Source: Thermosulfuriphilus ammonigenes
GTDB lineage: Bacteria > Desulfobacterota > Thermodesulfobacteria > Thermodesulfobacteriales > ST65
Assembly: GCF_011207455.1 (NCBI RefSeq)
Contig: NZ_CP048877.1
Location: 798,576-862,575 of the forward strand
DNA length: 64,000 nucleotides
Direction of reading: 5' to 3'
Shown here: piece by piece, positions 1 to 64,000 of the stretch
Numbering within the stretch: the first letter of the stretch is position 1
Layout of the letters: the number at the start of each line of letters is the position of its first letter
Notes under the pieces: generated by a model
Database searches by the model: none
What the model saw: only the letters and a program-made list of their open reading frames with translations
Told to the model about the DNA's origin: nothing
Position numbers and translations under genes: made by a program

Positions 1-19
1 GCTGAGTTTGAGCGTTAGG
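1..19 (+). mobile_element. attC: 3' end of an integron attC site (cut by window edge)
   Basis: The first 19 bases differ at one position from the last 19 bases (1068-1086) of the complete attC at 1028-1087, and end in the same GCGTTAGG recombination core. This shows that another cassette lies to the left and that the DUF4365 gene is flanked by attC sites on both sides. The integron integrase would be expected further left, outside the window. Confidence 0.8.
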
Positions 20-28
20 AGGAAAATT

Positions 29-973
29 GTGGGACAAATAGGATCTATTGCACATCATTTTCACCAGGGAGCAAGGTCAGAATATTTAGCTCAGTATGTG
101 TTATCTGCTTTTGGAATCGCAATTCCAGTACCAAGACCAGAAGATGCCGGAATTGACTTATATTGTGCTATTGGAGAAGAAGTTGGGAAACGATTATTGA
201 TAGAAAATTATTTTGTCGTACAAGTTAAAAGCAACAAAAATGATATAATACATGAACCAGAAGAAAGCGTAAAGTGGATTTTGTCTCAAAAATATCCCTT
301 TATCATTTGTGTAGTAAATAAATATGAAGGAATAATAGAACTTTACCAAACATTACAATTAGCAAAATTCTTTCCCGAAGAAGATATTAAAAGACTAATT
401 TTTAGTTTTTCTCCTTCAAAAGAAGGAAATTTTGTTGAACAGGAAGAAGATAAAAAGGAAGTTAAAATATTATTAGATCGCCCTATTTTGAAGATAAAGA
501 TACCAGATATTGATAAAAAGGAAATATTGTCTCAATATAAAAGAATTCTCAAATCTTGGATTGAATTGGACCAGGAAAATATTGATAGAAAAAATGCCGG
601 AATAAATGTTGTGATTTTTCCACCTAAAATTATTACAAATTCTGAGATTGTTCAAGAAAGAAAGTTGGAAGGTAACTTTTTTAAACATAAGCTTAATCAA
701 ATAATTGCAAATAAATATTATGAAAACCTGTTTTTCTTTTTAGCTCATGAAATTCATAATGCAGTTGCACAAGAAGATCAGGATCGATTTGTAGCTATTT
801 CTGATCTTTGTTGGGAACTTATTAAAGTTTTATCTTTGAAAGATAATTATGGAATTCGGATGTTGCAAGTTGCTATTAATAAAGGTTCTGAAAAATTATG
901 CTGTGATAGACATTTAAATTTATATATAAATGGTAAATTAATCCGAACTAATGGTGTCAAAATAGTCAAATAA
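29..973 (+). CDS. DUF4365 domain protein, integron cassette gene
   Basis: The protein is about 314 aa. The N-terminal half matches the DUF4365 pattern: an acidic GIDLYC segment about residue 40 followed by a YFVVQVKSN strand and a YPFIICVVN strand. This is the D...QxK arrangement of PD-(D/E)XK nuclease-like folds. The C-terminal half is not recognised. I place the start at GTG 29 because TAGGAGG (16-22) sits 6 bases upstream; an upstream TTG at 8 lies inside the attC site and is less likely. The gene is much more AT-rich than the chromosome to its right and is bracketed by attC sites, so it is a mobile cassette. DUF4365 proteins are often found in defence or other accessory islands, but the function here is unknown. 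Confidence 0.75.
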   Translation: MGQIGSIAHHFHQGARSEYLAQYVLSAFGIAIPVPRPEDAGIDLYCAIGEEVGKRLLIENYFVVQVKSNKNDIIHEPEESVKWILSQKYPFIICVVNKYEGIIELYQTLQLAKFFPEEDIKRLIFSFSPSKEGNFVEQEEDKKEVKILLDRPILKIKIPDIDKKEILSQYKRILKSWIELDQENIDRKNAGINVVIFPPKIITNSEIVQERKLEGNFFKHKLNQIIANKYYENLFFFLAHEIHNAVAQEDQDRFVAISDLCWELIKVLSLKDNYGIRMLQVAINKGSEKLCCDRHLNLYINGKLIRTNGVKIVK

Positions 974-1027
974 AAAGGGAGCTTGTTTGCAGAATTTAGA
1001 TTTTTAGGGCCAGAAAAAGTTAAAAAT

Positions 1028-1087
1028 CCTAACAATTCATTTCAACGGACGGGCTATATAGCCCGCCGCTGAGTTTAAGCGTTAGGA
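1028..1087 (+). mobile_element. attC: Complete integron attC recombination site (59-base element)
   Basis: The site starts with CCTAACAATTC, ends with AAGCGTTAGG, and has a central perfect palindromic arm GGCGGGC / GCCCGCC (with the order GACGGGC-TATATA-GCCCGCCGC). The outer arms CCTAAC and GTTAGG are complementary, as are the inner segments around TCAACGG and CCGCTGAG. This is the R''-L''-loop-L'-R' layout of classic short attC sites. The recombination point would be G/TTAGG at 1081-1082. Its orientation places cassette coding strands on the + strand, in agreement with the flanking genes. Confidence 0.9.
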
Positions 1088-1764
1088 TGAGATTTAATTT
1101 AAGAATAACGAATAAAAACGATAGTCTCATTGATATTATCCATAAGATCTGTACTGTAATTGGTGTGCTATTTGGTATTTGGTATTTGGGCATATTTTCA
1201 CACCATTCATCCTGTATTTGAGAAGGAACTAGAACTTCAAAAGTTGCGAGGCGAAAAAGAAAAATTAATTAAGTCAATAAAAGAAGTTACATATAGTTTA
1301 AATAAAGTCAAAAAGGAAAAAATATATTAGCGAAAAATATGCAGCAACTTCGGTTTGAAAAACAGCAGATCATTAATCAAATTTCCACATTGAAGGCCGA
1401 TTTAGATGCAAAAGAGAATGAATTAGGGAAATTAAATAGACAATTACAATTTGCATCTAAGGCTGCTATTTTGAATAGACTTTACTATTTTTCTGATAAA
1501 CTTATAAATGCATATTTATTACACATTACTACACATAAATCAGAAGAATTTGATGTAATTGAAGTTGCTAAGAAGATTCTTCATACTCATAAAAAGGACT
1601 CTGAAAATATTTATGAAAAACAAGCGTATGTTTTTTATTCTTATGTAAATAAACACGAAGATGAAAAATTCTTTGGAGATAAAATTATCGAGTTTGCTAT
1701 AATGTTGCCTTTTGAGTATAAATTTCAAAAAATCAAAACTTATAAAAAAAACAACAAATATTAA
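1087..1764 (+). pseudogene. Frameshifted membrane-anchored coiled-coil cassette gene
   Basis: Three reading-frame pieces read as one protein. ATG 1087 begins a short N-terminus with one membrane helix (about codons 15-32, ending FGIW). A second frame continues from about 1187 as WAYFHTIHPVF followed by a charged coiled coil, to a stop at 1328-1330. A third frame runs from about 1317 through ATG 1339 to 1764 with more coiled coil and a helical C-terminus. The first shift coincides exactly with a 7-bp tandem duplication GGTATTT at 1174-1180/1181-1187; removing one copy restores the frame. The second falls in an A-run at 1317-1322. Short membrane-plus-coiled-coil proteins of this kind are common cassette cargo. 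The piece at 1339-1764 could still be translated alone. No attC is visible after it. Confidence 0.6.
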
Positions 1765-1830
1765 ATAGGTAATTATCATGTAGATGATCTTATAGCTAGG
1801 CCTTTTGACATTAGCACTAGGGGGGCAAAA

Positions 1831-2081
1831 ATGGTAAAATTCTGGAACTACTTGGGAATTAAAGAGTTTTTTTTGAGACATATTGTAAGTTAATACAAAC
1901 TGCTAAGTCAAACGACATTATAAACTATGGAGATATTGCAAGAATTATAAATCTACGAACATCGAGTAGCCATATGGCTAGAGAAGTTGGTGAAATGTTG
2001 GGAACAATTTCTTCAATTGAGTACAGATTTAACAGACCAATGCTAAATCTTGGAAAATTTATTACTGGGGGCATCAAATAG
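1831..2081 (+). pseudogene. Frameshifted and probably truncated small gene
   Basis: ATG 1831, after a GGGGGG ribosome-binding-like stretch, reads MVKFWNYLGIKEFF and then stops. One base out of frame beyond a T8 run (1867-1874) the sequence continues for about 65 residues, including NYGDIARIINL, SSSHMAREVGEMLGTIS and RFNRPML, to TAG 2079-2081. These motifs resemble a family of small hypothetical proteins in which the RPML segment is followed by a further conserved region. Here the reading diverges after RPML, so the 3' end also seems lost. The gene is AT-rich like its left neighbours. The family function is not known to me; the assignment is by motif memory only. Confidence 0.5.
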
Positions 2082-2143
2082 ATGACACAACATTAAAATA
2101 GGCCGAACTCTATCAAAACATTGCAGAGCCTATTGTCATCTAT
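2078..2143. repeat. Imperfect long inverted repeat at the array edge
   Basis: ATAGATGACA (2078-2087) is the exact complement of TGTCATCTAT (2134-2143). Inside it, AATAGGC (2097-2103) pairs with GCCTATT (2128-2134). A 9-base insertion on the left arm makes the hairpin asymmetric. It overlaps the end of the broken gene at 1831-2081. It lacks the GTTRRRY core of an attC. It may be a decayed recombination site, an insertion-element end or a transcription terminator. Confidence 0.5.
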
Positions 2144-2204
2144 TAATGGGGTCATCAAACACTCGACATTTTAGGGGCTCAAAACCCTTGATATTCAAGG
2201 AGTT

Positions 2205-2395
2205 TCAATGTCGACTAAAAAGCGCTCCCATTAATAAGATTTCGGTTAGGGCCTGGATTTCGAGTTCTTTTTCGGCCAGGAGCCGTTTGAGGCGAGCGTT
2301 TTCGGCGAAAAACCGCTTGAGGCCTTTGGCTTCGGTTTTATTTGAGGCCAGGCTCTGATGGAATTTACACAAACGGGTAGACAGTTCCTTTATGG
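2205..2395 (-). pseudogene. IS3-family transposase OrfA remnant
   Basis: On the minus strand, an open frame ending at TGA 2205-2207 contains LKRFFAENARLKRLLAEK followed by ELEIQALTEIL. This is the leucine-zipper tail typical of IS3-family OrfA, where ENxRLKRLLAEKxLEIxxLKEIL is the familiar pattern. No helix-turn-helix N-terminus, OrfB or terminal repeats are visible, so this is a fragment of about 40-60 recognisable residues. It lies exactly at the transition from the AT-rich cassette array to the GC-richer chromosome, which suggests it took part in forming the junction or that insertion sequences accumulated there. Confidence 0.6.
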
Positions 2396-2656
2396 GGAGA
2401 AGACCTGTTTCAAAAAGGATAGATTTATATGAGGTAAATGGTTATTTAATTTGGCCAAGCCGTGTCTGACTGGAGCCCCTACTCGAGTAAAGTTTACTCC
2501 TTGTAGGTGCCTCACCCAGGAAAGACGACTGTCTGGAAAGATAGTCCCCAGGTAAACAACTATAGCGCAGGCTACCACCACGGCCTTAAGAAATCGCCTC
2601 AGCCGAGACTCATAGGGAAGGCCAAATTCGTAAAGATAAAATCGATATCGGGCCAC
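2390..2656 (-). CDS. Small single-pass membrane protein, unknown function
   Basis: The protein is 88 aa. GTG start at 2654-2656 is preceded by a strong AGGAGG six bases upstream, which is the main reason to believe the gene. Residues about 23-42 (FLKAVVVACAIVVYLGTIF) form one membrane segment after a basic N-terminus; the rest is basic and soluble. It follows the PHP gene by 27 bases on the same strand and is probably in its operon. The last codons touch the IS3 remnant, so the C-terminus may have been altered by that insertion. I do not recognise a family. Confidence 0.5.
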   Translation of the reverse strand: MARYRFYLYEFGLPYESRLRRFLKAVVVACAIVVYLGTIFPDSRLSWVRHLQGVNFTRVGAPVRHGLAKLNNHLPHINLSFLKQVFSP

Positions 2657-2683
2657 GGGCTGCCTCCTGGGATCTTTTATCTC

Positions 2684-3562
2684 TTATCGGTCTTTTGTCT
2701 TATTATTATAACGTTTCTTCCAGAGCCTTCTGAGATCTTCCACTGTTCGATAGGGAACCCTTAAATTGCCCCGCCCAAAAGCCAACTTTATATGGGGTTT
2801 GTTTGCCCCATGAAAGTCTGTCCCACCAGTCTCCACCAAGGATAGATCTTTGGCAATCTGATGACATAAAGCGGTAAAGGCCTCGTCATGATCAGAATAA
2901 TAACTTTCTATACCATCTAGCCCTTGAGCTACCAGGTTTGCGACAAAGGCCTTAAGGGCCTCTGGACGAGAGATGTTCAAGGTTACTGGGTGGGCTAATA
3001 CAGCTAGCCCTCGGGCCTTGTGGATAAGGTCTATGGCCTCGGGAGCCGAGAGCCTTTCTTTAGGAACATAGGCTGCGGCCCCCGTCTTTAAAAAGCGTTC
3101 AAAGGCCTCATGGATGTTTGCACAGACCCTTTTCTCCACCAACAGGCGGGCGATATGAGGGCGACCTATTTGGCCCCCGGCAATAGCCTCCACCTCTTCC
3201 ATGGTAATATCTATTCCCAGCTCCTGGAGTTTACGAATAATTTTTGGGTTTCGCTCCGCCCGGGCCCGCTGAAGGTACTCAAGCCGCTCCCTCAAGTAGG
3301 AAGATTGATAATCAATGAAATACCCCAGGATATGAAATGTTCCTCCTTCATAAAGGGCACTGAGCTCAACGCCGGGGATAAACTCTACTCCTAAAGCTCT
3401 GGCAGCTACTTCGGCCTCGGCCAGCCCTCCGATGGTATCGTGATCCGTAAGGGCAACGGCCGCCAGTTCCACCTTCTGGGCCATTGATATCAGCTCTTCA
3501 GGACTTAAAGTTCCATCAGAGGCCGTAGAATGAGTATGAAGGTCAACAATTTTGGACGGCAT
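2684..3562 (-). CDS. PHP-domain phosphoesterase (RNase AM / TrpH-YciV type)
   Basis: The protein is 292 aa, a usual size for this family of metal-dependent phosphoesterases that includes the 5'-3' exoribonuclease RNase AM. The metal-binding PHP motifs are present in order: DLHTHSTASDGTLSPEE (residues 7-23), LTDHDT (39-44), GVELSA, RPHIARLL, LAHPV and GGTDFHG. I start at ATG 3562 because AAGGAG lies five bases upstream; an in-frame start 39 bases earlier has no ribosome-binding site. A small membrane-protein gene follows in the same direction. The universal stress gene diverges upstream, so the 95-base gap should hold promoters for both. Biochemical activity (RNA or nucleoside bisphosphate) is inferred from family. 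Confidence 0.85.
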   Translation of the reverse strand: MPSKIVDLHTHSTASDGTLSPEELISMAQKVELAAVALTDHDTIGGLAEAEVAARALGVEFIPGVELSALYEGGTFHILGYFIDYQSSYLRERLEYLQRARAERNPKIIRKLQELGIDITMEEVEAIAGGQIGRPHIARLLVEKRVCANIHEAFERFLKTGAAAYVPKERLSAPEAIDLIHKARGLAVLAHPVTLNISRPEALKAFVANLVAQGLDGIESYYSDHDEAFTALCHQIAKDLSLVETGGTDFHGANKPHIKLAFGRGNLRVPYRTVEDLRRLWKKRYNNKTKDR

Positions 3563-3657
3563 AAATACTCCTTGCATTTTTCGAAGTTGATAGACTAACA
3601 AGATTAATAGCGGGCGGCGGAGAAGGAAAGCCCCAATTTCAGAGAAAGGAGGTTCAA

Positions 3658-4110
3658 ATGAAGATCGAAAGAATTCTTTTCCCGGTAGACTTTACCTCAG
3701 CCTCGACAAAAGTTCTGCCTTATGCCCTTTATCTGGCCGAAAAGCTGGGGGCTAAACTTTATATCCTCTACGTGGTGGAAGATTTATCTCGTTACACCAG
3801 CATTCCTGTAGCCCACGTAAGTCTAGCCTCCTTTGAGAAAGAGCTAGAAGAAGCGGCGGGCAAAAAAATGGAAAGTTTTGTCGAAGAAAATCTTCAGGGC
3901 TTTTCAAATTATGAGACCCATATCACCAAAGGCGATGCCGCCGGCGAGATAGTCACCTTCGCTAAGCTGCATGATATCGACCTCATCGTAATGGCCACCC
4001 ACGGTCGCAAGGGTTTGGAGAAGGCCCTGTTTGGAAGCGTTACCGAAAAGGTGCTGAAGATCTCTCCTGTGCCGGTACTCACGGTCAACCCGGAGCAGGT
4101 TCGTTCTTAG
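3658..4110 (+). CDS. Universal stress protein, UspA family
   Basis: The protein is 150 aa, a single Usp domain. It begins with IERILFPVDFTSASTKVLPYAL and ends with the ATP-binding signature region IVMATHGRKGLEKALFGS followed by VTEKVLKISPVPVLTV. The G-x2-G-x9-G(S/T) nucleotide motif is intact, so it is likely of the ATP-binding type. The start is supported by AAAGGAGG six bases upstream. It stands alone on the plus strand, divergent from the PHP gene, and its stop overlaps the 3' end of the hydantoinase B gene by four bases. Confidence 0.9.
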   Translation: MKIERILFPVDFTSASTKVLPYALYLAEKLGAKLYILYVVEDLSRYTSIPVAHVSLASFEKELEEAAGKKMESFVEENLQGFSNYETHITKGDAAGEIVTFAKLHDIDLIVMATHGRKGLEKALFGSVTEKVLKISPVPVLTVNPEQVRS

Positions 4111-5651
4111 GCTCCCCAGCCGCCGCCGCCAGGGGTACGGATTTCAAGGATGTCCCCGGGAAGGGCTTGAAGATGCGTCTTCCCGGGGAGAATCCTCTTT
4201 TTGCCCCCACGGATGAAGACATTCTGGCCCCTGCGCCCAGGAGCCCCTCCCTGTAGCCCATAAGGACAAAAACGCCGCCTCTCTGAGAGAATAGTCACCT
4301 GGGTCGGCTGGAGAAACCGATAGGCCCTGATGATTCCATCCCCACCCCGAAAACGGCCCCGGCCTCCCGAGCGTTCTCGGAGACGATATCTTTCCACAAG
4401 CAGGGGATAGATCTGTTCCAAGGCTTCGATAGGGGTGTTTAGGGTATTGGTCATGTGGGTGTGAACCCCTGAGAGCCCCGGGGCGCCGAAGCGGCCTCCC
4501 ATCCCCCCACCGATAGTCTCATAATAGGTAAGCTCACCAAAGCCCATGGCCACATTGTTCATAGACCCACAGCTGGCTGCCGGAATCCGTTCGGGTATAG
4601 CCTGAGCTAAAGCCCCCAGGATGACATCCACCAAACGTTGAGAGGTTTCCACGTTACCAGCGGCTACAGGGCTTGGATATCTGGCATCAACTACCGTTCC
4701 AGGCTTGGTAAGCACCCGGATAGGCTCAAGAGCTCCAGCATTTATCGGCATCTCTTCCGGGCTGAGAGCTAAAAATACATAATAGACTGCGGCGGCGGCC
4801 ACGCTGGCTACTGTATTGATTCCGGTAGAGGCTGCTTTATCGGAATCAGACAAATCCACTATCGCCCGGCTCCCATCTATAGAAACCCGGGCGACAATCT
4901 TCACCGGTTCTTTGCCCAGCCCATCATCGTCCAGGCAATCTTCAAAAAAGTAGTGGCCATCCGGGATTTCGGAAATAGTCTCTTCCATCATCTGTTGGGC
5001 ATGGAGAAACAGACCTTCGACCCGTTCAATAAGGGTCTTGATGCCGTAGGCCCTAATCATCTCTTTAAGCCTGATCTCTCCTCGCACCAGAGCGGCCTGT
5101 TGGGCCGTAAGATCCCCCCTTCTTTCCTGGGGATTGCGTACCTGAGAAAGAAACCAGGCCAGAAACTCTTCGTTTATTCTCCCCTGGCGCTTAAGATGTT
5201 GAGGTCTGATAAGAACACCTTCTTCTGAAATGTGGCTGGCCAGAGGCATGGAGCCCGGCATCTTGCCACCTACATCAGCATGATGGGCCCGTACCAGAAG
5301 GAAAAAAAGAGGTCTATCAGCATCGGCAAAGACCGGTTTAATCAAGGTGATATCCGGCAAATGGGTGCCCCCAGCGTAAGGATCGTTGGTGATAATTAGG
5401 TCTTCAGGGACAAAATCTACCTCTTTGAGGAGGGCAGCCATGGTGGCCGGCATAGCTCCCAGGTGGACAGGGATATGGGCCGCCTGAGCCACCAGTCGCC
5501 CCCGGCCATCGCAGATGGCGCAGGAAAAGTCTCTGCGCTCTTTGATATTGGCGGAGAAGGCGCTTTTGCGAAGAACAATTCCCATTTCCTCGGCCACCGC
5601 CGAGAAAAGGCGATCAAATATGCTTATCTCTATGGCCTCTTGCCCTCGCAT
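4107..5651 (-). CDS. hyuB: Hydantoinase B / oxoprolinase beta-type subunit
   Basis: The protein is 514 aa, matching N-methylhydantoinase/5-oxoprolinase B subunits. Signature stretches are NDPYAGGTHLPDITL (about 96-110), RAHHADVGGKMPGSM and the glycine-rich C-terminus TPGGGGWG. These subunits work with an ATP-binding HyuA partner on cyclic amides such as hydantoins or 5-oxoproline. No hyuA is present in this window. The start overlaps the end of cbiC by 22 bases, and the gene is last in a four-gene overlapping operon with speD, speE and cbiC. The substrate cannot be read from sequence. Confidence 0.85.
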   Translation of the reverse strand: MRGQEAIEISIFDRLFSAVAEEMGIVLRKSAFSANIKERRDFSCAICDGRGRLVAQAAHIPVHLGAMPATMAALLKEVDFVPEDLIITNDPYAGGTHLPDITLIKPVFADADRPLFFLLVRAHHADVGGKMPGSMPLASHISEEGVLIRPQHLKRQGRINEEFLAWFLSQVRNPQERRGDLTAQQAALVRGEIRLKEMIRAYGIKTLIERVEGLFLHAQQMMEETISEIPDGHYFFEDCLDDDGLGKEPVKIVARVSIDGSRAIVDLSDSDKAASTGINTVASVAAAAVYYVFLALSPEEMPINAGALEPIRVLTKPGTVVDARYPSPVAAGNVETSQRLVDVILGALAQAIPERIPAASCGSMNNVAMGFGELTYYETIGGGMGGRFGAPGLSGVHTHMTNTLNTPIEALEQIYPLLVERYRLRERSGGRGRFRGGDGIIRAYRFLQPTQVTILSERRRFCPYGLQGGAPGRRGQNVFIRGGKKRILPGKTHLQALPGDILEIRTPGGGGWGA

Positions 5652-6283
5652 AAGAGCAACCTTATCAAGGCGTTGACAACAGCCGCAGCTACCGGGCTGC
5701 CTCCCTTGTTGCCCAGACAGGTAATGAAGGGAAAATCCATCAGACTAAGAAGTTCTTTAGCCCGGGCCGCCTCGACAAAGCCCACCGGGCATCCGACCAA
5801 AAGTCCCACCTTGAGACGTCCTTGGTTTATCAGTTCAAGGGCCCGAAGAAGAGCCGTAGGGGCGTTACCAATAGCCATTACTGACCAAGGCCTTTTTGAG
5901 GCCAACTCTACAGCGGCCTCAGCCCGCGTGAGCCCCCTCTGACGGGCCATATCCATTACTGTTGTCTGGTCTATAAAACAGCAGGTTTCAAGGCCTAGCC
6001 TCCGGGCCGAAGGCGCGATAGCTACCTCCACCATTCGAACATCACAAAAGATAGGGTTTCCTTCTCGCAGAACCCTTAGACCAACCTCAATGGCCCTGGG
6101 GTGAAAGCGAAGATTTCGGGCAAAATCCAGGTCGGCAGTAGCGTGGATGACTCGCAGGACCACCTCTCCCTCCGGGCCAGAGGGGAGTTGGGCTCCCAGC
6201 TCTCTTCGGATAATGGCAAAACTTTCCTCTTCGATGGCCCGCCCTTTAGAGAAATCCGAAACAGAAGGAGAAACTTTGGTCAT
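5630..6283 (-). CDS. cbiC: Precorrin-8X methylmutase / cobalt-precorrin-8 methylmutase
   Basis: About 217 aa. It catalyses the methyl shift that yields hydrogenobyrinate or cobyrinate in B12 synthesis. The active-site region RVIHATADLDFA (with the catalytic His), the IFCDVRMVEVAI segment, and VGCPVGFVEAAR with CLGNKGGSPVAAAVVNAL at the end are all characteristic. I start at ATG 6283, nine bases after the speE stop; a start at 6337 inside speE is possible but would add an atypical N-terminus, and no good ribosome-binding site is seen for either. No other B12-ring genes are nearby, so this is a displaced member of the pathway, co-transcribed with polyamine genes and hyuB. Confidence 0.9.
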   Translation of the reverse strand: MTKVSPSVSDFSKGRAIEEESFAIIRRELGAQLPSGPEGEVVLRVIHATADLDFARNLRFHPRAIEVGLRVLREGNPIFCDVRMVEVAIAPSARRLGLETCCFIDQTTVMDMARQRGLTRAEAAVELASKRPWSVMAIGNAPTALLRALELINQGRLKVGLLVGCPVGFVEAARAKELLSLMDFPFITCLGNKGGSPVAAAVVNALIRLLLCEGKRP

Positions 6284-6291
6284 AGACAGGA

Positions 6292-7140
6292 TTAGGCGGC
6301 TTCCTGTTCCGGGGTCTTTAAGAGATCCTGCCACCAAGTAGGCAAAGCAAAAGAGGCTTGGTGAACTTCTGGATTATAATAACGACCGCTAACCTGCCTT
6401 TGAGGCCGACGAAGATCGACTTCAAGCTTGCTAGCCAACACAAAGGCGATTTCATCGCCATAGGTGGGAACCGGAGCCCTATAGATACCGACCTGGGGGA
6501 AGACACGACGGGTACGGCGATAGGCCATGGGCATGACATGAGGAATCGTCCGAGGAAGGGAGGCCTGCTGAACCATCACCCCCCAGGGGGTGAGAGCCTC
6601 CCGAACGTGTCGATAGAAGTCTTCCTCAAAGAGGATTTTGGCCGGTCCTACCGGATCGGTACAATCCACCAGGACAACATCAAAGGGATGGGACTTCACC
6701 TCTTCAGAGGCAACGTAGGAGGCCCCATCACCAAAGATGAGCTGGACCCGCGGATCATCGAAGTCACCGGAGATCTCCCGGAGATATTTCTGGCAGGCTC
6801 TGAAAACAGCCTCATCAACCTCGATCTGGACCACCCGTTCGATGGAGGGGTAGCGTAAAATCTCACGAAGACTGCCACCGTCTCCCCCACCGATAATAAG
6901 AACGCTTTGGGGCTCCTTGGAGACCACAGTCAGGGGAACATGGACCAGCATCTCGTGGTAGATAAATTCATCACCCTCGGTGAGCTGGACCACGCCATCC
7001 AGAACGAGGAAACGCCCCCAGAATCGATTCTTAAGGATTAACAGATGCTGATGGGGAGTTCGCTCTTCGTAAAGCGGCGTAACCTCGTAACTGTGCAGAT
7101 AACCCGGCGCAATTTTTTCCGACCACCAGTAGTTAGTCAA
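6292..7140 (-). CDS. speE: Spermidine synthase-type aminopropyltransferase
   Basis: The protein is 282 aa. It transfers an aminopropyl group from decarboxylated S-adenosylmethionine to a diamine (putrescine or agmatine). N-terminal YEVTPLYEERTPHQ leads to FIYHEMLVHVPL, the nucleotide-binding loop IIGGGDGGSLREIL, VEVD-type ribose binder (QIEVDEAV), and the catalytic/diamine loop VDCTDPVGPAKILFEEDFY. All are standard for the family. The start overlaps the speD stop by four bases (ATGA), showing translational coupling; the two proteins make the donor and use it. Thermophiles often favour agmatine as acceptor, but this sequence alone does not decide. Confidence 0.92.
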   Translation of the reverse strand: MTNYWWSEKIAPGYLHSYEVTPLYEERTPHQHLLILKNRFWGRFLVLDGVVQLTEGDEFIYHEMLVHVPLTVVSKEPQSVLIIGGGDGGSLREILRYPSIERVVQIEVDEAVFRACQKYLREISGDFDDPRVQLIFGDGASYVASEEVKSHPFDVVLVDCTDPVGPAKILFEEDFYRHVREALTPWGVMVQQASLPRTIPHVMPMAYRRTRRVFPQVGIYRAPVPTYGDEIAFVLASKLEVDLRRPQRQVSGRYYNPEVHQASFALPTWWQDLLKTPEQEAA

Positions 7141-7559
7141 GTCTCCTCCAGCTCTACCAATTGCCCTCTTTTCATCTCCAGGGCATGGACATACTGCGGC
7201 TGAAAGGCCTCTTTTAGACGCTCAAAGACCTGGTAGGCCTCTTTTTCATCAGAGGCGAAGACGTCAATGGCTGCGTAGCCATTTTCTGGCCAGGTGTGGA
7301 TAAAGATGTGGGACTCAGGAAAGGTGGCTTTGGCCGAGACCCCATAGGGATTAAACTGGTAGCTGACCACTTCCCCACCTTTGTCTTTGCCCCCGGCGTA
7401 CTCCAAAGCCAGCTCCACTTTCCCGGCATCGGCCAGAAGATGGAAAGGAGAATGCCACATTTCAATCAGCAGGTGGGTGCTGATGTAACAACTGGGGGCC
7501 GTATGGGCCTCCTGGGTGGGCAACTTCTCAACCTGACAGACAGGGGCCATCACTGCCAT
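7137..7559 (-). CDS. speD: SpeD/SpeH-family pyruvoyl decarboxylase with missing active-site cysteine
   Basis: The protein is 140 aa, a class 1B S-adenosylmethionine decarboxylase relative. The self-cleavage Ser that becomes the pyruvoyl group is Ser83 in PESHIFIHTWPE, and the processing His is His88. In the Thermotoga enzyme the catalytic Cys lies 20 residues after the pyruvoyl Ser, in a TCG motif; here that position is Ser103 in VFASDEK. An N-terminal tail of about 20 residues precedes the core. The start at 7559 is supported by GGAGGTGA. It leads an operon with speE, which argues it still supplies the aminopropyl donor. However, SpeD homologues are known to have changed into arginine or ornithine decarboxylases, so the substrate is open. 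Confidence 0.85.
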   Translation of the reverse strand: MAVMAPVCQVEKLPTQEAHTAPSCYISTHLLIEMWHSPFHLLADAGKVELALEYAGGKDKGGEVVSYQFNPYGVSAKATFPESHIFIHTWPENGYAAIDVFASDEKEAYQVFERLKEAFQPQYVHALEMKRGQLVELEET

Positions 7560-7606
7560 AGCTCACCTCCCCCCAGGCCTTAGCCCGGTCTTTTAAGAAA
7601 ATTTAA

Positions 7607-7644
7607 GGCTCGTAACTGTTTGGGGAGCCCAAACAGCCAGAGCC
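7607..7644 (-). terminator. Hairpin terminator after tRNA-Pro
   Basis: A perfect 9-bp stem CTGTTTGGG/CCCAAACAG (7616-7624 and 7628-7636, loop of 3) lies inside an outer stem GGCTC/GAGCC (7607-7611/7640-7644). On the minus strand it is followed by TTAAATTTTCTT. It lies between the tRNA-Pro 3' end and speD, so it should end tRNA transcription or attenuate read-through into speD. Confidence 0.7.
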
Positions 7645-7658
7645 CTTGATCTCAACGG

Positions 7659-7735
7659 TGGTCGGGACGGGCGGATTTGAACCGCCGACCCCCTACACCC
7701 CAAGCAGGTGCGCTTCCAGGCTGCGCCACGTCCCG
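7659..7735 (-). tRNA. tRNA-Pro (anticodon GGG)
   Basis: Reading the minus strand gives a full cloverleaf: acceptor CGGGACG/CGTCCCG, D arm with GGCGCAGCCTGG, anticodon stem CCTGC/GTAGG enclosing the loop TTGGGGT (anticodon GGG), and T arm GGTTCAAATCC. The discriminator is A and the 3' CCA is encoded. Length is 77 bases with CCA. Confidence 0.95.
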
Positions 7736-7744
7736 GCCAGCTCC

Positions 7745-7773
7745 TTTTTAATCAGCAGGAAAGGTTTTGTCAA
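7745..7773 (-). promoter_or_regulatory. Sigma-70-type promoter of tRNA-Pro
   Basis: On the minus strand, TTGACA (7768-7773) is separated by 17 bases from TAAAAA (7745-7750). The predicted transcript start is a few bases before the tRNA 5' end at 7735. Confidence 0.65.
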
Positions 7774-7917
7774 CAAGGCCTGGAGACCGAAAGCCCCGGG
7801 ATCAGCCCCCTCTGAGAACCGCCACCCCCAAAAATAAAAAAGGGAAGATCAGACCTAAAATTTTTTACAAATAGCCGATATAAAAACGTAGAGGTGGTTA
7901 ATAAGGTTTTTTAGGGG

Positions 7918-7941
7918 ATACTAGGTAATTTTGCCTAGTAT
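7918..7941. repeat. Perfect 8-bp inverted repeat upstream of the acyltransferase gene
   Basis: ATACTAGG (7918-7925) and CCTAGTAT (7934-7941) flank an 8-base loop, 71 bases before the acyltransferase start. The 276-base gap 7736-8011 otherwise holds only the tRNA-Pro promoter and AT-rich sequence. It could be an operator or a hairpin in the leader. The segments ACTAGGTA and TTTGCCTA recur in another repeat at 42181-42218. Confidence 0.45.
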
Positions 7942-8011
7942 TTCTCCTGATCTGGTCGTCGTCTCTGAAAAAAGAACTGCCGCCGGCAAAATCCCAAAAG
8001 GAGGTTTAGTT

Positions 8012-8962
8012 ATGTGGGTATCTGGTTTAAAAAAACTAAACATTAGTGTCTTTTTTCAACTTCCAGTAAACGTCTTCCTGGTTCGTCATCTGCCACTGGG
8101 GCTCTATCGCCTTTACTTGTGGATGTTGGGTTTTCTGTTTCTTCTCTTTAAGGAAAAAACCCGCCGTAACGTAATTGTGGGGCTTAATTACCTAACCAGG
8201 GCCAAACCCCTCCCCCAAATGCTCCCTATCTATGTCCTTAAGACCTATCTCGGCATTTTTGAACATTATCTGGAAAAACTCCTCCTTGGCTATCGTCCCC
8301 TATCCGAAATGATCGACTTCCTCCGCCCCAGACTGAGGGTATCCAAAAGATATCTGCTTGATCAGATCAAGGGGAAAGGGGCCATTCTGGTCACCGGACA
8401 TTTCGGAGCCGTGGAGTTTCTTCCCCTGGCCCTGGCCCTTTTAGGCCATAAAGTGGCCATCATTTGTCGTTTTAAGCGACCAGAGCTTAAAAGAGAACTC
8501 AGTCGGCGGGCCCAAAAAATGGGGGTTCAGATTATCGACGCCAATGAAGGCCACGTGGCCACTAGGGCCATTGGCCTCCTTAAACAGGGCTATATTTTGA
8601 TCACCGAATGTGACGAATTTGAAAACTGGCGTCCCTATCCGGATCGCCACACTCTCTTTCTCGGAGCCAGAGTGCCTCTAGACCGAACCCTCGATATCTT
8701 CTATCGACGGGCCCGGTGCCCTGTACTCCTGGGGCTTATGCGTCGTGATGAAAATGGCTATACCCTCTGCCTTGAGCCCCTGGCCGGGGGAAGGGAACAT
8801 GCCGAAATCGCTGCCAGGGCTTTAAAAGTTCTTGAAAAATATATTCTAGAGAGCCCCGAACAGTGGTATCAGTGGCCAGAGGCCGTGGAAGAGCTACAGC
8901 CATATATCAATTGGGATGAAAACTATGCGCCTGAGACTCTATCGCCTGCGTCTTCCCTTTAA
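8012..8962 (+). CDS. LpxL/HtrB-family lipid A acyltransferase-like protein
   Basis: About 316 aa. This family adds secondary acyl chains to lipid A or related glycolipids at the inner membrane. A membrane segment is seen at about residues 33-46 (LYLWMLGFLFLLFK), and the catalytic HX4E motif is H130-F-G-A-V-E135 in VTGHFGAVEFLPLAL. I start at ATG 8012 because AAAGGAGG precedes it; the frame is open upstream but poorly suited as protein. The gene end overlaps the start of the enolase-superfamily gene by about 38 bases. Exact acyl donor and acceptor are not readable. Confidence 0.85.
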   Translation: MWVSGLKKLNISVFFQLPVNVFLVRHLPLGLYRLYLWMLGFLFLLFKEKTRRNVIVGLNYLTRAKPLPQMLPIYVLKTYLGIFEHYLEKLLLGYRPLSEMIDFLRPRLRVSKRYLLDQIKGKGAILVTGHFGAVEFLPLALALLGHKVAIICRFKRPELKRELSRRAQKMGVQIIDANEGHVATRAIGLLKQGYILITECDEFENWRPYPDRHTLFLGARVPLDRTLDIFYRRARCPVLLGLMRRDENGYTLCLEPLAGGREHAEIAARALKVLEKYILESPEQWYQWPEAVEELQPYINWDENYAPETLSPASSL

Positions 8963-10049
8963 ACTCTCGGTGGACCACAGTTTGGCCCGCAGAAAAATGA
9001 CTGAAGGGCTGATTGTCCTTTGGGAAAAGGAGGGGTTAATTGGCCTGGGGGAGGGATGCCCTCGAGAGTATGTCACCGGAGAGGCCCCTCTCCAGGCCTA
9101 TAGGGTAGCCCAGCGTCTGGCCCGGCTCATTATCCAAGAGGGGATTTCATCCCCTTCTGGTCTGGATCAGGCGGTAAGATCTCTCGGACTCGAGGCCTTC
9201 CCTTCGGTAATCTGCGCCTTTGAGCTCGCCCTGCTGGACCTCATGGGTCAAGCGCGGAACCTACCCCTCTGGGGCCTATTCAGCCCCGAGCCCCGAAATC
9301 TCAAATTCGTCTACAGCCTTGTTCTCCCCTTTACCACTCCCCAAACCTTTACCTTCTTCGTTGAGGCAGCCCAAAAGTGGCAATTAAGGGACATCAAAGT
9401 CAAGGTGGCCCCCGGATCCGAGGAGGTGGTCAGAAGAATCCGACAAGAGCTGCCCTCCTGTAGATTGCGCCTTGATGCCAACGGTTCCTTTGAGGGCTCA
9501 GAAGCGGTAGAGTTTCTGAGACGCCTTCAAGCCGAAAAGATAGTCGCCTTTGAACAACCTTGCCCTCGCGAAGATCTAAAGGGGCTCCATGAAGTAGCCT
9601 CATCCAGACTGGCCCCGGTAATTGCCGACGAGTCTCTGGTCGATCTAAACGATGCCTTGAGGCTTATCGACCACAAGGCCTGTCAGATCTTCAACCTCCG
9701 CTTATCCAAATGTGCCGGACTCAGGCGAACCCTGGCCCTCTGGGCTCTAGCCAGGTCAGCCGGCCTCAGGGTTCAAATCGGTTGTCACGTGGGAGAGACA
9801 GGCATCTTATCCATGGCCGGCCGCCACCTGGCTAGCCTGATAGATGAGGTCGTCTTCCTTGAGGGAAGCTACAGTCCCTGGCTCCTTGAAGAAGACCTTG
9901 TCACGGAAACCGTAGCCTTTGGCCTCGGGGGAAAGGCTTCTCCCCCATCCCGTCCCGGTCTAGGGCTTACCCTCCGGGAAGAGGTCCTCTCTACCTTTGG
10001 GGAGAAACTCGGGGTTTTTTCTAAAAAAAGAAGTGTAGGCCCACCGTAA
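8925..10049 (+). CDS. Enolase-superfamily enzyme, probable dipeptide (L-Ala-D/L-Glu) epimerase
   Basis: About 374 aa with a capping N-terminal domain and a TIM barrel. The muconate-lactonizing subgroup residues are all present: K-x-K at 158/160 (DIKVKV), metal ligands D184 (RLDANGSF), E210 (FEQP) and D235 (ADES), and Lys262 (RLSKCAG). GCHVGETGILSMAGRHLA near the end is typical of dipeptide epimerases. An N-acylamino acid racemase or o-succinylbenzoate synthase is an alternative. Peptidoglycan recycling would fit a dipeptide epimerase. ATG 8916 is a second possible start; neither has a strong ribosome-binding site. The 3' end overlaps the convergent fadL-like gene by 29 bases. Confidence 0.8.
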   Translation: MRLRLYRLRLPFKLSVDHSLARRKMTEGLIVLWEKEGLIGLGEGCPREYVTGEAPLQAYRVAQRLARLIIQEGISSPSGLDQAVRSLGLEAFPSVICAFELALLDLMGQARNLPLWGLFSPEPRNLKFVYSLVLPFTTPQTFTFFVEAAQKWQLRDIKVKVAPGSEEVVRRIRQELPSCRLRLDANGSFEGSEAVEFLRRLQAEKIVAFEQPCPREDLKGLHEVASSRLAPVIADESLVDLNDALRLIDHKACQIFNLRLSKCAGLRRTLALWALARSAGLRVQIGCHVGETGILSMAGRHLASLIDEVVFLEGSYSPWLLEEDLVTETVAFGLGGKASPPSRPGLGLTLREEVLSTFGEKLGVFSKKRSVGPP

Positions 10050-11277
10050 GGAGGTGAACGCGGATACGATAATCACCATTGGCCTTAAGAGGCTCTGGAA
10101 GGCTAGAAAGAACCTGGTTCTGTTTGGGGGCCCAGCGGGTAAAAATGTAATTGTAAGCTAAAGAAAAACGAAAATCGGCCCGGGGGCTGGCTGTAATCCC
10201 CAAGGCTAGAATCCGCCGGTTAGAATCCGGAAGCTGAGGATCCCGATATTTAGACGGGGCCGGCCCCTGATCCAGACAATAGCCGGCCATAAGAGTGTAT
10301 CCATCTGCCTGGTAGCGTACTCCCAGCCGGTAGGCCAGGACATCTTGCCAATCCTTAGGCTGGATAAAGACCCTGGTTGATTTACCCGGAGGCCCTAAGG
10401 GATCGGAGAAAATGATCTTCATCTCTTCATAGGTGGACCAGCCTGTCCAGGAAAGATCAAACTCCATCCTCAGACGAGAGGTAAGCTTTAAGGCCAAGCC
10501 GGCGGATAGCATCGGGGGAAGGGTCAGGCGTCCGGTAGCCCTGGTGTCTGGATAATAGGCTTTTACTGCGGAAGGCACGTAAAAACGGGCCTCAGCCTCT
10601 TTAAAACGCAGGTGAACCTTGCTCCGGTAAGAAAGTCCCAAAGACATGGCCCCCCAATGGTAAAGAAGCCCCAGATTGTAACCATAGCCCCAATCATCTC
10701 CGGTGAGCTTTTGGTGGCCATCGGCCAAGCCTAGCGAGCCAAACCAAAGCCTTCTTTGAAGATTGAGATCGGCATAGACAATATTAAATCCAGCTCCGAA
10801 AGAAAGATTATCTCTTAACTTAACGGCTACCGTGGGATTGGTCACCATGGTCCTAAGACGTGAATAAGTAGTTACATAGCGACCGGTCCAGTTGCTATCC
10901 CAAACAGTAGCCAAACCGTATAGGGAATAAGCACCCACGGCTCCAGCTATTCGACTGTTCAAAGGAGTGCTGAGATAAAGAAAGGGAGGTGCCTGAAGAC
11001 GATCTACAGTCTCTTCCTTATTGAGACCTTGATATTCTACCTTAGAGGCCACTAAGCTCAATCCCGCATAGGCCTGAGGCCCTTCCAAAAAGGCCAATCC
11101 AGCCGGATTGTAAAAGACAGCCGAAGGGTTGTCGGCCTGGGCAACGAAGGCGTTAGCCTGGGCCACAGCCTCTGCCCCCTGAAGGAGGTTGACAAAACCG
11201 GCAGCCGAAACATCCTTTGAGGAGAAAGTCATAACTAAGCCCAAAATTAAACCAAGCAAAGAGGCGATGAGCGTCAT
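10021..11277 (-). CDS. OmpP1/FadL/TodX-family outer-membrane transport protein
   Basis: The protein is 418 aa. A signal peptide covers residues 1-26 (LLGLILGLVMTFSS...VSAA). The mature start GFVNLLQGAEAVAQANAFVA and the DNPSAVFYNPAGLAFLEG motif are diagnostic of FadL-type porins, which move hydrophobic compounds such as long-chain fatty acids across the outer membrane. The C-terminus ends in aromatic residues (VGLHFFF), as expected for a beta barrel. GAGG lies upstream of the ATG. It converges on the epimerase gene. Confidence 0.9.
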   Translation of the reverse strand: MTLIASLLGLILGLVMTFSSKDVSAAGFVNLLQGAEAVAQANAFVAQADNPSAVFYNPAGLAFLEGPQAYAGLSLVASKVEYQGLNKEETVDRLQAPPFLYLSTPLNSRIAGAVGAYSLYGLATVWDSNWTGRYVTTYSRLRTMVTNPTVAVKLRDNLSFGAGFNIVYADLNLQRRLWFGSLGLADGHQKLTGDDWGYGYNLGLLYHWGAMSLGLSYRSKVHLRFKEAEARFYVPSAVKAYYPDTRATGRLTLPPMLSAGLALKLTSRLRMEFDLSWTGWSTYEEMKIIFSDPLGPPGKSTRVFIQPKDWQDVLAYRLGVRYQADGYTLMAGYCLDQGPAPSKYRDPQLPDSNRRILALGITASPRADFRFSLAYNYIFTRWAPKQNQVLSSLPEPLKANGDYRIRVHLLTVGLHFFF

Positions 11278-11345
11278 GATTAAAACCTCAGAGGATTTGT
11301 CTAGTTATTTTATTTAGGCTGGTTTTCTTAGTTAGCATACTCAAA

Positions 11346-11846
11346 ATGGTTTCCCAAGCCAAAGAAGCACGACTTTCTTTCCGGCGGGCCCAGAGAGAGG
11401 ATCTGGGGAAAATCGTCGAACTCTCAAAAGAGGCCTTTGCCGCCTATGGCCCTTATGGCCGGATCGTTGCCCGCTGGTTTGAGGAGCCGACAGTAGCCAC
11501 CTTTGTCCTTGAAAGAGAAGAAGAGTTTCTGGGTTTCGGAATGATCGGTCCCTTTATCTGGTTCCCCTGGCTCCCGGTGGCAGAGCTTATGGCCATCGCC
11601 CTGATCCCTCAGGCTAGAGGTCAGGGTCTGGGCAAAGTCCTTTTGGATATGCTGGAGAAAGAAGCCCGCAAGCAGCGACTTTTGGCCCTAAGGCTTCACA
11701 CCGGAACAGGCAACCGGCGGGCCATTGCCCTCTTTCGGAAGGCCGGCTACCGGACTCTCAGGGTGATAAAGACCTACTATCCCAGTGGCCTTGACGCCTT
11801 GGAGATGTGGAAGAAGCTCTGGTCTGTCTCCGAGCCTCCCTCTTAG
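11346..11846 (+). CDS. GNAT-family N-acetyltransferase
   Basis: The protein is 166 aa, a single acetyltransferase domain. The acetyl-CoA binding motif A is IALIPQARGQGLGKVLLDML (about residues 80-99), and motif B includes [22 protein letters not shown]. Start at ATG 11346 has no clear ribosome-binding site. The last 89 bases overlap the 3' end of the degenerate helicase gene on the other strand, so both C-termini are encoded by the same DNA. The target (RimI-like protein N-terminus or small molecule) cannot be told. Confidence 0.85.
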   Translation: MVSQAKEARLSFRRAQREDLGKIVELSKEAFAAYGPYGRIVARWFEEPTVATFVLEREEEFLGFGMIGPFIWFPWLPVAELMAIALIPQARGQGLGKVLLDMLEKEARKQRLLALRLHTGTGNRRAIALFRKAGYRTLRVIKTYYPSGLDALEMWKKLWSVSEPPS

Positions 11847-12966
11847 GCCTGGCCCAGACAACGGTCATTTTCTCGCCGAGGGCCTTTTCTATCTCCTCCA
11901 GGCTAAAGGCCCCGGTCTCATCACAGAGATTTATTACCTGCGCCCCAGAAGGCAGGGAGCCGATCCGAAGCAGGAATTCATCGGCGGTGGCCGGAAGATC
12001 ATAGTTGATAAGGCACCGGGTCTTAAGGAGGTCTAGGTAGGGAACGGACTCGTCAGTAGTCACCAAAATGGCAGCCCGCTGGCTGTTAAAGCGACGGATA
12101 AGCTCAAGCCTTTGCCGAGGCTGGGACTCCGGCAGCAGACAGAGAGTCAGGAAACCATGTCGCTTTAGATCCCCGGAGAGGGCCTTAGCTACCAGTTCAT
12201 TGGCCGTAAAGATAATTACTCGTCTCCGCCCCATTTCTTTGAGGAGTTCAAGGAGCAGAGCGAACTTTTCCTTCTGACTCACATGATAGAGACGAAACCG
12301 AAGCTCACCTGGCCGCCGGGGCCGTCTTCCCCAGAAGAGCTCAAAAGGTCGTTGCAGGAGACGATAGGCCCAAGAGACCGCCTCGTAAGAGACTTGGTTA
12401 AGGAAGACCATAATTTTTTGGGGGCGTAACCCTTCCACGATGGAAAGCTCCTTGAGCATAGCCTCTGGCTCATCCACCACCAGAAGCCTTATGGAGGAGG
12501 GGTCAAGGAGCCGCCATTTGAATATTTTGGTCAGCCACCGGGGAGTGGAGATAATCAAACGGGCCCCCTTTTCTAGCTCTTTCATTTGAAAAGAGAGCTC
12601 TTCTTTGCTCCCCCCGAAAAAAAGAGTCGATATCCCCGTGTCCTCAGCCAGGGTCTCGGCCTCCTGAGCCAGAGACCGAGCCCTTTTTTCCTGAGGGGTG
12701 AGGATCAAGGCCCGCCCCTCGTGTCTCAAGAGGTATTGAAGGCTGCCCAGAAGATAGGCCGTGGCCTTGCCACTTCCGCGGGGGGCTTCAACAAGAAGCT
12801 CTTCATCCTCAGCCAGAATATGGGGAAGACAAAAATCTTGAAAAATGGTGGTCCGCTTAAGCCCTATGCGCTTAAGGTTAAGCTTAAGCTTTTCGTCTAA
12901 AGAGAAGGCGTCAAAGGGACGCCCCAGAGGTTCAAGGAGAAGTCTGCTCCGTGCCTCTGCCTCCAT
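11758..12966 (-). CDS. Degenerate DEAD-box helicase-like protein
   Basis: The protein is 402 aa with the two-RecA-domain layout of DEAD-box RNA helicases, including a Q-motif-like [10 protein letters not shown] (about 42-51). The motifs are eroded: Walker A reads [10 protein letters not shown] (61-70; usual GSGKT Thr lost), motif II is DEPE (165-168), motif III SAT is FLNQ-like, motif V lacks RGLD (DESVPYLD), and motif VI is [10 protein letters not shown] instead of HRIGRTGRAG. Strand-separating ATPase activity is doubtful; it may be an RNA-binding scaffold. Start at 12966 is supported by GGGAGGTGG and overlaps the slipin 3' end by 35 bases, so it is the third gene of the NfeD-slipin operon. 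Confidence 0.75.
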
Positions 12967-13741
12967 CTTTGTCCACCTCCCTTGCTCTGACCTTGTCCAC
13001 GGTCCCTTCTATGAAAGGGCGAAAGAGATCAATAGGAATAGGGAAAAGGGTGGTTGAGTTATTCTCAGAGGCCACCTCCCTCAAGGTTTGAAGATAGCGC
13101 AACTGGATGGAAGCCGGACTCTCGGAGAGGATGCGAGCCGCCTCGGCCAGCTTCTTGGAGGCCTGCAGTTCGCCCTCGGCATTGATAATTTTAGAACGTC
13201 TCTCTCTCTCGGCCTCGGCCTGTTTGGCCATGGCCCGTTTCATCTCGTCGGGGAGGTCGATCTCTTTGATCTCTACCTTGCTTACCTTAACCCCCCACGG
13301 TTCGGTATCCTGGTCGAGGATGGCCTGAATCTTAGAGTTAAGCTTTTCTCTCTCCGAAAGGAGCTCATCCAGCTCCGCCTGCCCGCAGATGCTCCTCAAG
13401 GTAGTCTGAGCCAGCTGGCTAGTGGCAAAGAAGTAATCCTCCACCTCAATGACGGCCTTGTTGGCGTCAATTACCCGAAAATAAACCACAGCACTAACTT
13501 TCACAGAAACGTTATCCTTGGTAATGACCTCCTGGGGAGGAACATCCAGGGTAACGGTACGAAGGTCCACTTTACGCATCTTATCGATCAGGGGAATGAT
13601 AATCACCAGCCCTGGTCCTTTAGCCCCGATTACCCTTCCCAACCTGAAGACCACTCCCCGTTCGTACTCATTAAGGATCTTAAGGGCACTGAAAAGAAAA
13701 AGAACCAGAAGGAGAAACAAGAAAGAAAAAGAAATAGGCAT
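12932..13741 (-). CDS. Slipin (stomatin-like SPFH/band 7 protein)
   Basis: The protein is 269 aa. It has an N-terminal membrane hairpin (residues 4-21) and an SPFH domain beginning [22 protein letters not shown], followed by a helical region ([21 protein letters not shown]) typical of slipins. These proteins form oligomeric membrane microdomain cages. The gene follows nfeD by 12 bases with an AGGAGG site, the conserved NfeD-slipin pairing in which the NfeD protease is thought to cleave its slipin partner. Confidence 0.92.
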
Positions 13742-13753
13742 AGGGACCTCCTC

Positions 13754-15049
13754 TTAATTTGCTTCTTCAACCTTAAGGGTTAAGGCCTCTACTGCCAAGA
13801 CCTTCACTCTTCGGCCCGCAGGTATGGGATGATCGCTTCGGGCCTCCCAGATCTCTCCATGGATAAAAATCTGACCTTGATCGGGACCGACGTCACTTAT
13901 CACCCGCCCCGTGGCTCCCAAAAGGGATTCCGGGCCAGTTTGGGGAGGAGAGCGAACGGCCTTGGCCGCCAGATAGGTTATCACCGAGAGGAAAAATCCT
14001 ACTCCAATCAAAGTAGGCCAGAGGACAGACCAGGAAATTCCCACCCCGGGGGCCTTGGAAAAAAGCATCAGTGATCCGAGGGTCAGGGCGATTAACCCGG
14101 CCAGGGCCAAAAGGCCAAAACTGGCAATCTTGATCTCCAGAAAAAAGAAAACCCCGGCCAGGAGGATAAGGAGAAGACCTGCGTAGTTAACCGGCAGGGC
14201 TTTAAAGGCGAAGAAGGCCAGGGTCAAGGCCAAAGCCCCCACCACACCGGGTAAGATGGTTCCGGGGTTAGAGAGTTCGAAGTACAAACCGGCCAGGCCT
14301 ATCATCATCAGTATATAGGCAATATTGGGGTCACTGATGGTGCGGAGAATGCGTTCTCTTAACCCCTCTTTGATGGGGACAATAGACACCGATTTGGTGT
14401 CTAAACGTATCTTCCGCCCCCCGGAGACTTCCACCTCACGTCCATTGATCTTCTCCAGGAGATCTCCTAGATCCCTGGCTATCAGATCGATGACTTTAAG
14501 TCTGAGGGCCTCTTTTTCTGTAATGGATACACTTCGACGCACGGCTTCCTCAGCCCATTTGGCGTTTCTCCCCCGGGTGGTGGCAATAGTCCGGGCCAAG
14601 GCCGCCAAATCATTAACGGCCTTCTCGGCCATTTTTTGATCCTCCCTGGGGGCAGCCCCCACAGAAACAGGATGAGCGGCCCCGATATTTGTTCCCGGAG
14701 CCATAGCGGCAATATGGGCCGCCAGGGTGATCAAGGTTCCGGCAGAGGCCGCCCGGGCCCCGGAGGGTGCGACATAGACAACTACCGGCAACGGACTGTT
14801 GAGGATAGTCTTGATAATTTCTCTGGTGGCCGAGACCAGACCTCCCGGGGTATCTAAACGAATAACCAGGGCCTGCCCACCGGAGGAAGCCGCCGTCTCT
14901 ATGGCCGAAGCAATAAATTCGCTGGTAATGGGGTCAATAGCCCCCTCAATCTCTACAAAATAGACCGAAGAGGCCCAGCTGAGCCCGGAGGCCCAAAAGA
15001 CAAAAGAGAGAATCAACCCAATAAATTTGCTCCTGAAGCCGGAAGACAT
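13754..15049 (-). CDS. nfeD: NfeD-family membrane serine protease
   Basis: The protein is 431 aa. Signal peptide (1-27), then a ClpP/SppA-like protease domain (about 28-210) containing DTPGGLVSATREI and the nucleophile region SGARAASAGTLITLAAHIA, then four to five membrane helices (about 225-365), and a C-terminal OB-fold NfeD domain (ATGRVISDVGPDQGQIFIHGE). This is the long, protease-containing class that partners with slipins, and slipin follows directly. Membrane-protein quality control is the usual suggestion for the pair. Confidence 0.92.
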   Translation of the reverse strand: MSSGFRSKFIGLILSFVFWASGLSWASSVYFVEIEGAIDPITSEFIASAIETAASSGGQALVIRLDTPGGLVSATREIIKTILNSPLPVVVYVAPSGARAASAGTLITLAAHIAAMAPGTNIGAAHPVSVGAAPREDQKMAEKAVNDLAALARTIATTRGRNAKWAEEAVRRSVSITEKEALRLKVIDLIARDLGDLLEKINGREVEVSGGRKIRLDTKSVSIVPIKEGLRERILRTISDPNIAYILMMIGLAGLYFELSNPGTILPGVVGALALTLAFFAFKALPVNYAGLLLILLAGVFFFLEIKIASFGLLALAGLIALTLGSLMLFSKAPGVGISWSVLWPTLIGVGFFLSVITYLAAKAVRSPPQTGPESLLGATGRVISDVGPDQGQIFIHGEIWEARSDHPIPAGRRVKVLAVEALTLKVEEAN

Positions 15050-15194
15050 CCTGTTCTCCCTTTAAAAGGGCTATTTAAGTTTATCAAGTTAATCATCAAG
15101 AGGCCCCTATGAAGGGAGCATCTCTTAAATCATACTCCGGGCTGATACAGCCGAATCAATCCTTAAAGATTGCAAGAGAAGCTCAAAGATGGTC

Positions 15195-15881
15195 TCAAGT
15201 TCGGAAAGGGGTTTCAGCATCCAGAAGCCGTCTTATGAGCTTTAAGTCCTCCCAGGCGGCCCTTTTAAAGTTTGGATTATAGAGGAGAAAGGCCGGATGA
15301 TAGGTGGGAACGACCTGGGCCCCGTAGGCCTCAAAAACACGCCCCCGCAGCCGACCAATGGGTTCCCTGGTCTTTAGAATGGTCTGGGCGGCAAAGGTCC
15401 CCAGACAGGCTATCACCCGAGGAGAAATAACCCTGATTTGCATCTCCAAATAGGGGAAACAGGCCTCAATTTCCTCTGGACGGGGATTACGGTTTTTGGG
15501 CGGTCGACACTTAAGAACATTGGCAATATAGACCTGGCTTCGTTGAAGATCTATAGCCTTCAGCATCCGGGTAAGAAGCTGCCCGGCAGCCCCCACAAAG
15601 GGACGCCCCTGAAGATCCTCATCTCGTCCCGGAGCCTCTCCCACCAAAAGGAGGGAAGCCGATTCGCTCCCTTCACCGAAAACAATGTTGGTTCTGGTCT
15701 GATGGAGCGGACAACGTTGGCAGTCGTTTACCAGAGCCCGAACTTCAGCCATGGTTTTCGGTCGAAGGGTCTGATCCATAGCCTTACCTCCTGGCTCCCC
15801 CACAGGAAGACGGCTGAAGCCAAGTTCTCTATAGTAAGTTATCAGCGTCTCTAGGGCGGAGATAAGATCCTGATCCTTCAT
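15195..15881 (-). CDS. Uracil-DNA glycosylase, family 4 (4Fe-4S)
   Basis: About 228 aa. Removes uracil from DNA. Counting from an upstream TTG two codons earlier, four cysteines C56, C59, C127 and C143 match the iron-sulfur ligands of family 4 enzymes. Motif A is GEAPGRDEDLQGRPFVG and motif B is the C-terminal YHPAFLL. The ~45 extra N-terminal residues before the core are common in bacterial members. ATG 15881 is preferred (GGGTGG upstream). Family 4 enzymes are widespread in thermophiles, consistent with the organism inferred here. Confidence 0.92.
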   Translation of the reverse strand: MKDQDLISALETLITYYRELGFSRLPVGEPGGKAMDQTLRPKTMAEVRALVNDCQRCPLHQTRTNIVFGEGSESASLLLVGEAPGRDEDLQGRPFVGAAGQLLTRMLKAIDLQRSQVYIANVLKCRPPKNRNPRPEEIEACFPYLEMQIRVISPRVIACLGTFAAQTILKTREPIGRLRGRVFEAYGAQVVPTYHPAFLLYNPNFKRAAWEDLKLIRRLLDAETPFRT

Positions 15882-15917
15882 AAACAAGCCACCCTGTAGG
15901 CATTAACCTGCAAGTCC

Positions 15918-17387
15918 TTAAGACTTGCGCAGGTCTTTGCCTACATCAAGGGGTTCACGTCGCTGACGGTACTTTTTGGGATCAAGACCATATTTTTGGA
16001 AGAGCTTGTAAAAATCGGCCCGATAGTATCCAGCCAACCTGGCCGCCTGGCTGACATTGCCCCGGGTAAGTTTGAAAAGATCTTCCAGATAGCGTCTAAC
16101 GAATTGGTCTTTGGCCTCCCGGAGAGGACGGAACTCCACCGGAGGCCTTTCCTGGACAAGGGGGGTGTTTGCCAACATGGCCTTGGTAATCACCTGACCG
16201 GGGGCCAGCGCCGTAAGATATTCTACCAAGTTCTCCAGTTCACGCACATTACCTGGCCAATGGTAAGAGACGAAGAGATCCACCACCTCGGGCTGGATAG
16301 TTTCTATCTTTTTGCCCATTTTTTCACTAAATTTTTTAAAAAAGTGCCTCATAAGCAAGGGGATGTCTTCTTTCCTTTCCCGCAGTGGAGGAAGATAAAT
16401 AGGGACCACGTGAATTCGATAATAGAGGTCTTCCCGAAAAAGGCCTTCCTTGACCATTTTTTGAAGATCCCTCTTGGTGGCGACAATAAGCCGGACATCG
16501 ACTTTTTTAACCTGATCGCTCCCCAGGGGTCTCACCTCGCCGGTCTCTACCACCCGCAGGAGTTTGGCCTGCATGGTTGGGCTCATCTCTCCCACTTCGT
16601 CCAAAAAAAGGGTCCCCCGATTGGCCTGAACAAAGAGCCCTACCTTGGAGGCTACCGCTCCGGTAAAGGCCCCCTTTACGTGACCAAAGAGTTCATCTTC
16701 CAGGAGGGTCTCGGGTATGGCCGCACAGTTTACGGCCACAAAGGGCCCCTTGGCCCGCTGACTATGAATGTGAATGGCTTTGGCTACCAATTCCTTGCCT
16801 GTACCGGACTCCCCATATATGGCCACCGTGCTTTCGGTAGGAGCCACGGCCATGATCTGCCGGAACACAGCCTTCATCTTGGGACTCTCGCCCACCATGT
16901 CTTCAAAAAGAAACTTCTCCACCACCATCTGGCGGAGATTGGCCAGCTGACGAAGCAGATCGCGCTTTTCAATGGCCTTTTCGATCTTAAGGGCCAGATC
17001 ATGATGATCCACTGGTTTGGTAACATAAGAGAAGGCCCCCGCCTTCACCGTAGCCACGGCCTGCTCGATGGTACCATAGGCGGTAAAGAGAATGACCTGG
17101 GTGGTTGGATCGATCTTCTGGCACTCAAGCATTAACTCCTGCCCGGTCATCTTATCCATTCGCTGATCGGTGATAACTACGTCAAAGTCTCCTTCTTCAA
17201 AGAGGGCCAGGGCCTCCTCGGGATCGCTGGCCGTGACTACCTCGTAGCCCTTAAGTTCCAGGCGCATCTTCAAAACTTCAAGGATATTCAGATCATCATC
17301 AACCAACAGGATACGTCTTTTGTTTTCCATTTTGCGTCTCTTCTTGGAGCCCTTTTTGCTTGCCTTTAATGGCAAAACCTGTGCCAT
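15918..17387 (-). CDS. NtrC-family sigma-54 response regulator (GlrR/QseF-like)
   Basis: About 489 aa. Receiver domain (about 24-140; phosphoacceptor Asp74 in VVITDQRMD), sigma-54 interaction AAA+ domain with GESGTGKE Walker A and the GAFTGA loop that contacts sigma-54, then a Fis-type helix-turn-helix (LTRGNVSQAARLAGYYRADFYKLF). Start ATG 17387 has AAGGGGG upstream; ATG at 17330 is an alternative. It is divergent from a histidine kinase and a small coiled-coil lipoprotein. That set matches the enterobacterial GlrK-QseG-GlrR system, hence the name. A sigma-54 promoter with a TGTC...GACA repeat lies at 36.9-37.0 kb and is a possible target. Confidence 0.85.
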   Translation of the reverse strand: MAQVLPLKASKKGSKKRRKMENKRRILLVDDDLNILEVLKMRLELKGYEVVTASDPEEALALFEEGDFDVVITDQRMDKMTGQELMLECQKIDPTTQVILFTAYGTIEQAVATVKAGAFSYVTKPVDHHDLALKIEKAIEKRDLLRQLANLRQMVVEKFLFEDMVGESPKMKAVFRQIMAVAPTESTVAIYGESGTGKELVAKAIHIHSQRAKGPFVAVNCAAIPETLLEDELFGHVKGAFTGAVASKVGLFVQANRGTLFLDEVGEMSPTMQAKLLRVVETGEVRPLGSDQVKKVDVRLIVATKRDLQKMVKEGLFREDLYYRIHVVPIYLPPLRERKEDIPLLMRHFFKKFSEKMGKKIETIQPEVVDLFVSYHWPGNVRELENLVEYLTALAPGQVITKAMLANTPLVQERPPVEFRPLREAKDQFVRRYLEDLFKLTRGNVSQAARLAGYYRADFYKLFQKYGLDPKKYRQRREPLDVGKDLRKS

Positions 17388-17440
17388 ATAAGCCCCCTTA
17401 GACGGTTTAAACAAAAATTAATTGAGTTAGGATTTACTTC

Positions 17441-18946
17441 ATGAAGTCTTTCTTCCGCCATCTCAATCTTTATCAGAAACTGTGCGCTGGGTATATCATC
17501 TTTATCTTCATCGCCTACCTTCCCTGCGCCGTTTCTCTATATTCTTTGATTCAGCTGGAAGATATGGCTATCAGCCTGGCCCGGGAGGATGTAGAGCTAA
17601 CCACTACCATAGAATACTTGAAGGGTCTCCTACCCTCTCTGGAGGGTGAGAGCCGCCGCCTGGTCACTCTCTACAAGGAAGATTCCTACCAGACCCTTAG
17701 AGAGCTGATTAAAGACTTTAGGACCCACTTGGTTCTCATCAGAGACAATGGCCCCCCCCAGGCCCGAATGAATTATCGCTACCTGGATCAAAACCTCAAA
17801 GATTTGCAGGCCCTGGCCAATGAGGTAAAAAGACACCTTCCTGTCACCCCGCCCACACGATTAGGTCCACTGGAAAAACAGCGGGAAGAACAGGTCAAAG
17901 AGCTTATTGATCAGATGGGGCTTCTTCTGGGAAAGATAGAACAGTCCATCCGGATAGATATTCGCACCAAGGCCTCCCAGATCTCCCGGCGCACCGCCCA
18001 AGCCCGCAAGCTCACCTTCATTGTTTTCGTCTTCACCCTGGGGCTGGCCCTCCTGGCTCCTTCCCTCCTGTATAAATATATCAAGCGTCCCATAGACCTT
18101 CTCCAGAAGGGAACCGAAGCCATAGGCCGGGGCCAGTTCGATTATACCATCACCGTGCAAGCCAGGGATGAACTCGGCCAGCTGGCTCAGGCCTTCAATC
18201 GTATGACAGCCCAACTCCGGGAGCTAGACACCCTTAAATCGGAGTTCATATCTGTGGTCAGCCATGAGCTAAGGACACCCCTGGCCTCGATGAAGGAAGC
18301 CGCTGACTTGTTAACCGAGGCGGAGATGGGCCCCCTTAACGAAAGACAGCGCCGATTGGTAGAAATCCTCAATGAGGGGGTAGGGCGCCTTGAACGATTC
18401 ATCAACGACCTCCTTCATCTTACCAGATTGGAAGCCAAACTTGTGCCCGTAGAGAAGTATCCCCATGATCCTCTGCGCCTGGTGCGGGAAGTCTGCAGCA
18501 CCCTTCGGACAGTAGCCGAAGGGAAAAACATCATAATAGAGGTGGTTTCCGACCAAGAGTTTGACCCCATTCTGATGGATTTTGACCGAACCTTTCGAGC
18601 CCTGATGAACATCGTCCACAACGCCATTAAGTTTAGTCCCCCCGGAGGGCAGATAAAGGTTTATCTCAACAGTTATTATGATAAACATAGGGTAAGGTGG
18701 CTGAGGATTGGGGTGGTTGATAGCGGTCAGGGGATCCCTCCGGGTGAACGAGAACGGATCTTCAACAAATTTTATCAGATCCAGGCCATGCGCCACAAAG
18801 ATGGCTGTGGTCTGGGGCTAGCCATTGCTAAGGAGGTTATCGTTGTTCAAGGAGGAAGAATTTGGGTAGAGAGTCCCCCGCAAGAAGATATCGCCATAGT
18901 CCCCGGAAAGGGTTCGGTTTTCTGGTTGGAGTTACCCTACTCTTAG
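17441..18946 (+). CDS. Membrane sensor histidine kinase (GlrK/QseE-like)
   Basis: The protein is 501 aa. TM1 about 17-36, periplasmic sensor region of about 150 residues, TM2 about 193-213, HAMP (214-262), HisKA with phosphoacceptor His275 in VVSHELRTP, and HATPase_c with NAIKFSPPGG, DSGQGIPPGER and GCGLGLAIAKEVI boxes. All catalytic boxes are intact. It is divergent, by 53 bases, from the sigma-54 regulator and overlaps the lipoprotein gene downstream. In enterobacteria the equivalent lipoprotein QseG contacts the kinase in the envelope, so a similar three-part sensor is inferred. Confidence 0.88.
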   Translation: MKSFFRHLNLYQKLCAGYIIFIFIAYLPCAVSLYSLIQLEDMAISLAREDVELTTTIEYLKGLLPSLEGESRRLVTLYKEDSYQTLRELIKDFRTHLVLIRDNGPPQARMNYRYLDQNLKDLQALANEVKRHLPVTPPTRLGPLEKQREEQVKELIDQMGLLLGKIEQSIRIDIRTKASQISRRTAQARKLTFIVFVFTLGLALLAPSLLYKYIKRPIDLLQKGTEAIGRGQFDYTITVQARDELGQLAQAFNRMTAQLRELDTLKSEFISVVSHELRTPLASMKEAADLLTEAEMGPLNERQRRLVEILNEGVGRLERFINDLLHLTRLEAKLVPVEKYPHDPLRLVREVCSTLRTVAEGKNIIIEVVSDQEFDPILMDFDRTFRALMNIVHNAIKFSPPGGQIKVYLNSYYDKHRVRWLRIGVVDSGQGIPPGERERIFNKFYQIQAMRHKDGCGLGLAIAKEVIVVQGGRIWVESPPQEDIAIVPGKGSVFWLELPYS

Positions 18947-19398
18947 CAATCCTGGGGGCCTGTGCCCCTAAACCCATGCCTGACCAGAGCAGACCTGATC
19001 CCTGGAGTGTGGCTGAGGAGCTATATCTTAAGGGTAAAAAGGCCAAGGCCCGCAAGGTACTAGAAGAGCTTTTCAACCAAAGGGATTACCGCTGTCGGGC
19101 AGCCTTCTACCTTTGGGTCCTTTACGGAGAGGCCCAAAAGTATCTTACCAGCCTTGAAGATCACCAGTGTCTTGAAAGCCTGCCGGCCGAAATAGCGCTC
19201 CTTAAAAGGTATCAGAAGGTTCGCCAGAGATTGACCGATTGTCAAAAAGAGAGGGAAAAAGACCGCCGTTTTATCTCCTCCCTCAAGAAGGAAAAAGTTT
19301 CACTTAAAGAGGAGATCAATCGGTTGCGCTTTGAGCTTGAAAAATTAGAGGAGATCCGACGGGATACCGAGCAACGTCGGCTAAAGACTTCCCACTAA
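18862..19398 (+). CDS. Coiled-coil lipoprotein (QseG/YfhG-like accessory)
   Basis: The protein is 178 aa. Start is TTG 18862, inside the kinase gene, chosen because AAGGAGG sits seven bases upstream; the overlap with the kinase is 85 bases. A basic N-terminus is followed by a lipoprotein signal with lipobox LLAILGAC. The middle is a short helical repeat-like region (YLKGKKAKARKVLEEL), and residues about 125-175 are a strong coiled coil. Its place between kinase and next operon gene, and its build, resemble QseG. Sequence similarity itself I cannot verify. Confidence 0.7.
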   Translation: MGRESPARRYRHSPRKGFGFLVGVTLLLAILGACAPKPMPDQSRPDPWSVAEELYLKGKKAKARKVLEELFNQRDYRCRAAFYLWVLYGEAQKYLTSLEDHQCLESLPAEIALLKRYQKVRQRLTDCQKEREKDRRFISSLKKEKVSLKEEINRLRFELEKLEEIRRDTEQRRLKTSH

Positions 19399-19422
19399 AT
19401 CCAGGGGAGGGAAAAATAAAAA

Positions 19423-22400
19423 ATGAAAAGGGCCCTGGCCATAATCCTGATGGTGATAGTGGTCCTTGCCGCCGGACTCCTCGCCCTTCCCCATCTCCTG
19501 AACCTAGAACCGGTAAAGGACAAAATCACCCGGGAGCTATCTCAAAGCCTCAAGGCCCAGGTAAAGGTGACAAACCTTTATCTCCATTTTTTACCTCGCC
19601 CTCAGGTCAGATTAACCGGTCTGGAAATAAGCTCCCCTTCAAGGTTTAAGGCCACTGTTAAAAACATGACTGTCAGGCCCAACCTTTGGGCCCTCCTTCA
19701 AAAAAAGGTGATCTTTGAGGGCATAACCGTTGATAACCCGGAGGTGGACGTCTTCCTCAAGGCATCAGCCAAAAAAAAGGAGCCCCTCTGGCCGAAGCTG
19801 GCTAAGGCCCTGGCCCTCTCTGTCTATTTAGAGGTAGAAAACGGCCAGATCCGTCTTTGGCGGGAAGAAAAGAAACTCCTCAGGATTGATCTTCCCTCAG
19901 GGGCCCTAAGGGTGGAGCAGGGGCAGGCCCTCCTTGAGTTAGAAATGACCTCCAGTCTTTTCAAACAGGCTCAGCTCTCGCTTCTGATTAATCAGGAGGG
20001 CCACCTTGAGGCCAGGGGAACCGTGGCGGTCTTCAAACTTCATCAGATCCCCCTTGATATTCCCTGGCTTCCCATCAAACCAGTCAAGGCCGAAGTCAAT
20101 CTTCAGGCCACCCTTAACCTGGATTCTCCCCACTCCTGGGAGGTGGGTTTTTCCGGCTCTGTTCCCTGTTATCGTCTCCCCCAGGCTGACTATGATATTA
20201 GCTGTGGCCATTTTGAAGGCTGGGCTACCAGAAAAGGAGAGCGCTACCGGATAAAGCTCAACACCCTGAAACTGGACTATCCCCGAATAATCGGAGAGGG
20301 CGAGCTCTGGTATCAGCCAAAGAAAATAGGCTACCGGTTTCTGGGGCAGGAGGTGGATATTGTTAACACCAGAAGGGTAGCCCTCGACCTTTTAGGAAGA
20401 TACCAGAGTGTTCGTAAGCTCTTTGCCATTGTCCTTGAAGGGCAAGCCAAAGGGCTCGAGGTCTCCGGAGAAGCCCCAACAATAGCGGGGCTCAAAGATT
20501 TAAGAAGGTTAAACCTTAAGACGGGCTTTACAACGGCCCGGGTAATCTTACCCGGCTCTGGCCTTGAAATACAGCAGGCTCAGGGAGAACTCCAGATCCG
20601 GCAAGGAATCCTCCAGGCCCGGGGGCTCTCGGCCAAGATAGGCCTAAGTCAGATTCTTGAGGCCAGGGTGGAGATAGCCCTGAAGGATCCCGAAGGCCCC
20701 CTTAATCTTGACCTCCTGGGAATCTGCCGCCTAGAGGAGGTTCCGGATATAATTCACCGCTTTATAAAAAAGGGGGCCCTGCGACACCATATTGACCTTT
20801 TCTATCAGGCTACCGGTTCAGCCAGGGTCTCCCTCAGGCTCAGGGGCACCAGAAAAAAAATCACCCCCGTTCTTGAGGTCTTAAACATCAAAGGGACCCT
20901 TCACCATCGACGCATCCCCTACTCTATAGTGATCCAATCCGGGGCCTTTGGTTATCAGGAGGGCTCTCTGTGGTGGAAAAACCTCAACGGCTTCTTGGGA
21001 GAGAGCCAGATCAGTGGAGCCACCGGTAGCCTTGTCTTATCGAGTCTCTGGATCAAAGCCCAGGCCCGGGGAGAAAAAATCTTACTAACCCAGGTTGACT
21101 CCTGGGTTCAGAGAGAGCCTGTCTTCAGGCCCCTTTCCCGCATCATTCGTTTTCTAGAGGGAAAGGCTTCCCTTGAGGCCTCCTTGAAAGGGCCACTCAA
21201 AAGGCCCCGGAAGCTCGAGTTCAGCCTTCAGGGAGAGATCTCCGGAGGCCGACTGCAGACTCCCTATCTGCCGGGAGAGCTGGAGATAAAAAGGGCCTCT
21301 TTTCAGCTTGATAACGATCATCTCCGTCTAAACCAGGCCCAAGGACGTTTTTTAGAAAGCGATCTTCTTCTTGATGTTGAACTCATAGGTCTCCTTAAAG
21401 GAATCAAAGGTCTTCGTCTTAAAGGCGAGGGAACCCTTAATACCCCCTTAGTTAGATGGCTTTGGGAGAAAAATTCTCTCCCCGAAGATCTCTTCCCCCG
21501 CACGCCGCTAAAGATTAAAGAGCTTTCCTTCTCCTCTGATCTCAAACAAAGGGTTGACCTCTCCTTACTGGCCCAAAGAGGAGGAGGCACCCTGGCCCTC
21601 GCTTGGCATTCAGATCTCGAAGACCTGGAGTTAAAAAAGTTGGAAGGATCCCTCGGACAAAGCAATCTCCGGCTCTCTCTTCACCTTAAGCGTGATCATC
21701 CCTGGATCAAGTTCAGCTTTACAGGTCGGCTCCGAGGAGAATTCATCGAAACCTTTCTGGCTGGGAACCGCTTCTTAGAGGGTACCCTCTGGGGAGAGAG
21801 TTCCGGTCTGATCAACCTGGAAAATCCCCTCGAGAGCCGGATAGACGGAGAACTTCATGTAGAACGTCTGCGTCGAATCCTAGGGCTCAGGATTCCCCTA
21901 GGCATCAATCATCTGGCCCTAGAGGCCAGGGGACACGAGATCGAAATTAAAGAACTCGACCTTACTGCCGGGCAAAGCCGCCTCCAGGTCTTAGGCCAAG
22001 TCGCCATCCGTCAAGGTGAGTTTTGGTTTGATCTTGAGGCCTCCTCCCCGCGATTTGATTGGCCGGCAATTCAAAAAGAGTTCTTTAAGAAGAAAGGCGC
22101 CAGAGGCTATCCCCTGGCCGGAATCATTCGCTTTAGCACTCCGGTGTTTATCTATCAGCCCGGGCGAGTCTTTGAGTCGGTGGTCGCCGATCTAAGGCTT
22201 TCTCTGGATAAAAAAATCCTCATCGATCTCAAAGAGGCCCGCTACTGCGGAATAGATCTTAGTGGAAAGATCAAAATCGTCCCTGGCCAGGAAGCAGGTC
22301 TTGACATCAATCTGTCGGCCCAAAAGGGAGATCTTGAAAATCTAGCCTTGTGCCTCTTCGGAGAGAGACATCTTCTTCAGGGAAGCTTTGATCTCGAGGG

Positions 22401-22998
22401 AAAGGTTAAGGTCTATGGCCGGGAAAACCCACTCTTAGAAGAATCTCAGGGAGATTTTAATTTCCACTCCTCTGGAGGCCGCATTTATCGTTTGAACCTT
22501 CTCTCTAAGATTTTTACCATCCTCAATCCTCTGGAAATCTTCCAGGGAGGGCTTCCTGATTTGGTAAAAGAGGGCTTTGCCTATGAGGGGATTGAGGCCC
22601 GAGCCCGGCTGAAAGACGGCCTCCTGAAGCTAGATTACCTAGCCATTGACGGGCGCCCCATGAAGATCTTTGCCGAAGGGACTATAAACCTTCTCTCCTC
22701 CCAGGCCGACCTGGAGGTCCTGGTGGCCCCCCTTAAGACCATAGACTCCATCATCAGCAAAATCCCCCTTGTAGGGTTCATCCTTACCGGAGAAAAAAAG
22801 GTTCTTATCTCCATTCCCATAAAGGTAAAGGGGCCCATCCGGGATCCGGCTGTCTGGCCTCTTCCTCCCAGTTCTATCGGTTCAGGTATCTTAGGGGTGG
22901 TTAAGCGGGCCTTGAACGTCCCGGCCTTAATTCTAAAGCCCCTTGAAGGAGGGGCCCCTAAAGAACCCTCTTCAACCCCCTCTTCTCAAGCTCCTTAA
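19423..22998 (+). CDS. AsmA/YhdP-family inner-membrane protein with large beta-rich domain
   Basis: The protein is 1191 aa. One N-terminal membrane helix (4-25) anchors a very long periplasmic region. The N-terminal AsmA domain starts LNLEPVKDKITRELSQSLKAQVKVTNLYLHFLPRPQ; the C-terminal AsmA_2-like region has ADLEVLVAPLKTIDSIISKIPLVG, as in YhdP-type proteins. Such proteins form repeating beta-groove bridges that carry phospholipid between inner and outer membranes. The 3' end overlaps the convergent manC by 41 bases. Its position after the QseG-like gene (24 bases) suggests co-transcription with an envelope-sensing kinase. Confidence 0.85.
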   Translation: MKRALAIILMVIVVLAAGLLALPHLLNLEPVKDKITRELSQSLKAQVKVTNLYLHFLPRPQVRLTGLEISSPSRFKATVKNMTVRPNLWALLQKKVIFEGITVDNPEVDVFLKASAKKKEPLWPKLAKALALSVYLEVENGQIRLWREEKKLLRIDLPSGALRVEQGQALLELEMTSSLFKQAQLSLLINQEGHLEARGTVAVFKLHQIPLDIPWLPIKPVKAEVNLQATLNLDSPHSWEVGFSGSVPCYRLPQADYDISCGHFEGWATRKGERYRIKLNTLKLDYPRIIGEGELWYQPKKIGYRFLGQEVDIVNTRRVALDLLGRYQSVRKLFAIVLEGQAKGLEVSGEAPTIAGLKDLRRLNLKTGFTTARVILPGSGLEIQQAQGELQIRQGILQARGLSAKIGLSQILEARVEIALKDPEGPLNLDLLGICRLEEVPDIIHRFIKKGALRHHIDLFYQATGSARVSLRLRGTRKKITPVLEVLNIKGTLHHRRIPYSIVIQSGAFGYQEGSLWWKNLNGFLGESQISGATGSLVLSSLWIKAQARGEKILLTQVDSWVQREPVFRPLSRIIRFLEGKASLEASLKGPLKRPRKLEFSLQGEISGGRLQTPYLPGELEIKRASFQLDNDHLRLNQAQGRFLESDLLLDVELIGLLKGIKGLRLKGEGTLNTPLVRWLWEKNSLPEDLFPRTPLKIKELSFSSDLKQRVDLSLLAQRGGGTLALAWHSDLEDLELKKLEGSLGQSNLRLSLHLKRDHPWIKFSFTGRLRGEFIETFLAGNRFLEGTLWGESSGLINLENPLESRIDGELHVERLRRILGLRIPLGINHLALEARGHEIEIKELDLTAGQSRLQVLGQVAIRQGEFWFDLEASSPRFDWPAIQKEFFKKKGARGYPLAGIIRFSTPVFIYQPGRVFESVVADLRLSLDKKILIDLKEARYCGIDLSGKIKIVPGQEAGLDINLSAQKGDLENLALCLFGERHLLQGSFDLEGKVKVYGRENPLLEESQGDFNFHSSGGRIYRLNLLSKIFTILNPLEIFQGGLPDLVKEGFAYEGIEARARLKDGLLKLDYLAIDGRPMKIFAEGTINLLSSQADLEVLVAPLKTIDSIISKIPLVGFILTGEKKVLISIPIKVKGPIRDPAVWPLPPSSIGSGILGVVKRALNVPALILKPLEGGAPKEPSSTPSSQAP

Positions 22999-24031
22999 CC
23001 ACCTGGCGGACCTCCTGGAGCCTTTCCCGAGGACAGATAAGGACCGCATCTTTTTCCACCACCACCACCATCCCCTCAATCCCGATAGCGGCCACCAATT
23101 GACCAGAAGAGACCTGGATAAGACTGTCCCGCACCTCGTGGGTGATCACCTCCGGAGAGCAGACGTTTCCCTGATCATCCTTGGAAGAGATCTCATAAAG
23201 GGCCTCCCAGCTACCAAGATCATTCCAGTGGATGTCCGCCGGGATGACAGCCACATTTCTGGCCCGCTCCATAACTCCATAATCAATAGACATGGAAGGC
23301 ATAGCCGAGAAGGCCTCCCGGAGAAGGTGGTCAAAATGGGGGCTTCCATAGGCCTTTTCTATAAGCAAAAGCTGTTCATAGAGTTCAGGCATGTATTTCT
23401 CAATTGCCTCCAGGATTACCGAGGGGCGCCAGACAAACATCCCGCTGTTCCAGAGAAAGGTCTTCTGGGCCAGATAACGTTGAGCTGTGTCCAGGTCTGG
23501 CTTTTCCTTAAAGGCCCGAACCATAAAGGCCCCAGACCTGTCTTCAAGGGGCTCTCCCATCTCTATGTAACCATATCCTGTCTCTGGCCGGGTAGGCTGA
23601 ATCCCCAAAGTCACCAGCAGGGCCCGGTCTCTGGCCAGCTCAAGGGCCTTTTTGAGAAGACTCCGGAAGAAGTCCTGGCGGCCGATGAGATGATCTGAAG
23701 GCAAAAGGGCCATAGGGTGATCACCCCAGTTTTTCAGAACATGAATCGCCGCCCAACCGGCACAGGCCGCGGTGGAACGGGCCAGGGGTTCAACAAGGAT
23801 GTTCTCTGGAGGGATCTCTGGAACCTCAGCCCTTACTTCCGGGGCCAGATCAGAGCCAGTAACCAGCAGGATCTTGTCTACCGGAAAAAGCGGCCGAAGA
23901 CGATCTATGGTCTGGCGGAGCATACTCTCCCGGCCAACAATGGGCAGAAGCTGTTTAGGCCGACCCTGGCGGGATCGAGGCCAGAACCTTGTCCCCCGTC
24001 CTCCGGCCATAATCACAGCAAAAGCTTCCAT
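22958..24031 (-). CDS. manC: Mannose-1-phosphate guanylyltransferase
   Basis: About 357 aa, the short form without the C-terminal isomerase/cupin domain. Makes GDP-mannose for LPS or exopolysaccharide. The signature nucleotide-binding loop is [20 protein letters not shown], followed by LLPSDHLI, the [10 protein letters not shown] box, SIDYGVMER and [15 protein letters not shown]. Start ATG 24031 is preferred over a GTG two codons upstream because AAGGGGG is then correctly spaced. Divergent from phoH. Confidence 0.92.
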
Positions 24032-24049
24032 ACCCACCCCCTTAAAGAC

Positions 24050-24077
24050 TTTATTTCTAAGACAAATGGGCTATAAT
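24050..24077 (+). promoter_or_regulatory. Probable promoter of phoH-like gene
   Basis: A perfect TATAAT at 24072-24077 has a weak -35 element TTTATT at 24050-24055 with 16-base spacing. Transcription would begin near 24084, which excludes the in-frame ATG at 24066 and supports ATG 24153 as the start. Confidence 0.5.
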
Positions 24078-24152
24078 GTTTCACAAATTCGTAAAAAACT
24101 TAAAATAAAAACCATAAAAATTACGGAGCACCTAAAGAGCTCAGAGAGATCT

Positions 24153-25184
24153 ATGGAACTTAGCCAAAACAAACCCACTACCGTTGAAAGAGTCCTTGAG
24201 GACAACGCCCTGGCCCGTTGGCTTTATGGAGAACAGGGCGCCCACCTCAAGGTGATTGAGAAGGCCCTTAACGTCAACATTAAGGTTCGTGGTAACCGAG
24301 TAACCATAAGTGGAGACCCTCTAGATACCGACTTGGCCGATCGAACCTGCATGGAACTATACGGCCTTCTAAAAGAGGGCTACCCCCTTTATCCCAACGA
24401 TGTTGAGTACGCCATAAGGATAATTTCGGCTGATCCCCAGGCCCGTCTGAAGGATATCTTTCTAGATACGGTCTTCATCAGTTCAGGCAAACGAGTAATT
24501 ACCCCTAAGAGCCTTACCCAGAAGCGTTACATTGATGCCATTCGGCAACATGACATTGTCTTTGGCATCGGTCCGGCAGGCACAGGAAAGACTTATCTGG
24601 CCATGGCCATGGCCATAGCCTATCTTATCAAAAATGAGGTTTCCCGCATTGTTCTTGCCCGCCCAGCGGTAGAGGCCGGGGAGAAACTGGGGTTCCTCCC
24701 TGGAGACCTGGCCGAAAAGGTTAATCCCTATCTGCGCCCCCTTTACGATGCTCTCTACGACATGCTCCCCTTTGAAAAGGCCTCTCGCTTTATCCAGAAG
24801 GGGGTTATCGAGGTTGCGCCCCTGGCCTTCATGCGGGGCCGGACTCTAAACGACGCCTTCATCATCCTTGATGAGGCCCAGAACACCACCAGCGAACAGA
24901 TGAAGATGTTTCTCACCCGTTTGGGTTACAGCTCAAAGGCCGTAATAACCGGGGATATCACCCAAATAGACCTTCCTGATACCCGACGCTCTGGCCTGGT
25001 GGAGGCAGCCAAGATTCTCAAAGACGTAGAAGGCATCTCCTTTATCTACTTCACCAAGCAGGACGTTGTCCGGCACCCTCTGGTTCAGCGAATAATCGAG
25101 GCCTATGAGACCAGAGAAATCCCTAACGGCGAGAGAGTTTCTCCCAGGGAACAGCCATCAGATCAATCAGGGAAAGAGGTTTAA
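24153..25184 (+). CDS. PhoH-like ATPase
   Basis: The protein is 343 aa. N-terminal KH-like region (residues about 20-75) followed by a RecA-like ATPase: Walker [14 protein letters not shown] (138-150), [18 protein letters not shown], and Walker [12 protein letters not shown] with sensor GDITQIDLP. PhoH proteins of this layout are linked to RNA metabolism together with YbeY and the YbeZ group; no ybeY is in the window. Start is GAGAGAT-supported ATG 24153. The 3' end overlaps a convergent gene by 62 bases. Confidence 0.9.
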
Positions 25185-26076
25185 TCCCTGAGAAGCCGGT
25201 CAAACCCTTACGGGTAGGCAGACGTCCGACAAAGACCTGAGAGATTTCCTTCTGCCCCGCCGGAGAGAGGAGGTAGGCTACCAGTTGTCTGGCCTCCGGC
25301 AGGGCTGGGGTTCCCCGGATAAGGGCAACGGTGGAAAAGGTGGCCCAGGTGCCCAAAGAGAGTTTGCCCTGATCGGGGAAGATCAGCCGGAAGGGCCCCT
25401 TCTTTAGGACAGGCAAGGCCCTATCGAGGTAGAGTAGGCCTGCCAGAGCCTCTCCTGTCGCCAGGCTATGAGCCACTTCCTGGTCAGAATCCTTAAAAAT
25501 GGCCCCATTTCTCCGAAGACGGGACAGACCCGATTTCACCCTTTCGACCCCTAAAATCTCCTCAAGGGATCGCCAGAAGAGATAACCATCGGCCGAATCT
25601 GGCCTCGCCAGGGCCACCTTCCCCGACCAATCCTTCTCAAGGAGATCCTCCACCCCGGTCGGGGAGGGACTAAGATCTTGATGGACTAAAAGAACCTTAA
25701 GCCGGGCCGCCACTCCAAACCAATAACCCTCGCTATCGCGGGCCAGAGGAACGAGGTCGTCAAAACCTGGCGGAAGATAGGGTTCAAGGAGTCCCTCCCT
25801 TTGAGCCTCAACAGCCAAAAGGGGGCTGTCTGTCCAGAGAAGATCAAAAGCCCCTTTCCTGGCCAGCTTAAGGGCCTCTTGAGGCCCCAGCCCAGCAAGG
25901 TGAACCTCAACCCCCGTCCCCTGAGAGAAGGCTTCCAGTATCTGGGCCACCGGTTCTCTACTCTCGGCAACTACCACTACATTAAGGGCCTGAGGGGCCT
26001 CTCTGGTCAGCCAGAAAAGGACGGCCGCGGCCAAGAGGATTCCCACCATCAATAAAAGGTTACGTGCCAGGGACAT
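25123..26076 (-). CDS. ABC-type solute-binding protein (iron/thiamine type, family 1)
   Basis: The protein is 317 aa. An N-terminal membrane anchor or uncleaved signal (6-25) precedes a two-lobe binding protein: [54 protein letters not shown], and C-terminal [26 protein letters not shown], which resembles FbpA/ThiB-like proteins. No permease or ATPase gene is adjacent, so it is an orphan and may also act as a membrane-tethered sensor. The ligand is unknown. Confidence 0.75.
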
Positions 26077-26224
26077 GGGCCTTTCCTAGCAAATATTGGT
26101 CTTTTCTGCAAAGGAGATAACACCGGCTTGTTCACTTTAAAAGAAGATATCCCTTGCATTTTCCCCAAGAGACCTTACTAGTAGAGAGACTATTCCTTAG
26201 AAACAATTATCAAGGAGGGGAAGG

Positions 26225-26986
26225 ATGCGAAGATTAACCTCCCTTTTGGTTCTAGTCTTCCTGTTATCTCTGGTGGGTTCTTCTTTTGCGGTAGAGACCA
26301 AGATTATGATCCGAGCCAGGGCCAAAGATGCCAAGTTCATCGGCACTTCCATGGGAGGGGCCTTGGTGACCATTCGCGACGCCCTAACGGGGGAACTCCT
26401 CAGTAAAGGGCTTATCCAGGGAACTACCGGGAATACCAAGCTCTTAATGACCACCCCTATTGTAAGGGGCATGAAGCTCACCGATGACCGTACGGCAGGC
26501 TTTGAAGCTGTCTTGGACTTAAGCGAACCTCGAAAGATTGAAATCGAAGTCCTGGCTCCCTATGGTCAGCCTCAGGCCATGGCCAGGGCCACAGTGACCA
26601 CCTGGGTTGTCCCTGGTAAGCATATCACCGGCGATGGTCTTATTCTGGAAATACCCGGCTTTGTTGTCCGGGTAACCAACCCCACCGCCCACACCTTTTT
26701 AAAGGCCCCGGCCTCTTTTAGTTTGGTGGCCACGGTAACCCCCATGTGCGGCTGCCCAGTCTCCCCCAACACCTTTTGGAAGCCGGAGGCCTATGAGGTA
26801 AAGGCCATAGTCAAAAAAAATGGACAGCCGTTTAAGACCATACCCCTTAAGTTCTCCGGGAAAACAAACTACTATGTCGCCTCCATCTCTCTTAACGAAC
26901 CAGGGGCCTATCAATTCACCATTTATGCATTTGATCCGGCAACAGGGAATACCGGCGTGGACATGACCACGGTGGTGGTAAGATAA
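26225..26986 (+). CDS. Exported beta-rich protein of unknown function
   Basis: The protein is 253 aa. Strong AAGGAGGGG site before the ATG; signal peptide 1-23 (LLVLVFLLSLVGSSFA). The mature protein alternates hydrophobic and polar residues as in Ig-like sandwiches, with VVRVTNPTAHTFLKAP and a distinct cysteine motif PMCGCPV (about 178-184) followed by an FxxxxYxV segment and a C-terminal Ig-like repeat (GAYQFTIYAFDPATGNTGVD). CGC could bind metal or form a disulfide. I do not recognise the family. It is alone on its strand, ended by a terminator at 27002-27025. Confidence 0.6.
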   Translation: MRRLTSLLVLVFLLSLVGSSFAVETKIMIRARAKDAKFIGTSMGGALVTIRDALTGELLSKGLIQGTTGNTKLLMTTPIVRGMKLTDDRTAGFEAVLDLSEPRKIEIEVLAPYGQPQAMARATVTTWVVPGKHITGDGLILEIPGFVVRVTNPTAHTFLKAPASFSLVATVTPMCGCPVSPNTFWKPEAYEVKAIVKKNGQPFKTIPLKFSGKTNYYVASISLNEPGAYQFTIYAFDPATGNTGVDMTTVVVR

Positions 26987-27001
26987 GTAGTAAGATACAA
27001 G

Positions 27002-27025
27002 GAAGGGAGGCTCCTGCCTCCCTTC
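27002..27025. terminator. Bidirectional hairpin terminator
   Basis: A perfect 10-bp stem GAAGGGAGGC/GCCTCCCTTC with loop TCCT separates the convergent exported-protein and oxidoreductase genes. It is followed by TTC on the plus side and has an A/T-poor flank, so termination strength is uncertain. Confidence 0.65.
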
Positions 27026-27027
27026 TT

Positions 27028-27888
27028 CTATAGATGGCTCTCTAAGACTTCCTTAAGCCCTTGAGGGCTCATTTTTACAGGAACCCTTCCCTTAAGCAGG
27101 CGCTCCTCATAAGTGGGCCTTTGTACTCGATAGAAGATGCCAATGGGAATCCTTTCGCCGGGCCCATAGGCCCATTCTCTGGCCTTAGAGAAGGCGGCCT
27201 CTAAATCCAGAGGGTTATGCTCTGCCTCCTCCAGCTCATAGACCCTTTCATTGTAGTAATCGTAAGTATTAAAGAAGGTATAACAGGGCTGGAGCACATC
27301 AATAAAGGCAAAGCCCGGGTGCCTTACAGCGGCTTTGATCAGGGAAGCTAAATGTTTGATTCGGGCCGAATAGCCCCGGGCCACAAAGGTGGCTCCCGCC
27401 GAAAGCATTATCTCAAGGGGGTTGAAAGGTTCCTCAGGGCTGCCCTGGGGAGTGGAACGCCCCTTGAAGCCACTGGGGCTGGTGGGGGTGAATTGCCCGG
27501 TGGTCAAACCATAAACCCGATTGTTGTGGACGATAAAGGTGAGATCTATGTTTCTCTTGGCGGCAAAAATAAGGTGTTCTATTCCCTCACCATAGGCATC
27601 ACCATCACCGGCATGGCCGATCACGGTAAGCTCCGGATTGGCCAGTTTGATCCCAGAGATAGTCGGCGGCACTCTTCCATGGAGGGAGTAGAAGCTGTTT
27701 ATGTTTACGTAATCGACGATTTTGGCATGACAGCCGATACCTGAGGCCAAGACAACCTGGTGGGGCTCAAGATCATCTTCTTCCATAAGCCCAATAAGGG
27801 CCTCGGTTAGGGCATTGAGAATGCCGAAGTTGCCGCATCCCGGGCACCAAGTATTTATGGCATAGGTCTTAAGACTCTTTCTCTCCAT
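27028..27888 (-). CDS. 2-oxoacid:ferredoxin oxidoreductase, beta subunit
   Basis: The protein is 286 aa, the thiamine diphosphate-binding subunit. CPGCGNFGILNAL (15-27), SGIGCHAKI, the TPP motif GHAGDGDAYGEGIEHLI with downstream NNRVYGLTTGQFTPTSP, and a third conserved cysteine in VLQPCYTFF are all standard. It oxidises a 2-oxoacid (2-oxoglutarate or another) to the acyl-CoA and reduces ferredoxin. Start overlaps the alpha subunit stop. The YYNERVYEL insert resembles KorB-type enzymes, but the substrate is inferred. Confidence 0.9.
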   Translation of the reverse strand: MERKSLKTYAINTWCPGCGNFGILNALTEALIGLMEEDDLEPHQVVLASGIGCHAKIVDYVNINSFYSLHGRVPPTISGIKLANPELTVIGHAGDGDAYGEGIEHLIFAAKRNIDLTFIVHNNRVYGLTTGQFTPTSPSGFKGRSTPQGSPEEPFNPLEIMLSAGATFVARGYSARIKHLASLIKAAVRHPGFAFIDVLQPCYTFFNTYDYYNERVYELEEAEHNPLDLEAAFSKAREWAYGPGERIPIGIFYRVQRPTYEERLLKGRVPVKMSPQGLKEVLESHL

Positions 27889-29540
27889 TAGAGCACCCCC
27901 TTAAGGCCCTCTCTGAGGGATTCAATAGTAAAGGGCCGGGCATCATAGCGAAGGAGGAGTTCATCCACCCTAATCCCGTGGCCCTGAAGAAGCCTGGCCA
28001 GCTGGCCGGTGGCATTGACCTCTACGGCAACGGTCTTTGTGGCTCCCGCAAGGGCCCTCTCTACGGCCTTTGCGGGAAATGGTTCCAGAACAAGGGGTTG
28101 AACAACCCGAAAGCCTTCCTTATGAGCCACCTCCACACAGGCCCCCTTGGTGGATCCCCAGCAAACCAAAGCCACCTCGGCCTCGGGGTTTCCATAGACC
28201 TTGACAGTCTCCAGGCCGGCGAGTTCCCTGGCCAGGGACTTTCCCTTGCGAAGACGCTTTTCTTGCATTCTGGCAATAACCTCCGGCTCCTCGGTGGTGA
28301 TGCCGAACTGATCATGCTCATAGGAACTTACCTTGACTACCGCTCCTTTGCCCCCCGGAAAGGCAAGAGGCGAAAGACCGTCTGGACCCTCTAGGTAGCG
28401 TCGATACTCTCCCTGGCCGTCCCACATAAGGGCCGGGGCCGGCTTAACAAGGGCCACATTTGCCTCAAAGCTAAAGATACTCTCACTTAGATGTTTATCA
28501 GAAAGGACAAAGGCCGGAAGCTGGTACTTCCAGGCCATGTTAAGGGCCAATCCGGTAAGAAAAAAGGCCTCTTCAGCATCACCGGGAGCCACCACCAGAC
28601 GAGGAAACTCCCCATGGCCGGCATTAAGAACAAAGAAAAGATCGGCCTGCATGGTGTAAGTGGGCACCCCTGTGCTCGGACCGGCCCGCTGGCACTCTAC
28701 AAAAACGATGGGGATCTCGGCCTGGCCGGCAAGGCTTACCGCCTCCGTCATGAGGGCAAACCCCCCTCCTGAGGTTCCCACCATGACCCGGGCTCCGGTA
28801 TAAGCAGCTCCCAGGGCCATTAAGGCCACGGCTATCTCGCTTTCCGGATGAATAGTAACCACCCCCAGGGCCTCTTCATGGGCCGCTAAATAGTGAAGGA
28901 TACTTGAGGCCGGGGTCATAGGATAGGCAATATACATATTGAGCCCGGCTCCCACGGCCCCCAAGGCTATGGCTTCATTGCCACTGACAAGAGGCACAGG
29001 AGGCTGACTGAGAGGATCAACCCTGAATCCCAGGCCAATGGTCTTCTCATAGGCCTCCCGAGCGATCTGGAGGTTGGCCTCCAGGGCCTTAGGAATGGTG
29101 TCCTCGATCACCCGGGAGACCTTATCCCAATCCACCTCCAGAAGACCGGCCAGGGCCCCAATGGCGGCCGTGTTGCGCATAATAGGTGCTCCCTGATGCC
29201 TTTTGACTATCTGCTGCAGATCAACCCCGATGCCACCCTCCTCCTTGACCTTATGAGAATCAAAGAGAATGATCCCTCCAGATCTAAGTCGCCAGCGGTG
29301 TCTTTCTATCGTCTCCTGGTTAAGGGCCACGATGACATCCACCTGATCTCGATGGGCCAGAATTTTTTTCTCGGCCGCCCGAATGATGGAAAAGTTGTGT
29401 CCGCCTCGGATAAGAGAGGGATAATCGTCGTAGAAAAAGATCCGATACCCCAATCGATTAAGGAGCCTGGCCACGGTATTTCCGGCCTGGCGAATCCCAT
29501 CTCCAGCCCGACCACCCACCAGAACAGAGATCTCCTTCAT
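27888..29540 (-). CDS. 2-oxoacid:ferredoxin oxidoreductase, fused gamma-alpha subunit
   Basis: The protein is 550 aa. The N-terminal ~190 residues are the gamma domain (VLVGGRAGDGIRQAGNTVARLL, RGGHNFSIIRA), and the rest is the alpha domain (GNEAIALGAVGAGLNMYIAYPMTPASSILHYLA and a C-terminal transketolase-like domain). The fusion of gamma and alpha is common in two-subunit KorAB-type enzymes. No ferredoxin-domain delta subunit is adjacent, so electrons go straight to ferredoxin from the beta-subunit cluster. A 233-base gap separates it from the divergent chelatase genes. Confidence 0.9.
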   Translation of the reverse strand: MKEISVLVGGRAGDGIRQAGNTVARLLNRLGYRIFFYDDYPSLIRGGHNFSIIRAAEKKILAHRDQVDVIVALNQETIERHRWRLRSGGIILFDSHKVKEEGGIGVDLQQIVKRHQGAPIMRNTAAIGALAGLLEVDWDKVSRVIEDTIPKALEANLQIAREAYEKTIGLGFRVDPLSQPPVPLVSGNEAIALGAVGAGLNMYIAYPMTPASSILHYLAAHEEALGVVTIHPESEIAVALMALGAAYTGARVMVGTSGGGFALMTEAVSLAGQAEIPIVFVECQRAGPSTGVPTYTMQADLFFVLNAGHGEFPRLVVAPGDAEEAFFLTGLALNMAWKYQLPAFVLSDKHLSESIFSFEANVALVKPAPALMWDGQGEYRRYLEGPDGLSPLAFPGGKGAVVKVSSYEHDQFGITTEEPEVIARMQEKRLRKGKSLARELAGLETVKVYGNPEAEVALVCWGSTKGACVEVAHKEGFRVVQPLVLEPFPAKAVERALAGATKTVAVEVNATGQLARLLQGHGIRVDELLLRYDARPFTIESLREGLKGVL

Positions 29541-29771
29541 GACTCCTCCTTAAAAGAATTAAATCCCCACCCCCACCAAAAGTTAGGTACCAACCAAAGA
29601 CATGCCAACTAAAATTCTGATCATGGGGCCAAAAAGAGACTCCGCTTTAGGTTTCAGAAGATCTTTGATCCAGAAAGAGTCAGGAAACCCTGGGGCTGAC
29701 CTTAAGCGCTGGCATTTTTACTCCAACCCGTTATCGTTATCCTTTAGTGGAAACTCTCTTCCAGGGGGCGT

Positions 29772-29838
29772 GGATGAGACGCTTCGTCTACCCTTTCTCG
29801 GCCATCGTCGGCCAAGAAGAAATGAAGCTGGCCCTGAT
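29772..29838 (+). repeat. 67-bp direct repeat shared with 31802-31868 (copy 1)
   Basis: Bases 29772-29838 and 31802-31868, covering the first codons of the two chelatase-like genes, are identical except for one G/A difference; the final 60 bases are perfect. A second shared block of about 32 bases covers the [11 protein letters not shown] codons of both. Flanking codons differ at many silent sites. Confidence 0.9.
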
Positions 29839-31792
29839 GATTGCCGCCGTTGCCCCGGGGGTCTGCGGCGTCCTTCTGCGGGGAGAAAAGGGATCCGGTA
29901 AATCTACCGCCGCCCGGGCCCTGGCGGAGATCCTCCCGGAGATAGAGGTTATAGAGGGCTGTCTGTTTGGCTGCCGGCCCCAAGGCCCTCTTTGCCCCTC
30001 CTGCACCAGAGAGCAAAAGGGTCAGAGGCTTGTCAGGAGATCCGCCCCCTTTGTCAATCTCCCTCTCTCCATCACCGAGGATGCCCTCTTTGGAGCCATA
30101 GATTTTGAGGAGGCGGTAAGAAGCGGCCGCCGGAGGCTTCATCCGGGGCTGCTGGCCCGAGCCAACCACGGTGTTCTTTACATTGATGAGGTCAATCTTT
30201 TGGCTGACCACCTGGTGGCCGGGCTGCTCAGCGTGGCCGAAAGTGGCGTGAACATCGTGGAACGGGAGTCACTTAGTCTTATCCATCCGGCCCGCTTCAT
30301 CCTTATCGGCTCCATGAATCCCGAAGAAGGAGAGCTCTCTCCTCAATTCTTAGACCGCTTTGGTCTCTGCGTGACGGTCACCGGGGAAAAGAATCCGGAC
30401 ATCAGGGCAGAGATCATCCATCGCCGTCTCTGGTTTGAGAAGGCCCCGGACTCTTTTCGAGCCCTGTATGCAGACGAAGAGGCCAGGCTAAAGCAAAAAA
30501 TCCTCCAGGCTCAGAGGATTCTGCCTTCTGTCTCTCTGAGCCGGAGCATCCGATCCTTTGTGGCTGAACTTTGTCGAAAAAACCGGGTTCCCGGTCATCG
30601 AGCTGATCTCATTCTCCAGACGGCGGCTATGGCCCATGCCGCCCTAAACGGTCGCCTTGAGGTCACCTATGATGATGTCCTGGCTGTGGCCGATATGGTC
30701 TTGAGACACCGGCGTCGGGAGGCCGAAGCCAGACAGAAAAAAGATCCCCAGAGAGACCAGAAAGGGAGGAAGAAGCCCCCAGAGAAGGAGCCAGAAAAAA
30801 ATGAGGGCCAGGGGAAAAGCCCCCAGGTCTCCCAGGAGACCCATAGAAGAGAACGGTCGGAAGAAGGCCCAAAGGGGAGTGAGGCAGGCCTTAACGGCCC
30901 TTCACCACAGGATGATCCCCAACAGGTCTCGGAAAATGAGGGGGTTGATCAAATCTTTGAGGTAGGAGAGACCTTCACTGTAAGACCATTTTCTACCCGA
31001 GCCGATCGCAAAAGACGCTGGGCCCGTTCCGGGAGACGATCGGCCACCTTAAACAAGCATCCTCGAGGACGATTTGTCCGGGCAGTTATCCCTCAAGGCC
31101 GGGTGAGGGATCTTGCTGTGGCCGCCACCATCCGGGCCGCTGCTCCCTATCAGGCCCTCCGCGGAAGAGACAGCGGGCGCCTCATCATTCGTGAAGAGGA
31201 TCTCCGAGAAAAGCTCCGGGAGAGCCGGACGGGCCATCTGCTTTTTTTCTGCGTTGATGGCTCAGGTTCCATGGGGGCTGAGGCCCGAATGGCTGAAACG
31301 AAAGGGGCCATCATGAGCCTCCTGCTCTCGGCCTACCAACGACGAGATCGGGTAGGATTGATGATCTTTCGGGGAAAGGAGGCCCAGATGGTGTTGCCTC
31401 CGACAAACTCCGTGGAGATAGCCGCCAGGATCCTCGAGGGTCTCCCTGTGGGAGGTTCAACCCCTCTTTCTGCCGCCCTCTTGCGTCTGGAAGAGTTTCT
31501 CCGACAGACCCTGCGCCGCGAACCAGACCTCAAGGTTACCGTGTTTCTTATCACCGATGGTCGGGGCAACGTAAGTCTTACCGGAGAAAAGCCCCGTCAG
31601 GAAATCGAGGCTTTAGCTCGCCGCCTAGCGGAGGGGTTCCCTCAAGTGGAATTTGTGGTCATTGACACCGAAACTGGCCTGATCAAACTCCAAATGGCCC
31701 AAAGGCTGGCGACTCTTCTTGAAGCCCGGTATTTTACCCCCGAGGCCCTCCGGGCGGAGGAGATGGTTCGCATCGCCAAAGAGATCCTCTGA
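29774..31792 (+). CDS. Magnesium/cobalt chelatase D-like AAA+/vWA ATPase
   Basis: The protein is 672 aa. N-terminal AAA+ module with intact Walker [10 protein letters not shown] (37-45) and Walker [10 protein letters not shown]; a four-cysteine cluster C63, C67, C74, C77; a proline- and charge-rich linker (about 320-395); and a C-terminal vWA domain with MIDAS residues DGSGSMG, GGSTPL and TDGRGN. Start is ATG 29774 (AGGGGG site). BchD of phototrophs has lost its ATPase site; this one has not. No BchH/CobN large subunit is in the window, so it may serve an unlinked cobaltochelatase or act as a MoxR/vWA-type chaperone. Confidence 0.85.
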
Positions 31793-31801
31793 GGAGGTTG
31801 C

Positions 31802-31868
31802 GGATGAAACGCTTCGTCTACCCTTTCTCGGCCATCGTCGGCCAAGAAGAAATGAAGCTGGCCCTGAT
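31802..31868 (+). repeat. 67-bp direct repeat shared with 29772-29838 (copy 2)
   Basis: This is the second copy of the repeat described at 29772, at the 5' end of the I-like gene. The distance between copies is 2030 bases. Confidence 0.9.
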
Positions 31869-32817
31869 TTTAAATGTCATTGATCCTTCCATCGGTGGAG
31901 TCCTTATCCGGGGCGAAAAAGGGACTGGCAAATCCACTGTGGTTAGAGCCCTGGCGGAGATCCTCCCGGAGATAGAGGTGGTCGAAGGTTGCCCCTTCCA
32001 GTGTGACCCTGAAGACAGAGACCATCTCTGCCCCCAGTGTGAGGAAAGGCTTCGTTCCCAGGGGAGCCTGCCCCATATTAGACGAAAGATACGGGTGGTG
32101 GATCTCCCTCTTTCGGCAACCGAGGACCGAGTGGTAGGGACCCTAGACATCGAGGCTGCCCTGAAGACGGGTAAAAGGCGCTTTGAACCCGGTATTCTGG
32201 CCGCGGCTAACCGGGGGATTCTCTACGTAGACGAGGTGAACCTCCTCGATGACCACCTGGTGGACACCCTTCTTGACGCTGCGGCTATGGGCATCAATTT
32301 TGTCGAACGGGAGGGGCTCAGCTTTGCCCATGCGGCCCGCTTTGTGTTAGTGGGGACCATGAACCCCGAGGAAGGAGAACTAAGGCCCCAGCTCCTTGAT
32401 CGTTTTGGGCTCTGCGTCACCGTGGAGGGAATCAGGGACCCAAACTCCCGGGTTCTCATTATGGAGCGCCGGGCAGCCTTTGAGGCTGACCCTGAGGGCT
32501 TCTGTCGCCGGTTTGCCGAAGAGAATCAATCTCTGTCGGAGAGAATTAAGACGGCCCGTGAGAGGATAAAAGAGATAGATATCCCCAGAGAGCTTCTTTA
32601 TGAAATTGCCAAAAGGATAGTCACCCTAGGGGTTGACGGTCATCGGGCCGACTTAACAGTGGTCAAGACGGCCAGGGCCCACGCCGCCTTCCGCGGCCAA
32701 TGCCAAATAAGCGAGGAAGACATCCGGGTGGCCGAAACCTTAGCCCTGCCCCACCGCCTAAGACGTCGCCCCTTTGAAGAGATTGGCACCCCCGCGGCTT
32801 CTCGGCTCAGTCAGTAA
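31804..32817 (+). CDS. Magnesium/cobalt chelatase I-like AAA+ ATPase
   Basis: About 337 aa. Walker [10 protein letters not shown] (37-45), a four-cysteine cluster C63, C67, C76, C79 in the same place as in the D-like protein, Walker [10 protein letters not shown], the [40 protein letters not shown] sensor region, and a C-terminal helical bundle with [28 protein letters not shown] six bases before ATG 31804 decides the start. It follows the D-like gene by 11 bases. Its first 65 residues are nearly identical to those of the D-like protein. The 3' end overlaps the convergent ABC_ATPase gene by 11 bases. Confidence 0.88.
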
Positions 32818-34519
32818 GTTGCTGGACTTTCAGGCTCCTTAGACGATTGATGGCGGCTGCCACCTCAAAGGAGCGGGGGAAGGCCAGATCTCCCGCCGGA
32901 TAGCCCACCAGGGCATCAAAGCCCTTCTGCCTGATGAGTTCAAGGGCCATCTCCACGCCCTCCCTGAGACCAACTCCTTTGGGGGCTAAGTGGTGGCCGA
33001 AGTAGCGGATAATCTCGGCGATAGTCCGGGCCTGGGAGTCATCCACCAGTTGTTCTACCAGGGAGACATCGATCACCTCTTGGCCAAAGATGATCTCTCT
33101 CAGCCCCCGGGTTTTGACCCTTTCGCGCCGCCCTCTTCGGGGCTTAAAGCTCTCCGGGAGAGGACGGCGCGGGCAAACCAGACCGAAGCTGTCCCCTCCC
33201 TCTGGCTGCCGACGGCTAGGAAGACGGCGGCCTACCTCTCGGGCCCTGGCGGTAAGGTCATAAACGCGATAGTTATCAAGGGCAATAACTCGATCGGCCA
33301 CATCGAGATAGTCTCCTGAGCCTCCAAGAACAAGAATAGTCGAGACCCCATAGTCCCGCAGAAGAAGACGCACCTTATCCACAAAAGGCACAATGGGTTC
33401 CTTGTCTCGAGGGATAAGGGCCTGCATCCGGGCATCGCGGATAAGAAAGTTGGTGGCCGCAGTGTCTTCATCTATAAGCAATACCTTAGCCCCTATTTCT
33501 AGGGCCTCCATGATGGCCGCGGCCAAAGAGGTTGAGCCCGAGGCGTCCTCGGTAGAAAAAAACCTGGTGGAGCGTCCCAGGGGAAGATCGGCAATGAAGG
33601 GGGAGATGTCCACCCCAGCCACAAAACGGCCATCTTCACTCCGGACCTTAACCGCCCGGGAATGGGTAATCACCCACTGTCGGCCATCTCCGGGGATATG
33701 GGGATAGACTCCCCGGGATAGGGCTTCAAGGAGGGTGGTCTTGCCGTGAAAGCCACCCCCGACGATAAGGGTTACCCCTGAAGGGATACCCATCCCCGAG
33801 ACGGATCCATGGTGTCTGGTATCCAGCTTAACCCTGAGCTCTGGGGGGCTTGAGAAGATCACCGCTCCCTCTTTAAGGGGGCGATCATCCACCCCGGAGC
33901 GGCGGGGGAGGATGGCTCCATCTCCCACAAAGGCCACCAGCCCCAGATCATCAAGCTGGCCCCTGATGTATTCGACATCTTCAACCAGATCAACAAAGGC
34001 CTCTAGCTCACGGGCCGGATGAAAAGAGTATCTCAGGGCCCGGGCCGCCCGGGGAATTTCTTCCAAGATCATGGAAAGGGCCGTTTGGCCTAAAATCCTC
34101 CTTCCGGCAGCCGGCAATCCCATAAAGAAGCGAACCTCGACGAACTCCTCTTCAACCAGGCATCCAGAACGAAAGATTATCTCCTGACCCCCGGCATCGA
34201 CCCGGTAAAGGCCGCTTCCTCCTGTCCCTCGGGGCCTGGAGAGGGCCTTGAGCTCTCGGGCAAAGGCCCGGAGGATATAGTCTTGAAGGGCCATCTTCCG
34301 GACTTGGTTGCTCAGAAGCGCCGCTGGGAAACGGGCCTCGGCCATGGCCAACCTCACCCGGACCCGACTGGGGGCGGCAAAGGGATCTCCCTGGGCCCGA
34401 TCCAGGTAGAAAGACAATTCTGGGGCCAGCCGATAGATGCCTTCTAGCTCCCGATAGGCCTTATAGCCTCGGCCGTCGAGACGAGAAAGGAGACTTTTTA
34501 GCTCAGAGACAGTCTTCAT
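32807..34519 (-). CDS. ABC_ATPase (PF09818-type) P-loop protein
   Basis: The protein is 570 aa, a predicted soluble ATPase of the family sometimes annotated isopentenyl-diphosphate delta-isomerase-like or ABC-class ATPase. N-terminal domain starts [18 protein letters not shown]; the P-loop is [15 protein letters not shown] (about 250-264), followed by [37 protein letters not shown] signature region, Walker [17 protein letters not shown] and the [20 protein letters not shown] box. A trypanosome relative works in RNA editing and binds RNA. The bacterial role is unknown. It is alone on its strand, convergent with the chelatase pair. Confidence 0.85.
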
Positions 34520-34607
34520 AGCCTCAAAAAGTAATAAAGAAGTCAGGGGTCAAGCATATATCATCTTTTGCTGGAAAGGGTAAGTATCTAAGAGAGGATG
34601 GACTTAC

Positions 34608-34814
34608 TTATTGGGCCTCGATGGGGCCGGTCTCTTCAATCTCTAGAGAAACTCCGGGAAGGGCCTCTTTGAGCCGGCGCTGGAGATCTGGAGTGGAGCT
34701 TGATACCAAGACCTTTACCCGGAGGGGGATCTCCGTTAAAGGAATCTCATAGCCAACGATAATTCCCTGATACATAAGTTCGTTAAGGACGGCCTCTATT
34801 TCTTCCTTGTTCAT
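34608..34814 (-). CDS. Small hypothetical protein (68 aa)
   Basis: The protein starts at ATG 34814 (AGAGGTG just upstream) and reads as a mixed alpha/beta small domain with no cysteine or membrane segment. It lies 88 bases upstream of the ABC_ATPase gene on the same strand and may be co-transcribed with it. No family recognised; codon use and the ribosome-binding site are the support. Confidence 0.5.
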   Translation of the reverse strand: MNKEEIEAVLNELMYQGIIVGYEIPLTEIPLRVKVLVSSSTPDLQRRLKEALPGVSLEIEETGPIEAQ

Positions 34815-34888
34815 GGTCACCTCTTCTCAGCGAATTTATCCTGACGGATTCTGAAACGCCATTTTCCGTAAAGAAGAAAGCAATCAAG

Positions 34889-34928
34889 CAAAAAGGCGGG
34901 AGAAAACCTCACCGGTTCAACTCCCGCC
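34889..34928 (-). terminator. Rho-independent terminator of the protease module
   Basis: On the minus strand, GGCGGGAG (34921-34928) pairs with CTCCCGCC (34895-34902), with an internal GAACC/GGTTTT stem, and is followed by TTTTTGC. It lies 30 bases after the stop of the beta-domain gene and defines the end of that transcription unit. Confidence 0.85.
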
Positions 34929-34957
34929 CTGCCCACCTCCTCCTCCCGGAGGCCGGA

Positions 34958-35878
34958 TCAGGCGAACTCAAACCTTACCCCAGGGATAAAAATACAGTCT
35001 GGATTCCGGAAGCTAAGAGTGGCCAGGGTTCCACTACCCTCGGTCTCCACCCGAAGCCTTAACGACACCTGGGCGATAACCCATTTATTGGCTCCCACGG
35101 CCATCGAGGCCGAGTAGAAGGCCTGATAAAGGTCCAGACGGCCGCTTTCATTAATGTTGTCATCGGCTCGCCGGAAAAGACGTCTTTCCACCGTGGGGCT
35201 CCAGTAGTTCTGATAGAGCCTAACAGAGGCCCGCAGATCTACCACGGCCTCCTTGGAGTTCCACCATTTGTCGTTAGATCGAATCTGATACCAGCCTCGC
35301 GTGACCACAGGTAGGAAAACCCTCACCGTGCCAATCTTTCGGGGCCAAAAGGCATAAAAGAACCGGCCATAGGTGGTTACGTCGTTGTCATCAGTCCAGC
35401 CCAGACCATCTCCCTGGGCATGGGCATAGAGAAACATTTTTCGAGAGGCCCGACTGCCTGAGCAACTGCCCCTGGTAACGCCTCCCTCATTGTGACGACT
35501 CACGTGACACCAGAAGTGATATGGAGTGACATCCAGATAATGACCAGGGGTTCCTCCGGAGACGACATTGGTCTCCAGCACTAACTGGTCGAGAATCTCC
35601 TCTCCCACTGTCTCCACACAGAGACCCTCCTCTTTTTGAAGCTGAAAGGCTTCCTCGGTCTCCCGGGCCTTAATTTCGGCCAGTTCTTTCTCCTTCTGAA
35701 TCTCTGCTTCAATGGCCTCGGGCTTAAATTTGAGGTGTTTAATGAGCTCCAGCATCTCCGCCTCGCTCTCCTGGCCCTGTTCTTTCTTATCCAAAATGGC
35801 TTGTTCCATCTGGGCCACCTCAGCAGCCACCTCCATCTCTGAGGCCTCATTCAAAAAGTTTTTATCAAACATTTCCAT
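34958..35878 (-). CDS. Coiled-coil plus beta-domain protein paired with protease, unknown function
   Basis: The protein is 306 aa with no signal peptide or membrane segment. Residues about 10-95 are highly charged, Glu/Lys-rich and predicted coiled coil; residues about 105-306 are rich in Trp, Tyr, Phe, Arg and beta strands (TPYHFWCHVSRHNEGG, GRFFYAFWPRKIGTVRVFLPVVTRGWYQI, SLRLRVETEGSG), like a jelly-roll or lectin-type domain. AAGGAGGAGAG precedes the ATG. It follows the trypsin-like protease by 52 bases and shares its promoter and terminator. It may be the protease's substrate, its targeting partner, or a structural effector. I do not recognise the family. Confidence 0.65.
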   Translation of the reverse strand: MEMFDKNFLNEASEMEVAAEVAQMEQAILDKKEQGQESEAEMLELIKHLKFKPEAIEAEIQKEKELAEIKARETEEAFQLQKEEGLCVETVGEEILDQLVLETNVVSGGTPGHYLDVTPYHFWCHVSRHNEGGVTRGSCSGSRASRKMFLYAHAQGDGLGWTDDNDVTTYGRFFYAFWPRKIGTVRVFLPVVTRGWYQIRSNDKWWNSKEAVVDLRASVRLYQNYWSPTVERRLFRRADDNINESGRLDLYQAFYSASMAVGANKWVIAQVSLRLRVETEGSGTLATLSFRNPDCIFIPGVRFEFA

Positions 35879-35930
35879 ATTCTCTCCTCCTTACAGAATT
35901 TTTTGCCGCCACATCAGGAGGTGTGCTCCT

Positions 35931-36857
35931 TTAGGCGGTCAAGATTTCTATTCCCAGGGCAATAAGGACATTGTGGATATTGTTGTGGATGGTTACGGCT
36001 GAAGAGCCAGCAAAAAGAAGCCCTACCGCTCGACCATCACTAGATAGCAACAGAGAACCAGAGTCTCCTCCCCGGGACATATTGGTAGTCAGGATCTGGT
36101 TGCGGAAAAAACCCACCTTCCCTCCCCCGTAGCGGACGCCTACGGTGACATCCACTCCCCGGACGATGCCCCGGGTGTATTGGGTAGTCCGACCAAACTT
36201 GACCACCTTCATCCCCAGACGAGCCACGGTAGTTCCCCTCGGAATTTCCCCGTTGGGGAAATAGGGCATGACATAGCGATAGTCTATGGGGCGGGCCAGG
36301 GCAGCATCGACCAAGTTATAAGCCCCTCGGCCAAAATGAATGGGGACAAAAGCTGCCAATCGACCGATGACCCGAGGTTCACAAGGACGCCGATCATAGG
36401 GGCCGGGCTGGAGAATAGGATCACCGATGCGGGCGTTGTTGGAGTTGGCCAAGACGTGGTTGTTAGAGAGAATATAGACTCCGCTACAACATTTACTTTT
36501 CACCAGAGCTCCAAAGGTGCCAGCCGTAATACGATAGTGACCGATACTGTAGCCAGGCCGGGCCGGCCGGATACAGGCCGTATAGGTTTGAGCCTCAATT
36601 ACTCCTACCTCCACCACATCGGTGGGCAGGCCATCTACGGTCTCAGGAACCAGAGCTTCAGCAACCAGCTCCTTTTGAGGAAGCTTTTTTTCCACATAGA
36701 CCTGAAGGCAGAGATCGGTAGTTTCTTTACCCCCCACCTCCTTGTAGCCGATACCCACCCCCAGAACGTTGGCCTTATCCAGGAACTCTTCCTCGACCGC
36801 GGCTTTAATTTCCTGGATCTTGACGACCATCTCCTCTATGGATGCAGACTGTTCCAT
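35931..36857 (-). CDS. Cytosolic trypsin-fold serine protease (Nal1-like)
   Basis: The protein is 308 aa and lacks a signal peptide. N-terminal helix and a NVLGVGIGYKEVGGKETTDL...LQVYVEKKLP...GLPTDVVEVG module (residues 30-85) precede the protease domain, as in Nal1-like bacterial trypsin homologues. The triad is His134 (LSNNHVLA), Asp184 (NLVDAALA) and Ser266 (SRGGDSGSLL). I start at ATG 36857 because AAAGGAGG lies eight bases upstream and because the sigma-54 transcript start (about 36884) lies inside the longer open frame. First gene of a two-gene operon. Absence of export signals in both proteins suggests intracellular action. Confidence 0.8.
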   Translation of the reverse strand: MEQSASIEEMVVKIQEIKAAVEEEFLDKANVLGVGIGYKEVGGKETTDLCLQVYVEKKLPQKELVAEALVPETVDGLPTDVVEVGVIEAQTYTACIRPARPGYSIGHYRITAGTFGALVKSKCCSGVYILSNNHVLANSNNARIGDPILQPGPYDRRPCEPRVIGRLAAFVPIHFGRGAYNLVDAALARPIDYRYVMPYFPNGEIPRGTTVARLGMKVVKFGRTTQYTRGIVRGVDVTVGVRYGGGKVGFFRNQILTTNMSRGGDSGSLLLSSDGRAVGLLFAGSSAVTIHNNIHNVLIALGIEILTA

Positions 36858-36894
36858 AAGAAGGCCTCCTTTTTTGTATTTATTGGTATCTTCT

Positions 36895-36911
36895 AGCAAC
36901 ATCGGTGCCAC
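36895..36911 (-). promoter_or_regulatory. Sigma-54 (-24/-12) promoter of the protease operon
   Basis: On the minus strand the sequence is GTGGCACCGATGTTGCT. It matches the YTGGCACGRNNNTTGCW consensus at all but two positions, with GG and GC exactly ten bases apart. Transcription would start near 36884, 27 bases before the protease ATG. Confidence 0.75.
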
Positions 36912-36995
36912 CAAGAAGCAGAAATTGGCTAACTATCGGAAATCTTTGACTTAAATGAAGAAGGATGGCTTCTGAAAAAAGAGAGCCCGGCCCCC

Positions 36996-37022
36996 AAAGT
37001 GTCGGATAAAAACAGACACTTT
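36996..37022. promoter_or_regulatory. Candidate enhancer-binding site (inverted repeat) for the sigma-54 promoter
   Basis: A perfect 8-bp inverted repeat AAAGTGTC-N11-GACACTTT lies about 112-138 bases upstream of the predicted sigma-54 start, the usual place for activator sites. Enterobacterial GlrR sites are described as TGTC-N10-GACA, close to this. The rest of the 308-base gene-free stretch (36858-37165) is AT-rich, including GGAAAAATATTTCC at 37087-37100, with no other clear feature. Confidence 0.55.
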
Positions 37023-37165
37023 TACAAAAGAAAGGGGAGAATAAGCCTATATTTTTTGGTTCTTGAAAATTATTTTCTATATAAGCGGAAAAATATTTCC
37101 ATATAAGGAATAATAAGCTAATGAAATCAATAAGTTAGAGGCGTACCCAAAAAGAGAAATTGTTT

Positions 37166-38908
37166 TCAAAGGGGGCAGGAAAGGACCCTTTCTTTGAGGA
37201 TTTTCTGATGATAGGCTGAAAGAACATCTTCCCTACGAAGGATTCCCAAAACTCTCCGGGGGTTGTCCTCTCCGACCACCGGGAGGAAGGAAACCGGGTG
37301 CTGTTGAAAGATCTCTAAGGCCTCGCCCAGATCGCCCTTCTCAGAGATGGTAATCACCTCCCTGGTCATGAGGTCATAGGCCAAGATGAGGGGCTCTAAG
37401 TCTCTCTGAAGGGGAAGGGCTGGACGCAGATCCCTTAAAGAAAGCACACCGGCCAAGAGACCCATTCTATTCAGGACAACAAAGTGGGGATAGGGGCTCT
37501 CTATAGCCCGACGAATCAGTTCTCCCAAGGGAGTATCCACTCTAACGGTCTCCGGGGGAGGAATCATATAGTCTTTTACGGGGAGACACCGGAGAATGTT
37601 CAGATCGTGGCCGCGCAGGAGCCGGTGTCCTTGGCGGAGAAGTTTCATCTCGTACACAGAGTAGCCAAAGAGCCCCCGAACAATGACTACGCTGGCCACA
37701 CAGGCCACCATCAGAGGAAGAATGACATTGTGGTCATAGGTGAGTTCAAAAACCGTAATTATAGCCGTAATAGGGGCCAAGGTACCTCCGGCTACCATGG
37801 CACCCATCCCCACCAAGGCGCAGTTTACGGGGGAAACAGGAAGGGAGAATAGCTGACCCAGGCTGGAGCCCAACCCCACCCCCAAACAGGCCCCAATAAC
37901 CAAAGAGGGGGCCAGGATTCCTCCGGACATCCCCGCACCGAGGCATAAACAGGTGGCCAGGAGTTTCAGGAAAGCCAAAGATATGGCCTGAGAGGGCAGA
38001 AGCATACCCTCAAGGGCGGCATTAATAGTCTCGTAACCCACCCCCATCACCTGGGGAAACTTGAGGGCCAAGGCCCCCAGGAGAATTCCTCCAACGGCCG
38101 GCATAGACCAAAGGGGAAGTTTAAACCTCACCAGAACGTCTTCTAGGAAGGACATAAGACGGATGAAGACTATGGCCATCAGCCCGGTTACCAGACCGAT
38201 AAGCAGATAAAGGGCCAGAAAAAGGTGGCTTTCATCCTGGAAATGAACCCCGGCCAAGGTCGGCAGTGGTCCCCAAAAATGATGAGCCACTACCGAGGCC
38301 ACCACTGCGGCTACAACGATGTGAGCCAAATGTGAGACCTCTAGATCAAATAGGATTACCTCCAGGGCGAAGAGGGTTCCGGCTACCGGGGCATTAAAAG
38401 TAGCGGCTATACCGGCCGCTGCACCGCAGGCCAGGGCCACCTTACGGAATTCAAGAGGAAGCTTCCACAGGTGCCCCAGGCTGGAGCCGATAGAGGCCCC
38501 AATATGAACCACCGGCCCCTCCCGGCCCACCGAGGCCCCGGCTCCGAGAAGAAAGCTGGTCACCAGGGTTTTGAGGAAGGTTACCCGGTGATGAATAAAG
38601 CTGAGATGCCGAACCACAGCGGCAATGACCTCTGAGACCCCTGGCCCCCTAATCTCCGGGGCCCAAAAGGCACCTACTGGCCCTACCACGAGACCAGCTA
38701 TGGTCGGAACAAGAAGTTTGTACCACCAGGGAGCAGCCTGAACTCGGGCCAGGAAGGTCTCCCCCTTGGGCCAGAAGAGCTCTTGAAAGAAAAAAATGAG
38801 ATACCTGAAAACTACCGTCCCCACCGCGGCCAGAGCCCCAATAAGGGCGGCCACCAAAAGAAGGCTCAGGTAGGAACGACGCCGGGCCCTCAGGCCTGTC
38901 GCTTTCAT
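37166..38908 (-). CDS. ClC-family chloride channel/transporter with CBS pair
   Basis: The protein is 580 aa. About 430 residues of ClC membrane domain, then two CBS domains (about 445-570). The selectivity motifs are RGPGVSEVI (for GSGIP), GREGPVVHIG with the gating glutamate, and SGGILAPSLVIGA. In the segment matching the E. coli transporter's FIIEE, this protein has FALEV: the intracellular proton glutamate position is Val, as in channel-type ClCs. It therefore may be a channel rather than a proton exchanger. CBS domains suggest nucleotide control. Confidence 0.9.
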   Translation of the reverse strand: MKATGLRARRRSYLSLLLVAALIGALAAVGTVVFRYLIFFFQELFWPKGETFLARVQAAPWWYKLLVPTIAGLVVGPVGAFWAPEIRGPGVSEVIAAVVRHLSFIHHRVTFLKTLVTSFLLGAGASVGREGPVVHIGASIGSSLGHLWKLPLEFRKVALACGAAAGIAATFNAPVAGTLFALEVILFDLEVSHLAHIVVAAVVASVVAHHFWGPLPTLAGVHFQDESHLFLALYLLIGLVTGLMAIVFIRLMSFLEDVLVRFKLPLWSMPAVGGILLGALALKFPQVMGVGYETINAALEGMLLPSQAISLAFLKLLATCLCLGAGMSGGILAPSLVIGACLGVGLGSSLGQLFSLPVSPVNCALVGMGAMVAGGTLAPITAIITVFELTYDHNVILPLMVACVASVVIVRGLFGYSVYEMKLLRQGHRLLRGHDLNILRCLPVKDYMIPPPETVRVDTPLGELIRRAIESPYPHFVVLNRMGLLAGVLSLRDLRPALPLQRDLEPLILAYDLMTREVITISEKGDLGEALEIFQQHPVSFLPVVGEDNPRRVLGILRREDVLSAYHQKILKERVLSCPL

Positions 38909-38954
38909 CTTAAGAGAAATCTAGGGCTTCTAAAGAAGAATGGAAAGAGATGTC

Positions 38955-41900
38955 CTAATTGGCGGCAACAGAAGGACTTATTCGCTTGAGAACCTCTATA
39001 AGCTCTCCCATGCGATAGGGTTTGGCTACCACATCTAGAAAACCGTAGCGGCGAAAATCAGACATTACCGGATCATCGGAATAACCGCTGGAGACAATGG
39101 CCTTCACCTGGGGATCCATCTCCCGCAACCGTTCGATGGTCTCCCGTCCCCCCATACCTCCCCGGATAGTCAGATCCATGATCACCAGATCAAAGCGACA
39201 CCCAGCCTCAAGGGCTGTCTGGTAGAGCTCCAGGGCCTCCTGACCATCTCTGGCAAACATAACCTCATAGCCCAGGGCCTCCAGCATGCTCCCCAGGGTC
39301 TCCCGAACCAGGCGTTCATCATCCATAATCAGAACCTTCCCCTGACCTCGAAAGGCCGTCTCTGGTGGCTCCTCTCTGTCAGGAGCCTGCCCTTTGAGGG
39401 CCGGCAGGTATATGGCAAAGGTGGTCCCCTCTCCCGGAACAGAATCTACCTCAATCCACCCCCCATGTTTGGAGACTATAGAATGGACAATGGCCAGCCC
39501 CAGACCGCTTCCCTCTTGCTTGGTGGTAAAATAAGGGTCAAAGATTTTATCTAGCAGGTCAGCCGGGATGCCCACACCCTCGTCCCGAATAAGGAGACGA
39601 ACATAGGCCCCGGCGGCAAAAGGGATATCTTCTCCCCGATCAATGAGCACATTTTCGGCCCGCACCTCCAGGGTGCCTCCCTGAGGCATGGCCTGTTTGG
39701 CATTAACCACCAGGTTCTGAATGACCTGGGTAATCTGGGCCTGATCCACCTCTACGGCCCAGAGGTTCGGGGCTATCTCAAAGCGGGCCTTGACGTTTGA
39801 ACCACTGAGAGAAAACTCTACGGTCTCCGTGAGAAGGCGACCGATGTCCTCCCTTCTCTTCACCGGAACACTACTTTTGGCAAAGGTGAGCAACTGCTGG
39901 GTGAGATTGCGGGCCTGCAAGGAGGCCTTCTCTAGCTGATCCAGAATCTGGGAAAGACGTCCGTCTTTGTCCAGAACTTTGGCCAAAGAAACATTGCCCA
40001 AGATGGCGGTAAGAATGTTGTTGAAGTCATGGGCGATACCCCCGGCCAGCAGTTCCAGAGAGCGCAACTTTTCCATCTTCAGAAGCTCCTGCTCCACCCG
40101 CTCCCGGAAAAGGGCGGCGCCGATAATATCGGCGGCGGCTTTAAGGGCCTCAGATTCTGATAAGGACCAGGGTCTGGTCTGCTGATAACCAAAAAGGAGC
40201 ACTCCCCAAGGTCTGTCACCGGCCAACACCGGAACAAAAATCAGAGAAGAGATATCCATTTTGCGAAAGATCTCCCGCTCCCGCGGGGGAAGATGATCAG
40301 CGCTCCCCCAGAAAGGCTCACTTCCGGGGGCCTTTAACCTTCGCCAAAGATCCGGCCCCAGAGTGACAGGGCCCTCGGAAAGAGTAACGGAGGAAGGTCC
40401 CCGGGGGCTCCAGGAGCAACAGGGCCGAAAGATGGCCTCCCCGGAGAGGGGAATCTCCAGAAAAAGAACCAGGTCAGCCAGGGTGGCCTGACCTAGTCGG
40501 GAGAGAACATCACTCAGGGTCTGTCGGTCAATATTAGCCCGAAGAAAGCGGCCGGCCGCCAAACTTATGGCCTCCAGGATGGCCCCCCGACGGCGAATCT
40601 CCTCCTCGGCCCTCTTGCGTAAGCTTATATCCCGAATGATCCCCAAAAAAACTGGCTCGTTCTGATAACGGAGGAGGGAAAGAGAGACCTCTATGGGAAA
40701 CTCACTGCCGTCTTTCCTGACAGCAGTAAACTCTAAAGTCTTCCCGGAGAGTCTGCTTTGGCCTGTGGTCTTAAAGCGCTCAAAGGCCCTGGAATAACGT
40801 TGGTGGTATTTCTCCGGGGCCAAAAAAAGATGAAGCTCTTGCCCCAGGGCCTCCTGGGCCGAATAGCCAAAGATACGCCTGGCCGCCTCATTCCAGAAAA
40901 TTATTCGCCCCTCTTTATCCATAAGAACGATGGCGTCTGGAGCCATCTGACTGATGGCCCGAAAACGGGTCTCACTCTCTTTAAGGGCCAGCTCCGTTTT
41001 CTTAATAGAATCAATGTCCTCTATGGCCCCCCGGAGAAAGATCTGCTCTCCCTCCTTTACCAGACGGGCGGAGATCCTCACCCAGACTGTCTGTCCGGTA
41101 AAGGTCCGCAGACGGGTCTCAAAGCTGCTAACAGCTCCCTGAGATTTGAGGAGTCGAAGAAGCCGATGGCGGTCTTCCTGATCGAGATAAAGATCACCGG
41201 CGTTGGCCTTAAGAAGGCTCTGACGGTCAGGATAGCGGAGAAGATCCACCAGGGCCTGGTTGGCCTCCAGAATCTCTCCCTCCAGGGTGGACCAGTAAAG
41301 CCCCACCGGGACGTCTTCCACCAAAGTCCGGTACTTGATCTCACTTTTGAGAAGGGAATCCTCAAGTTCCTTGCGCCGGGTAATGTCCAAAAGGAGGATC
41401 ATCACCGAGGAGGTCCCCTCCGGATAGCTAATAGGGGTGCTGATGACATAGTACCAGCGCCGGTCAACAGGATTCTGAATTTCCCAGCGAACTGTCTCCC
41501 CCTTAAGCACCCGGGAGTTCGGACACCAGGAACAGACGTCTTTCTGACCAAAGATAACCTCATAGCAGGGACGGCCCAGCCCCGATGGTCCTAACCAGGA
41601 CCTCATAGCCCGATTCATGAATTCAATGCGGTAATCGGAAGAACAGATATACAAAAAACCTTCAAAGCCCTCGATCATGGCCCGATAACGGGCCTCAAGC
41701 TGAAGAAGATCCTCGCGGGTTTTTTCAAGGGTATCGAGACCATTAATGAGGTGAAAGACAGCTAAAACCTGACCATCCTGTCCCTTAAGGGGAGAGACTG
41801 TAACCCTGACATGCCCCAGTGGTTCCTCATAAAACTGGGCGCTTTGGGCCCTGCCTTTTTCCTGGGTAAGCACATGGGGGCAAAACGGGGGCGGGGCCTC

Positions 41901-42122
41901 GGCCCCATGAAGTAGTCGATAACAAAACTCCCCAACAATCTCATCACGAGACCGGCCCAAAAGCCGGGCTTGAGCCTCGTTGGCCAAGATGATCCTGAAA
42001 TCTAAGCCAATAACCATGGCCGGATCTGGCAGACCCTCTATAAGACTCTGCCAGGCGGCCAGATACCCCGGGGGAAAGGAATCGTCTTTCTCTCGGTGCT
42101 CCATATCCGCTCCAGCAACCAT
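38955..42122 (-). CDS. Hybrid sensor histidine kinase, four PAS, GAF and receiver domains
   Basis: The protein is 1055 aa, soluble. PAS domains at about 20-130, 140-255, 260-385 and 390-510; GAF about 515-680; HisKA with LLAGGIAHDFNNILTAI; HATPase_c with NAKQAMPQGG, GVGIPADLLDKIFDPYFTTK and GSGLGLAI; C-terminal receiver with Asp in LVIMDLTIRGGMGG. PAS1 and PAS2 each carry a C-Y...C(xx)C-P cluster (for example CYRLLHGAEAPPPFCPH and VCSWCPN) common in sulfate reducers and possibly metal or redox sensing. ATG 42104 is a possible alternative start. No separate regulator adjoins it. Confidence 0.9.
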   Translation of the reverse strand: MVAGADMEHREKDDSFPPGYLAAWQSLIEGLPDPAMVIGLDFRIILANEAQARLLGRSRDEIVGEFCYRLLHGAEAPPPFCPHVLTQEKGRAQSAQFYEEPLGHVRVTVSPLKGQDGQVLAVFHLINGLDTLEKTREDLLQLEARYRAMIEGFEGFLYICSSDYRIEFMNRAMRSWLGPSGLGRPCYEVIFGQKDVCSWCPNSRVLKGETVRWEIQNPVDRRWYYVISTPISYPEGTSSVMILLLDITRRKELEDSLLKSEIKYRTLVEDVPVGLYWSTLEGEILEANQALVDLLRYPDRQSLLKANAGDLYLDQEDRHRLLRLLKSQGAVSSFETRLRTFTGQTVWVRISARLVKEGEQIFLRGAIEDIDSIKKTELALKESETRFRAISQMAPDAIVLMDKEGRIIFWNEAARRIFGYSAQEALGQELHLFLAPEKYHQRYSRAFERFKTTGQSRLSGKTLEFTAVRKDGSEFPIEVSLSLLRYQNEPVFLGIIRDISLRKRAEEEIRRRGAILEAISLAAGRFLRANIDRQTLSDVLSRLGQATLADLVLFLEIPLSGEAIFRPCCSWSPRGPSSVTLSEGPVTLGPDLWRRLKAPGSEPFWGSADHLPPREREIFRKMDISSLIFVPVLAGDRPWGVLLFGYQQTRPWSLSESEALKAAADIIGAALFRERVEQELLKMEKLRSLELLAGGIAHDFNNILTAILGNVSLAKVLDKDGRLSQILDQLEKASLQARNLTQQLLTFAKSSVPVKRREDIGRLLTETVEFSLSGSNVKARFEIAPNLWAVEVDQAQITQVIQNLVVNAKQAMPQGGTLEVRAENVLIDRGEDIPFAAGAYVRLLIRDEGVGIPADLLDKIFDPYFTTKQEGSGLGLAIVHSIVSKHGGWIEVDSVPGEGTTFAIYLPALKGQAPDREEPPETAFRGQGKVLIMDDERLVRETLGSMLEALGYEVMFARDGQEALELYQTALEAGCRFDLVIMDLTIRGGMGGRETIERLREMDPQVKAIVSSGYSDDPVMSDFRRYGFLDVVAKPYRMGELIEVLKRISPSVAAN

Positions 42123-42180
42123 TAGACTTAAAAAGGGCTAAAAAAACCGCTACTTAATTTTATATCGACCATAAATCGGC

Positions 42181-42218
42181 TTTCTTAGCAAATAGTACCT
42201 AGTCTCTTTGCCTAAGAA
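42181..42218. repeat. Near-perfect inverted repeat upstream of the PAS kinase
   Basis: TTTCTTAGCAAA and TTTGCCTAAGAAA pair with a single bulge around TAGTACCTAGTCTC. It lies 59-96 bases upstream of the kinase start on the minus strand, where a TATAAA element is also seen. It may be an operator. The 241-base gap 42123-42363 shows nothing else. Confidence 0.5.
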
Positions 42219-42363
42219 ATGATGGTCTAAAAATTGGGGACAAAAACCCAGGAGGTTCCAGGTCATTTAAGTGATAATCCTTAAAATGGCAAGCAGAGAC
42301 AAGAAGTTAATGGAAGGGCCTCAAGACAGACACCTAAAGAAGAAGGACGGCGGCCGGATTAAC

Positions 42364-42439
42364 TGGTGGAGATGGAGGGATTCGAACCCTCGGCCTCCAC
42401 GTTGCGAACGTGGCGCTCTCCCAGCTGAGCTACATCCCC
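42364..42439 (-). tRNA. tRNA-Ala (anticodon CGC)
   Basis: Minus strand cloverleaf: acceptor GGGGATG/CATCTCC including the G3-U70 alanine identity pair, D arm TAGCTCAGCTGGGAGAGC, anticodon stem CCACG/CGTGG with loop TTCGCAA, T arm GGTTCGAATCC, and an encoded CCA. Length 76. Confidence 0.96.
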
Positions 42440-42455
42440 ACTCTAAGGATCTAAA

Positions 42456-42484
42456 ACGTTACCCAGGAGGATGACCACTGTCAA
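42456..42484 (-). promoter_or_regulatory. Sigma-70-type promoter of tRNA-Ala
   Basis: On the minus strand a perfect TTGACA (42479-42484) is followed after 17 bases by TAACGT (42456-42461). The predicted start is close to the tRNA 5' end. Confidence 0.55.
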
Positions 42485-42632
42485 GGAGGGTTTCTTCTCT
42501 AAGCAAACTCTTTATTTCTCTCAAAATCTCTATTTTTCACCCCAACATCTTGGTTGACAACCACCAAGGTAATGTTAGCTTGTAAAGAACCTGGAATCAT
42601 TCAATTCATAAATCCCTTTTAAGGAGGACGAG

Positions 42633-43112
42633 GTGAAGGTTGCCCCAGATACTGTAGTTACCCTGACTTATCGTCTGGAGATCGAAGACGGCAAGGCCCC
42701 AGATTGGTTCAGCCGTCCGATGAAGGCCCGTTTTATTTACGGGCGGGAGAGAATCATCCCCGCGGTGGAAAAGGCCATTGCTGGTCGGGAGGAGGCGGAA
42801 ACTATCACCGTAACCATCCCCCCTGAACAGGCCTATGGGCCTTATGACGAATCCTTAATAAATGAGGTCCCCCTTGAGAACCTTAAGCATCCAGAACAAC
42901 TTAAGGAGGGGGAGTTCTATGAGGAGGACGTTACCCCAGGGAAAAAGATGTTCTTTCTGGTTAAAGAGATAAAGGAAGATCGGGTGGTGGCAGATTTTAA
43001 CCATCCGGCGGCTGGCAAGAACGTCCGCCTCATCGTTACCATCGATGATGTCCGGCCGGCCACGGGTATGGATCTTCTGGCCCTTCAGTTCAACCAGGCC
43101 GGCTCTGGCTGA
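42633..43112 (+). CDS. slyD: FKBP-type peptidyl-prolyl isomerase, SlyD family
   Basis: The protein is 159 aa. FKBP core with inserted flap: VVTLTYRLEIEDG, MKARFIYGRERIIPAVEKAIAGREEAETITVTIPPEQAYGPYDES, and KEDRVVADFNHPAAGKNVRLIVTIDDVRPAT. The histidine-rich metal-binding tail of E. coli SlyD is absent. GTG start with AAGGAGG. It assists folding in the cytosol. It is followed by a hairpin at 43127-43145. Confidence 0.9.
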   Translation: MKVAPDTVVTLTYRLEIEDGKAPDWFSRPMKARFIYGRERIIPAVEKAIAGREEAETITVTIPPEQAYGPYDESLINEVPLENLKHPEQLKEGEFYEEDVTPGKKMFFLVKEIKEDRVVADFNHPAAGKNVRLIVTIDDVRPATGMDLLALQFNQAGSG

Positions 43113-43126
43113 GCCTGCTAATCATA

Positions 43127-43145
43127 AGGGGGGCGGAGCCCCCCT
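43127..43145. terminator. GC-rich hairpin between convergent slyD and smsB
   Basis: A perfect 8-bp stem AGGGGGGC/GCCCCCCT with loop GGA lies between the two stops. Neither side has a long T-tract, so it is a probable, not certain, terminator. Confidence 0.5.
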
Positions 43146-43149
43146 CAGT

Positions 43150-44313
43150 TTACATCCCCTCCCTCTGACACTCCTCAATGGCCCGGTCGATCTCGGCCTG
43201 GAGATCCATGGGCAGACCTTCAATCTTGACGTTGAGAAAGCCCCTGACGATAGTCGAGGTGGCCTCATCTTCGTCAAGACCGCGGGCCATAAGATATTCG
43301 ATTTCTTCCTGGGCAATCTTGCCTACGGCCGCCTCGTGAGACATATCCACATTGGGAAGATGGGCCTCAAGCTCGGGAATAGCCCTTATGACACCATTTT
43401 CGGCCAGAATAAGCCCTTGACACTCCAGATGAGCCTTAATCTCTGGGGCTTGGCCTATAAGGTGGCCCCGGGCAACAATGGTACCTCCATAGGAGATGGT
43501 TCGAGAGACTATCTCCGCCCGGCTTCCCTCACCGGAAAGATATACCCGAGAGCCAACATCGTGAAAGGAACCGGCCGGGGAAACAATTACAGAGTTGAAA
43601 CGGGCCAGGGCCCCCGGGCCCCGAAGTCTTGCCGTGGGATAGGTCTGGATGGATTTTACGGGCCGAAGAGAAATATAGTTGGAGAGAAAGCTCCCACCCT
43701 CTTCAACAAAGATTCCTGTTCGAGGCCGGACGTGAATGTTTTCTGACCAGTTGTGGATCATGGTGAAGACCAGTTTGGCGCCAGCCTTAACGTAAAACTC
43801 GGAGACACCAATGTGGAGGCCTGAAACCAGATGAGGAGCGGTGGTGCAACCGGTGATTACGTGCAGTTCGGCCCCCTCTTCAGCGATAATAATATTATGG
43901 ACTTTCTGGGCGATGTTTTCCTCGCGAATGTAAAGACAGGTCTGAACCGGATAAACAACCTTTTCTCCTGGTAGAACCCGAATGAAATAGCCATTATCAA
44001 GATCAACATCGGTGGCCTTGACAAACTCGTCGGCCTCGGGAGAGACCGCCTTCCACCAGTAGTCCTCCAGCCAGGAATAGCGTTTCAGGGCCTCGGTTAC
44101 CGGAAGAAGCTCCAGACCTTTGGGACGGGCAGTACAGTGGACAACACTACAGTTTGTTTGAACAAATGTTCCAGAACGGCCTTTCTCTCGTAAGTCGATT
44201 CCGGTCTCCTGGAGCCGTTCTACCTCTTCGGCGGTCAGCTCACCTAAATCGTGCGGGGCCGGAGCCTCCTTGGCCGAACGAAAACGGCTGAGATCTATAT
44301 CCTTCTCAGGCAT
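43150..44313 (-). CDS. SufB/SufD-like Fe-S scaffold (SmsB-type)
   Basis: About 387 aa. A single SufBD-type beta-helix protein: VHNIIIAEEGAELHVITGC, EFYVKAGAKLVFTMIHNWSE, EGGSFLSNYISLRPVKS, HDVGSRVYLSGEGSRAEIVSRTISYGG and the C-terminal HEAAVGKIAQEEIEYLMARGLDEDEA, which is the conserved SufBD ending. Only one B/D-type gene is present and it pairs with one SufC, as in the minimal SmsCB systems of anaerobes and archaea. GAGGAG before ATG 44313 sets the start, overlapping sufC by 19 bases. No cysteine desulfurase or SufE/U adjoins. Confidence 0.88.
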   Translation of the reverse strand: MPEKDIDLSRFRSAKEAPAPHDLGELTAEEVERLQETGIDLREKGRSGTFVQTNCSVVHCTARPKGLELLPVTEALKRYSWLEDYWWKAVSPEADEFVKATDVDLDNGYFIRVLPGEKVVYPVQTCLYIREENIAQKVHNIIIAEEGAELHVITGCTTAPHLVSGLHIGVSEFYVKAGAKLVFTMIHNWSENIHVRPRTGIFVEEGGSFLSNYISLRPVKSIQTYPTARLRGPGALARFNSVIVSPAGSFHDVGSRVYLSGEGSRAEIVSRTISYGGTIVARGHLIGQAPEIKAHLECQGLILAENGVIRAIPELEAHLPNVDMSHEAAVGKIAQEEIEYLMARGLDEDEATSTIVRGFLNVKIEGLPMDLQAEIDRAIEECQREGM

Positions 44314-45023
44314 CGTAGGCACTCCTCATAGCCATGTTTTTGGATCCCTTCAAAGATCTCCAAGGGATTGCCGTGGCAATAGATTTGCCCATCCAGCATG
44401 ACGTAGCCACGGTCAGCAGTAACATAATTGAGAATAAAACCGGTATGGGTGATGATCAGGCCAGACTTGGTGCGACGACGATGGACGTCTTTTTCAAGAA
44501 GGCGCCGGATCATCTGACCTATGACCTGAAGGTTTTCCATATCCACGCCAGACTCCGGTTCATCAAGGAGGACCAGATCTGGATTCTGGGCCAGGAGTTG
44601 AAGGAGTTCGCTTTTTTTGATCTCCCCCCCGGAAAATCCCAAATTGACATCCCGATCCAGAAAATCATCAAAACCGTAGATCAGGGCCAGCTCCTGGGGA
44701 TTTAATCGCCCCTGACTACAGATAGTGAGCATGTCCCTTAGCTTCACCCCTCTCAGAGTAGGCGGTCGCTGAAAGAGGATCCCTATCCCCCTTCGGGCCC
44801 GCTCATACGGGGGCAAATCGGTGATATCCTCTCCTTTGAAAAAGATGCGACCGTGTTTGACCTTATAGCCGGCAAAGCCCATAATGGTCATGAGAAGGGT
44901 GGTTTTACCTGAACCATTGCGGCCGAACAGGGCATGGGTCTCTCCGGAGGGAATCTCCAAGTTTATCCCCTTCAAGACCTCTCGGCCGGCTACCTCCACC
45001 CAAAGATCCTCAATCTTGAGCAT
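44295..45023 (-). CDS. SufC-like ABC ATPase of Fe-S assembly (SmsC-type)
   Basis: The protein is 242 aa. Walker A GRNGSGKTTLL (34-44), Q-loop in GILFQRPPTLRGVKL, signature NLGFSGGEIKKSELLQLLAQ, Walker B DLVLLDEPESGVDMEN and H-loop GLIITHTG. The SGGEIKKSE and ESGVD wording is typical of SufC rather than transport ATPases. It powers the SufB-like scaffold encoded next. Divergent from alr. Confidence 0.9.
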   Translation of the reverse strand: MLKIEDLWVEVAGREVLKGINLEIPSGETHALFGRNGSGKTTLLMTIMGFAGYKVKHGRIFFKGEDITDLPPYERARRGIGILFQRPPTLRGVKLRDMLTICSQGRLNPQELALIYGFDDFLDRDVNLGFSGGEIKKSELLQLLAQNPDLVLLDEPESGVDMENLQVIGQMIRRLLEKDVHRRRTKSGLIITHTGFILNYVTADRGYVMLDGQIYCHGNPLEIFEGIQKHGYEECLRCLRRI

Positions 45024-45069
45024 GGAAGTCTCCTAGAAGGTCTAAATTTATTCCGGAGGAAGTAGTATA

Positions 45070-46248
45070 ATGGGTGCCGTTTCTTTGCCAAGTAGAAAAT
45101 ACGACCCAGGTAATAATTACTCTTTGACGCTTTCGGGAAAGGAGAAGAATCTGAGAAGACCAGTCTGGGTGGAAATAGATCTCGGGGCCATAAGGTATAA
45201 CTTCCGACAGCTAAAACAACTGGTGGCCCCAGCCCATCTAATTCCTGTTGTCAAATCAGATGCCTATGGTCACGGCCTGATCCCTGTATCCAGAGTGCTG
45301 GCCGAAGAGGGGGCCCTCTTCCTGGGAGTCTCCGAACTAGATGAGGCTTTAAAGATAAAAGAGGCCGGGATCAAAACACCCCTTCTTCTCATCTCAGGCT
45401 TTGAGAGAGAATGGCTTAAAGAGATAGTGCGGGGGAGAATTACTCCCACGGTAAGCTCCTTAAAAGAGCTCCAGATCCTGGCCCAAGAGGCCCCGAAGAC
45501 AGCGTTTCACCTCAAGGTGGATACCGGCATGGGGCGTCTGGGCCTTGAGGGAAAAGAGCTCGATCTGGCCCTGGAAGCAATTCTAAAGGAAGGATTAAAC
45601 CTGACGGGCCTCATGTCCCACCTGGCCCTAAGCGGCCCGGAAGAACCTTTCACCCGCGAACAAATCTTCCGTTTTAAGGCTACCCTTAAGCGAATAAGGG
45701 ATCTCGGATACCCCCTTCCTCTGGCCCATTTAGCCAACTCGGCCGGGGCTATTCTCTATCCGGAGGCCCGGTTTACTGCTATCAGGCCGGGGATAGCCAT
45801 CTATGGAGCCCTCCCCCACCCAGCCTGTGAGAAAGTCCTTCGGCTTCGACCGGCCATGAAGGTCCTGAGTCGAATAATAGAAATCAAAAAGGTCTCCCCG
45901 GGCCAGGGGGTCGGCTATGGGCTGCTCTTCAGGCCCCAAAGGCCTAGCCAGATAGCCGTTGTCCCGGTAGGCTACGATAATGGCTACCTGCGAACACTCT
46001 CAGGCCGGGGTTGGGCCCTGGTAAGGGGGAAGAGGGTGCCAGTAGTGGGGTCTGTCTGTATGAGGGCCCTTTTTCTTGATGTCACCGAGGTAGAAGGAGT
46101 AGATGTAGGGGATGAAGTCCTCCTCCTTGGCTCTGGAGCCGAAGGAGATATCCGGGCAGAATCATTGGCCGAGGCGGCAGGAACTATTGCCTATGAGCTT
46201 TTTTGTCTTTTAGGGAGGTTAAACTCTAAGGTCTTCATTGAGGGCTAG
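45070..46248 (+). CDS. alr: Alanine racemase with altered CMD motif
   Basis: The protein is 392 aa, PLP-dependent. Makes D-alanine for peptidoglycan. PLP Lys62 in VVKSDAYGHG, KVDTGMGRLG with the PLP-contacting Arg, HLANSAG, RPGIAIYG and catalytic Tyr in GVGYGLLF are present. In place of the usual CMDQ the sequence has CMRALFLDVT, so the active-site Asp is Arg. An unusual extension of about 28 residues precedes the core RRPVWVEIDLGAIRYN; GGAGGAAG supports this start. Followed at four bases by tat genes. Confidence 0.88.
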   Translation: MGAVSLPSRKYDPGNNYSLTLSGKEKNLRRPVWVEIDLGAIRYNFRQLKQLVAPAHLIPVVKSDAYGHGLIPVSRVLAEEGALFLGVSELDEALKIKEAGIKTPLLLISGFEREWLKEIVRGRITPTVSSLKELQILAQEAPKTAFHLKVDTGMGRLGLEGKELDLALEAILKEGLNLTGLMSHLALSGPEEPFTREQIFRFKATLKRIRDLGYPLPLAHLANSAGAILYPEARFTAIRPGIAIYGALPHPACEKVLRLRPAMKVLSRIIEIKKVSPGQGVGYGLLFRPQRPSQIAVVPVGYDNGYLRTLSGRGWALVRGKRVPVVGSVCMRALFLDVTEVEGVDVGDEVLLLGSGAEGDIRAESLAEAAGTIAYELFCLLGRLNSKVFIEG

Positions 46249-46251
46249 GAA

Positions 46252-46608
46252 ATGTTTGGCATCGGAGTCCCGGAGCTGATTGTTATCTTTATTGTGGCCC
46301 TTATTGTCCTGGGGCCCGAAAGGTTGCCAGAACTGGCCAAGACTATCGCCAGGGGAGTGGCCGAATTTCGCCGGACCGCCAATGAGGTAAAAAGAGAGCT
46401 TGAGATAGAGGATCTAGAGCCGCCCCGCTGGGAAGATCTCCATGAGCCCGTCAGGAGGCCTCAAGAAGAAAAAGGCTCTGAAGGCCCTGGAGAAAAGGCC
46501 CCTCAAAAAGAGAAAGACACCGGGGAAAGCCTTCCCCCCAAAGAGGGCCCTTTACCCCCAGAAGAGGGAAAAAACGAAAGGCCTCCCCGAACTTCAGAGA
46601 CCGGCTAA
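46252..46608 (+). CDS. tatB: Sec-independent translocase TatA/TatB-type subunit
   Basis: The protein is 118 aa. One N-terminal membrane helix (FGIGVPELIVIFIVALIVLGPERLPELAK) then an amphipathic helix and a long charged, proline-rich tail (about 65-118). The GPERLPELAK hinge and position just before tatC favour TatB. Part of the twin-arginine pathway that exports folded, cofactor-containing proteins. Confidence 0.88.
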   Translation: MFGIGVPELIVIFIVALIVLGPERLPELAKTIARGVAEFRRTANEVKRELEIEDLEPPRWEDLHEPVRRPQEEKGSEGPGEKAPQKEKDTGESLPPKEGPLPPEEGKNERPPRTSETG

Positions 46609-46611
46609 ACC

Positions 46612-47358
46612 ATGGATTTTCTCCGTCTGCCTATATCCGCTCACCTGGCTGAGCTGAGAAAAAGGCTGATTACCGCTGTGGTGGCCATTCTTTTGGCCTG
46701 GGTCTTGGCCTACGCCTTCTCCCGTCAGATCTTCGCCCTTATGACCCAACCCCTTTCCCGCTCTTTCCCCGGGGAGGATCCCTTCCTGGTCTTCACCGCC
46801 TTGCCGGAGGCCTTTTTCGCCTATCTTAAGGTCTCCTTCTGGGTGGGGCTTATACTGGCCTTCCCGGTGGTTCTCTTTGAACTTTGGCGCTTTGTCTCCC
46901 CGGGGCTTTACAGCCACGAACGCCGGCTGGCCCGCAAGTTCCTTCTGGGAGCCCTGGGGCTATTTGTGGCCGGAGGGCTCTTTGGGTTTCTGGTAGTTCT
47001 CCCCATCATCCTCAGCTTCTTTTTGGGTTTTGCCAATCAGGACCTCATCGCTCTGCCCCGAGTGGAAAGTTATCTTACCTTCTGCGCCAAGCTTATCCTT
47101 ACCTTTGGGCTGATCTTTGAGATCCCCTTTCTTATGTATGCCGCCGGCCGGCTGGGTCTTGTCTCCCGAGAATATTTCCGCCGACAGCGGCGGATGGCCT
47201 GGTTGAGCCTTTATTTTTTGGCAGCGGTGATGGTTCCCAGCGATATATTCACCCAGCTTCTTCTTGCCATCCCCATGATTCTTCTCTATGAGTTGGGAAC
47301 GCAGGTGGTCCCCAAGCGCCTCAAGGAAGGTCAAGAGGAGAGGGCTAACCAGAGGTAA
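46612..47358 (+). CDS. tatC: Sec-independent translocase TatC
   Basis: The protein is 248 aa with six membrane helices. N-terminal HLAELRKRLITAVVAILL, the conserved FPVVLFELWRFVSPGLYSHERR loop, and FEIPFLMYAAGRLGLVS are diagnostic. It forms the signal-peptide receptor with TatB. Three bases after tatB and followed at six bases by crcB. Confidence 0.95.
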   Translation: MDFLRLPISAHLAELRKRLITAVVAILLAWVLAYAFSRQIFALMTQPLSRSFPGEDPFLVFTALPEAFFAYLKVSFWVGLILAFPVVLFELWRFVSPGLYSHERRLARKFLLGALGLFVAGGLFGFLVVLPIILSFFLGFANQDLIALPRVESYLTFCAKLILTFGLIFEIPFLMYAAGRLGLVSREYFRRQRRMAWLSLYFLAAVMVPSDIFTQLLLAIPMILLYELGTQVVPKRLKEGQEERANQR

Positions 47359-47364
47359 AGAAAG

Positions 47365-47733
47365 ATGAAACTACTTATCGTCGGATTGGGAGGAGCCCTG
47401 GGGGCAATACTTCGCTATCTGGTGGCCGGACTTTTAAGCCGCGCTTTTCCCCTTTTTCCCTGGGGGACTTTTGTGGTCAACGTATCTGGCAGTTTCCTTC
47501 TGGGATTCTCGGCCACCCTGATGACCGAACGTCTTCTGGTTTCTCCGGAGACCCGAATATTTATCACCATCGGCCTCTTAGGGGCTTACACCACCTTCTC
47601 CACCTTCGAGTATGAGAGCCTCTCGCTTCTGGAAAACGGCGCCCATATGGAAGCCTTCGGTAACATCTTCGGGAGCCTGGTGGCCGGCCTTGTAGCCGTA
47701 AAGATAGGCCGCATTCTGGCCCAGATCCTTTAA
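47365..47733 (+). CDS. crcB: Fluoride exporter CrcB/Fluc
   Basis: The protein is 122 aa, four membrane helices. [29 protein letters not shown] and [13 protein letters not shown] match the Fluc family, including the Phe/Ser-Thr track that conducts fluoride. Works as a dual-topology dimer. It ends the alr-tat unit and overlaps the convergent glutamine amidotransferase by four bases. Confidence 0.93.
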
Positions 47734-48374
47734 CGGTAAAAACGCAAAAAATTGCGGAGAATCCTTACCCCTTCCGGGATCTCTTCGGATTCAAAATCCC
47801 AGTCTCGCGGAGGGGTATTGAGTCTTTGCCAGGAAGCCAAAGAGGTGCCAATAGACTCCGGATGAAATTGGACCCCCTCTACAGGAAGACTGCGGTGACG
47901 AAGGCCCATAATCTCTCCGGTCTCCGAACGGGCGGTGACTATCAGCTCCTCAGGTAAGGTCTCTTCATCAACCAAAAGGGAGTGGTAGCGCATGGCCTCA
48001 AAAGGATTCGGAAGCCCGGTATAGATGGTTCGGGAATCGTGGTAGATAAGGGAAGTCTTGCCGTGCATAAGCCTCTGGGCCCGAACGATTCGCCCCCCAA
48101 AGGCCACCCCAATGCTCTGATGCCCTAGACACACACCCAGGATAGGAAGCCGACCAGCAAAGTGGCGGATGGCGGCCACTGAGATACCGGCCTCCGCCGG
48201 GGTGCAGGGGCCGGGACTAATAATCAGATGGGAAGGAGACAGGGATTCGATAGTTCGGAGGTCCACCTGATCGTTACGGAAGACATGGAGTTCACAGCCC
48301 ATGGCCCCCAAAAGTTGAACCAAGTTGTAGGTAAAGGAATCGTAATTATCGATAACCACAAGCCTGGCATCCAT
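47730..48374 (-). CDS. Anthranilate / aminodeoxychorismate synthase glutamine amidotransferase
   Basis: About 214 aa, class I glutamine amidotransferase. Start [18 protein letters not shown], oxyanion [12 protein letters not shown], nucleophile Cys in [10 protein letters not shown], and HFHPES-type [10 protein letters not shown]. TrpG (tryptophan) and PabA (folate) cannot be told apart; no trpE or pabB is nearby. ATG 48374 (GGGAG upstream) is preferred over a TTG 24 bases before. Convergent with crcB; divergent from rpe. Confidence 0.9.
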
Positions 48375-48475
48375 TGGTTGGACTCCCTCTACTGTCAAGC
48401 TGGGGTTAACATGTTACATAAAACATGGCTATTAGCTACCATCTTGTGGTCTTTTAACCAAGTAAAGGAGGACCC

Positions 48476-49135
48476 ATGATAAAGATCGCCCCTTCCATCC
48501 TCTCGGCAGACTTTGGCCGGCTGGCCGAAGAAGTCCGGGCCGTGGAGGCCGCCGGAGCCGACGTGATTCACATAGACGTCATGGACGGCCACTTTGTTCC
48601 CAATCTGACCATCGGCCCCTTGGTGGTCAGGGCAATAAGGCCGACGACTGAGCTTCCCTTTGATGTCCACCTGATGATTGAGGCCCCAGAGAGGTACATC
48701 GAGGACTTTGCTGAGGCCGGGGCCGACTGGATCTCAGTACATGTAGAGACATGCCCCCATCTTCACCGCACCATCCAACAGATAAAGTCTCTGGGTAAGT
48801 GGGCCGGGGTGGCCATTAATCCGGCCACCCCGTTAGAGGCCCTGGATTATATCCTGGAGGAAATAGACTATGTCCTCATAATGAGCGTTAATCCAGGCTT
48901 TGGCGGGCAGAGCTTCATCCCCTCTTCCCTTAGAAAGATTGCCCGTCTTCGGGAACTCATAAGCCAGCGAGGGCTCTCTGTGGCCATAGAGGTCGATGGA
49001 GGTATAAACCTTTCTACCATCAGCCAGGTATCTCAGGCCGGAGCGGAGATCTTTGTCGCTGGTTCAGCCATCTATGGTACCCAAAATTATCAGGAGACCA
49101 TCCTAAAACTCAGAGAATTGGCCCATGGCTCGTAG
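48476..49135 (+). CDS. rpe: Ribulose-phosphate 3-epimerase
   Basis: The protein is 219 aa, TIM barrel. [63 protein letters not shown] and IEVDGGIN are all the conserved metal and substrate motifs. AAGGAGG upstream. Pentose phosphate step between ribulose-5-P and xylulose-5-P. Overlaps radA by 11 bases. Confidence 0.96.
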
Positions 49136-50465
49136 GCGAGGCCCCCTTTTCCGCTGCCAGGAATGTGGGTATCAGAGCCCGAAGTGGTTTGGCCGCTGTC
49201 CGGCCTGCTCAAGCTGGGGGACCATGGTCGAAGAGATCCAGGAGAAGACCCCACCCTCAAAACGGCGGCCTCCAGAAGCCAGCCCCATTACCTCGGTTGA
49301 GGCCGAAAGATATCCCCGCCTCAAGACCGGCATCGGAGAGCTAGACCAAGTCCTGGGTGGGGGGCTTGTTCCTGCCAGTCTCGTCCTCATCGGTGGGGAC
49401 CCGGGAATTGGCAAATCAACCCTGGTTCTCCAGGCTGCGGCGGCCTTGGCCCAAACCGGAGAAAAGGTTCTTTATGTCTCTGGAGAGGAATCTCCAGAAC
49501 AGATCCGTCTTCGGGCCGAACGGGTGGGGGCCCTGGCCAAGGACCTGCTCATCCTTTCGGAGACGGTTTTAGAGGCGATAACAGCCGCCGCGGAGGATCT
49601 GTCTCCAGCACTTCTGATTATTGACTCCATCCAGACCATCAGGACTGAAGAGGTGGCCTCAGCCCCAGGAAGTGTGGCTCAGGTTAGAGAATGCACCGCC
49701 AGGCTCCTGGATTTTATTAAGGCCCGACAGATGAGCCTCTTCATCATTGGACACGTCACCAAAGAAGGGGCTATAGCTGGCCCTCGAGTCCTTGAACACC
49801 TGGTGGACACGGTCCTTTACTTTGAAGGTGAAGGAGGGCACCCCTACCGGATCCTCAGGGCAGTCAAAAATCGCTTTGGTTCCACTCAAGAGATCGGGGT
49901 CTTTGAAATGAGGGAGACGGGTCTGGTGCCGGTGACTAACCCCTCCTGGATCTTCGTCTCCGAAAGACCTGCCGGGGTCTCTGGGTCTGTGGTCACCGCC
50001 TGTTTGGAAGGTACCCGCCCCCTCCTGGTGGAGATCCAGGCCCTGGTGGGGACAAGCCCCTGGGGCACTCCTCGCCGCACGGCCATTGGTCTTGATCCCT
50101 ACAGGGTATCGCTCCTGGTAGCCATTTTGGAACGGCGGGCCGGCCTTCGGCTTTACGATCGGGATATCTTTATTAACGTAGTCGGGGGAATCAGGTTGGC
50201 GGAAACAGCTGTTGACCTAGCCGTCGCTTTGGCCTTGGCCTCCAGCCATCTCGATCGTCCCCTGCCCTCGGACCTTCTGGCCTTCGGGGAGATTGGTCTG
50301 GCCGGAGAGTTGAGACGGGTGGGCCGGGCCGGGGACCGGCTCCGGGAAGCCCAAAAGATGGGCTTTCGCCGGGCCCTTGTGCCCCGAGGAACTTCCGAAA
50401 ACCTTCCAGATATGGAAATCCTTACGGCGGATTCTCTGAAAGAGGCCCTTGATCTTTTCTTTTAG
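49125..50465 (+). CDS. radA: DNA repair protein RadA
   Basis: The protein is 446 aa. N-terminal zinc finger [21 protein letters not shown], RecA-like ATPase with Walker [12 protein letters not shown], the RadA-specific KNRFGST motif, and a C-terminal Lon-like domain ([33 protein letters not shown]). A DnaB-type branch-migration helicase acting in recombination. Overlap with rpe indicates an operon. Confidence 0.95.
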
Positions 50466-50478
50466 GAGGAGATTGGCC

Positions 50479-50508
50479 TTGTCAAATAACACTAGGGCCT
50501 TGTATTAT
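50479..50508 (+). promoter_or_regulatory. Candidate promoter of the trx operon
   Basis: TTGTCA (50479-50484) and TATTAT (50503-50508) are 18 bases apart, 33 bases before the trx start. Confidence 0.5.
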
Positions 50509-50540
50509 GGCAAACCAAAATTCCTTCGGGAGGGAAAATC

Positions 50541-50870
50541 ATGGGGGATAAAGTAGTTCAGGTAACTGATGCCACTTTCGAACAGGAGGTTATTAACTCT
50601 GAGACCCCGGTGTTGGTAGATTTCTGGGCTGCCTGGTGTGGTCCCTGTCGGGCTATTGCTCCAATTATCGACGAACTGGCCGAGGAGTATGCCGGCAAGC
50701 TCAAGGTGGCCAAATTAAACGTGGATGAGAGCCCGGTGACCCCGGGAAAGTTTGGCATAAGGGCCATCCCCACCCTTATCATTTTTAAAGACGGTCAGGT
50801 AGCCCAGCAGATTACCGGAGCCGTAGCCAAGGCCACCATTGAAGCGGCCATCAGAAAGGTGCTTGAGTAG
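50541..50870 (+). CDS. trxA: Thioredoxin
   Basis: The protein is 109 aa. Active site WCGPC (Cys33, Cys36) in FWAAWCGPCRAIAP, cis-Pro in IRAIPTLIIFKDG. Two codons of spacing separate it from its reductase gene, so the two are co-expressed. Start preceded by GGGAGGG. Confidence 0.96.
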   Translation: MGDKVVQVTDATFEQEVINSETPVLVDFWAAWCGPCRAIAPIIDELAEEYAGKLKVAKLNVDESPVTPGKFGIRAIPTLIIFKDGQVAQQITGAVAKATIEAAIRKVLE

Positions 50871-50875
50871 AAGCC

Positions 50876-51796
50876 ATGGACGTCCAACTGGCCATAGTCG
50901 GTGCCGGTCCAGCCGGGCTGACAGCCTATATATATGCTGCCCGGGCGAGGTTAAAGACGGCCCTTATTGACAAGCTGGGAGCCGGGGGGCAGGTTTTAAC
51001 TACTGATTGGGTAGAGAACTATCCCGGCTTCCCAGAGGGGATAAGTGGCTACGACCTTTCGCAGCAGTTCTTAAAGCACGCTCAGCGGTTTGGCCTTGAA
51101 CCAGTTATTGGAGAGGTCCAGAAACTGGTTCGGGAAAATAAAGCCTTCCTGTTAGAAACCAGTCAGGGCCCCATCCGGGCCCAGGCGGTTATCGTCGCTA
51201 CCGGGGCCCGTCCTAACCGGTTAGGCGTTCCGGGAGAGGAGGAATTAACCGGAAAGGGAGTCTCCTACTGTGCCACCTGTGACGGGCCCTTCTTTCTGAA
51301 TCAAGTAATCGCTGTAGTTGGTGGGGGGAATACCGCGGTTCAGGAGGCCCTGTACCTCACCCGCTTTGCCCAGAAGGTCTTTCTTATTCATCGGCGCGAT
51401 CGTCTGCGGGCCACCAAGATCCTCCAAGAAAGGGCCCTGGCCCATGAAAAGATTCAGATTATCTGGGATACAGTGGTAGAGAGGATTGAGGGCCAAACAG
51501 AGGTGGAGGCCATCCAGCTTTACAATCGCAAAACCGGTCAGCGGAGTCGCCTGGAGGTCGGTGGGGTCTTCATCTTTGTAGGGATCATTCCCCAGGCAGA
51601 CTTTATTGGCCCAGAGTTAGTAGACAAAGACGATCGGGGCTTTATCATCACCGACGCAGAGATGGCCACCAAAACCCCTGGGCTTTTTGCGGCTGGAGAC
51701 GTGCGGGTCAAGGCCTGTCGCCAGATTGTCACCGCCTGTGGTGACGGGGCCTGCGCCGCTTACCAGGCCGAACAATATCTGGATTCTCTGGCATGA
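50876..51796 (+). CDS. trxB: Thioredoxin reductase
   Basis: The protein is 306 aa. FAD motif GAGPAGLTAYIYAARA, redox pair Cys132-Ala-Thr-Cys135 in YCATCDG, NAD(P) motif VVGGGNTAVQEALYL followed by HRRDRLRATK, and C-terminal GLFAAGDVRVKACRQIVTACGDG. The HRRxxLRA residues favour NADPH. Its stop overlaps bamD (ATGA). Confidence 0.94.
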   Translation: MDVQLAIVGAGPAGLTAYIYAARARLKTALIDKLGAGGQVLTTDWVENYPGFPEGISGYDLSQQFLKHAQRFGLEPVIGEVQKLVRENKAFLLETSQGPIRAQAVIVATGARPNRLGVPGEEELTGKGVSYCATCDGPFFLNQVIAVVGGGNTAVQEALYLTRFAQKVFLIHRRDRLRATKILQERALAHEKIQIIWDTVVERIEGQTEVEAIQLYNRKTGQRSRLEVGGVFIFVGIIPQADFIGPELVDKDDRGFIITDAEMATKTPGLFAAGDVRVKACRQIVTACGDGACAAYQAEQYLDSLA

Positions 51797-52533
51797 TGAG
51801 CCGTCCAGGGTTCTGCTTCCTAGGTCTTGTTTTGAGCCTGTTCTTGTTAACAGGCTGTCTCCATCGTCCAGCTGGTCCAAGTGGGGAGCCCCAGAGCTTT
51901 TGGGCCTGGCTCAAAAGGGCGGCTGCCCCTCGCCCCAAAAACCTCCTTGAGGAAGTCCAGGAGGCGATGAGGGAGTTTGAGCGTGGACGTTATGTGGTGG
52001 CCTTTGAGAAGTTCCAGAGCATTCGTGACCGCTACCCTACCACCCCTTACGCCCTTTTAGCCGAACTCAAGATGGCTGATTGTAAGTATTACTCGGGCTC
52101 CTATGAGGAGGCCATTGTTCTTTATGAACAGTTCGAGAAACTCCATCCAACCAATGAGGCTGTACCTTATGTGATCTTCCAGATAGGTTCAGCCTACTAC
52201 CGAATGATGCTCTCTCCAGACCGAGATCAGACCAACACCCGGAAGGCTATAGAGGCCTACGAACGCCTTCTCCGACAATATCCAGACAGCCCCTACAGCC
52301 TGGAGGCCAGGCGCCGCATCCGCCGTTGCCGTGACAATCTGGCTGCTCACGAGTATTATGTAGCCCATTATTACTTCCGGGTGAAAAGATACCGGGCGGC
52401 CTATGCCCGGCTGGAGTATCTTCTGAAAACCTATCCCGACACTGATACAGCCCTTAAGGCCCGAAGCCTCCTTAAGAAGGTGGCTACAAAGGTGGGGCCA
52501 GATTGGCAGCCCGGTCAAAGTCCGGATTCGTAG
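51793..52533 (+). CDS. bamD: Outer-membrane assembly lipoprotein BamD
   Basis: The protein is 246 aa. Lipoprotein signal LSLFLLTGC, then TPR-like helices: MREFERGRYVVAFEKFQSIRDRYPTTPYA, AIVLYEQFEKLHPTNEAVPYVIFQIGSAYY and AIEAYERLLRQYPDSPYSLEARRRIRRC. Part of the BAM complex that inserts outer-membrane beta barrels, such as the FadL-like protein in this window. Confidence 0.9.
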   Translation: MMSRPGFCFLGLVLSLFLLTGCLHRPAGPSGEPQSFWAWLKRAAAPRPKNLLEEVQEAMREFERGRYVVAFEKFQSIRDRYPTTPYALLAELKMADCKYYSGSYEEAIVLYEQFEKLHPTNEAVPYVIFQIGSAYYRMMLSPDRDQTNTRKAIEAYERLLRQYPDSPYSLEARRRIRRCRDNLAAHEYYVAHYYFRVKRYRAAYARLEYLLKTYPDTDTALKARSLLKKVATKVGPDWQPGQSPDS

Positions 52534-52543
52534 GAGTTTTCAC

Positions 52544-52963
52544 ATGGGAGAGATCTATCGCTTCGGAGTCTCTATTCCCTCGGAGCTCATTGAGGCCTTT
52601 GATCGCTACATTGCCGAAAGGCACTATACCAATCGCTCCGAGGCCATCAGAGATCTCATCCGGGAGAAGCTGGTCGAAAGGGAATGGGAAATTAGCGGCC
52701 GAGAAGTGGTGGGAACCATCACCTATGTTTATGATCATCACCAGCGAGAGTTGGTCGATCGTTTGATCGACCTTCAGCATGATTACCACGAAAACATTCT
52801 TGCCGCCCAGCACATCCATCTTGACCACGACAACTGTCTGGAGGTCATCATTGTTAAGGGCCACCCCAAGATCATCCGGGAGTTGGCCAACCGGATCCAC
52901 TCCACCAGAGGAATAAAACACTGTCAGTTAACCATGACCACCACCGGACAGGATCTAGTCTAA
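52544..52963 (+). CDS. nikR: Nickel-responsive regulator NikR
   Basis: The protein is 139 aa. N-terminal ribbon-helix-helix (YRFGVSIPSELIEAFDRYIAE...SEAIRDLIREKL) and C-terminal ACT-like domain. The high-affinity nickel ligands His79, His90, His92 and Cys98 correspond to 76, 87, 89 and 95 of E. coli NikR. Expected to control nickel uptake or hydrogenase genes elsewhere. Ten bases after bamD. Confidence 0.93.
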   Translation: MGEIYRFGVSIPSELIEAFDRYIAERHYTNRSEAIRDLIREKLVEREWEISGREVVGTITYVYDHHQRELVDRLIDLQHDYHENILAAQHIHLDHDNCLEVIIVKGHPKIIRELANRIHSTRGIKHCQLTMTTTGQDLV

Positions 52964-52997
52964 ATTCTCAAAAATTCTGGTTTTCTGAAGGAAGAAG

Positions 52998-55427
52998 ATG
53001 ATTGCAGAGATAAAACCGGTCAGCATCGAGGAGGAACTCAAGAAGTCCTACCTGGATTACGCCATGAGCGTCATCATCGGACGGGCCCTCCCTGACGCTC
53101 GAGATGGCCTTAAGCCCGTCCAGCGGCGTATTCTCTACGCCATGTATGAGCTGAAAAACGACTGGAACAAGCCCTACAAGAAGAGCGCCCGTATTGTTGG
53201 TGATGTTATCGGTAAATATCACCCCCACGGAGACGCCGCCGTTTATGACACCTTGGTCCGCATGGCCCAGGACTTCACTATGCGCTATCCCCTGATAGAT
53301 GGTCAGGGGAACTTCGGCTCCATAGACGGCGATGCCCCGGCGGCCATGAGATACACCGAGGTCCGCTTGGCCAAGCTGGCCCATGAACTCATGGCCGACC
53401 TAGAAAAAGACACTGTAGACTTTGTCCCCAACTACGACAACACCCTTAAGGAACCGGCCATCCTCCCCACCAAGGTTCCCAATCTTCTGGTAAATGGGTC
53501 CTCGGGTATAGCCGTGGGCATGGCCACCAATATTCCCCCTCACAATCTGGGAGAGGTTATTGATGCCTTGGTGGCCATGATCCGCAACCCCGAAATTACT
53601 ATTGATGAGATTCTTGAGCTTCTCCCGGGGCCGGATTTTCCCACCGCTGGTTTCATTTGTGGCCGAAGCGGTATCAAAGAAGCCTACTTTAGTGGTAAAG
53701 GAATCATCAAACTCAGGGCCCGGGCCCTTATTGAACGAGACAAACATAAGACCGCCATCGTTATCACCGAGCTCCCCTATCAGGTCAACAAGGCCCGTTT
53801 AGTGGAGAAGATTGCCGAGCTGGCAGCCAACAAGAAAATCGAAGGCATTGCCGATGTTCGTGATGAGAGCGACCGTGAGGGCCTCCGGGTAGTAATTGAG
53901 CTTAAACGGGAAAAGGCCGACTTGGCCCCGGTGGTCCTCAACCAGCTCTACAAACACACCCCTCTTGAAACCAGTTATGGCATAATCCTGCTGGCCCTGG
54001 TCAACAATCGTCCCCAGTTACTCAACATCCGTGAGCTTCTGGGGCTTTTTATTGAACACCGCAAGACCGTAGTCATCCGACGAACACGTTATGATCTCAA
54101 AAAGGCCGAGGAACGAGCTCACATCCTGGAAGGGCTAAAGATCGCGCTGGCCAACCTGGATGAGATCATCGCCCTTATCCGGGCCGCCAAAAGCCCCAAA
54201 GAGGCCAAAGAGGGCCTGATGAGCCGCTTTAAACTAAGCCAGATCCAGGCCCAGGCCATCCTGGATATGAGGCTCCAGCGTCTGACAGGTCTGGAGAGGG
54301 ATAAGATCCTGGCCGAATATGAAGAGGTTCTTCGTAACATCGCTTGGTATCGTCAGATACTCTCAGATGAGTCTGTACTAATGAAGATAATCGAGGATGA
54401 GCTTTTGAGTATTCGGGAAGAATATGCCGACCCCCGACGGACAGAGATTATCAGCGATCCTGGAGAGATTCGGGTTGAGGATTTAATTGCTGAGGAGGAT
54501 ATGGTGGTTACCATCAGCCATCAGGGTTACATAAAGCGCAACCCGGTCTCTCTCTACCGAAGCCAGCGACGTGGAGGTCGGGGGGTCACCGGAATGGAAA
54601 CCAAAGAGGAAGATTTCGTCGAACACCTTTTCATCGCCTCCACCCATGATTACATCCTGTTTTTCAGCAACATTGGACGGGTTTACTGGCTTAAGGTTCA
54701 CGAAATTCCCCAGGCCGGCCGCACCGCCCGGGGAAAGGCTATTGTCAATCTCCTGCCCCTTCAGTCCGAGGAGAGAATAAATGCCGCCATCAAGATACGC
54801 TCCTTTGATGAGAAGGCCTACGTAGTTATGAGTACCAGGGCGGGTTTGATCAAAAAGACCCCTCTTGAAGCCTTCTCAAACCCCCGGTCTGGAGGCATCA
54901 TTGCTGCCAAGATTAATCCTGGAGACGAACTTATGGCCGCGGCCCTCACCACTGGGGAAAAGCACATTTTTGTCGGCACCAGACAGGGACAATCAATTCG
55001 TTTCAGAGAGAGCGATGTTCGGCCTATGGGACGGCAGGCCGCCGGAGTTAAGGCCATTGACCTGGCCGAGGGAGACTACCTGGTGGCCATGGAGATTCTA
55101 GAGCCAGAGGAGACGGCCACCATCCTTACGGTTAGCGAGAACGGCTTCGGCAAACGGACACCGGCCGAGGAGTATCGGGTCCAGAGCCGAGGAGGCAAAG
55201 GCATTCTTACCGTTCGGATTACGGCCAAAAATGGCCCAGTAGCCGGAATTCTTAAAGTAACCGAAGAGGATGAAATCATGCTCCTTTCCCAGACGGGAAA
55301 GATCATCCGAATCAAGGCCAGTGATATTCCCATCCATGGTCGAGCTGCCCAAGGCGTAAGGCTGATCTTCCTCCAACCTGGAGAAAAACTGGTAGGAGTG
55401 GCTAGGGTGGCCGAGAGGGAAGAATGA
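52998..55427 (+). CDS. gyrA: DNA gyrase subunit A
   Basis: The protein is 809 aa. Catalytic Tyr119 in [10 protein letters not shown], winged-helix with [17 protein letters not shown], and C-terminal beta-pinwheel containing the GyrA box-like [10 protein letters not shown], which distinguishes gyrase from topoisomerase IV. The position of E. coli Ser83 (quinolone contact) is Ala80. Four-base overlap with gpsA. Confidence 0.95.
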
Positions 55428-56443
55428 AAATCGCCGTCTTGGGGGCCGGGAGTTGGGGGACTGCTCTGGCCAGGCTTTTGGCCCGCAAGGGGCTCTCGGT
55501 AGTTCTTTGGGCCAGAAGGGATAATCTGGCCCAAGAGATTATAATCCGGCGCGAAAATCCGGTCTATCTTCCCGGGATCCGGCTACCAGAGACTCTGAAA
55601 GTTACCGCCCACATGGACCAAGCCCTCTCTGGAGTCGAGGTGATAGTTTTAGTTGTCCCCTCTCATGGTCTCCGGGAGACCCTCCGAATAGCCAGAGACA
55701 TGATCCCCAAGGGACTTAGAGCCGTGGTCTCGGCTACCAAAGGAATCGAAACCGAGACCCTTAAACGAATGAGCCAGGTAATTGAGGAAGAAGTTCCGGA
55801 TCTGGCCGCCCGAGTAGGGGTCCTGTCTGGCCCCAGTTTCGCCACTGAGGTGGCCCAAGAGGTTCCTACGGCGGTTACCGTGGCCGCCCACCTCCCTGAA
55901 GTGGCAGGCCTCCTCCAGGAGCTCTTCCATACCCCCTTCTTCCGAGTTTACACCACCAACGACGTTGTGGGGGTAGAACTGGCCGGTGCCCTTAAAAACG
56001 TCATGGCTATCGCCGCTGGTATCGCCGAAGGCCTAGGCTTTGGGACCAACACCCGGGCCGCCCTCATTACCCGGGGCTTGGCTGAAATCAGTCGTCTGGG
56101 CCTGGTCCTGGGAGCCAACCCTCTCACCTTTGCCGGTCTGGCGGGTCTGGGAGACCTGGTCCTGACCTGTACCGGGACTCTGTCCCGAAATCGCCAGGTG
56201 GGGCTTCGACTTGGCCGGGGAGAGTCTCTGGAGGCCATCTTAGCCAGCATGAAGATGGTGGCCGAGGGAGTTCGGACAACCAAGGCTGCCTACCGCTTGG
56301 CCAAGGCTCAAGCTGTAGAGCTTCCCATCACCGAGAAGGTCTATGAGATCCTCTATCAAGGCAAAGCCCCGGCCCAGGCCGTAAGGGAGCTTCTTTCTCG
56401 AGAGCCCAAGCCGGAGATGCCTCACTACATGGAGACAATGTGA
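55424..56443 (+). CDS. gpsA: Glycerol-3-phosphate dehydrogenase [NAD(P)+]
   Basis: The protein is 339 aa. Nucleotide motif [35 protein letters not shown], the catalytic Lys in [18 protein letters not shown] and [23 protein letters not shown]. Makes sn-glycerol-3-phosphate for phospholipids. Start overlaps gyrA stop; 3' end overlaps the convergent secretin gene by 19 bases. Confidence 0.95.
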
Positions 56444-58206
56444 GGTTGAAGGACTATCACCAACTCCCGACTTTCTTTGACTTTGGCCTTGTGTCTGAAA
56501 AGCCCTCCCACCACTGGAGCGTCCCCCAGCCCGGGCACTTTAGAGTTCCGGCTCTGCTCCTCCCGGGTGATGAGGCCTCCTAAGACCAGAAGCTCGCCAT
56601 CCTTTACCCGGGCAAAAGTGGCCAGATTGCGCAACCGAACGATAGGAAGCTGAACGTACTGATTCTGACTTATCTCTACCAACTGGATATCCTCAACCAC
56701 AGAAGTCACAGGGATGATGTAAAGGATGACTTCGTCATCACTGACAATATTAGCCACCACCGACATCCCCACCCCGGAGAAGACCGTATCGGTCTCAGAG
56801 GTGTAGCTTACCGAGCCGGTATCGGCCTGGGTGGTGGAGGATACAGACTTGAGATAGGAAATATTTGTTCCCACCGTCAGGGTGGCCCCGTGGCCGTTTA
56901 GTAGAGATATTTTGGGATTGGCCAGAACGCGAACGTTACCGTAGGCCCTTAGGGCATCCAGAATAACCGAAAAAGTCTGCGGCTGGAGGCTTATTTCCCG
57001 GATGAATTTAACCCCCTTAAAGGGGTAGATATGGGAACGATACTCCTGAGTGGTTTCAATGGTCTCGCTGGCGTTAGTACCAGTAACCTTGGTGTAGGCC
57101 GCTGCCCCCCCTTCTATAGCCTTAAGCACCGGTTCGCTCCCAAAGTAGATAGCCGCCTCCAAGACCCGGTGAAGAACATCATCCCAGTTAATCCCGGTGG
57201 CCGTGGCCTGAGTGAGCTGGACTTCGATGATCTTGGCCTCCACCACCACCTGACGATAGAGCTCCTTGCGCAAATCGGCCAGATAACGCTCCACCTCTTC
57301 TAGCACCCGGGGGGGAGCCGTTACCCGGATAAGACCGATGGGCCGATCAATGGTAAAATAGCCAAATTTGCCATGGATGGTCTTGGGCCCCTGAGGCTCC
57401 TCCTGGGTCTGATTCTGACCGCCAGCCGGGGTGGAGGGGCCCTGCCCCAGCCCAGGAGGGATAACCGGCTCTGACGGCGGCTGACTTATGGTCTCTCCCT
57501 GCTCTGGACGCGTCCCGCCGTTTAGGATAACCAGAAGATTGTTTTCCAGATCATTCCAGAAATCGATGGTATCACGAGAATCCACATCTAACCGGAGCTG
57601 GGAAGACATTTTATCCTTAGCCGACTCTCCGCCAGCCCCTAGAAGATCTCCTCCAATAGAGGAGTTAAAGCTTTCTTTCAAAAAGGGCATGGCCAGATAG
57701 TAGGATCTGGTGTCTTTGTACTTAATGATCAGGGTGTCTCCCTTAAGACGATAGAAGTAATCATGTTGCCGAAGAACATTTCCGATGGCCTCGTAAAGAT
57801 CATCTTCGGGACGGATATGCACATCCACAAGAACATTAGGATCTACGTCGCTGGCCCAGCTAACACTAATGTCTCTCAGCTCGGCTAATTTTTTAATCAC
57901 CTGTCTTAAAGGAACCCGTCCACCCTTGGAGACGATCTCTGCTCCCACAGGGGTATAGGGACGTCCTGTCTTAAGCTCCACCGAAAGAGGCTTAACCATA
58001 AAATGAGGAGTCTCTAGCAGGGCTGGAGAAAGTTGTTTCTTTTTGGGAATAGCAGCCTCTTTTTTGACTTTTTTGGCCTCTTTGGCCTTAGGTATTTGAG
58101 GAATGGTAATCTCACTTTGTTCCTCTACCGGGGGGCTGGTGGTAGCACAGCCCCAGATGAAAAACAGGCTCCAGATGACCAGTATCCAAGACACCCTACG
58201 GTGCAT
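56425..58206 (-). CDS. Type IV pilus secretin (MshL/PilQ-type channel lipoprotein)
   Basis: The protein is 593 aa. Lipobox FIWGC with Cys20, a linker rich in Lys/Pro, an STN/N0-like domain (about 85-165, VPLRQVIKKLAELRDISVSW), a Pro/Gly-rich insert (about 235-270), an N1-like domain, and the secretin channel (about 345-593) with VRVLANPKISLLNGHGATLTVGTNISY and RDGELLVLGGLI-like VKDGELLVLGGLITREEQS. It forms the outer-membrane gate. Last gene of the pilM-N-O-P operon. It lacks the AMIN domain, which is on the gene upstream. Confidence 0.88.
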   Translation of the reverse strand: MHRRVSWILVIWSLFFIWGCATTSPPVEEQSEITIPQIPKAKEAKKVKKEAAIPKKKQLSPALLETPHFMVKPLSVELKTGRPYTPVGAEIVSKGGRVPLRQVIKKLAELRDISVSWASDVDPNVLVDVHIRPEDDLYEAIGNVLRQHDYFYRLKGDTLIIKYKDTRSYYLAMPFLKESFNSSIGGDLLGAGGESAKDKMSSQLRLDVDSRDTIDFWNDLENNLLVILNGGTRPEQGETISQPPSEPVIPPGLGQGPSTPAGGQNQTQEEPQGPKTIHGKFGYFTIDRPIGLIRVTAPPRVLEEVERYLADLRKELYRQVVVEAKIIEVQLTQATATGINWDDVLHRVLEAAIYFGSEPVLKAIEGGAAAYTKVTGTNASETIETTQEYRSHIYPFKGVKFIREISLQPQTFSVILDALRAYGNVRVLANPKISLLNGHGATLTVGTNISYLKSVSSTTQADTGSVSYTSETDTVFSGVGMSVVANIVSDDEVILYIIPVTSVVEDIQLVEISQNQYVQLPIVRLRNLATFARVKDGELLVLGGLITREEQSRNSKVPGLGDAPVVGGLFRHKAKVKESRELVIVLQPHIVSM

Positions 58207-59569
58207 TTTGCTCCCCTCCTTGGCAGACTTTATCCCTCTTTTCTTTGATTATCTTCTTGATTGCCTCCGGGAGTCGGAAACCTCCCTGAAGAAGCTGATC
58301 ATAACTGCTGCAGGCCTGGCCGGGATCTATCTTCTCCCAGACTCTGGCCTTGGCCACGGCTACCTGAAGGCTGGGGCCGGCCTCTTCTTCATAACGCTGG
58401 TAAAACTTAAGGGCTTCAGGAAAGCGGCCTTGCTTCTCCAGGAAGGCCGCATAGTTGTAATAAACTTCTGCTAAGTGGGGACGTCCGGTTAGGGCCTTCT
58501 GGAAGAGGGTCTCCGCCAACTCGGCATTACCCAGGGAGGCCTCGGCCAAGGCCCCGTAAAGGGCGGCCTCGGCATCCAGAGGAGTCCGCTTAAGTACGGC
58601 CTGACTGTAAAAGGCGGCCTTAAAATAATTGCCTGTCTGGTAGTGAAGGTAGGCCAGTTTCTTGGCTATATCCACGGCCTCGGTGTTAAGGGTGTAGGCC
58701 TGTTCGTAGAGGTCAATAGCTTCAAGGGATCTGCCTGCCTTCTCCAGCTTCCAGGCCCTTTCTACCAGCTCCCGGGCCTCATGCTGGGCTTTCTTTTCCG
58801 CCCGAATGATACGGGCCATCTGGATGACCTCTGGACTGACGATTTTGGTCTTAAGTTCTCCGATAGCCTCTCCTGTCTTAGTCTGCCCTTCCTTTTTAGG
58901 GGAGTGAGGCCTTATGAGGATAGTGTTTAGACGCTCTTCCTTCTCCAGCCCCTTGAGGTCAAGAATCAACTCCAAGGCCAGATCCCAGGGCACGTCCTTC
59001 AGGGAAAGAGTCACCGTGCCCTTTACTCCCTCATCCACAATAAAGTTACGACCACTTATGTCCCCTAGAAGCCGGAAGACATTGTGAATATCGGCCTTAT
59101 AGAAATCTACGGTAATCCGCTGTCCGCTATAGGTTGATATCTTACGAACTTCAGGAGAAAGCCCCGAAGATCCCTCAGGCCCCTGCCCCTCTTTCCAGAC
59201 TATTACCCGCACCCCTTCCCGAGCTTTCAAAACCCGATAGGCAACATTTTGATCATCAAGAAGAAACAGGCGGATCATTAGATCCTTCCCTCGAGGGGTG
59301 ATAAGAACCTTGCTGATCAGCCCCCGATCACCCGAAAGAAGAGAGGGGAGCCCCTTGGACTCGCTAGCCAATCCCCGGAGACGAATCTCTATTCTTGCCG
59401 GAGACCTCTTTAGCTTGCTGTCCACTGAGCCTATCTTTCCCCGGATGATCAGAGCCACTCGCCCCTTCCCCTCCGCCTGGAGCCCTATCTCGGAAACATA
59501 GTCTCCCCAGACCAAGGGTGAATTGAGGAGAGTAAGAGTAAAGACCAAAAAGGTTAATATCCTAACCAT
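58196..59569 (-). CDS. AMIN/STN/TPR protein: N-terminal half of a split PilQ
   Basis: The protein is 457 aa with a signal peptide (1-22). Residues about 25-125 form an AMIN-like domain, about 148-215 a secretin short domain (DIHNVFRLLGDISGRNFIVDEGVKGTVTLSLKDVPWDLALELIL, the familiar PilQ sequence), then 260-440 TPR repeats. It has no secretin channel. It overlaps pilP by 8 bases and the secretin gene by 11, so it is within the pilus operon. AMIN would bind peptidoglycan and TPRs may act as a pilotin-like scaffold for the separate channel. Confidence 0.82.
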   Translation of the reverse strand: MVRILTFLVFTLTLLNSPLVWGDYVSEIGLQAEGKGRVALIIRGKIGSVDSKLKRSPARIEIRLRGLASESKGLPSLLSGDRGLISKVLITPRGKDLMIRLFLLDDQNVAYRVLKAREGVRVIVWKEGQGPEGSSGLSPEVRKISTYSGQRITVDFYKADIHNVFRLLGDISGRNFIVDEGVKGTVTLSLKDVPWDLALELILDLKGLEKEERLNTILIRPHSPKKEGQTKTGEAIGELKTKIVSPEVIQMARIIRAEKKAQHEARELVERAWKLEKAGRSLEAIDLYEQAYTLNTEAVDIAKKLAYLHYQTGNYFKAAFYSQAVLKRTPLDAEAALYGALAEASLGNAELAETLFQKALTGRPHLAEVYYNYAAFLEKQGRFPEALKFYQRYEEEAGPSLQVAVAKARVWEKIDPGQACSSYDQLLQGGFRLPEAIKKIIKEKRDKVCQGGEQNAP

Positions 59570-60032
59570 TATTATCCTCTCCTCCTATCTTGAGCTTGAG
59601 CTCAATCTTCTTGACTATCTCTCTCCCCCAGGCCTTGGTCCTGATTTCCAGGACGAGGCTATTGGAGGTTATCCGGCTGACTTTAGCTCGCTCCACCCCC
59701 ACCAAAGTCCCCCTGCGAACCAGGTAACCTCGTCCGGTAGGGTCCTCCAGCATAGCCATGGCCTGCCCCTCAGAGAAGACCACGGCCGTTAGACGAAATT
59801 GGCTCAAGGGAAAGCTTTCTAGGGGCGAAGTCCTGAAACGAGACTTTTTAGGCTGGGACTCCGGAAGATAAAAGGGAACAAAGGGATCAGGCTTTCCCGC
59901 CGGATTGTAGTGAAAATTAGAGGTGATCCCCAAAAGGAGAAGAATCTCCTCGTCTATGGCCCAAGAAACAGAGACCCCATAGACGAATAAGAATCCCAAG
60001 ATGAGGGCAAGCAATTTACCTCTTGGAGGCAT
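59562..60032 (-). CDS. pilP: Type IV pilus assembly lipoprotein-like protein PilP
   Basis: About 156 aa from ATG 60032 (AAGGGGG upstream; an earlier in-frame ATG lies in pilO). Signal/anchor segment LLALILGFLFVYGVSVSWA, a linker with DPFVPF, and the PilP beta-domain LTAVVFSEGQAMAMLEDPTGRGYLVRRGTLVG. No lipobox cysteine is seen. Links PilN/PilO to the secretin. Confidence 0.87.
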   Translation of the reverse strand: MPPRGKLLALILGFLFVYGVSVSWAIDEEILLLLGITSNFHYNPAGKPDPFVPFYLPESQPKKSRFRTSPLESFPLSQFRLTAVVFSEGQAMAMLEDPTGRGYLVRRGTLVGVERAKVSRITSNSLVLEIRTKAWGREIVKKIELKLKIGGEDNNG

Positions 60033-60684
60033 GTCTGGCCCCCTTTTTAGGCTTTTTTCGCCCTGATTTTTCCTCTTGAGCCTTTTTAGCCTCCGCTTCC
60101 TCAATGAAACGGAAGGTCATTAGCTCGCAGTCAGCAGTAAGGGTCATCTCCGGGCTGTCCTCCTTAGGACCAACTATTTTGAAGGATCGAACCAGAACCA
60201 AGCGATCAAGATCCTTAATCTCATCAAAAAAGATCCCCAAGGAGTGATATCCTCCCCTTACAGACACCTTCACCGGAATGGCCGCATACCCCTCTTTGGC
60301 CTCCTCCTCCTGAGGCTCAAAACGAACAAACTCCAGCCCAGACATCTTTCCCGCCTTGGCCACCAGCTCAAGAAGCGAGGAGATTTCTTTTTTGTCGGGC
60401 AAAATCGCACTTACCTTTTCAAAAACCCTCTCTTCATCCCGCATTTCCTTGGCCAGCTTGTTAATGGTGGCCGACTTGATCTTGAGGATCTCAATTTGCC
60501 TCTTAAGGCCCTGACACTGAGCGTCTACCCTTCTCAGGGCCTCCATCGTGGGCAGAAGGAGAAAATTAATGAAAAGGACAGGCACAAAGACAAAAACCAA
60601 AAGGGCTAAGAGGATCTTAGTCCTTCGCTCCTGGGCCTCTATATTGCCTATCAGTTTATTTAGTTGCTGCTTTAGCCTGTTCAT
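60016..60684 (-). CDS. pilO: Type IV pilus inner-membrane protein PilO
   Basis: About 222 aa. One membrane helix (about 24-44), a coiled coil, and a ferredoxin-like domain (PDKKEISSLLELVAKAGKMSGLEFVRFEPQ, VSVRGGYHSLGIFFDEIKDLDRLV). The C-terminus is basic and Lys-rich. Overlaps pilN by 29 bases and pilP by 17. Forms the alignment complex with PilN. Confidence 0.9.
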   Translation of the reverse strand: MNRLKQQLNKLIGNIEAQERRTKILLALLVFVFVPVLFINFLLLPTMEALRRVDAQCQGLKRQIEILKIKSATINKLAKEMRDEERVFEKVSAILPDKKEISSLLELVAKAGKMSGLEFVRFEPQEEEAKEGYAAIPVKVSVRGGYHSLGIFFDEIKDLDRLVLVRSFKIVGPKEDSPEMTLTADCELMTFRFIEEAEAKKAQEEKSGRKKPKKGARHASKR

Positions 60685-61225
60685 AGGCAACCACTTTCAC
60701 CCGGAACTTAAAGCTGGTGACGCTTTTGCTACCCACCTTTTTCTCCTCGGAGACCACCCGAATGGCGTCCCGGAAGAAAGGAGAGCTTTCGATCTGTCTC
60801 ATGTAGAGGGCCAGAGTCAAGTTATCTAGGGAGACGCCTTCAAGAAGGACCTCATCTCCCTCAAGGGTAATGGAAGTGAGGTAGAGCCGTCCTTCAGGCA
60901 GCTTGCTGGCCACCACATCCAGGACCCGGACCGGAATTTCTCTGCGACCGGTCAGGTCCTTAATAAGATTTATCTTTTTAGTGATAATTTTCTTTTTCTT
61001 CTCAATATCTAAGACCTTGGCGTATATCTTTTTATATTTGTTGTAATCAGCCTGAATTAGGCGAAGTTCCCTCTCTTTTTGCCCCTTGTTGAGAAGTAGT
61101 ATCCCCCAGAGTAAGAGAAGAAACAGATAAAGGACCAAGGCGGCAATCACCGAGTAAAGAATAATATCCCTTTGTCGCTGTCTGGAGGAAACGGTCTTCT
61201 GGGGTAAGAGGTTGATCCTGATCAT
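60656..61225 (-). CDS. pilN: Type IV pilus inner-membrane protein PilN
   Basis: The protein is 189 aa. N-terminal MIRINLLPQ is the cytoplasmic PilM-binding motif; then a membrane helix (about 24-46), coiled coil and a ferredoxin-like domain (RREIPVRVLDVVASKLPEGRLYLTSI). Four-base overlap with pilM. Confidence 0.93.
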   Translation of the reverse strand: MIRINLLPQKTVSSRQRQRDIILYSVIAALVLYLFLLLLWGILLLNKGQKERELRLIQADYNKYKKIYAKVLDIEKKKKIITKKINLIKDLTGRREIPVRVLDVVASKLPEGRLYLTSITLEGDEVLLEGVSLDNLTLALYMRQIESSPFFRDAIRVVSEEKKVGSKSVTSFKFRVKVVAYEQAKAATK

Positions 61226-62298
61226 GACTCTTCAGTTATCAAGTTTGCCAGGCTGGAGCCCAGGCAGACTCCCATCTGAATCGATGCCTGACGGACATAA
61301 TCCTCATCTATCTTTTGAAAATCGGCCTCTAAAGAGGCCAGAGGATCTAGAAGGTGAACCTCAAAGTCTAGACCCTGACGGAAGGATTCAAGAAGGCCTT
61401 TGATCCGGGCAGATCCTCCCACCAGATAGACGGCTGAAATATCCAAGTCTCCGAAGCTTACTTTCGCGAATTCAAGGGCCTTCTTGACCTCTTTAATCCA
61501 GCGTTTCTGAGCCTCCTCCACCACCTCCCTGATTTTAGAAAATCTCTGGTCTTGAGGAGAAATGGTGATCTTCAATCTTTCAGCCTCTTCAAAGGGAATA
61601 TCCAGGGCTTTGGCGATATCGCTGGTCAGCTGGCTTCCCCCTTGGGCCACGTCACGAACAAAAATGGGCCCCCCTTTGGACCAGATAGAGACCGTCATCT
61701 TACTGGCCCCTATATCTACCAAAGCCGCACCATTTGAGCCCTGACAGAACTCATAGGTATTGGAAAGGGAAAGGACATCCACCCCAATTACAGAAGGAAC
61801 CACCCCGGCCTCCATAGCCAGAGAAGAGTATTCATCAATAATCTCTCGTCGGGCGGCCACCAGAAGAAGGTCCAGATTACCTGATTGTCTGGGATTAAAG
61901 AGATGGTGATCCAGATAGACCTCCTCCAGATCAAAGGGAATGTAAGACTCGGCCTCCTCCTCCAGGCCTTCAGGAAGATCGGCCTCTCTTTCCCGAGGAA
62001 GATTGATCCTTTTGATAATCACTGAATAGCCGGAGATGGCCAGAGAGACTTGTTTTGAGGCCACCTTGAGATTATTAATAAGGGCCTCTAGGCGCTCTTT
62101 GATTACCGCCCTCTGCTTGGGGATCCCATCCACAATGGCCCCCAAGGGCAGAGTGGCCATACCCATAGAGCGAAGACGGGGGGCCTCAGGCGAGCCTTCT
62201 ATCTCAAGGAGCTTTATGTAGCGAGAGCCCATATCAATGCTGACCAGAGAGCGTTGTCTTTTAAAAATCTTTAAAAGATTAGCGAGCCCGGAAAACAT
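61222..62298 (-). CDS. pilM: Type IV pilus assembly ATPase-like protein PilM
   Basis: The protein is 358 aa, actin-like (FtsA fold). VSIDMGSRYIKLLEIEG phosphate-1, AALVDIGASKMTVSIW phosphate-2 and VYLVGGSARIKGL adenosine motif. Cytoplasmic; binds the PilN tail. First gene of pilM-N-O-P-(AMIN)-secretin. The conserved PilM segment AEAESYIPFDLEEV is present as EEEAESYIPFDLEEVYLDH. Confidence 0.95.
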   Translation of the reverse strand: MFSGLANLLKIFKRQRSLVSIDMGSRYIKLLEIEGSPEAPRLRSMGMATLPLGAIVDGIPKQRAVIKERLEALINNLKVASKQVSLAISGYSVIIKRINLPREREADLPEGLEEEAESYIPFDLEEVYLDHHLFNPRQSGNLDLLLVAARREIIDEYSSLAMEAGVVPSVIGVDVLSLSNTYEFCQGSNGAALVDIGASKMTVSIWSKGGPIFVRDVAQGGSQLTSDIAKALDIPFEEAERLKITISPQDQRFSKIREVVEEAQKRWIKEVKKALEFAKVSFGDLDISAVYLVGGSARIKGLLESFRQGLDFEVHLLDPLASLEADFQKIDEDYVRQASIQMGVCLGSSLANLITEES

Positions 62299-62342
62299 AG
62301 ATTTGATCGGTTCCTTTTTGGATTAACTTTGCCCAAGCGACC

Positions 62343-62370
62343 TTAACATTTATCTATTGGCCCATGTCAA
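62343..62370 (-). promoter_or_regulatory. Candidate promoter of the pil operon
   Basis: On the minus strand TTGACA (62365-62370) and TGTTAA (62343-62348) are 16 bases apart, about 45 bases upstream of pilM. The -35 is perfect, the -10 weak. Confidence 0.45.
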
Positions 62371-62457
62371 CCGCATTTTTGTCAGCTAACCTAATACATC
62401 GACCAGAGGGAAGAAATTCATAAGGGCCTCAGAGTCCTTTTTAGGAATGTAAAGATT

Positions 62458-64000
62458 ATGGCCAAGATAGATCCCAGATTTATCCGTAACTTCAGTATCA
62501 TCGCCCACGTGGATCACGGGAAGTCTACCCTGGCTGATCGTCTGCTCGAAGCCACGGGAACGGTGTCTTCCCGGGAGATGAGGGAGCAGTATCTTGATCG
62601 CATGGATCTGGAACGAGAAAGGGGCATCACCATTAAGGCCCAGACAGTCCGACTCACTTATCGAGCCGAAGACGGCAATACCTATACACTCAATCTCATT
62701 GATACCCCGGGACATGTGGACTTCGTCTATGAGGTATCCCGCAGCCTGGCTGCCTGTGAGGGAGCCCTCTTGGTGGTAGATGCCTCCCAGGGAGTGGAGG
62801 CCCAGACCCTGGCTAACGTCTACCTGGCCCTGGAAAACGACCTGGAGATTATCCCTGTCCTCAACAAGATCGATCTGCCTCAGGCCGATCCAGAAAGGGT
62901 CAAGGCCGAGATCGAAGAGATTATTGGCCTTGATGCCAGCGAGGCCATCCTGGCCAGCGCCAAGGAAGGCATTGGGACCAAAGAAATCCTTGAAGCTATC
63001 GTCAAAAAAATTCCCCCACCAAAAGGGGAGCCTCAGGGTCCTCTAAGGGCCCTTATATTTGACTCCTGGTTTGATCCTTATCTGGGGGTGGTAGTCCTTA
63101 TTCGAGTGGTCGATGGGCGGATTTACAAGGGTCAGAAAATCAAGATGATGTCCACAGGTAAGACCTTTGAGGTAACCAAGGTGGGGATCTTTGCCCCTCA
63201 TCCGGTAGAGGTGGAGAGCCTCTCTATGGGAGAGGTGGGCTTTTTTGCTGCCAGTATCAAAGAGGTCCGGGATACGAAAATAGGTGACACTGTGACCGAG
63301 GTCGATCAGCCAGCGGCCACTCCCCTGCCAGGTTTCCGGGAGGTCAAGCCCATGGTCTTCTGTGGCCTCTTTCCGGTGGAAACAGCCCAGTATGAGGCCC
63401 TGAGGGAGGCCATGGAGAAACTCTGGCTCAATGATCCGGCCTTCTCCTATGAACCCGAAACCTCCGAGGCCTTAGGGTTTGGTTTTCGCTGCGGTTTTCT
63501 GGGGCTCCTGCATATGGAAATCGTCCAGGAGCGACTGGAAAGAGAATTCGGGCTAAACCTTATCAGCACCGCCCCGGCTGTCCGTTACCGAATAACTCTC
63601 AACTCCGGGGAGGAAATCTATGTGGATAATCCGGCCAAGTTTCCCCCCCGGGATCGAATCACTCAAATCGAAGAACCTTACATTAGGGCTGACATTTACA
63701 TTCCCAAGGAGTATATCGGTCCTGTGGTCAAGCTCTGCGAAGAAAAAAGAGGCGAACAGAAGGAGATGCGCTACATCTCTCAAGGACGGGTTCTTCTGGT
63801 CTATGAACTTCCTTTTGCTGAGGTGGTGTTAGATTTCTATGATCGCTTAAAGAGCGTCTCTCGGGGATATGCCTCTTTAGACTATGAACCCATAGGCTAC
63901 CGGCCATCTGATCTGGTCAAGCTCGATATCTATATCAACAAACAGCCGGTAGATGCCCTTTCGGCCATTGTTCATCGTGACAAGGCCTACTATCGGGGGC
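62458..64000 (+). CDS. lepA: Elongation factor 4 (LepA), 3' end beyond the window
   Basis: 514 codons are visible; the usual length is about 600. GTPase motifs: G1 [15 protein letters not shown]2 [12 protein letters not shown]3 DTPGHVDF, G4 NKID, G5 SAKEG. EF4-specific [23 protein letters not shown] and [25 protein letters not shown] follow. Start ATG 62458 fits the family start ([19 protein letters not shown]). It back-translocates stalled ribosomes. Divergent from pilM. Confidence 0.95.

Follow-up and report, generated by a model that had tools for sequence, protein, structure and literature searches.

A small chromosomal integron array and its intact-looking partner in a thermophilic member of the Thermodesulfobacteriales

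The window locus and array A

The window, i.e., the whole stretch of 64,000 nucleotides that was analysed, covers C1:798576-862575 of a one-contig genome of 2,287,345 bp from Thermosulfuriphilus ammonigenes. The sequence and a covariance search place its left edge within an integron array, here called array A, which is thereby cut and which holds four cassettes and three attCs in total. Its features are listed below in genome (C1) or window coordinates.

C1:796000-796416, minus strand: open fragment of a decayed intI, truncated and frameshifted, about 2 kb left of the window
C1:796935-796968: candidate attI before cassette 1, a 35-bp element common to arrays A and B
Between the candidate attI and the attC at 797717-797786: cassette 1 (241 aa)
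C1:797717-797786: first attC, after cassette 1 (covariance model)
Between the first and second attC: cassette 2, a 277-aa frame whose stop codon lies inside the following attC (798536-798594)
C1:798536-798594, plus strand: attC A2, cut by the window start; window 1-19 is its 3' end (L' and R' arms, GTTAGG core)
Window 17-22, plus strand: AGGAGG, a ribosome-binding-like sequence that, as read from the letters, would arise at the attC/cassette junction
Window 29-973, plus strand: DUF4365-like gene of cassette 3, with a likely GTG start at 29 (the ORF program starts at 8)
Window 1028-1086 (C1:799603-799661), plus strand: attC A3, 59 bp, with R'' CCTAAC at 1028-1033 and R' GTTAGG at 1081-1086
Window 1087-1764, plus strand: gene of cassette 4, the last of array A, apparently disrupted (translations and ORF list)
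Window 2140-2400: insertion-sequence-like remnant at the right edge of array A

In attC A3, the outer boxes enclose paired L arms, an L-stem hairpin, and an extrahelical base, in line with the arms, loop, and GTTAGG core that the initial annotation of this DNA had described. The 59-bp element, placed there at 1028-1087, is real and ends one base earlier, at 1086, and the assignment of positions 1-19 to the 3' end of another attC is borne out by the complete site upstream. The gene between the two sites had been called a DUF4365 gene; its protein is DUF4365-like, scoring just under the Pfam cut-off for PF14280 (21.5 bits, E 2.7e-4; cut-off 24.3), and also matches PADLOC PDC-M02A (5.9e-4). The cassette 4 gene opens with an ATG at 1087, meets a stop near 1219, and reopens in frame at 1339 (141 aa), after which come degenerate DNA and the insertion-sequence-like remnant (within 1087-2150 and beyond). 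No attC was found 3' of cassette 4 or further along the window with the covariance model R1 (see below). The proposed contrast between AT-rich DNA and a GC-richer chromosome likewise holds, with a G+C content of 32% in array A and 53% in the adjoining chromosome. No tRNA lies near array A or array B.

Insertion-sequence-like pieces occur at four places (window 2140-2400 and genome positions 927705-927766, 1194875-1194934, and 2062391-2062484). Two of these are the far ends of arrays A and B, the piece at 927705-927766 adjoining the truncated attC with which array B ends.

Array B, the intact-looking integron

A leftward extension of the locus, which had been proposed as a way of finding intI and attI, does yield an intI copy and a candidate attI, but the intI is truncated and frameshifted, and the intact-looking platform lies about 127 kb away. 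In blastn comparisons, the copy of array A is 84% identical over 662 bp, with indels, to the intact intI of array B, and the alignment stops about half-way through the gene. Array A has no intact intI in cis; it is a decayed side platform and not the genome's intact integron. The latter comprises the following features.

C1:927.8-940.3 kb: array B, about 127 kb from array A, with intI, candidate attI, and about 10 attCs
C1:939096-940340, plus strand: intI, 414 aa, intact frame
C1:938144, 936500, 935138, 931389, 930889, 930265, 929819, 928797, 928269, and 927759, minus strand: attCs (covariance search)
C1:931459-935138: long Lamassu-type cassette (~3.7 kb; LmuA, LmuC, LmuB)

With 27 bits, the attC at 930265 is weak. 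The one at 927759, which closes the array, is truncated and lies beside an insertion-sequence-like remnant. In each array, cassette 1 is preceded by a 35-bp element that has a GTTAGA core; the two copies are 88.6% identical and constitute the candidate attIs. The LmuA/B/C genes can also be described as ABC-three-component genes (CTD7, MC3, DUF3732), and further cassettes carry two HicAB pairs, SIR2-like fragments, and a GmrSD_N/HNH protein. The SIR2-like protein is spread over three frames (C1:935209-936492; L024:7209-8492) and is probably a broken defence gene. A search for the Pc promoter of array B gave 3 promoter-like matches where 2.3 were expected, which is no more than chance.

Identification of the attC sites

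Two covariance models were used: R1, built from nine sites of the genome itself including attC A3, and R2, built from eight array B sites only and therefore an independent test for array A. Under R1, attC A3 scored 76.6 bits, a value to be read with its presence in the training set, and the cut site at 1-19 scored 19.5 bits. Under R2, attC A3 reached 67 bits (E 2.5e-16) and the other two attCs of array A 70.8 bits (798536-798594, the complete form of the cut site) and 62.7 bits. R2 also matches two attCs of an Escherichia coli class 1 integron (46 and 36.7 bits). In the alignment of the nine sites, 93.8% of the cells are paired, as opposed to 26-44% in slid controls, and compensatory changes are seen at 8 of 20 pairs; the observed values were reached by 0-3 of 500 shuffles. 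The bases G21 and A22 are unchanged in all nine training sites. The attCs of the genome's integron thus show the conserved R boxes, paired L arms, and extrahelical base by which such sites are recognized. Across the 2.29-Mb genome, every strong match falls in array A or B, including the matches at 931389, 936500, and 927759, none of which was in the training set. A search of the window's first 4 kb against Rfam returned no attC, and a sub-threshold snoRNA match there was dismissed as chance.

The integrase and its N-terminal extension

The IntI of array B clearly exceeds the TIGR02249 cut-off of 265 bits, with 411 bits in the genome search and 414 bits for the protein. The existence of this integrase and of many more attCs confirms that the window holds part of an integron cassette array, as had been claimed, and the two checks named for that claim, an integrase profile search and an attC covariance search, both returned matches, the 59-bp site included. 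The alignment to the IntI4 structure 2a3v (E 3e-80) spans residues 103-414 and takes in both the catalytic motifs (R, K, H, R, H, Y) and the integron-specific region; the IntI core is 48% identical to that of IntI1.

Residues ~1-100 (C1:939096-939398; L024:11096-11398) are not in IntI1. This extension is common to the IntIs of Nitrospirota, Planctomycetota, and Deltaproteobacteria and, being found in mesophiles too, is not specific to thermophiles. It is named neither by TIGR02249 nor, for this IntI, by Pfam. A structure predicted from 14 sequences (mean pLDDT 86.5) consists of four helices, and its best fold matches are XerA and the core-binding domain of IntI4 (probability 1.00, TM 0.56-0.63, E 0.08-0.14). 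Phage_int_SAM_4 matches 8 of the 14 members (best 7.3e-9), with no match at E 1 for the genome's own member, and a profile of the extension matches IntI4 (E 0.001). Profile and model similarity together suggest that the extension resembles a second core-binding (SAM-like) domain, arranged in tandem with the first. Such a tandem architecture would offer another starting point for studying how IntI holds on to DNA. No description of the domain was found in the literature searched, which omitted most subscription papers.

Host and spread of integrons

A reverse gyrase (TIGR01054, 1184 bits, C1:93175-96579) and a 16S G+C content of 60.5% mark the host as a thermophile, as the initial annotation had supposed; it belongs to the Thermodesulfobacteriales. 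Of the 41 genomes of the class, 39 have a reverse gyrase above the cut-off. An IntI above its cut-off is present in seven, with a fragment in one more, and is intact in several. In the phylum, an IntI match at E 1e-70 was found in 117 of 296 sampled genomes; integrons are thus nothing special at the phylum level, and rarer in the thermophilic class. The suggestion that a Desulfobacterota host would broaden the known range does not hold at the phylum level, since integrons are this common and a review already counts Desulfobacterota among the integron phyla (PMC8618304). An IntI has also been mentioned in a hot-spring spirochaete (PMC9668308); no paper combining Thermosulfurimonas and integrons was found in the literature searched. 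What appears to be new are the integrons of the thermophilic class and the signs of cassette exchange within it, a class undescribed in this respect in the literature searched.

Two other genomes deserve a side remark. One complete genome of the class (G006) has two intact intI genes (C1:1332888-1333811 and 1433003-1433926), each with its own array, and its cassettes include a HEC-05 defence protein. The thermophile Desulfothermus okinawensis (L071) has an intI of the extended type with an apparently broken frame and an 80-bp attC.

Movement of cassettes and, probably, of integrases among thermophiles

A tree of 55 rows groups the IntIs of the thermophilic class in a single clade (8 rows, SH-aLRT 96) that is not ordered by host family, and the closest relative of the IntI described here, 94% identical, comes from another family (G008). 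The intI gene or its platform has therefore probably moved within the class, judging from these sequence relationships.

A HicAB cassette of array B (C1:930879-931422; counterpart L116:10292-10841) was found in two families of thermophiles. It is 91% identical to the copy in G033 and 82% to that in G038, these two being 93% identical to each other (both relatives are multi-contig assemblies), and the HicA proteins are identical between the two families. The baseline between these genomes is much lower for reverse gyrase DNA, at 68-69% over the alignable part (68.6% against G033); 16S identity is 89.5-89.9% (89.9% against G033). Because the cassette is 91% identical where reverse gyrase is at about 68%, cassettes have moved between thermophiles. 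The attC hairpins of the shared cassette differ in sequence and, by eye, keep their pairing. Exchange of cassettes, as this case shows, extends to hot, anaerobic communities.

Folding of attC at high temperature

An attC functions only as a folded single strand, and how this works at high temperature is a natural question. A nearest-neighbour estimate predicts that the L stem of the window attC is folded at 65 °C (Tm ~76 °C, dG65 ~ -2.8). R-arm pairing falls with heat, from a median of 0.70 at 37 °C to 0.26 at 65 °C for the genome's own sites (extrapolated energies), and the attCs of mesophiles mostly remain folded in the L-stem model. Taken together, folding would present no obvious barrier at 65 °C. 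ViennaRNA DNA energies at 65-70 °C were non-monotonic with temperature for some sites and were not relied on.

Whether attCs of thermophiles are more stable depends on the measure. A central-hairpin measure, which chose trivial hairpins in long sites, gave median Tm values of 77 °C for the genome's own sites and 87 °C for relatives versus 73 °C for mesophiles (p 4e-5). An L-stem measure, whose scan counts most sites once per strand, gave a helix dG37 of -14.3 for thermophiles versus -10.4 for mesophiles at equal GC (0.70 vs 0.69), with only -9.0 for G006. Thermal adaptation of attC is not claimed here because the two measures disagree, sites of the same class are non-independent, and the mesophile sites were chosen with R1 and are thus biased towards it.

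Interpretation

The system is a real, canonical integron of a known kind in a thermophilic host. We put at about 95% the reading in which the window locus forms the distal portion of a small integron array on the chromosome of a thermophilic member of the Thermodesulfobacteriales, with the following proposed mechanism. IntI, if expressed and active, would bind the folded bottom strand of an attC and recombine it with the candidate attI or another attC, whereby promoterless cassettes, mostly toxin-antitoxin and defence-like, would be inserted, excised, and shuffled; array A would now be workable only in trans, by the array B IntI. The computed support consists of the attC sites and their covariation, the family and architecture of IntI, the thermophily marker, and the sharing of a cassette across families. 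Most likely, integron gene capture thus works in thermophiles too.

That the whole system is instead an inactive relic, unused by its thermophilic host, is unlikely. It would account for the broken intI and disrupted last cassette of array A, the truncated terminal attC and insertion-sequence-like remnant of array B, and the AT-rich, foreign-looking cassettes, but the array B intI is intact, the IntIs of the class form one well-supported clade in 7-8 of 41 genomes, intact in several and present twice in G006, and one cassette is 91-93% identical across genera and families, far above the gene baseline. Even less credible is a spread of the shared HicAB region by ordinary homologous recombination or another mobile element: although both arrays are flanked by insertion-sequence-like remnants, the similarity to G033 opens at the GTTAGA core and closes in the cassette's own attC, i.e., at the cassette borders, and the neighbouring genes differ between the genomes. 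A chance palindrome or unrelated REP/MITE-like repeat mimicking attC, to which the imperfect 59-bp palindrome by itself (a weak signal) and the 23.6 bits reached under R1 by the reverse strand of the window attC region might point, is ruled out by the distribution of sites, one after most cassettes in a single orientation the rest of the genome being free of strong sites, by the intI and candidate attI in cis, and by a covariance model that was built independently and picks up class 1 attCs as well.

Within the integron reading, it is conceivable, though doubtful, that a heat-adapted integron lineage has long resided in the Thermodesulfobacteriales and exchanges cassettes within hot communities by means of an IntI whose core-binding domains number two, the additional one helping to hold attC or attI DNA. 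If so, this domain might act at AT-rich R arms that come apart at the temperature of growth, or where cruciform extrusion is disfavoured by reverse gyrase. In thermophiles that carry reverse gyrase, integrons open the temperature limits of attC recombination to testing, and they would be a source of heat-stable IntI for structural studies.

Comparison with known integrons

Integron genes have been reported from vent settings before, in the deep sea by Elsaied et al. in 2007 (as cited in PMC8618304) and in PMC10295459. The table in the latter lists complete integrons for Hydrogenovibrio species alone, marks the others as CALIN or In0, and has no Thermodesulfobacteriales among its entries. Mobile class 1 integrons share the IntI core (48% identity to IntI1) and attCs that are matched by the covariance models described here; they differ in that IntI1 lacks the N-terminal extension, while in the present genome no plasmid or transposon context was seen and no resistance cassettes were found. 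The chromosomal integrons of the TIGR02249 type (Vibrio, IntI4, PDB 2a3v) are alike in the IntI core, which includes the integron-specific region, in a divergent intI, in attC hairpins that show compensatory changes, in the uniform orientation of the cassettes, and in toxin-antitoxin and defence-like cassette contents. In contrast to these, the integron described here resides in a thermophilic host with reverse gyrase, has short arrays on two platforms, one of them decayed, and encodes an IntI with about 100 extra N-terminal residues. The same IntI architecture is found in the extended-IntI integrons of Desulfobacterota, Nitrospirota, and Planctomycetota, which are the nearest non-thermophile relatives found and from which the IntIs of the thermophilic class stand apart as a separate clade.

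Follow-up and report, generated by a model that had tools for sequence, protein, structure and literature searches.

The module described here is real, conserved and one gene larger than first described: besides a NAL1-type protease and a predicted coiled-coil/beta-sandwich partner, it includes a small protein that is a putative relative of the N-terminal domain (NAL1_N) of the protease itself. It is apparently undescribed, and we know of no published account of it. The locus lies in a window of 64,000 nucleotides (the whole stretch of DNA analysed), which is part of the complete 2.29 Mb genome of Thermosulfuriphilus ammonigenes, a thermophilic sulphur bacterium of the order Thermodesulfobacteriales. 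The preliminary description had proposed an undescribed-looking two-gene module with a dedicated partner. The pair is real and supported by ten intact loci, but the boundary was drawn too narrowly: a third gene (34608-34820) lies beyond the partner, and its product, which had been missed, is the more widespread companion of the protease.

Gene layout and sequence signals

The open reading frames of both protease and partner were recovered at the coordinates first assigned to them. All features listed below lie on the minus strand.

36865..36869, minus strand: Shine-Dalgarno sequence GGAGG of the protease gene, read from the sequence
35931..36857, minus strand: protease coding sequence, NAL1-type, 308 aa (ATG at 36857, stop side 35931)
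36582..36800, minus strand: NAL1_N-like N-terminal domain of the protease, about residues 20-92 (Pfam PF25608 at residues 20-78; NAL1 crystal-structure alignment)
36456..36458, minus strand: catalytic His134, codon CAC (invariant in 19 homologues; aligns with the N-H-H-V motif of NAL1)
36306..36308, minus strand: catalytic Asp184 (invariant in 19 homologues)
36060..36062, minus strand: catalytic Ser266 in GDSGS (GDSG invariant in 19 homologues; aligns with GDSGS of NAL1)
35886..35891, minus strand: Shine-Dalgarno sequence AGGAGG of the partner gene, read from the sequence
34958..35878, minus strand: partner coding sequence, 306 aa, coiled coil and beta-sandwich
35624..35866, minus strand: Glu/Lys-rich helical segment of the partner, about residues 5-85 (AlphaFold helices)
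35546..35623, minus strand: partner linker, residues 86-111, with the EE-LD-LET-V-G motif (low model confidence at 79-104; invariance pattern)
34961..35545, minus strand: predicted beta-sandwich domain of the partner, residues 112-306 (all-beta model, pLDDT mostly 70-93)
34889..34930, minus strand: intrinsic-terminator-like hairpin with U-tract, 3' of the partner gene (fold z -3.3)
34608..34820, minus strand: third gene, stand-alone NAL1_N-like, 70 aa, GTG start (ATG at 34814 also possible)

The strong ribosome-binding sites noted at the outset are confirmed: AAGGAGGCCTTCTT-ATG and AAGGAGGAGAGAAT-ATG contain good AGGAGG-type Shine-Dalgarno sites 7 nt 5' of both start codons (protease, partner). 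The proposed terminator likewise corresponds to a strong hairpin just 3' of the partner, with a 10-bp outer stem and a minimum free energy of -40.3 kcal/mol over a 78-nt stretch. The promoter that had been claimed was not recovered; a consensus search found 0 sigma-70-type promoters, with 2.4 expected by chance. No RNA element was detected. As the preliminary description had it, neither protein carries an export signal: the first 40 residues of protease and partner contain no hydrophobic segment (best 19-residue Kyte-Doolittle means of 0.54 and 0.22). The GC and GC3 contents of the module genes are similar to those of the neighbouring genes and hence give no sign of recent foreign origin.

The genes flanking the module differ from genome to genome. 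An ABC-class ATPase (PF09818; window 32807-34519) was considered as a further member and rejected, since it lies elsewhere in six module-bearing genomes; two genomes of another, unrelated family also place it close to a NAL1-type protease (L042:7205-8911; L043), a proximity that is probably coincidental. The module is immediately preceded by a gene for a BTAD-type or BTAD-like (SARP/MalT-like) regulator in four genomes of the order as well as in genomes G061 and G234, which together represent two lineages (loci L015, L016, L018, L019, L020, L046). No homologue of it was found in the genome of the window, and it was set aside as lineage-specific. Tandem AAA genes occupy window positions 29747-31792 and 31798-32817, the second matching Mg-chelatase ChlI; their nearly identical N-termini point to a duplication. 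In genomes G013 (L019:36-208) and G001 (L015:1-151), a CRISPR array with the 30-nt repeat GTTTGCAGCCTAACTAAAAGGAATGGAAAC, a spacing of 66-67 and a degenerate last copy ends about 225 bp past the small gene; the contigs break inside or beside the array.

A NAL1-type protease

NAL1 is the rice leaf-width protein, the product of a plant yield gene, and proteases of its type are known from bacteria, phages and archaeal viruses as well as from plants.

Sequence comparison assigns the window protease to this type, with a predicted NAL1_N domain followed by a trypsin-fold catalytic domain. In Pfam, Trypsin_2 is matched above its cut-off (E 6e-7), and NAL1_N with E 6e-5 and a score of 23.1 bits against a cut-off of 27, which the orthologue in G001 exceeds. 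A profile of 19 protease relatives (A8) matched NAL1 in the PDB with E 3.5e-16, with one alignment covering the N-terminal domain and another the GDSGS region. The trypsin fold of the first description thus holds, as does its triad, which is intact and invariant across the 19 homologues. Nal1_C (PF25819) gave no match in the window protease at E up to 1, and a weak one in a Rhizobium relative; because of this absence, we file the protease as NAL1-like and not as a plant-type NAL1. It shares with the plant protein the order of NAL1_N (PF25608) and trypsin-fold domain, and its His and Ser motifs align with the crystal-structure sequences; it differs in being bacterial, 308 aa long, without a Nal1_C match and accompanied by two companion genes. 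Such companion genes are, to our knowledge, not known in plants.

Orthologues within the order are 73-77% identical. Further relatives were found in Aeropyrum coil-shaped virus, in a 484-kb phage record, on plasmids of several bacterial phyla and one haloarchaeon, and on 72 viral contigs. A strong full-length profile match links the protease to PHROG 20754 ('protease', E 4.9e-78), whose viral copies differ from the module in their surroundings: the 72 viral loci have neither the partner nor a clear stand-alone small gene. The relative in Aeropyrum coil-shaped virus is a putative serine protease (L054:4992-5972) with a NAL1_N domain. On two Rhizobium plasmids (L050, L051), a NAL1-type protease adjoins genes for radical SAM and HEXXH proteins of putative peptide modification, and a protein full of MHDQTHSEGG repeats is encoded as well; these loci look RiPP-like, as if made for peptide modification and equipped with a protease of their own.

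Companion proteins of the protease

In each of the ten intact loci, which belong to several families of the phylum, the partner gene directly adjoins that of the protease. Orthologues with 61-63% identity are present in five further genomes of the order, the very ones that possess the protease; because the two proteins are conserved at 61-77% in these genomes and always adjacent, their pairing is more than chance. Distant partner homologues (44, 37, 26 and 24% identity) lie beside the protease in G234, G172, G408 and G280. Within a sample of 395 phylum genomes, eight contain the partner: seven copies are intact and adjoin the protease, and the eighth, in G061, is a deletion remnant, the only locus with a partner and no intact protease. 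In this remnant (L020:8656-8814, 8276-8512), the deletion has joined the first 16 protease codons to the final 37 of the partner; a 7-nt GATCGCC is common to the joints, and the small gene is left intact. Partner matches in named records all stem from MAGs of Thermodesulfobacteriales, including Thermodesulfatator. Outside the phylum, no homologues were found in phage or plasmid records or viral contigs, and scans of genome contigs yielded none beyond the same order.

Five close homologues of the protease (in G202, G417, G210, G233 and G368) have no partner, and neither do the plasmid-borne and the 72 viral-contig proteases. Hence the partner depends on the protease, and not the reverse. The survey of neighbouring genes that had been suggested as a check on a dedicated partner gives a divided answer: ten loci from several families keep the partner, and the proteases just named lack it. 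Within one genus, the module is patchily present.

No known family was found for the partner in Pfam, NCBIfam, PADLOC or PHROGs. Trypco1 and Trypco2 gave no Pfam match at E up to 1 (the presence of both models in the library being unconfirmed). The AlphaFold model, based on an alignment of 10 homologues (A3; pLDDT 76, pTM 0.72), predicts long helices at residues 6-48 and 53-85, a low-confidence linker at 79-104 and an all-beta C-terminal domain, in line with the Glu/Lys coiled coil and beta domain proposed earlier. Residues 31-70 are 60% invariant among six orthologues; the six sequences, all of one order, are 9% invariant at residues 71-92 and 42% at 93-111. As anticipated, the beta domain is hard to place. 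Its best solved match is Bd1399 (PDB 8okh; E 1.8e-7), followed by carbohydrate-binding modules and TNF-like folds; in a viral library, tail fibres and C1q-like proteins were matched. We read the predicted domain as a beta-sandwich, without family assignment. The likeness to Bd1399, an elongated DUF4360-like beta-sandwich with a putative signal peptide and two disulfides (PMC10792529), is limited by a TM-score by target of only 0.48 and 8% identity; moreover, the partner has no export signal.

The small gene of the window lies 137 bp past the partner and beyond the terminator, so that co-transcription with the pair is not obvious there. Five orthologous loci of the order keep it at this position, and every orthologous locus has a short open reading frame directly after the partner; in the five order relatives, the spacing to the partner gene is -32 to +3 bp, so that the two overlap or abut. 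Distant loci encode a clearly NAL1_N-like protein of 69-79 aa in the same position, 64-603 bp past the partner. Profile-profile comparison pairs these divergent small proteins with the N-terminal domain of the protease at 98% probability (E 2.7e-14). An HMM built solely from small proteins outside the order finds the window protein with E 1.5e-4 and its orthologues in G001 and G013 at about 1e-3; conversely, the order-level profile of the window protein aligns with the divergent small proteins at 85% and E 6.6e-6 (hhalign). A direct comparison of the order's profile with the protease N-terminal domain was not significant, and a structural search with the model of the window protein gave no match below E 0.05. 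At the level of profiles, the window protein is a divergent relative of these small proteins, and its tie to the protease domain runs through them.

A profile search for the small protein in the 395 phylum genomes was compared with a census of NAL1-type proteases. At all 14 assessable loci (G000, G001, G005, G172, G210, G233, G234, G280, G334, G368, G381, G399, G403, G408), a stand-alone NAL1_N protein is encoded next to a NAL1-type protease; the two hits outside this set are the G061 remnant, whose protease is deleted, and a copy at a contig edge. A Rubrobacter plasmid carries the same pair of protease and small protein, and two Rhizobium plasmids have weaker small open reading frames beside the protease, on the opposite strand. 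Next to four exported proteases (L164, L167, L168, L172), the small protein is itself hydrophobic at its N-terminus. The match of compartments is imperfect, because a hydrophobic stretch lies in frame ahead of the small neighbour of one cytosolic-type protease (L047) and would be included with an earlier start. Five other exported proteases (L021, L166, L169, L173, L174) show a permuted order, with NAL1_N at the C-terminus, and the position of the domain is therefore free. N-terminal, C-terminal and separate copies together suggest that several positions allow the domain to work with the protease, the compartments of the two matching in most cases; by HMM score, the stand-alone proteins cannot be separated into the C-terminal and the N-terminal domain type.

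Proposed regulated proteolysis and alternative interpretations

We tentatively interpret the module as a self-contained system of cytosolic regulated proteolysis, in which NAL1_N controls the protease both in cis and in trans and the partner is a dedicated client; we regard this account as possible rather than probable. The small protein would act in trans as a propeptide-like inhibitor or as an adaptor, competing with or capping the built-in NAL1_N domain of the protease. In this account, the partner would most likely oligomerise through its Glu/Lys coiled coil and be cut by the protease in the linker, at about residues 79-111, which would free or re-arrange the beta-sandwich head. As candidate cut site we take the EE-LD-LET-V-G segment (93-111), which immediately precedes the beta domain and is conserved beside variable, low-confidence sequence. 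In favour of this mechanism, the places of partner and small gene are conserved across divergent families; further points for it are the restriction of intact partners to protease loci, the 14 protease neighbours of stand-alone NAL1_N proteins, the compartments shared with four exported proteases, the variable position of the domain, the profile similarity of the divergent small proteins and the invariant triad. Against it, the linker conservation comes from six sequences of one order, and the small protein of the window is divergent, without a direct profile match to the NAL1_N domain or a significant structural match. The terminator between its gene and the pair and the exception at L047 also count against the mechanism, and in the plant enzyme the NAL1_N domain is not known to us to be inhibitory.

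Each step has precedents elsewhere (PMC6993865, PMC12799240, PMC7159879). SUB1-ProM of Plasmodium, whose gene neighbours its protease genes, is a free-standing propeptide-like inhibitor with demonstrated inhibition (PMC6993865), and bacterial trypsin-like proteases are known to activate a paired partner by cleavage (PMC12799240). The SUB1-ProM gene resembles the small gene in its location beside the protease and in encoding, as a separate protein, the type of domain that its protease has at the N-terminus; it differs in that the protease belongs to the subtilisin family, with another N-terminal domain, and in that the inhibition shown there is for the module an inference. The proteins of these precedents are not relatives of the partner, and they therefore support the plausibility of the mechanism and not membership in a known system.

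The strongest competing interpretation, which we nevertheless consider doubtful, leaves the partner uncut: as an oligomeric scaffold or adaptor, it would build a higher-order protease particle through the coiled coil and recognise a substrate or ligand (protein or glycan) through the beta-sandwich. The conserved coiled coil (31-70), the dependence of the partner on the protease and a weak resemblance of the beta-sandwich to carbohydrate-binding modules and to TNF/C1q-like and tail-fibre heads are consistent with such a role. However, the fold matches are weak (0.48 at best) and generic for beta-sandwiches, and the conserved linker with its variable flank fits a processing site as well. A substrate appears more likely than a scaffold.

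Of the roles in stress response, phage defence or protein-shell assembly suggested at first, none is specifically supported (no PADLOC hit, no phage structural family, neighbours that vary by genome). A phage-defence or abortive-infection module, in which infection would release the protease and thereby activate the partner as a toxic effector, is improbable and not favoured. It draws on the plasmid NAL1-type matches, which fall in genes annotated as DNA/RNA non-specific endonucleases, as in NucA-trypsin conflict systems (PMC7159879), on nuclease-protease pairs as an established defence theme (PMC12799240), and on the patchy occurrence and the nearby CRISPR arrays in two genomes. Yet none of the three proteins matched a component model of PADLOC-DB 2.0, no defence island was recognised at the other loci, and the window contains no CRISPR. 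With the trypsin-like protease-nuclease pairs of Hachiman/AVAST (PMC12799240) and with NucA-trypsin (PMC7159879), the module shares a cytosolic trypsin-fold protease and a dedicated neighbouring partner, but its protease is not fused to a defence enzyme and it has no nuclease or sensor component. The partner, having no Pfam match and modelled as coiled coil and beta-sandwich, showed neither an MBL-fold or NucA nuclease nor any other effector domain.

Still less probable is a merely lineage-inherited gene order with no functional tie among the three proteins. All ten partner loci fall within one phylum, and partner and small gene are sometimes 340-600 bp apart, as such inheritance would allow; against this, the order is kept across families with differing neighbours and across 24-63% partner identity, and exported forms, as well as plasmids of other phyla, again show the small protein to depend on the protease. 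A domesticated phage maturation protease with the partner as structural protein for shell or tail assembly, suggested by PHROG 20754, the many viral contigs and the tail-fibre-like beta domain, is very improbable and likewise not favoured, given that the partner and any clear stand-alone small gene are missing from all 72 viral loci, that the partner has no PHROG match and that no phage structural genes were recognised in the flanks read.

Regulated proteolysis, if extended beyond this locus, would mean that stand-alone NAL1_N proteins form a family, widespread but unrecognised, whose members are dedicated to inhibiting or regulating NAL1-type proteases in trans, and that the partner is a new kind of protease-controlled client; we place this generalization on the unlikely side. 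As the domain is found N-terminal, C-terminal or separate, it is predicted to act on the catalytic domain from any position. With the protease, an apparent client and a separate relative of the presumed regulatory domain in one place, the locus offers a compact system of heat-stable thermophile proteins for both control and substrate. If true, the reading of the small protein as a stand-alone regulator would reveal the role of the N-terminal domain of plant NAL1.
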